Positions 1-18,414 of a DNA stretch of 18,414 bases are shown here, one piece after another. This DNA comes from a bacterium. GTDB lineage: Bacteria; JAHJDO01. The notes beneath the pieces were generated by a model, which saw only the letters and a list, made by a program, of their open reading frames with translations, was not told the origin of the DNA and searched no databases. The position numbers and the translations under genes are program-made. Position 1 is the first letter of the stretch; the number at the start of each line of letters is the position of its first letter. Location: NCBI GenBank assembly GCA_030611945.1, contig JAUWOV010000033.1, forward strand, positions 1 to 18,414. Direction: 5' to 3'.

Positions 1-62
1 AAACATGATGCTTCTTTCTTTATCTCCTTAAATATTCCCGTAGATACTATTAATATTTTCCT

Positions 63-94
63 GACCCCATCCCGAAAGCTTTCGGGATGGGGTC
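63..94. repeat. 32-bp perfect palindrome
   Basis: The 16-base arm GACCCCATCCCGAAAG is followed directly by its exact reverse complement, with an AAGCTT centre and no loop. It lies 127 bp before the kinase start. No T-run follows on either strand, so a classical intrinsic terminator is not well supported, although the transcript would fold strongly. A second, imperfect inverted sequence centred on CCTAGG lies at about 102-122. The rest of the 220-bp leader holds no gene I can support. The palindrome does not recur elsewhere in this window. By eye it resembles the dispersed intergenic palindromes common in some environmental bacterial genomes. Confidence 0.85.
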
Positions 95-209
95 CCTTGT
101 ATCCTCCACCTAGGGGGTAAGGATGTATCTTACCATTTCCAATGGGATTTAAATTTTGTTTTAAATAAATAAAGAATTATGGCATAATGTTGCCAAAGTC
201 TGAATTGTG

Positions 210-214
210 AGGAG
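210..214 (+). promoter_or_regulatory. Ribosome binding site fixing a GTG start
   Basis: AGGAG lies 6 bases before the GTG at 221. This decides the start of the kinase, which has no ATG in a suitable place. Confidence 0.7.
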
Positions 215-220
215 ATTGCC

Positions 221-1729
221 GTGGCAAAGAGCAAAAATTATATAGCTGTTGACTTGGGTGCAGAAAGCGGACGAGTTATACTTGGCAAATTTGATGGGAA
301 GAAAATAGTCCTTGAAGAGAAACATAGATTTACTACAGGAGGCACAAGGCTTAATAACACAATCTACTGGGACGCAATAAATTTTTTTAATGAGATAAAA
401 AAAGGATTACAAAAGTGCAACAACTCTAAAATCTCCGCAATTGCTTTTGACAGTTGGGGCGTAGATTTCGGACTTATTGATAAAAACAACCATCTATTGG
501 AAAATCCTGTGCATTACAGGGACAGTCGTACTGATGGAATGATGGAAGAATGTTTCAAAAAAGTGCCGCGAGAGGAAGTGTTTGAAAGAACAGGTACTCA
601 GTTTATGCAAATAAACACACTTTATCAACTGTTGTGGATGAGAATAAATCAGCCCTACCTTCTTAAATCGGCTGATTGTCTCCTGCCAATAGCAGCCCTG
701 TTTAGCTATTTTTTCTCAGGAGAAAAAACATCGGAATTTACTCTGGCTACCACTACTCAATGTTATGATCCGCTCAAAAACGGATGGAGTAATGAAATTC
801 TGGAAAAATTGGATATTCCTCGCAAAATAATGCCGCAAATTGTAAATCCCGGGACAGTCACGGGGAAATTGATGCCGTTCATAGCTAAAGAGTTAAAAAT
901 ACCGCAAATTCCTGTAATAGCTACTGCATCGCATGATACGGCTGCAGCAGTTGCGGCTGTTCCTGCGGAAGGTAATAACTGGGCATTTTTAAGTTCCGGC
1001 ACATGGTCTTTAATGGGATGTGAAATAAGCAGTCCATTGATAAATCAGGAAGTCTTGAAAAATAATTTTACTAATGAAGGAGGCGTAAACAATACATTTC
1101 GTTTTCTAAAAAACATCATGGGTCTCTGGCTGGTTCAGGAATGCAAAAGAAGCTGGGAATCTCATGGGGAAGAACTCCCCTACTCTGCACTTACAAAGGA
1201 GACAGAAAAGGCAAAAGCATTTCTCTGTTTTATCGATCCCGAAGATGTAAGTTTTCTCAAGCCGGGTAATATGCCGAAAAAAATACAGAACTACTGCCGC
1301 AAAACGAATCAAAAAGTTCCTTCAGATAAAGGAAGTATCATGCGCTGTATCATGGAAAGTCTGGCATTTAAATATCGCCAGGTTCTTGAAAAACTTGAAG
1401 AAATGCGGCAGCGAAGAATAGATGTGCTCCACATTGTCGGCGGAGGAATACAAAACAAGTTTTTATGCCAATTAACCGCAAATGCCATAAAAAAATCTGT
1501 TATTGCAGGACCTGTTGAAGCAACAGCAGCCGGTAATATTTTGGTACAGGCTATTGCAACAGGCGAGCTCTCATCCGTTAAACAGGCAAGAGAAATTGTT
1601 GGAAACTCGTTTGAGCTCATCAGGTACGAACCCGAACAAACAGATATATGGGAAGAAGCTTATCAAAGATACAAAAATCATAAACTTAACGGGTCAGGCA
1701 CGCCTGCCCACTACATTAGAAGAAACTAA
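221..1729 (+). CDS. rhaB: FGGY-family sugar kinase, rhamnulokinase type (probable L-fuculokinase role here)
   Basis: This 502-residue protein would phosphorylate a 6-deoxy-ketohexose (L-rhamnulose or L-fuculose) at O1 with ATP in the cytoplasm. Length and layout fit the FGGY family. The N-terminal phosphate loop reads VDLGAESGRV (about residues 10-19). FDSWGVDFGLID lies near residues 77-88, and the general-base Asp of SHDTA is D239. The C-terminal adenosine motif GGGIQNKFL lies near residues 406-414. The sequence looks like RhaB rather than enteric FucK. However, the operon carries fucI, a fucosidase and a fuculose-phosphate-type aldolase and no rhamnose isomerase, so L-fuculose is the likelier substrate (inference). 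GTG start with AGGAG 6 bases upstream. Its stop abuts the ATG of the next gene, so translation is probably coupled. Confidence 0.85.
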   Translation: MAKSKNYIAVDLGAESGRVILGKFDGKKIVLEEKHRFTTGGTRLNNTIYWDAINFFNEIKKGLQKCNNSKISAIAFDSWGVDFGLIDKNNHLLENPVHYRDSRTDGMMEECFKKVPREEVFERTGTQFMQINTLYQLLWMRINQPYLLKSADCLLPIAALFSYFFSGEKTSEFTLATTTQCYDPLKNGWSNEILEKLDIPRKIMPQIVNPGTVTGKLMPFIAKELKIPQIPVIATASHDTAAAVAAVPAEGNNWAFLSSGTWSLMGCEISSPLINQEVLKNNFTNEGGVNNTFRFLKNIMGLWLVQECKRSWESHGEELPYSALTKETEKAKAFLCFIDPEDVSFLKPGNMPKKIQNYCRKTNQKVPSDKGSIMRCIMESLAFKYRQVLEKLEEMRQRRIDVLHIVGGGIQNKFLCQLTANAIKKSVIAGPVEATAAGNILVQAIATGELSSVKQAREIVGNSFELIRYEPEQTDIWEEAYQRYKNHKLNGSGTPAHYIRRN

Positions 1730-2836
1730 ATGCAAAAAATGAAAGCCGCTTTTTTATATGCAGACAGATCAAAACATATTGAAATTGAAAATGTTGCAAA
1801 ACCTGTCTGTAAGCAGAATGATGTTCTTATAAAGGTCTCTGCCTGTGCGATCTGTGGAACAGACGGGAGAATGTACGAAGGAACAAAAGATGCCACTAAA
1901 GGATCTTCCCCACAAATCAGGGGATATGGTAAAGGCAAATTTATTATAGGGCATGAAATCGTAGGAATTATAGAAGAAATTGGTTCTGAAATTAAAAATC
2001 AGGAATATGAGGTTGGAAGCAAAGTAATTCTGGTAACTTCCATAGGCTGCCAAAAAGAAGAGTGCAGACCTTGCAGAGAAGGCAACTATAATATGTGCGC
2101 TAACAACCAGCCTATTGGGTACTATTATCCCGGAGGTTTTGCCGAGTACATATTGGTTCAGGATCGCGCTGTGAAACAGGGCGTTATAATACCTGTTCCG
2201 AATGAGAGTCACGTTTCAGATGAACATCTGGCAATGGTCGAACCACTTTCCTGCGCAATAAACGGGCAGAGTTATCTAAACATTCAAAGAGGAGAATATG
2301 TTGCCGTAGTAGGAGCAGGTCCTATTGGTTTGATGCACTGTCTATTGGCAAAAGCCAAGGGAGCAAAGGTTATACTGGCTGAATATTCTGAAGAGAGACT
2401 CGAAAAAGCAAAAGAATTTGGTTTTGACCATTATATTCCTACTAAAGATACTGATTTAATTCAGAATATATCAGAAATTACTAAAGGCGAAGGTATTGAC
2501 GTTGGAATAGTTGCATGCTCCGTTAGTAAAGTAGCAGAAGATCTTTTAGTGGCAATGGCTATGAAAGGAAGATTGAGCTTTTTTGCCGGATTCCCAAAAC
2601 AGAATTCCGTTTTAAAATTGGATGGGAACATAATTCATTATAAAGAAGTCTCTATTTACGGAGCGTTTGCTTCAAATAAGGCGCAATTTGGAGAAGCTTT
2701 AAAGCTGATTGTCAGCAGAAAAATACTTATGGATAAAATAGTTACACATACATTCCCTTTAGAAAATATAGTTGAAGCTATGGAAAAAATGCTGGATAAA
2801 AAAGGCAACGCCTTAAAAGTAGTTATAAAACCGTAA
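1730..2836 (+). CDS. Zinc-dependent medium-chain alcohol dehydrogenase
   Basis: 368 residues, the usual length for sorbitol/threonine-dehydrogenase-like MDR enzymes, which oxidise or reduce polyols with NAD(P). The catalytic zinc ligands are visible: C42 in the CGTD motif, then H75-E76 in GHE, and E171. A structural-zinc loop has four cysteines (C107, C112, C115, C123). Its first gap is four residues instead of the usual two, so the lobe is slightly enlarged. The Rossmann motif GAGPIG (about residues 194-199) is intact. The start directly follows the kinase stop; a second in-frame ATG at 1739 is also possible, and neither has a strong ribosome site. Next to fucose genes it might reduce L-lactaldehyde to 1,2-propanediol, or oxidise a fucose-derived polyol. 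The substrate cannot be read from sequence. Confidence 0.8.
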   Translation: MQKMKAAFLYADRSKHIEIENVAKPVCKQNDVLIKVSACAICGTDGRMYEGTKDATKGSSPQIRGYGKGKFIIGHEIVGIIEEIGSEIKNQEYEVGSKVILVTSIGCQKEECRPCREGNYNMCANNQPIGYYYPGGFAEYILVQDRAVKQGVIIPVPNESHVSDEHLAMVEPLSCAINGQSYLNIQRGEYVAVVGAGPIGLMHCLLAKAKGAKVILAEYSEERLEKAKEFGFDHYIPTKDTDLIQNISEITKGEGIDVGIVACSVSKVAEDLLVAMAMKGRLSFFAGFPKQNSVLKLDGNIIHYKEVSIYGAFASNKAQFGEALKLIVSRKILMDKIVTHTFPLENIVEAMEKMLDKKGNALKVVIKP

Positions 2837-2866
2837 AAAAACACAAATAATAGGAGTTTAAATAAA

Positions 2867-3661
2867 ATGTCACAACCTAGTTTAAAAGACAAAACAGTTT
2901 TAGTAACTGGCGCAGGACAAGGATTCGGAGAGGCTATAGCAGCATATTTTGCAAAACAGGGATGCATGGTAGCTGTTGCAGACATATCAGAAAAAAATGC
3001 AGAAAAAGTAGCTGGAGAAATAGAAAAAAAACATGGAACCAGGGCAATTGCGATAGGAGTAGATATAACGCAAGAAACCCAAGTAATCAATATGTTTGAG
3101 AGAATTGAGAGAGAATTTAGGAATCTGGATATATTAGTCAACAATGCTGGAATTCTTATTGCAAAGGAAATAACGGAATTTACTCTGGAAGAATGGGAAG
3201 AAGTGATTGATGTAAACCTTATTGGCTATTTCCTGTGTGCTCGCGAAGCGGCAAAGATAATGAAAAAACAAAAGAACGGAGCAATTATACAGATCAACTC
3301 TAAATCCGGCAAAAAAGGCAGTTTTAAAAATTCCGCGTACGCTTCCTCCAAATTTGGAGGAATAGGACTAACTCAAAGCATTGCTCTGGATCTGGCTCCA
3401 TACGGCATAAGAGTCAATGCGGTTTGTCCCGGTAATTTTCTTGATTCTCCTTTATGGAAAAACAGTCTCTTTGACCAGTATTCAAAAAAATGGGGCATTT
3501 CAAAAGAAGAGGTAAGAAAAAAATATATAGAACAAGTTCCATTAGAAAGAGGCTGTGCCTATGACGATGTTATTAATGTAGTAGCTTTTCTGGTAAGTGA
3601 TGAGGCCTCTTATATAACAGGTCAGGCAATAAATGTAACCGGTGGACAGGAAATGAGATGA
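2867..3661 (+). CDS. Short-chain dehydrogenase, sorbitol-6-phosphate 2-dehydrogenase-like
   Basis: 264 residues, classical SDR. The N-terminal cofactor motif is TGAGQGFG (about residues 14-21), then NNAG, then the catalytic S145, Y158 and K162 (YASSK). The tail GQAINVTGGQEMR closely matches the end of SrlD-type sorbitol-6-phosphate dehydrogenases, as does the ALDLAPYGIRVNAVCPGN stretch. The cofactor is probably NAD, as an acidic residue ends beta-2 (VADIS). A good ribosome site (TAGGAG) precedes the ATG. The stop overlaps the ATG of the LacI remnant as ATGA. The last 38 bases of this gene recur at 8105-8142, which makes it a rearrangement landmark. Its likely role is polyol or sugar-phosphate oxidation in the fucose route. 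Substrate is inferred only. Confidence 0.8.
   Translation: MSQPSLKDKTVLVTGAGQGFGEAIAAYFAKQGCMVAVADISEKNAEKVAGEIEKKHGTRAIAIGVDITQETQVINMFERIEREFRNLDILVNNAGILIAKEITEFTLEEWEEVIDVNLIGYFLCAREAAKIMKKQKNGAIIQINSKSGKKGSFKNSAYASSKFGGIGLTQSIALDLAPYGIRVNAVCPGNFLDSPLWKNSLFDQYSKKWGISKEEVRKKYIEQVPLERGCAYDDVINVVAFLVSDEASYITGQAINVTGGQEMR
3624..3661 (+). repeat. Direct repeat copy 1 (3' end of the SDR gene)
   Basis: This 38-bp stretch begins AGGCAATAAA and ends AATGAGATGA. It encodes the last 11 SDR residues and the stop. It matches 8105-8142 at 36 of 38 positions. Both differences (T/C at 3634 and 3643) are silent third codon positions, in AAT/AAC and GGT/GGC. Confidence 0.9.
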
Positions 3662-3990
3662 AAATGAAACCAATGCCAACAGCGATATTTGCCGCGGATG
3701 ACATTTTAGCCTTAGGGGCATATGATGCAATAATAAAAGCTGGTTTAAGAGTGCCTGATGATATTGCATTGGCTGGGTATGCAGATTTGAGAGAAGCCGT
3801 GGAAATAGATGTGCCTTTAACCACTGTGCGTCAACCAGGTTATGAAATGGGGAAGGCGGCATGTAAAAGACTTATTGAGAAAATCAAAAATCCGAAGAAT
3901 AATAAGGACAAGAAGATGGTTTTTAAAACTGAACTTATAATTAGAAAGTCCTGTGGAAACGGGACAGCACAAAGAAAGGGCTTGACGTAA
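3658..3990 (+). pseudogene. LacI-family regulator, C-terminal fragment only
   Basis: An open frame of 110 codons matching the last third of a LacI/GalR repressor. It shows TAIFAADD, ALGAYDAI, GLRVPDDIALAGYAD, then PLTTVRQPGYEMGKAA and the closing ELIIRKSC. A complete family member is about 330-350 residues with an N-terminal helix-turn-helix. Here the DNA-binding domain and the first effector lobe are gone. Homology starts at once after the SDR stop, whose TGA overlaps the fragment's ATG (ATGA, 3658-3661). The frame is free of stops and could be translated by coupling. Without a DNA-binding domain it cannot act as a normal repressor. It is best read as a truncated gene left at a recombination junction. 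A free effector-binding subdomain is possible but unlikely. Confidence 0.8.
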
Positions 3991-3991
3991 A

Positions 3992-5047
3992 ATGTCCTAT
4001 AAAAGCGGAATGGCAGCATTAAATCTTGAATTTACAGATACTGTTCCAAGAACAGAGTATTCTGCAGAATTTCATTGGCCATTAATAAAAAAAGTTACAG
4101 GAATTGATACGGCTAAAGAAGAAAATAGGAAAGAAGCAAGCAGGGAGTTTATAAAGAAATGGGATTATGCGTTTATGTGGCATACAGTAATAGGGTCTTC
4201 TGAACTAAAAAAACGTGGCAGAGTGACAAAAATGGGACACGCTGCATATCAAGAAGGAGGAACAGATTTTGATACAGAAGTTAGCTGTCCTTTCAAGGAT
4301 GTAGAGGATGTTTTAAATTTTGATCCTTATGAGGAGTATGGAGAGGTTGATATAAACGAAATTATCAGGGAAATTGAAGGCGATTATGAGGTTCAGAAAA
4401 CAACATATAAAGATACTGTATCAATGGGCGGAGTTTATATTACATTATTCTCCGGTTTTATTGAAATTTTTGGCTGGAACATGTTCCTTTTGGCGGCTGG
4501 TACGGACATAGATAGATTTGATAAGGTAATAGAGAGTTACTACAGATGGATAAAACAGTATTACATTGCATACGCAAAGTCTAATGTGCCTGTTTTTATG
4601 TGTCATGATGATATATGCTGGACAAGCGGGTCTGTAATGTCTCCGGACTGGTACAGGAAAGCCATCTTCCCACGTCTTAAAAAACTGCTTGAGCCCTTAC
4701 TTGAGGCAGGAAAGAAAATAATCTTTACATCAGATGGAAACTATACGGAATTCTTTGATGATATTGTGGATTGCGGTGCGCATATGCTTGTAATGGAACC
4801 TTCGTGTGATATGAAGCTGTTTGCAGATAAATATGGAAAAACGCATGGTTTTGTCGGAAACGCAGACACAAGAATACTTCTTTCAGGAACAAAGCAGGAT
4901 ATATATAATGAAGTGAAAAGATGTATGCATATAGGTAAAAAATATCCTGGCTTTATAATAGCAGTAGGAAATCATATTCCTTCAAATACACCTGTGGATA
5001 ATGTTTTATACTATAACGAAGCATATCTTGAACTCAGGAAAAGATAA
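3992..5047 (+). CDS. Uroporphyrinogen-decarboxylase-family (URO-D/MtaA-like) protein
   Basis: 351 residues with the URO-D-type TIM-barrel pattern. Examples are CHDDICWTSGSVMSPDWYRK in the middle, GFVGNADTRIL near residues 287-297, and the closing FIIAVGNHIPSNTPVDNV. The family includes haem-pathway decarboxylases and corrinoid methyltransferases. This member lies in a sugar operon with no tetrapyrrole or corrinoid gene nearby, so haem synthesis is not a sensible assignment. Related proteins often sit in carbohydrate clusters of environmental bacteria with unknown activity (general knowledge). It starts one base after the LacI remnant stop, with AAAGGG about 12 bases upstream, and is followed by the fucosidase. 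It may act on a sugar-derived or methylated substrate. Function unassigned. Confidence 0.7.
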   Translation: MSYKSGMAALNLEFTDTVPRTEYSAEFHWPLIKKVTGIDTAKEENRKEASREFIKKWDYAFMWHTVIGSSELKKRGRVTKMGHAAYQEGGTDFDTEVSCPFKDVEDVLNFDPYEEYGEVDINEIIREIEGDYEVQKTTYKDTVSMGGVYITLFSGFIEIFGWNMFLLAAGTDIDRFDKVIESYYRWIKQYYIAYAKSNVPVFMCHDDICWTSGSVMSPDWYRKAIFPRLKKLLEPLLEAGKKIIFTSDGNYTEFFDDIVDCGAHMLVMEPSCDMKLFADKYGKTHGFVGNADTRILLSGTKQDIYNEVKRCMHIGKKYPGFIIAVGNHIPSNTPVDNVLYYNEAYLELRKR

Positions 5048-5061
5048 AACACACAAAAACA

Positions 5062-5067
5062 AGGAGG
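5062..5067 (+). promoter_or_regulatory. Strong ribosome binding site for the fucosidase
   Basis: AGGAGG lies 8 bases before the ATG at 5076. This favours 5076 over the in-frame ATG at 5001, which would overlap the preceding gene by 47 bases. Confidence 0.8.
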
Positions 5068-5075
5068 ATAATACA

Positions 5076-6383
5076 ATGCTTAAGCCTGAATTTACAGCAG
5101 GAAAAACAGACTGGTTTGTTCATGACCGTTTTGGTCTGTTCATTCACTGGGGAATTTATGCAACTGCTGCCCGTCATGAATGGGTTAAAAACTATGAGAA
5201 AATAACGGAGGAGAAGTATCAAAAATACTTTAACCATTTTGATCCTGACCTGTATGATCCGGATGCTTGGGCAAAAGCAGCAAAACATGCGGGGATGAAA
5301 TATGCTGTGCTGACGACCAAGCATCACGACGGCTTTTGTCTGTGGGATTCTAAACTGACTGATTACAAAGCAACGAATACTCCTGCAGGACGTGATCTTC
5401 TTAAACCGTTTGTTGAAGCGTTTCGGAAGCAGGGAATTAAAATAGGTTTCTATCATTCACTTATTGACTGGCATCATCCGGAATTCCCAGTTGATTTTAA
5501 CCATCCGCAGAAGGATGACGAAGAATTTAAGAAAAAAGAAACTAACCGTGATATCAAGAGATATGCTGAGTATCTGCACGGCCAAGTAAGAGAGCTTATG
5601 ACAGAATTCGGGAAAACAGATATCCTCTGGTTTGATTTTTCCTATAGCCGGGAACAGAACGGTATGAAAGGTAAGGGTAAAGAAGACTGGCAGTCTGAGA
5701 AATTACTTAAGATGATCAGGGAACTTATGCCGGATATAATAATAAATAACCGTCTGGAAATAACCCAGGATATCCATACACCGGAGCAGTTTCAACCGCG
5801 TGAGTGGGTTCATGTAGATGGAAAACCTGTTGTATGGGAGGCATGCCAGACGTTGAACGGGAGCTGGGGTTATCATAGAGATAGCTCGGGAAATTTTGGG
5901 GATAACTATCTTGTATGGAAGACATCAGAAATGCTGATAAAGATGCTGATCGATACGGTCTCCAAAGGTGGAAACATGATATTGAATGTCGGACCCACAG
6001 CAAGAGGGCAGTTTGAACCAAAGGCTTTGGAAAGACTGCGTGATATAGGTGAATGGATGAAACTTCATTCCCGTTCTATTTATGGCGCAACTCAGAGTGA
6101 ATTCAAGCCGCCTCAGGATTGTAAATTTACTCAAAATGGAAATCGTCTTTATCTGCACATTTTTTCGTGGCCATTTAAACACATTCATCTTGATAACATG
6201 GCAGACAAGGTTGAATATGCTCAACTCTTAAATGACGGCTCAGAGATAAAAATACAAGGGCATGACCTAAAGGGAGAACATTCTTCCTTGTCTGAAAAAA
6301 TAGATTCTAAAATATTAACATTGGAATTGCCGATACAAAAACCGGATGTAGTTGTACCTGTTATTGAATTGTTTTTAAAGTAG
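5076..6383 (+). CDS. Alpha-L-fucosidase, GH29
   Basis: 435 residues from the ATG chosen by its AGGAGG site. GH29 enzymes hydrolyse alpha-L-fucosides with retention of configuration. Diagnostic stretches include FGLFIHWGIYA and ARHEWV near the N terminus, TTKHHDGFCLWDSKLT, and GFYHSLIDWHHPEF. The DILWFDF segment holds the probable nucleophile D187, and GNMILNVGPTARG closes the catalytic barrel. A small C-terminal beta domain follows. There is no signal peptide, so the enzyme should act in the cytoplasm on imported fucosylated oligosaccharides and release fucose for FucI, encoded next. Spacing to fucI is 14 bases, consistent with one transcript. The acid/base residue cannot be assigned reliably by eye. 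Confidence 0.9.
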   Translation: MLKPEFTAGKTDWFVHDRFGLFIHWGIYATAARHEWVKNYEKITEEKYQKYFNHFDPDLYDPDAWAKAAKHAGMKYAVLTTKHHDGFCLWDSKLTDYKATNTPAGRDLLKPFVEAFRKQGIKIGFYHSLIDWHHPEFPVDFNHPQKDDEEFKKKETNRDIKRYAEYLHGQVRELMTEFGKTDILWFDFSYSREQNGMKGKGKEDWQSEKLLKMIRELMPDIIINNRLEITQDIHTPEQFQPREWVHVDGKPVVWEACQTLNGSWGYHRDSSGNFGDNYLVWKTSEMLIKMLIDTVSKGGNMILNVGPTARGQFEPKALERLRDIGEWMKLHSRSIYGATQSEFKPPQDCKFTQNGNRLYLHIFSWPFKHIHLDNMADKVEYAQLLNDGSEIKIQGHDLKGEHSSLSEKIDSKILTLELPIQKPDVVVPVIELFLK

Positions 6384-6397
6384 GAAAGGATTATAAA

Positions 6398-8113
6398 ATG
6401 GCAAGTGTAAAAGCAAAAAGATTAACTTCCCTAAACAAAGCTGATCCGAAAACTCCTATCATTGGCGTTTTTGCTACAAGCGACCCGAGGATTGATAAGG
6501 CAAGCCGCACGCGCTGTCAGAATATTGTTGAGATGGTTGCAAATACTATCTCGGGTAGGATTTACCTGCCTGATAAAAAATCTGTTGATGTGGTTTATTC
6601 AACAGTTCTAATAGACGGCGAGAGGGAGGCAGATATTGTTGCCAGGCAGTTCCGAGAAGCAGGTGTGGATATTCTTGTGTGTGTTCCGGATACATGGGCA
6701 TTTCCTCAATTAACACTTATTTCATTACTGCAGCAGTTCCCGAATAATACACCAATAAATATTACATGCGGCAACAGTGCTCCCAAACCAGGCGTTGTGT
6801 TTGCCCAGGCTGTTAATGGAGCTATTTCTCAGTATGGACGTATGGTGCATATGAATATTGGAACTTGGCCGGATACAGGAATCAGTCCAAAAATGACAGC
6901 AAAGACAGCTAATAATCTTATTGACTGGTGCTACGGAGCTATTACAGCCGTTGGTTTAAGAGGAAGACGCGTTGTTATATTCGGGCATGACTCTATGGGA
7001 ATGGAAACAGCCTTAGCGCATATTCTTCCCACGAGAAATACATTCGGCATAGAAGTTGCGCGTCTGGATATGAAACTGCTTGCTGATATGCTTAATAAGA
7101 AAGCATACAACAAAAAGGAACTGGTTGAACTAAGGAAATGGTTGGATCGCAATGTTGGAGATCGAATTGAATTACGGAATAAGGATGATGAAGAAAAATT
7201 CAATCAGAGTCTTGCAATGTATCTTATAAACAGAGATTTATTAAATGATTTAAATGCCGTAGGCGGTGGATTTATGAGCCAGCTGGAATGGGGCTCTGAC
7301 CCTCGCGGTATTCCTTTGCCTGTTGCGGATGTAATGGAATCTCTGTTTAATTCAATCTTTGATCATAATGGGCCAAAAGCCCCTATTCCATACGCTACAG
7401 AAGCTGATGTGCAGGGTTTATTAACCATGCTTTTTATGACATATCTGAGCGGCGGCAATCCTCCATTATTCATGGATTTTCGCAAGGTCTGGGAAATTGA
7501 AGAGCTCAAAGCATTGGCAAAAAAACTTAACGTAAAATTGAGTGGAAACAAATTATGGGAGAAGAAAGGGATAGTGGACGGCGATAATTCAGGAAGCGCA
7601 TCCTTTGATTGGGCAGCAAAGCCCGGCACAGAGATTAAAGAGATTATGTCTAAATGCAGATTTCCTTTAGCAGACCCTTATTATTTTCCTGGCGGCGGTA
7701 ATTCAGTAAATTATGTTTCGCCGGGCGGAATAAAGGGAATTGCAGCTAGATTGTCTTACAGCACTATCAGTGGCTTATTCTCAATGGTCTGGGATGAGGC
7801 TTCTACTGCTGAGCTTCCAGCCAAACTTTGTGACGCTGTTTGTAATGCTTCTACGCCAACATGGCCCCACACATTTGTTGTCCCGAAATACGCAAGTATG
7901 CTTGAATATAAACAATTTGCACCGGCAAATCATTTTCATATGACATGGAACCTGCATCCTGCACGACTTGAATACTGGATGGATCTGACCAATGTTCTTT
8001 CTATTACTCCATGGCAGGCAAGACCAAAGTTTATTGAGGGAGTTGATAGGTCAATACCTCTGATTTATCTTCAGAACGGTGGTGAGAATAATACAAAGCT
8101 TCTTAGGCAATAA
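6398..8113 (+). CDS. fucI: L-fucose isomerase
   Basis: 571 residues, near the roughly 590 of the enteric enzyme. It would convert L-fucose to L-fuculose in the cytoplasm with a divalent metal, usually Mn. Predicted metal ligands sit where expected: E335 in TEAD, D360 in FMDFR and H512 in ANHFH. The N-terminal domain begins with GVFATSDPRID, and EAGVDILVCVPDTWAFPQ follows. A ribosome site (AAAGGA) precedes the ATG. The TAA stop lies inside the 38-bp SDR-tail repeat (CAA-TAA at 8108-8113), so the natural end of the gene may have been replaced at the junction by a stop supplied out of frame by SDR sequence. At most the last few residues are affected. The product looks functional. Confidence 0.93.
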   Translation: MASVKAKRLTSLNKADPKTPIIGVFATSDPRIDKASRTRCQNIVEMVANTISGRIYLPDKKSVDVVYSTVLIDGEREADIVARQFREAGVDILVCVPDTWAFPQLTLISLLQQFPNNTPINITCGNSAPKPGVVFAQAVNGAISQYGRMVHMNIGTWPDTGISPKMTAKTANNLIDWCYGAITAVGLRGRRVVIFGHDSMGMETALAHILPTRNTFGIEVARLDMKLLADMLNKKAYNKKELVELRKWLDRNVGDRIELRNKDDEEKFNQSLAMYLINRDLLNDLNAVGGGFMSQLEWGSDPRGIPLPVADVMESLFNSIFDHNGPKAPIPYATEADVQGLLTMLFMTYLSGGNPPLFMDFRKVWEIEELKALAKKLNVKLSGNKLWEKKGIVDGDNSGSASFDWAAKPGTEIKEIMSKCRFPLADPYYFPGGGNSVNYVSPGGIKGIAARLSYSTISGLFSMVWDEASTAELPAKLCDAVCNASTPTWPHTFVVPKYASMLEYKQFAPANHFHMTWNLHPARLEYWMDLTNVLSITPWQARPKFIEGVDRSIPLIYLQNGGENNTKLLRQ

Positions 8114-8142
8114 ACGTAACCGGCGGACAGGAAATGAGATGA
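8105..8142 (+). pseudogene. Direct repeat copy 2: orphan 3' tail of an SDR gene
   Basis: In frame from 8107 this reads AINVTGGQEMR then stop, identical in protein to the end of the SDR gene at 2867-3661. The DNA differs only at two silent positions. Here it overlaps the fucI stop at one end and the PHP gene ATG at the other (ATGA, 8139-8142). It is too short to be a gene. It marks the place where an SDR gene once ran directly into the PHP gene. GGACAGGAAATGAG also provides that gene's likely ribosome site, which may be why it persists. Confidence 0.85.
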
Positions 8143-9329
8143 TAGAAGAACTAGAAACTCGTCTTGATAATTTTGATAAAAACGTAAGAAAAAACGCCCT
8201 CTTAGAACTTATCAAACTTAAAAAAGACGGAAAAGTTAAATGGGCAGAGGAAAAAGAAATTTCAAATATGCATTGTCACAGCTTTTTTTCATTTAATGGG
8301 TATGGATACTCGCCAATAAAGATAGCGTGGATATGCAAGAAAAATGGCATTAAGCTCTGCCAAATAGTGGACTTTGATGTTCTGGATGGAATTGAAGAGT
8401 TTTTTTATGCAACTGACCTATTAAATTTAAGAGCGTCTGTAGGGATAGAAACCAGAGTTTTTATCCCTGAACTTAAAGATAAAGAGATAAATTCTCCCGG
8501 AGAGCCTGGAATCTACTACTTAATGGGCGTGGGATTTACAAAACTTCCATCTCCTGAATCCCCTGCCAATAAGATATTAAAAGATATGTCTCATCGAGCA
8601 CATATGCGAACAAGAAAAATGGTCGATATGTTGAATGATTATCTGAGCGACATAAGAGTTGAGTATAATACAGACGTTATTCCATTGACTCCAAATGGCA
8701 ACGTCACGGAAAGACACATCTTAAGAGCCTTTTATAATAAATCAAAAGATGTTTTTCAAAACACCGAAAGCTTCATCAGATATTGGACATCAAAACTTTC
8801 CGTGCAGGAAAAGGATATCAGTAATGGTCTGGATAATCCCCATGTTTTATGCGGAATAATTCGTCCAAAGCTTATGAAAAAGGATGGGATTGCTTATATA
8901 AAACCCACCTCAGCGACCTTTCCAGAGGTTCAAACAGCAAATAAAATGATAACAGAATTGGACGGAATACCATGCGCAACATGGCTTAATGGACTCTCTG
9001 ACGGTGAGAAAAATCTGGAGGAATTACTTGATCTATTAATCAGCAAGGGAATTTCAATGATGAACATAATCCCTGATAGAAACTATAATATAAGGAATCC
9101 AGATGAAAAAAGGATTAAAGTAAAAAATCTCTATAAAGCTGTGGAGATTGCAAAAAAGCTTAATCTTCCTATAATAGCAGGCACAGAAATGAACAAGTTT
9201 GGACAGAAACTTGTTGATGATTTTAATTCCGAAGAACTAAGTCCAATCAGAAAAGTTTTCATGGATGGGGCATATTTTTTACATAACCATACATTAAGGC
9301 AAATTGGAGAAAGGGAAAAAGCAAAATGA
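8139..9329 (+). CDS. PHP-domain-like metalloenzyme of unknown substrate
   Basis: 396 residues from the ATG at 8139, chosen because it sits in the ATGA overlap with the SDR tail and has a purine-rich site upstream. The longer frame from 8079 would overlap fucI. A short N-terminal helix leads into a PHP-type start with H45 and H47 (NMHCHSF). The usual TDHD motif is VDFD here (78-80 DFD), so one canonical histidine is Phe. E104 (GIE) sits where a metal-ligand glutamate is expected. Later stretches include HRAHMRTRKMVDML and, near the C terminus, GTEMNKFGQ and LHNHT. PHP proteins are usually phosphoesterases. Its place before the aldolase, with a 4-base overlap, suggests sugar-phosphate work. A lactonase or other hydrolase is also possible. 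Confidence 0.6.
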   Translation: MIEELETRLDNFDKNVRKNALLELIKLKKDGKVKWAEEKEISNMHCHSFFSFNGYGYSPIKIAWICKKNGIKLCQIVDFDVLDGIEEFFYATDLLNLRASVGIETRVFIPELKDKEINSPGEPGIYYLMGVGFTKLPSPESPANKILKDMSHRAHMRTRKMVDMLNDYLSDIRVEYNTDVIPLTPNGNVTERHILRAFYNKSKDVFQNTESFIRYWTSKLSVQEKDISNGLDNPHVLCGIIRPKLMKKDGIAYIKPTSATFPEVQTANKMITELDGIPCATWLNGLSDGEKNLEELLDLLISKGISMMNIIPDRNYNIRNPDEKRIKVKNLYKAVEIAKKLNLPIIAGTEMNKFGQKLVDDFNSEELSPIRKVFMDGAYFLHNHTLRQIGEREKAK

Positions 9330-9991
9330 AGAATGTTGAACTTAAAAAACAGTTAGTAGAAATCGGTAAGAAGATTGCCGACAAAGGATTGGTTGTAGGT
9401 CCTGGTGGCAACATAAGTGCACGAGTTGACAATATTGTTTATATGAAAGCCAGCGGCATTTGTTTTGAAGAGGCAAAAGAATCAGACTATATAGGGGTTG
9501 ATTTAAAAACCGGCGATATTGTAGATGGAAGCAAAAAACCTACATGTGAAATCGCCATGCATTTAGGTTGTTATCTTGAAAGAAATGATGTCTCCGCGGT
9601 AATTCATACTCATCCTAGTATTGCTACTGCGGTTGGAATGCAGGACGTAACACTTAGCCCTTTTACACCGGATCTTGCCGCATTAGCAGGCAATGTTCCA
9701 ACTATAAAATACGTAGTCCCAGGAGGAAAAGAACTGGCAGAAGAAATAAGAAAGGTTATAAAAAAACATAGCTCTGTCCTGATGTGCAACCATGGGCTGC
9801 TGACTGTTGGCTCAAATCTCAGGGAAGCTTATTACAGAACTCTCCTTATTGAAGATGCTTGCAAAACGTTCGTAGTGGCAAAGTCACTGGGCAGAATGAA
9901 ATTCTTTACAAAAAAGCAAGCAGAACAGATTAATAATATGAAAGCAGAATCTTATAGAAAAATGCTGTTAAAAGAAGAAAAACATAAATAA
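9326..9991 (+). CDS. fucA: Class II aldolase, L-fuculose-1-phosphate aldolase type
   Basis: 221 residues, close to enteric FucA (215). It cleaves L-fuculose-1-phosphate to dihydroxyacetone phosphate and L-lactaldehyde using zinc. GPGGNIS (about 24-30) binds phosphate. H94 and H96 (HTHP) and H156 (NHG) are the zinc ligands, and E75 (KPTCEIAMH) is the catalytic acid. All match the family's order and spacing. The start overlaps the PHP stop (ATGA), so translation is coupled. It ends the catabolic operon; no convincing terminator hairpin follows. The related L-ribulose-5-phosphate epimerase and rhamnulose-phosphate aldolase share the fold, but the fucose neighbours favour FucA. Confidence 0.85.
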   Translation: MKNVELKKQLVEIGKKIADKGLVVGPGGNISARVDNIVYMKASGICFEEAKESDYIGVDLKTGDIVDGSKKPTCEIAMHLGCYLERNDVSAVIHTHPSIATAVGMQDVTLSPFTPDLAALAGNVPTIKYVVPGGKELAEEIRKVIKKHSSVLMCNHGLLTVGSNLREAYYRTLLIEDACKTFVVAKSLGRMKFFTKKQAEQINNMKAESYRKMLLKEEKHK

Positions 9992-10197
9992 AAAATCTAT
10001 CAGAAGCTTATCAAAAGAAAGTGGAGTTTTGTCTAAGCACTCCTAAAAAAATACTTGAGCGCTATCCCCTTTCTTAAATTTCCCCTCAATTTCATCCAAT
10101 TGATGTTATCTATAGGATTTATCTCAGGAGGATAGCTTTATTATTTTTGTGTAGATTTTTGTATTAACTAATGCTAGAATTTCAAGTGGGTTTTTTA
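9992..10197. other. Intergenic region between the two functional blocks
   Basis: About 200 bp with no gene I can support. A weak inverted pair, GGAGT and ACTCC, lies near 10024-10044 without a following T-run. On the minus strand a 34-codon open stretch (10036-10137) contains SYPPEINPIDNINW, but it has stops at both ends and I do not recognise it. The region probably separates unrelated transcripts and may be decayed sequence. Confidence 0.5.
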
Positions 10198-10370
10198 CGT
10201 GAGGCAAGTCGCGTGGTTGAAAAGAAATAGGCAGTATTATAAAAGTTGTTAGAAAATTTTATGAAAGTCATAAATTACTTGCTCAGTATAAAAAAGCATC
10301 TCGAAAAAATGCCGAACAATCGGTTAAATTTGCTGAATATGTTTCCGAAATTAGTGAAGAGATTATTTGA
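10198..10370 (+). pseudogene. Decayed C-terminal remnant, probably of a GT4 glycosyltransferase
   Basis: A 49-codon frame without any start codon runs from 10221 to the TGA at 10368-10370. It contains IIKVVRKFYESHKLLAQ and then YKKASRKNAEQSVKFAEY. That resembles the closing helices of GT4 glycosyltransferases (pattern AIxxxYxxPELLxxMGxNARxxAE). Just upstream in another frame, 10198-10227 reads REASRVVEKK, like the GEAxxLIEExGxG segment that precedes it in the family. About ten residues seem lost between the two parts, along with a frame change. The remnant overlaps the pglC start by 32 bases, a normal gene order (GT4 then pglC) for glycan loci. Assignment is by eye and tentative. It could be chance sequence, but the absence of any start and the good helix pattern favour a truncated gene. 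Confidence 0.4.
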
Positions 10371-10938
10371 TTTATTTAGCGCCTGCATTGGGTTGATTTT
10401 TCTTGTACCTATTTTGATTGTTGTTGGTATTATTATTAGGTTTAAGATTGGTTCACCTGTTTTTTTTCGTCAAGCACGGCCAGGGCTGAAAAGCAAGCCT
10501 TTTATCATTTATAAGTTTCGCACTATGACAGATGAACGAGATGAAAAGGGAAAATTGTTGCCGGATGGCGTAAGGCTGAGTGATTTTGGGCAGTTTTTGC
10601 GTAAGGTCAGCATAGATGAATTGCCTGAAATTTTCAATGTTATTAAGGGTAATATGAGCATTGTTGGACCAAGGCCTTTGCTTATGCAGTATCTTAATCG
10701 CTATACACCCGAGCAGATAAGACGCCATGAAGTAAAACCCGGGATTACTGGTTGGGCGCAGGTCAATGGCAGGAATGCTATTTCTTGGGAAGATAAATTT
10801 AAGTTGGATGTGTGGTATGTTGATAATTGGTCGCTGTTGTTGGATGCGAAGATTATGTTTATGACTGTTGGAAAAATTTTAAAACGAGAAGGGATTAGTC
10901 AGCCGGGGCAGGTAACGATGGAAGAGTTTTTTGCTTAG
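10339..10938 (+). CDS. pglC: PglC-type monotopic phosphoglycosyl transferase (initiating sugar transferase)
   Basis: 199 residues from the ATG at 10339. It transfers a phospho-sugar, typically UDP-diNAcBac or a related N-acetylated sugar, to undecaprenyl phosphate on the inner face of the cytoplasmic membrane. From this start the protein aligns with Campylobacter PglC without offset. The membrane segment spans about 12-34 with P24, the proline of the re-entrant helix. The catalytic pair is D93-E94 in SIDELPEIFN. YKFRTMTDERDEKG, VGPRPLL, and KPGITGWAQVNGRNAISW are all characteristic. A TTG or ATG start further upstream (10246 or 10261) would add a poorly conserved extension overlapping the upstream remnant. 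No strong ribosome site is visible, so coupling to the old upstream gene is likely. Confidence 0.9.
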   Translation: MFPKLVKRLFDLFSACIGLIFLVPILIVVGIIIRFKIGSPVFFRQARPGLKSKPFIIYKFRTMTDERDEKGKLLPDGVRLSDFGQFLRKVSIDELPEIFNVIKGNMSIVGPRPLLMQYLNRYTPEQIRRHEVKPGITGWAQVNGRNAISWEDKFKLDVWYVDNWSLLLDAKIMFMTVGKILKREGISQPGQVTMEEFFA

Positions 10939-10944
10939 GTAAAA

Positions 10945-11964
10945 ATGCAAGATTTGAAGAATAAAAAAAGGAAAAGAAATTTGATTAGATTGCTGTTTTC
11001 ATCTGCAGGGCGCAGGGTGGAATTGGTCAATTGCTTTAGACAGGCTGCGCGTGGTTTGAATATTAATCTTGAAGTAATTGCAATAGATATGGATCCTTTG
11101 TGGAGCCCTGCTTGTCAAGTGGCAGATTATGCTTATAAAGTGCCTCATTGTACCTCTTCAGATTTTTTAAACGACGTGTTGGATATTTGCAAACGGCATG
11201 AAGTTGATATGATAATACCCACTATTGACACGGAATTGATTGGTTATGCAGAGAATCGAGAACACTTTTCGGAAAATGGAACAGAAATTCTTGTATCCTC
11301 TGTTGATTTTGTTCGTGTAACACGAGACAAGGAAGAAACCGCGCATATTTTAAGTAACAATGGAATATCAGCGCCACGCACTTGGAATATGCAGGACACC
11401 CATAATTTGGAATTCCCGTTGTTAATAAAACCAAGAGACGGATCATGTAGTAACGGTATATATATTGTTAATTCCAAGAATGAATTATTGAGAAAAGATA
11501 TAGATAATGATTTGTATATCGCACAGGAAATCTGTCAAGGAAGAGAGTTTACAGTGAACTGTTTTTACGATCGTTTAAAGGGTTGCGTAGGTTGCGTGCC
11601 ACACTTTCGGAAATTTATGCGTGCAGGAGAAGTCTGCTTTGCGGAAACTGTACGGATTCCCAAATTCAAAGTGTTCGCCGATAAGCTTTATGAGATATTC
11701 TCTGAAATTTATGGGTGCATTTGCTTTCAAGGATTTCAGGATGATTCCGGCAATGTAAGCATTTTTGAAATCAATGCACGCTTCGGCGGTGGGTATCCGA
11801 TTTGTGATAAGGCAGGTGGCACATTCGCAAGATGGATTCTTCAGGATTTACGTGGCGAAGTTCCAGATTATCATAACAATTGGCAAGAGGGCATTCGGAT
11901 GCTTCGATATGATGCGGCTGTATTTATTGAAATAGTCAGGAAGATGCATGCAAGTCATAAGTAA
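10945..11964 (+). CDS. ATP-grasp enzyme of a polysaccharide locus (PylC/CarB-like)
   Basis: 339 residues. ATP-grasp enzymes join a carboxylate to an amine or other nucleophile through an acyl-phosphate. A Rossmann-like N-terminal domain (LLFSSAGRRVELV, then AIDMDPLWSP and IIPTIDTEL) is followed by the ATP-binding lobes. FPLLIKPRDGSCSNGIYIV carries the nucleotide-binding lysine, YIAQEICQGREFTV is the hinge, and FEINARFGGGYPI the metal-binding strand with Glu and Asn. It starts 6 bases after pglC and overlaps the dehydratase gene by 17 bases, so it belongs to this operon. Such proteins are frequent beside PglC-type transferases and may add an amino acid or similar group to a sugar (inference). 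The substrate is unknown. Confidence 0.75.
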   Translation: MQDLKNKKRKRNLIRLLFSSAGRRVELVNCFRQAARGLNINLEVIAIDMDPLWSPACQVADYAYKVPHCTSSDFLNDVLDICKRHEVDMIIPTIDTELIGYAENREHFSENGTEILVSSVDFVRVTRDKEETAHILSNNGISAPRTWNMQDTHNLEFPLLIKPRDGSCSNGIYIVNSKNELLRKDIDNDLYIAQEICQGREFTVNCFYDRLKGCVGCVPHFRKFMRAGEVCFAETVRIPKFKVFADKLYEIFSEIYGCICFQGFQDDSGNVSIFEINARFGGGYPICDKAGGTFARWILQDLRGEVPDYHNNWQEGIRMLRYDAAVFIEIVRKMHASHK

Positions 11965-14215
11965 CAAATACAGAAGAGGCTGGAAGGAAAGTTTAGTCTT
12001 AGCAACAGATATATTCCTTATTATCTTTTGCTATGTAGCTTCTTATTTTATCAGATTTGATGGAATGCCCCCTGAGAAATATCTGGATATAATGATTAAA
12101 ATATTTCCACTTGTGTTGATATCGCAGTTAATGGCTTTATTTTATTTTAAACTTCATAAAAGCATATGGCACTATGCCAGCATAAGAGATTTAACGCAAA
12201 TAATAAAAGCGGTAAGTATAAGTTCAGTGGTAATTGTAGCGTTTGTAATGGTTCTGCACATTGGACATCCGCGTTCAGTGTTTATAATCGACTGGCTGTT
12301 GCTTATTATAGGCTTAAGTGGAGTAAGGTTTATTATCCGCCTTACAAGACCCATTAGGCGGCGACAGTCAAACAGCAACGGGAATGGTCGCAGAAAAAAA
12401 CTCCTTATTGTCGGAGCCGGTGATGCTGGGGAGATGATATTAAGGGATGTAATTTATCGTTATGGCCGAGGTTATGATGTAATTGGCATTATAGATGATG
12501 ACTATAAAAAACATAGAAGGCGCATCCACGGTGTTACAGTTCTGGGAACAAGATCGGATATACCGGACATTGTCAGAAATAAGAATGTAGAAGAAATAAT
12601 TATAGCCATTCCCTCTCTCGCTCCAGACCAGATGCGCGATATTGTAAATTTCTGTATAAAAAGTGGAGCAAAATACAGAACAGTTCCCAGTATTTCTGAT
12701 GTAATTGGCGGAACCATAAAGGTGAAAGAGTTGCGAGAAATAAGGATTGAAGATCTTCTCAAAAGAGATGAAGTGTTTCTCAATAGGGGAAAAATAGAGA
12801 GCTATATTAGGGAAAAAAGTGTACTTATTACTGGCGCTGGCGGCTCAATAGGTTCAGAGTTGGCGAGGCAAGTAGCAAGGTTATCGCCTGGAAAATTAAT
12901 TCTTTTTGAGAAATCTGAAAATGTGCTCTTTTATATAGATATGGAGCTTGGAGACCTTTTCCCTGCTATTCGGAAAACCGCTGTCATCGGCGATATATGC
13001 GATAAAAAAAGAGTAGAAGAGGTATTTGCGAAATGTAAGCCGCAGATTATCTTTCACGCAGCAGCTCATAAACACGTTCCGCTCATGGAGAAAAATTCTA
13101 TGGAAGCAATTAAAAATAATGTTTTTGGGACAAAAGTTATAGTGGATGAGGCTATAAACTGTGGAGTTGAACGGTTTATCATGCTTTCTACCGATAAAGC
13201 AGTTGAGCCTACAAGCCTTATGGGTGTCTCTAAAAAGATTAGTGAGATGCTCGTGACCAGTCTTGCTAAAAAGCACCAAACCAAGTTTATGGCAGTAAGA
13301 TTTGGCAATGTGCTCGGCAGCGAAGGGAGCGTTATTCCCACGTTTAAAAAACAGATAGAAAAAGGAGGTCCTGTTACCATAACCCATCCCGATATAAAAA
13401 GATATTTTATGACAATAGCCGAGGCTGCGGGGCTTGTCATGGAAGCTGGCGCGATAGGACAAGGTGGCGAAATATTCATTCTGGAAATGGGCAGACAGAT
13501 AAAGATAGTTGACCTTGCGCGCGACATGATAAAACTTTCAGGTTTAAAACCGAGTATGGATATTAAGATAAAATTTACAGGTCTGAGACCCGGCGAGAAG
13601 ATGTATGAAGCTCTTATTGCAGACAACGAAGTAATGTTCGCAACGGATAATAAAAAAATAATGGTTTTAGAAGCGCCAAAAGAAAACCAGCATAGTATTT
13701 TTGAGGATATAAAGACTCTGGAGGAAATCGTAGGCGGCAGCTCTATGAATATGCTTATAGAAAAGTTGAAAGAAATTGTTCCGGATTACAGACCAAGTAG
13801 GCAGATTCTCGGCGTTCTTCAAAAGGCAAAGGATCTGGATAGGGAAATAAATATTCTCATTGTTGATGACGAAAAAATAGTTCAGGATTTGCTGCGCAAA
13901 TTTCTGGATGGCAGGGGATATAATACCCTTTTAGCGTCTAATGGAAGAAAGGCACTGGATGTTATCAAAACTAATAACGTGCAGATCGCAATTATTGATA
14001 TAAAGTTGTCCGGATTTATGGACGGTTTGCAGCTGTTAAAACACATAAAGAAGATAAATGGGAATATAGAGGTGATAATAATCACTGGGTTCAGTACCGA
14101 GAGAACAAAGAAGCTCAGTAGACGTTTAGGAGCTTACGCCTATCTTGAAAAACCGTTTGATTTGGCAGATGTAAGAAGACATATTGAAGATGCTTTAAAT
14201 AAAGTGGTATCGTGA
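11948..14215 (+). CDS. Membrane UDP-GlcNAc 4,6-dehydratase (PglF/CapD type) fused to a response-regulator receiver domain
   Basis: 755 residues, about 100 more than PglF/WbpM-type proteins. Four membrane helices lie in about 10-140, then a CoA-binding-like Rossmann domain (LLIVGAGDAGEMILRD, near 153-168). The catalytic extended SDR has TGAGGSIGSE from T295, then T415-D416-K417, with M425 and K429 where ordinary SDRs have Tyr-x3-Lys; the Thr to Met spacing of ten matches PglF. This family makes UDP-4-keto-6-deoxy-GlcNAc, the precursor of bacillosamine, QuiNAc or FucNAc. After the usual closing VPDYRPS and a linker of about 25 residues, a complete CheY-like domain spans about 634-752. It has acidic D640-D641, phospho-acceptor D684, T713 and K735. 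A nucleotide-sugar enzyme carrying an intact receiver is unusual. The gene overlaps the ATP-grasp gene by 17 bases. Confidence 0.9.
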   Translation: MQVISNKYRRGWKESLVLATDIFLIIFCYVASYFIRFDGMPPEKYLDIMIKIFPLVLISQLMALFYFKLHKSIWHYASIRDLTQIIKAVSISSVVIVAFVMVLHIGHPRSVFIIDWLLLIIGLSGVRFIIRLTRPIRRRQSNSNGNGRRKKLLIVGAGDAGEMILRDVIYRYGRGYDVIGIIDDDYKKHRRRIHGVTVLGTRSDIPDIVRNKNVEEIIIAIPSLAPDQMRDIVNFCIKSGAKYRTVPSISDVIGGTIKVKELREIRIEDLLKRDEVFLNRGKIESYIREKSVLITGAGGSIGSELARQVARLSPGKLILFEKSENVLFYIDMELGDLFPAIRKTAVIGDICDKKRVEEVFAKCKPQIIFHAAAHKHVPLMEKNSMEAIKNNVFGTKVIVDEAINCGVERFIMLSTDKAVEPTSLMGVSKKISEMLVTSLAKKHQTKFMAVRFGNVLGSEGSVIPTFKKQIEKGGPVTITHPDIKRYFMTIAEAAGLVMEAGAIGQGGEIFILEMGRQIKIVDLARDMIKLSGLKPSMDIKIKFTGLRPGEKMYEALIADNEVMFATDNKKIMVLEAPKENQHSIFEDIKTLEEIVGGSSMNMLIEKLKEIVPDYRPSRQILGVLQKAKDLDREINILIVDDEKIVQDLLRKFLDGRGYNTLLASNGRKALDVIKTNNVQIAIIDIKLSGFMDGLQLLKHIKKINGNIEVIIITGFSTERTKKLSRRLGAYAYLEKPFDLADVRRHIEDALNKVVS

Positions 14216-14226
14216 AGCATAGCCCT

Positions 14227-15156
14227 TTACCTTGTTCTAAAATACTCAATTGTGTTCCTAAGCCCTTGTTGAATGCTAATAACAGACTCCCAGTCAAGCT
14301 CTTTTTTTGCCTTGGAGATATCAGGCCTGCGCACTTTGGGATCATTAACAGGCAGAGGCTTAAAGATAATCTTGCTTTTACTTCCTGTGATTTGAATTAT
14401 TTGTTTTGCAAAATCTAAAATCGTCATCTCAGCCGGATTTCCTATGTTTACAGGAGTATTCACGCCTGAAAGAAGTAACCTATATACTCCTTCCACAAGA
14501 TCGGAGATATAACAAAAGCTGCGTGTTTGTGTTCCTTTTCCAAAAACCGCAAGAGCTTTGTTTCTTAAAGCCTGATTTATAAATGCTGGGACTACTCTCC
14601 CGTCATTTATTCGCATTCTAGGTCCATATGTATTAAAAATTCTTACAATTCTTGTTGAAATCTTATGAAAGCGCTGATAAGCCATAGTCATGGACTCTGC
14701 AAATCTCTTTGCCTCATCATAAACCCCGCGAGGTCCAATAGGGTTTACATTGCCCCAGTAAGTTTCCGGTTGTGGATTAACCAGAGGATCTCCATACACT
14801 TCAGACGTAGAGGCAAGTAAAAACACAGCTTTTTTCTCTTTAGCAAGACCAAGCGCATTATGCGTTCCCAGAGAGCCTACTTTTAATGTTTGAATTGGCA
14901 GCTCAAGATAGTCAATTGGACTTGCTGGGGAAGCAAAATGCAGAATATAATCAAGCTTTCCCTTAATATTAATATAATTAGTAACATCGTGTCTTATAAA
15001 TGTAAAATTCTTATTCTGCCGTATATGAGCAATGTTATCTTCGCTTCCTGTTATTAAGTTATCCATACAGATTACACGATAGTCTTTGCCTAACAGAAAG
15101 TCGCAAAAATGCGACCCTATAAAGCCAGCGCCGCCTGTGATCAGGACTGTTTTCAT
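14227..15156 (-). CDS. uxs: UDP-glucuronate decarboxylase (UDP-xylose synthase)
   Basis: 309 residues, an extended SDR that oxidises and decarboxylates UDP-glucuronate to UDP-xylose. Cofactor motif TGGAGFIG lies at the N terminus. The UXS signature [19 protein letters not shown], and [21 protein letters not shown] (catalytic Tyr and Lys) are all present, followed by [13 protein letters not shown]. The domain that binds UDP-glucuronate is complete, and there is no N-terminal membrane extension, so the enzyme is cytosolic as in most bacteria. The ATG overlaps the end of the preceding epimerase gene by 4 bases, with AAGGAT 8 bases upstream. Its substrate would come from the UDP-glucose dehydrogenase at the head of this operon. 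The stop is 11 bp from the convergent dehydratase stop. Confidence 0.92.
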
Positions 15157-16091
15157 AATTTGTTATCCTTATGCCATTCTATGGTCTTTTTTACGCCCTG
15201 TTCAAAACTGGTTTTCGGACTATAGCCCAGCATACGCCCGGCTTTTGATATATCTGCCAAAGAGTGTTTTATGTCTCCTGATCTCGACTCAGTATAATCA
15301 GGTTTTATTTTGCCCGGTAAAAGATTTTTAAGCAGTTTAACTAAATCATTAAGAGAGGTTCGTCTGCCGCAGGCAATATTTAATACCTGCCCAGATGTGT
15401 TTTTTGCCTTGGCAGCCAACATGTTTGCATAAACAACATTATCTATGTACGTAAAATCTCTTGACTGTTCTCCATCACCGTAGATTTGAGGAGCGGTATT
15501 ATTTAAAAAGCAAGTTATAAACTTGGGAATAACCGCGGCATACTGGCTCTCTGGATCCTGTCTGGGACCAAAAACGTTAAAATATCTCAAACACAGCGTC
15601 TCAAGTCCATAAACAGAATAAAAAACACGGCAGTAGTATTCGCCGGTTAGTTTACTTACAGCATAAGGGGATAATGGGTTAGGCTTCATATCCTCTTTTT
15701 TAGGTAAAGAGGGAGAGTCTCCGTATGCAGAAGAAGAACCGGCATAGATAAATCTCTTTATCTTATTTTTCTTCGCAGCAAAAAGCAGGTTTAATGTGCC
15801 GTCTATATTGACCTGATTTACTGTTATTGGATCCTCAACAGACCTTGCTACAGAAGGAAGCGCAGCTTCATGAAAACAAAAATCGACATCCTTCATAGCT
15901 CTATCTAAAAGATCTGTATCCCTTATATCGCCTTCTATGAATTCTATATCATTTATTAGGTGCGCAAGATTGGCTGCATTTCCGGTAGAAAGGTTATCTA
16001 TTACCCTGACTTTCTTGCCGACCTTCACAAGCGCATCTACAATATGAGAACCTATAAAACCGGCTCCACCTGTTACTAGATATATACTCAT
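15153..16091 (-). CDS. wbpP: WbpP/TviC-type UDP-GlcNAc(A) 4-epimerase
   Basis: 312 residues, an extended SDR epimerase that interconverts UDP-GlcNAc and UDP-GalNAc, or their uronic acids, using bound NAD. Features are [10 protein letters not shown], the helix [22 protein letters not shown], the catalytic pair in [13 protein letters not shown], and [20 protein letters not shown]. The last is typical of the WbpP/VipB subgroup rather than GalE. The upstream partner is a WbpA-type dehydrogenase, so the physiological substrate is probably UDP-GlcNAcA, giving UDP-GalNAcA, a known pairing in O-antigen and Vi-type loci. No clear ribosome site is seen. The 160 bp before its start are a palindromic repeat, so expression may depend on read-through from wbpA or a promoter within the repeat. 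Confidence 0.85.
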
Positions 16092-16251
16092 AATTAATAA
16101 ATCCGAAATCCGAATATCGAAACTCGAAACAAATCCAAAATTCTAATTTTCAAAATCCTAAACATTGTTTTGAACATTTGTATTTTAGTCATTTGATATT
16201 GTTTCGTATTTCGTGCTTAGTGCTTCGAATTTAGTCTTCTTTGGTTTAGCT
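16092..16251. repeat. Long imperfect palindromic intergenic repeat
   Basis: This AT-rich stretch between wbpA and wbpP is built from repeated CGAAA and AAAATTC-like words. Left arm 16104-16132 and right arm 16199-16227 pair as inverted copies at about 20 of 29 positions, keeping CGAA, a 10-base gap, CGAAA and CGAAACAA in register. Weaker complementarity continues inwards to a centre near 16165. No coding frame is visible. It resembles, from memory, dispersed TCGAAATTCGAAAC-type repeats of several uncultured bacterial genomes. A hairpin here would sit in the operon transcript. Confidence 0.65.
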
Positions 16252-17580
16252 TCACAGTTTAAATACATTCTCAAAAATCCTTTTTAACCTGCCTGTTGCA
16301 TTTCTCGTATCCAATACAGCAGACGAATTCTCAACGATAAATTTATAATCATACACACTATGATTTGTAATAATAACTGTGCAACTGGATTTTCCCAGTA
16401 ATGATTTATTGAGATCCTTTGAGCGCATTAATGTGTTACCAATGTTTATTTCCGAAACATAAGGATCGTTAAAAGATACATTTGCACCCTTCTTTAATAG
16501 CATACTTATGATTTCTATTGCCGGTGATTCTCTCCAGTCTCCTACATCCTTTTTATAAGCAACACCAAGTATAAATACAGTTGAACCGTTAATGCTTTTT
16601 TTGCGATTATTCAATATGTCTCTTATCTTTCTGATTACATATTCAGGCATTGCCCTATTAATTTCGCCGGCAAGCTCTATAAATTTTGCTTCATACCCAT
16701 GAAGCCTGGATTTCCATGTAAGATAGAATGGATCAAGAGGTATACAATGTCCGCCTATGCCAGGTCCTGGATAGAATGGCATAAATCCAAATGGCTTTGT
16801 TGCAGCAGCTTCTATAACCTCCCACACATCTATATCCAGATAACCGCACATTATTGCCAGTTCATTCACAAGCGCTATATTTACACTGCGGAACGTGTTC
16901 TCCAGAAGCTTTACCATTTCAGCCACACGCGAAGAAGAGACTGCAATAACATGATCGTTAACTTGATTATATAAAGTTTTTGCCATAAAAGTAGATTGGC
17001 TATTAATCCCGCCTATTACCTTCGGGATATTAGCAGTATTATATTTCTCATTTCCGGGATCCACTCTTTCCGGTGAAAACGCAAGGTAGAAGTCCTCTCC
17101 TGCCTTTAATCCGCTTTTTTCCAGTATCGGCTGTATGACTTCATCTGTTGTGCCCGGATACGTAGTGCTCTCCAACACAACCAGCCGTTCCGCTTTCAGG
17201 GTTTTTGCTATTTTTTTAGATGCATCAATTATATAGGAAATATCCGGTTCCTTCGTTTTTCGCAATGGTGTTGGAACACACATTATGATAGCGTCATGTT
17301 TGCCAAGAATTCTGTAATCTGTAGTTGCCTGAAAAGACTTCTCCTTCACATATGATTTAATCTCTGACGATTTCACATCTCCAATATATGAAACTCCTTT
17401 GTTAACACTTTCCACTCTCTTCCTATCAACATCTATGCCTGTTACACAGAACCCTTTTTTTGCGAACTCCATACATAAAGGCAGTCCTACATATCCTAAG
17501 CCAATCACTGCAATTCTTGCCTCTTTATTTTTTATCTTATTAATTAGCTGGTTTGACATTTGAGCTTTGACATTTGACAT
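16252..17580 (-). CDS. wbpA: WbpA-type UDP-N-acetylglucosamine 6-dehydrogenase
   Basis: 442 residues from the ATG at 17580. It oxidises UDP-GlcNAc twice at C6 to UDP-GlcNAcA using NAD. Rossmann motif VIGLGYVGLPL lies near residues 25-35. The WbpA/WbpO-like stretch VLESTTYPGTTDEVI and FSPERVDPGN follow. The catalytic cysteine is C279 in PGIGGHCIPLDPFYLTW, and GVAYKKDVGDWRESPA marks the C-terminal domain. The start is chosen 7 bases after the preceding ugd stop, with GGGAGATG upstream. A longer frame from 17661 would overlap ugd by 74 bases. The first dozen residues (MSNVKAQMSNQL) are encoded by a repeated TGTCAAA-type sequence, so the true start may be the second ATG at 17559. Confidence 0.9.
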   Translation of the reverse strand: MSNVKAQMSNQLINKIKNKEARIAVIGLGYVGLPLCMEFAKKGFCVTGIDVDRKRVESVNKGVSYIGDVKSSEIKSYVKEKSFQATTDYRILGKHDAIIMCVPTPLRKTKEPDISYIIDASKKIAKTLKAERLVVLESTTYPGTTDEVIQPILEKSGLKAGEDFYLAFSPERVDPGNEKYNTANIPKVIGGINSQSTFMAKTLYNQVNDHVIAVSSSRVAEMVKLLENTFRSVNIALVNELAIMCGYLDIDVWEVIEAAATKPFGFMPFYPGPGIGGHCIPLDPFYLTWKSRLHGYEAKFIELAGEINRAMPEYVIRKIRDILNNRKKSINGSTVFILGVAYKKDVGDWRESPAIEIISMLLKKGANVSFNDPYVSEINIGNTLMRSKDLNKSLLGKSSCTVIITNHSVYDYKFIVENSSAVLDTRNATGRLKRIFENVFKL

Positions 17581-17582
17581 TA
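17555..17582 (-). repeat. Short tandem-like ATGTCAAA repeat at the wbpA start
   Basis: On the minus strand this reads ATGTCAAATGTCAAAG followed by CTCAAATGTCAAA. It contains three copies of TGTCAAA within about 30 bases and encodes the non-conserved MSNVKAQMSNQ. It looks like an intergenic repeat word that has been taken into the 5' end of the gene. Whether it recurs elsewhere in the genome cannot be told from this window. Confidence 0.5.
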
Positions 17583-17587
17583 TTTGT

Positions 17588-18414
17588 TCATCTCCCAATA
17601 CTCTTATAAACAAAACCGAGCTTTTCCATTTCCGTCGGGTCATACATATTGCGGCCATCAATAATTACAGGCTGATTAAGCAAAGTTTTTATCTTCTTAA
17701 AATTCAACTTATTAAATTCAGGCCAGTCCGTAATAATAACAAGTGCATCGCTGCCTTCTGCCGCGCAATAAGGGTCTTTGCAATATTGTACGTTTTTTAG
17801 GATCTCCTTTGCTCTGGGGCCGGCCACAGGATCATATGCTTTGATCTTTGCGCCCTCTTGCTGGAGTTTGTTTATAATGTATATTGAAGGCGCTTCTCTC
17901 ATATCGTCAGTGTTTGGCTTAAAGGAAAGACCTAATATTCCTATAGTTTTGTTATTCATAACCCACATTACCTGCTTTATTTTTCTAACTAAAGCTTCCC
18001 TTTGCATTCTGTTGACACTTTCAACAGACTTAAGCATTTCAAAGTCATATCCTGCCTCTTCAGCTATCTTGGTAAATGCAGAAACATCCTTTGGGAAACA
18101 AGACCCCCCATACCCTATACCAGCGCGCAAGAAACTCTTGCCTATCCTTTTGTCAAGCCCCATACCCTCCGCAACCTTTTCCACATCCGCTCCTACTCGC
18201 TCACATATATTGGCAATTGAATTAATATAAGAAATCTTGAGAGCAAGATACGAATTTGACGCATGTTTAATGATCTCTGCGCTTTTTATATCCGTAACAA
18301 CTATTGGCGCGTTGAGCGGCTGGTATAATTTTGTCATTATTTTTCCAGCTCTCTCGCTTTCAACCCCGATTACAATCCTGTCAGGATGCATAAAATCCGA
18401 TATTGCAGAACCCT
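17588..18414 (-). CDS. ugd: UDP-glucose 6-dehydrogenase, partial (5' part beyond the window)
   Basis: 275 C-terminal residues are visible. The frame stays open to the window edge (GSAISDFMHPDRIVIGVES), which corresponds to mid-domain sequence of UGD. About 140-150 N-terminal residues, including the NAD-binding Rossmann motif, are therefore missing. The enzyme makes UDP-glucuronate from UDP-glucose. The catalytic cysteine is in GIGYGGSCFPKDVSAF. The central helix (KHASNSYLALKISYINSIANICE) and GLSFKPNTDDMREAPSI are intact. An ATG at 18391 is internal and should not be taken as the start. It is the first visible gene of the minus-strand operon and provides substrate to the UDP-glucuronate decarboxylase three genes downstream. 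Confidence 0.92.
   Translation of the reverse strand, partial: GSAISDFMHPDRIVIGVESERAGKIMTKLYQPLNAPIVVTDIKSAEIIKHASNSYLALKISYINSIANICERVGADVEKVAEGMGLDKRIGKSFLRAGIGYGGSCFPKDVSAFTKIAEEAGYDFEMLKSVESVNRMQREALVRKIKQVMWVMNNKTIGILGLSFKPNTDDMREAPSIYIINKLQQEGAKIKAYDPVAGPRAKEILKNVQYCKDPYCAAEGSDALVIITDWPEFNKLNFKKIKTLLNQPVIIDGRNMYDPTEMEKLGFVYKSIGR

Follow-up and report, generated by a model that had tools for sequence, protein, structure and literature searches.

The window, by which we mean the whole analysed stretch of 18,414 nucleotides (G000:C52:1-18414), belongs to an assembly of 1.66 Mb in 119 contigs that is 91% complete. It contains a forward-strand open reading frame that begins with an ATG at 11948, has its stop codon ending at 14215 and encodes 755 amino acids with zero internal stops. 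The features of this gene and of the run in which it lies are as follows.

10246-10938, forward strand: small monotopic sugar transferase (Bac_transf, PglC-like), 230 aa (PF02397, E 3.4e-64)
10945-11964, forward strand: PylC-like / ATP-grasp protein from the same run of genes (Pfam)
11948-14215, forward strand: PglF-receiver fusion gene, 755 aa (ORF, Pfam, AlphaFold2 model)
11951-12379, forward strand: four long N-terminal helices (aa 2-36, 43-66, 79-103 and 109-144), read as a transmembrane bundle (model secondary structure)
12380-12688, forward strand: CoA_binding_3 (PF13727) cytoplasmic core, aa ~145-247 (Pfam, model)
12821-13669, forward strand: UDP-sugar 4,6-dehydratase domain (PF02719, aa 292-574) (Pfam, active-site columns, PDB match)
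13790-13849, forward strand: C-terminal end of PglF and linker helix (aa 618-633), with no ATG/GTG/TTG (sequence, model)
13850-14212, forward strand: receiver domain of the NtrC class, D640/D641, D684, T713, Y732, K735 (Pfam, residues, tree, class models)

The 3' end of the ATP-grasp gene overlaps the start of the PglF gene, and the small sugar transferase encoded before it is the probable partner that uses the sugar. Downstream, on the opposite strand, are genes for NDP-sugar epimerase/dehydratase-family proteins and two nucleotide-sugar dehydrogenases. On the other side, a deoxysugar (fucose/rhamnose-type) catabolic gene set at 221-9991 adjoins the glycan-building genes; its products include rhamnulokinase-like, alcohol dehydrogenase-like, SDR, methyltransferase-like, L-fucose isomerase-like and class II aldolase proteins, together with one read as fucosidase-like. 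At 3658-3990 a short ORF, apparently truncated, resembles the C-terminal portion of LacI-type regulators.

The enzyme is predicted to be a membrane UDP-GlcNAc-type 4,6-dehydratase of the long PglF/EpsC/CapD form, in which an N-terminal helix bundle and a PF13727 domain precede the PF02719 domain. The four helices of the bundle are read as transmembrane from what is known of the family. Pfam places CoA_binding_3 at aa 80-247 and Polysacc_synt_2 at aa 292-574 (E 1.8e-116), while the large sugar-transferase model TIGR03025 matches the N-terminal half (aa 20-267), a match that reflects the N-terminal module common to PglF and the large transferases. The NAD-binding GAGGSIG loop is present, with the Rossmann motif at 296, and the dehydratase keeps T415, D416 and K417 (TDK) as well as M425 and K429 (MxxxK); across the aligned PglF relatives D416, K417 and K429 are invariant, M425 is nearly so and position 415 is Thr or Ser. 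The best PDB match of this domain is Campylobacter jejuni PglF (42% identity). Our Pfam analysis assigns aa 636-746 to Response_reg (E 2.8e-24), a match far beyond chance that covers profile positions 1-110 of 111, and together with the AlphaFold2 model it gives a full (beta-alpha)5 fold. The residues of a working receiver are complete, namely the acidic pair D640/D641, the phospho-acceptor D684, T713, the aromatic switch Y732 and K735. An earlier note on this DNA had described a full PglF-type enzyme that continues in frame into a complete receiver, and the ORF, the Pfam matches and the residues bear this out, down to the positions of D640/D641, D684, T713 and K735 and the extent of the receiver (~13847-14212).

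The fusion is real and intact. In the AlphaFold2 model of the 755-aa protein (mean pLDDT 93.4, pTM 0.80) the helix at aa 618-633 connects the dehydratase part with the receiver part. No in-frame ATG, GTG or TTG occurs between the VPDYRPS motif and the first receiver strand, and the receiver therefore lacks a usual start codon of its own. The remaining two frames at the junction are full of stops, and codon-position GC is similar in the receiver and PglF parts. A misread frame, or two joined genes, was considered and set aside as improbable on three counts: the stretch offers no canonical start codon, the frame does not change and the composition shows no marked shift. An assembly or consensus error at the junction is likewise unlikely because fusions of this kind occur in other genomes.

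These came to light when 385 genomes from across the domain were surveyed. Of these, 120 have a strong match to PglF, and apart from the window protein a single one, from G228, aligned through the receiver. In its 956 aa the G228 protein joins sugar transferase, PglF and receiver as a triple fusion, and a 1006-aa version of it is encoded in G405, another species of the G228 genus. Both relatives contain a Bac_transf domain, of which Pfam finds none in the window protein chain. The DD, D, T, Y and K residues are all kept in the G228 and G405 receivers, so that the key residues are complete in all three fused receivers. Between G228 and G405, dN/dS is 0.18 for the receiver, 0.13 for the dehydratase, 0.11 for the transferase and 0.68 for the linker, with synonymous sites near saturation and the ratios accordingly rough; the receiver of these fusions is under purifying selection. 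The G405 gene stands in an export locus that encodes Poly_export, Wzz/AAA_31, Wzx- and Wzy-type proteins and glycosyltransferases, with a DegT aminotransferase gene adjoining the fusion, and the G228 locus resembles it. As a separate observation, the dehydratase domain of the G405 fusion (L091:9216-12236) contains an insert of ~30 aa, around SPSPPFGGEGSGEG, which looks like a translated repeat; letters similar to it occur in stray ORFs of L064. The earlier note had proposed a search for homologues that keep both the fusion and the phospho-acceptor Asp, and two species of another phylum have them; confinement of the fusion to this one assembly, which it had held would count against the reading, is thus not the case.

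The PglF-receiver fusion is nevertheless rare. Apart from these, the ~400 other PglF-type loci that were read lack it, a result that we count against phosphorylation-dependent control. Four same-genus genomes gave no PglF match at E 1e-100, and a scan of genome contigs for close homologues with the single window protein returned two unrelated receivers only. Plasmid records contain many PglF genes, none of which, among the matches listed, extends through the receiver. No fusion turned up when small phyla around the best PglF relatives were searched, among the matches listed for a sample around G056, in the phylum of G195, or in the phylum of G179, where the longest open frames were inspected. 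All of these surveys of genomes are samples.

Our comparison with class models assigns the window receiver to the NtrC class (79 bits for NtrX, 72 for AtoC and ZraR, 56 for OmpR), whereas PhoB is the best class model for the receivers of G228 and G405 (120 and 118 bits). In the receiver tree the window domain, on a long branch, groups with NtrC-type regulators encoded in the same genome (85/85); the G228 and G405 domains group with PhoB/OmpR-size regulators (83/90). When this tree was constrained to one common origin of the receivers from the window, G228 and G405, the test spoke against the constraint but did not reject it (p-AU 0.068); the same constraint on the PglF tree gives a p-AU of 0.533. 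Since the receiver classes differ, two or more independent origins of the fusion are probable.

A version with separate genes is found in a third, small phylum. In G038, G183 and G882 (three genus labels, g35, g175 and g447, two of them the same label or close) the gene for a single-domain receiver of 129-140 aa directly precedes PglF in an export operon and has a Wzz/AAA_31-type gene pair on its other side. These receivers retain Asp, Thr and Lys and have Val at the aromatic switch position. Because the operon also encodes a large phosphoglycosyl transferase, the target of the receiver may be either this enzyme or PglF.

PglF was also seen with other C-terminal extensions. An EAL domain (Pfam E ~1e-60) follows it in two genomes of one phylum, G195 (L151:7964-10801) and G1073 (L145:2538-5348, minus strand); the DDFGTGYSS-type motif looks degenerate, and for this reason the domain may be a sensor of c-di-GMP and not an enzyme that cleaves it. 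In the phylum of G179, two genomes (L184:1998-4421 and L180:2659-5259, both forward strand) encode PglF with a common extension of ~100 aa for which there is no Pfam match, and in L066 and L067 (G198 and G329) the translated tail reads as a putative sugar-transferase-like domain.

Long dehydratases with PF13727 and PF02719, such as PglF, EpsC, CapD and WbpM, share with the window protein the transmembrane bundle, the CoA_binding_3 domain, the dehydratase domain and the TDK and MxxxK motifs; however, the ordinary members end soon after the dehydratase domain, without a receiver. Our literature search found no PglF-receiver fusion in the papers it covered, and to that extent the earlier note's statement that no characterised example is known still holds, but it needs qualifying. 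A lone receiver, EpsW, has been shown to bind the sugar transferase EpsZ and so to activate the first step of a glycan, and there are earlier reports of small sugar transferases with a fused receiver (PMC12802240). In Myxococcus xanthus the phosphorylated form, EpsW~P, is the activator of EpsZ, a large phosphoglycosyl transferase, and modelling suggested that it favours an EpsZ dimer through the PF13727 domain of that enzyme (PMC12802240). PglF-type dehydratases and large transferases have the transmembrane bundle and the PF13727 domain in common (PMC10942596), so that in both cases a receiver is associated with an early membrane-bound glycan step whose enzyme has an N-terminal transmembrane and PF13727 module. 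They differ in that EpsW is a separate protein acting on a large transferase, whereas the window receiver is covalently attached to a dehydratase and the neighbouring transferase is small; the window receiver may work like EpsW all the same. The small monotopic phosphoglycosyl transferases that bear a receiver or a sugar-modifying domain (O'Toole et al. 2021, as cited in PMC12802240) likewise include a receiver fused to an enzyme of the initiating steps. As far as that set is described there, the triple fusions of G228 and G405 would belong to it, while the window differs in having the transferase as a separate gene and the receiver on the dehydratase. CapE of Staphylococcus aureus is another PF02719-type dehydratase under phospho-control, activated through tyrosine phosphorylation by the CapAB kinase (PMC6441080); there, however, a tyrosine of the enzyme itself is phosphorylated and no receiver is involved. 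Receiver control of sugar transferases at an early step is thus already known, and the receiver joined to the dehydratase appears to be a new variation on this theme.

We favour a phospho-dependent, dimerisation-type control of the dehydratase. The presence, in one and the same frame, of a complete receiver and a dehydratase whose active site is intact, the confident single-chain model with its helical linker, the constrained and fully equipped receivers of the G228/G405 fusions, the occurrence of two fusions with different receiver classes and the receiver gene before PglF in a third phylum all argue for it. We propose that D684 would receive its phosphate from a small phosphodonor or from a histidine kinase whose gene lies elsewhere, and that the receiver, as is usual in its class, would switch via T713, Y732 and K735 and change its self-association or its contacts with PglF. 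The active oligomer of the transmembrane, CoA_binding_3 and dehydratase body might then be stabilised, a step modelled on EpsW~P and EpsZ and consistent with the N-terminal module that PglF has in common with the large transferases and with the phospho-activation of CapE. By analogy with the EpsC-EpsN-EpsM-EpsL route of Bacillus subtilis, in which a 4-keto sugar is supplied to a transferase (PMC10653937), more 4-keto sugar could flow to the neighbouring small sugar transferase. Switching by phosphorylation and a dimerisation module, which the earlier note had offered as alternatives, are both plausible and may be one and the same thing. What weighs on the other side, besides the rarity of the fusion, is that no histidine kinase was recognised among the ORFs of the window. 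The orphan kinase that the earlier note had suggested looking for was found neither near the window gene nor at related loci of other genomes, and since each of the eight strong kinases in the genome of the window has a receiver on the same contig, none of them stands out as the cognate kinase of the fused receiver. On balance, we put the chances as even that the committed step of the dehydratase is under two-component control through the attached receiver. More tentative is the wider possibility that this step is a direct two-component output, with the independently formed NtrC- and PhoB-class fusions and the conserved receiver-PglF gene pair as forms of a recurrent aspartyl-phosphorylation switch that acts on the first committed sugar of a surface glycan.

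The receiver, phosphorylated or not, could instead serve as a docking or localisation module that places PglF at a pole, by the transferase or by an export complex, and leaves the catalytic rate unchanged. The chain in G228 and G405, which joins small sugar transferase, PglF and receiver in a manner reminiscent of channelling, fits such a role, as does the ability of single-domain receivers to work through protein-protein contact (PMC12802240); a passive dock, however, would not need the phosphorylation and switch residues that 3/3 fused receivers keep, and we regard this explanation as rather unlikely. We also think it quite improbable that the fusion in the window arose as a neutral or recent accident, or reflects a consensus error of one metagenome-assembled genome, and has no selected function: the long receiver branch and the restriction of this fusion to a single assembly, with none in the four same-genus genomes, would suit an accident, but not the completeness of the receiver, the helical linker and the lack of a leftover canonical start codon, nor the fusion in another phylum, which is apparently independent and under purifying selection. 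Least credible to us is a Spo0F-like phosphate sink or relay station on a membrane protein that regulates another system. Spo0F proteins are the closest solved receivers by sequence, and the genome of the window holds many single-domain receivers and a hybrid kinase, but PglF is repeatedly accompanied by a receiver, of differing class and in every case within a set of glycan genes, and this speaks for glycan control.

To our knowledge, little is known of the post-translational control of early steps in exported-glycan synthesis. If phospho-control of the dehydratase is correct, signalling would act on the supply of sugar nucleotides, beyond transcription or the sugar transferase, and cause and effect could be addressed in a single purified protein, switch and enzyme being parts of one polypeptide. 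That a distant phylum has the same join, apparently of separate origin, suggests a capacity of bacteria to couple a signalling switch straight to the assembly of glycans.
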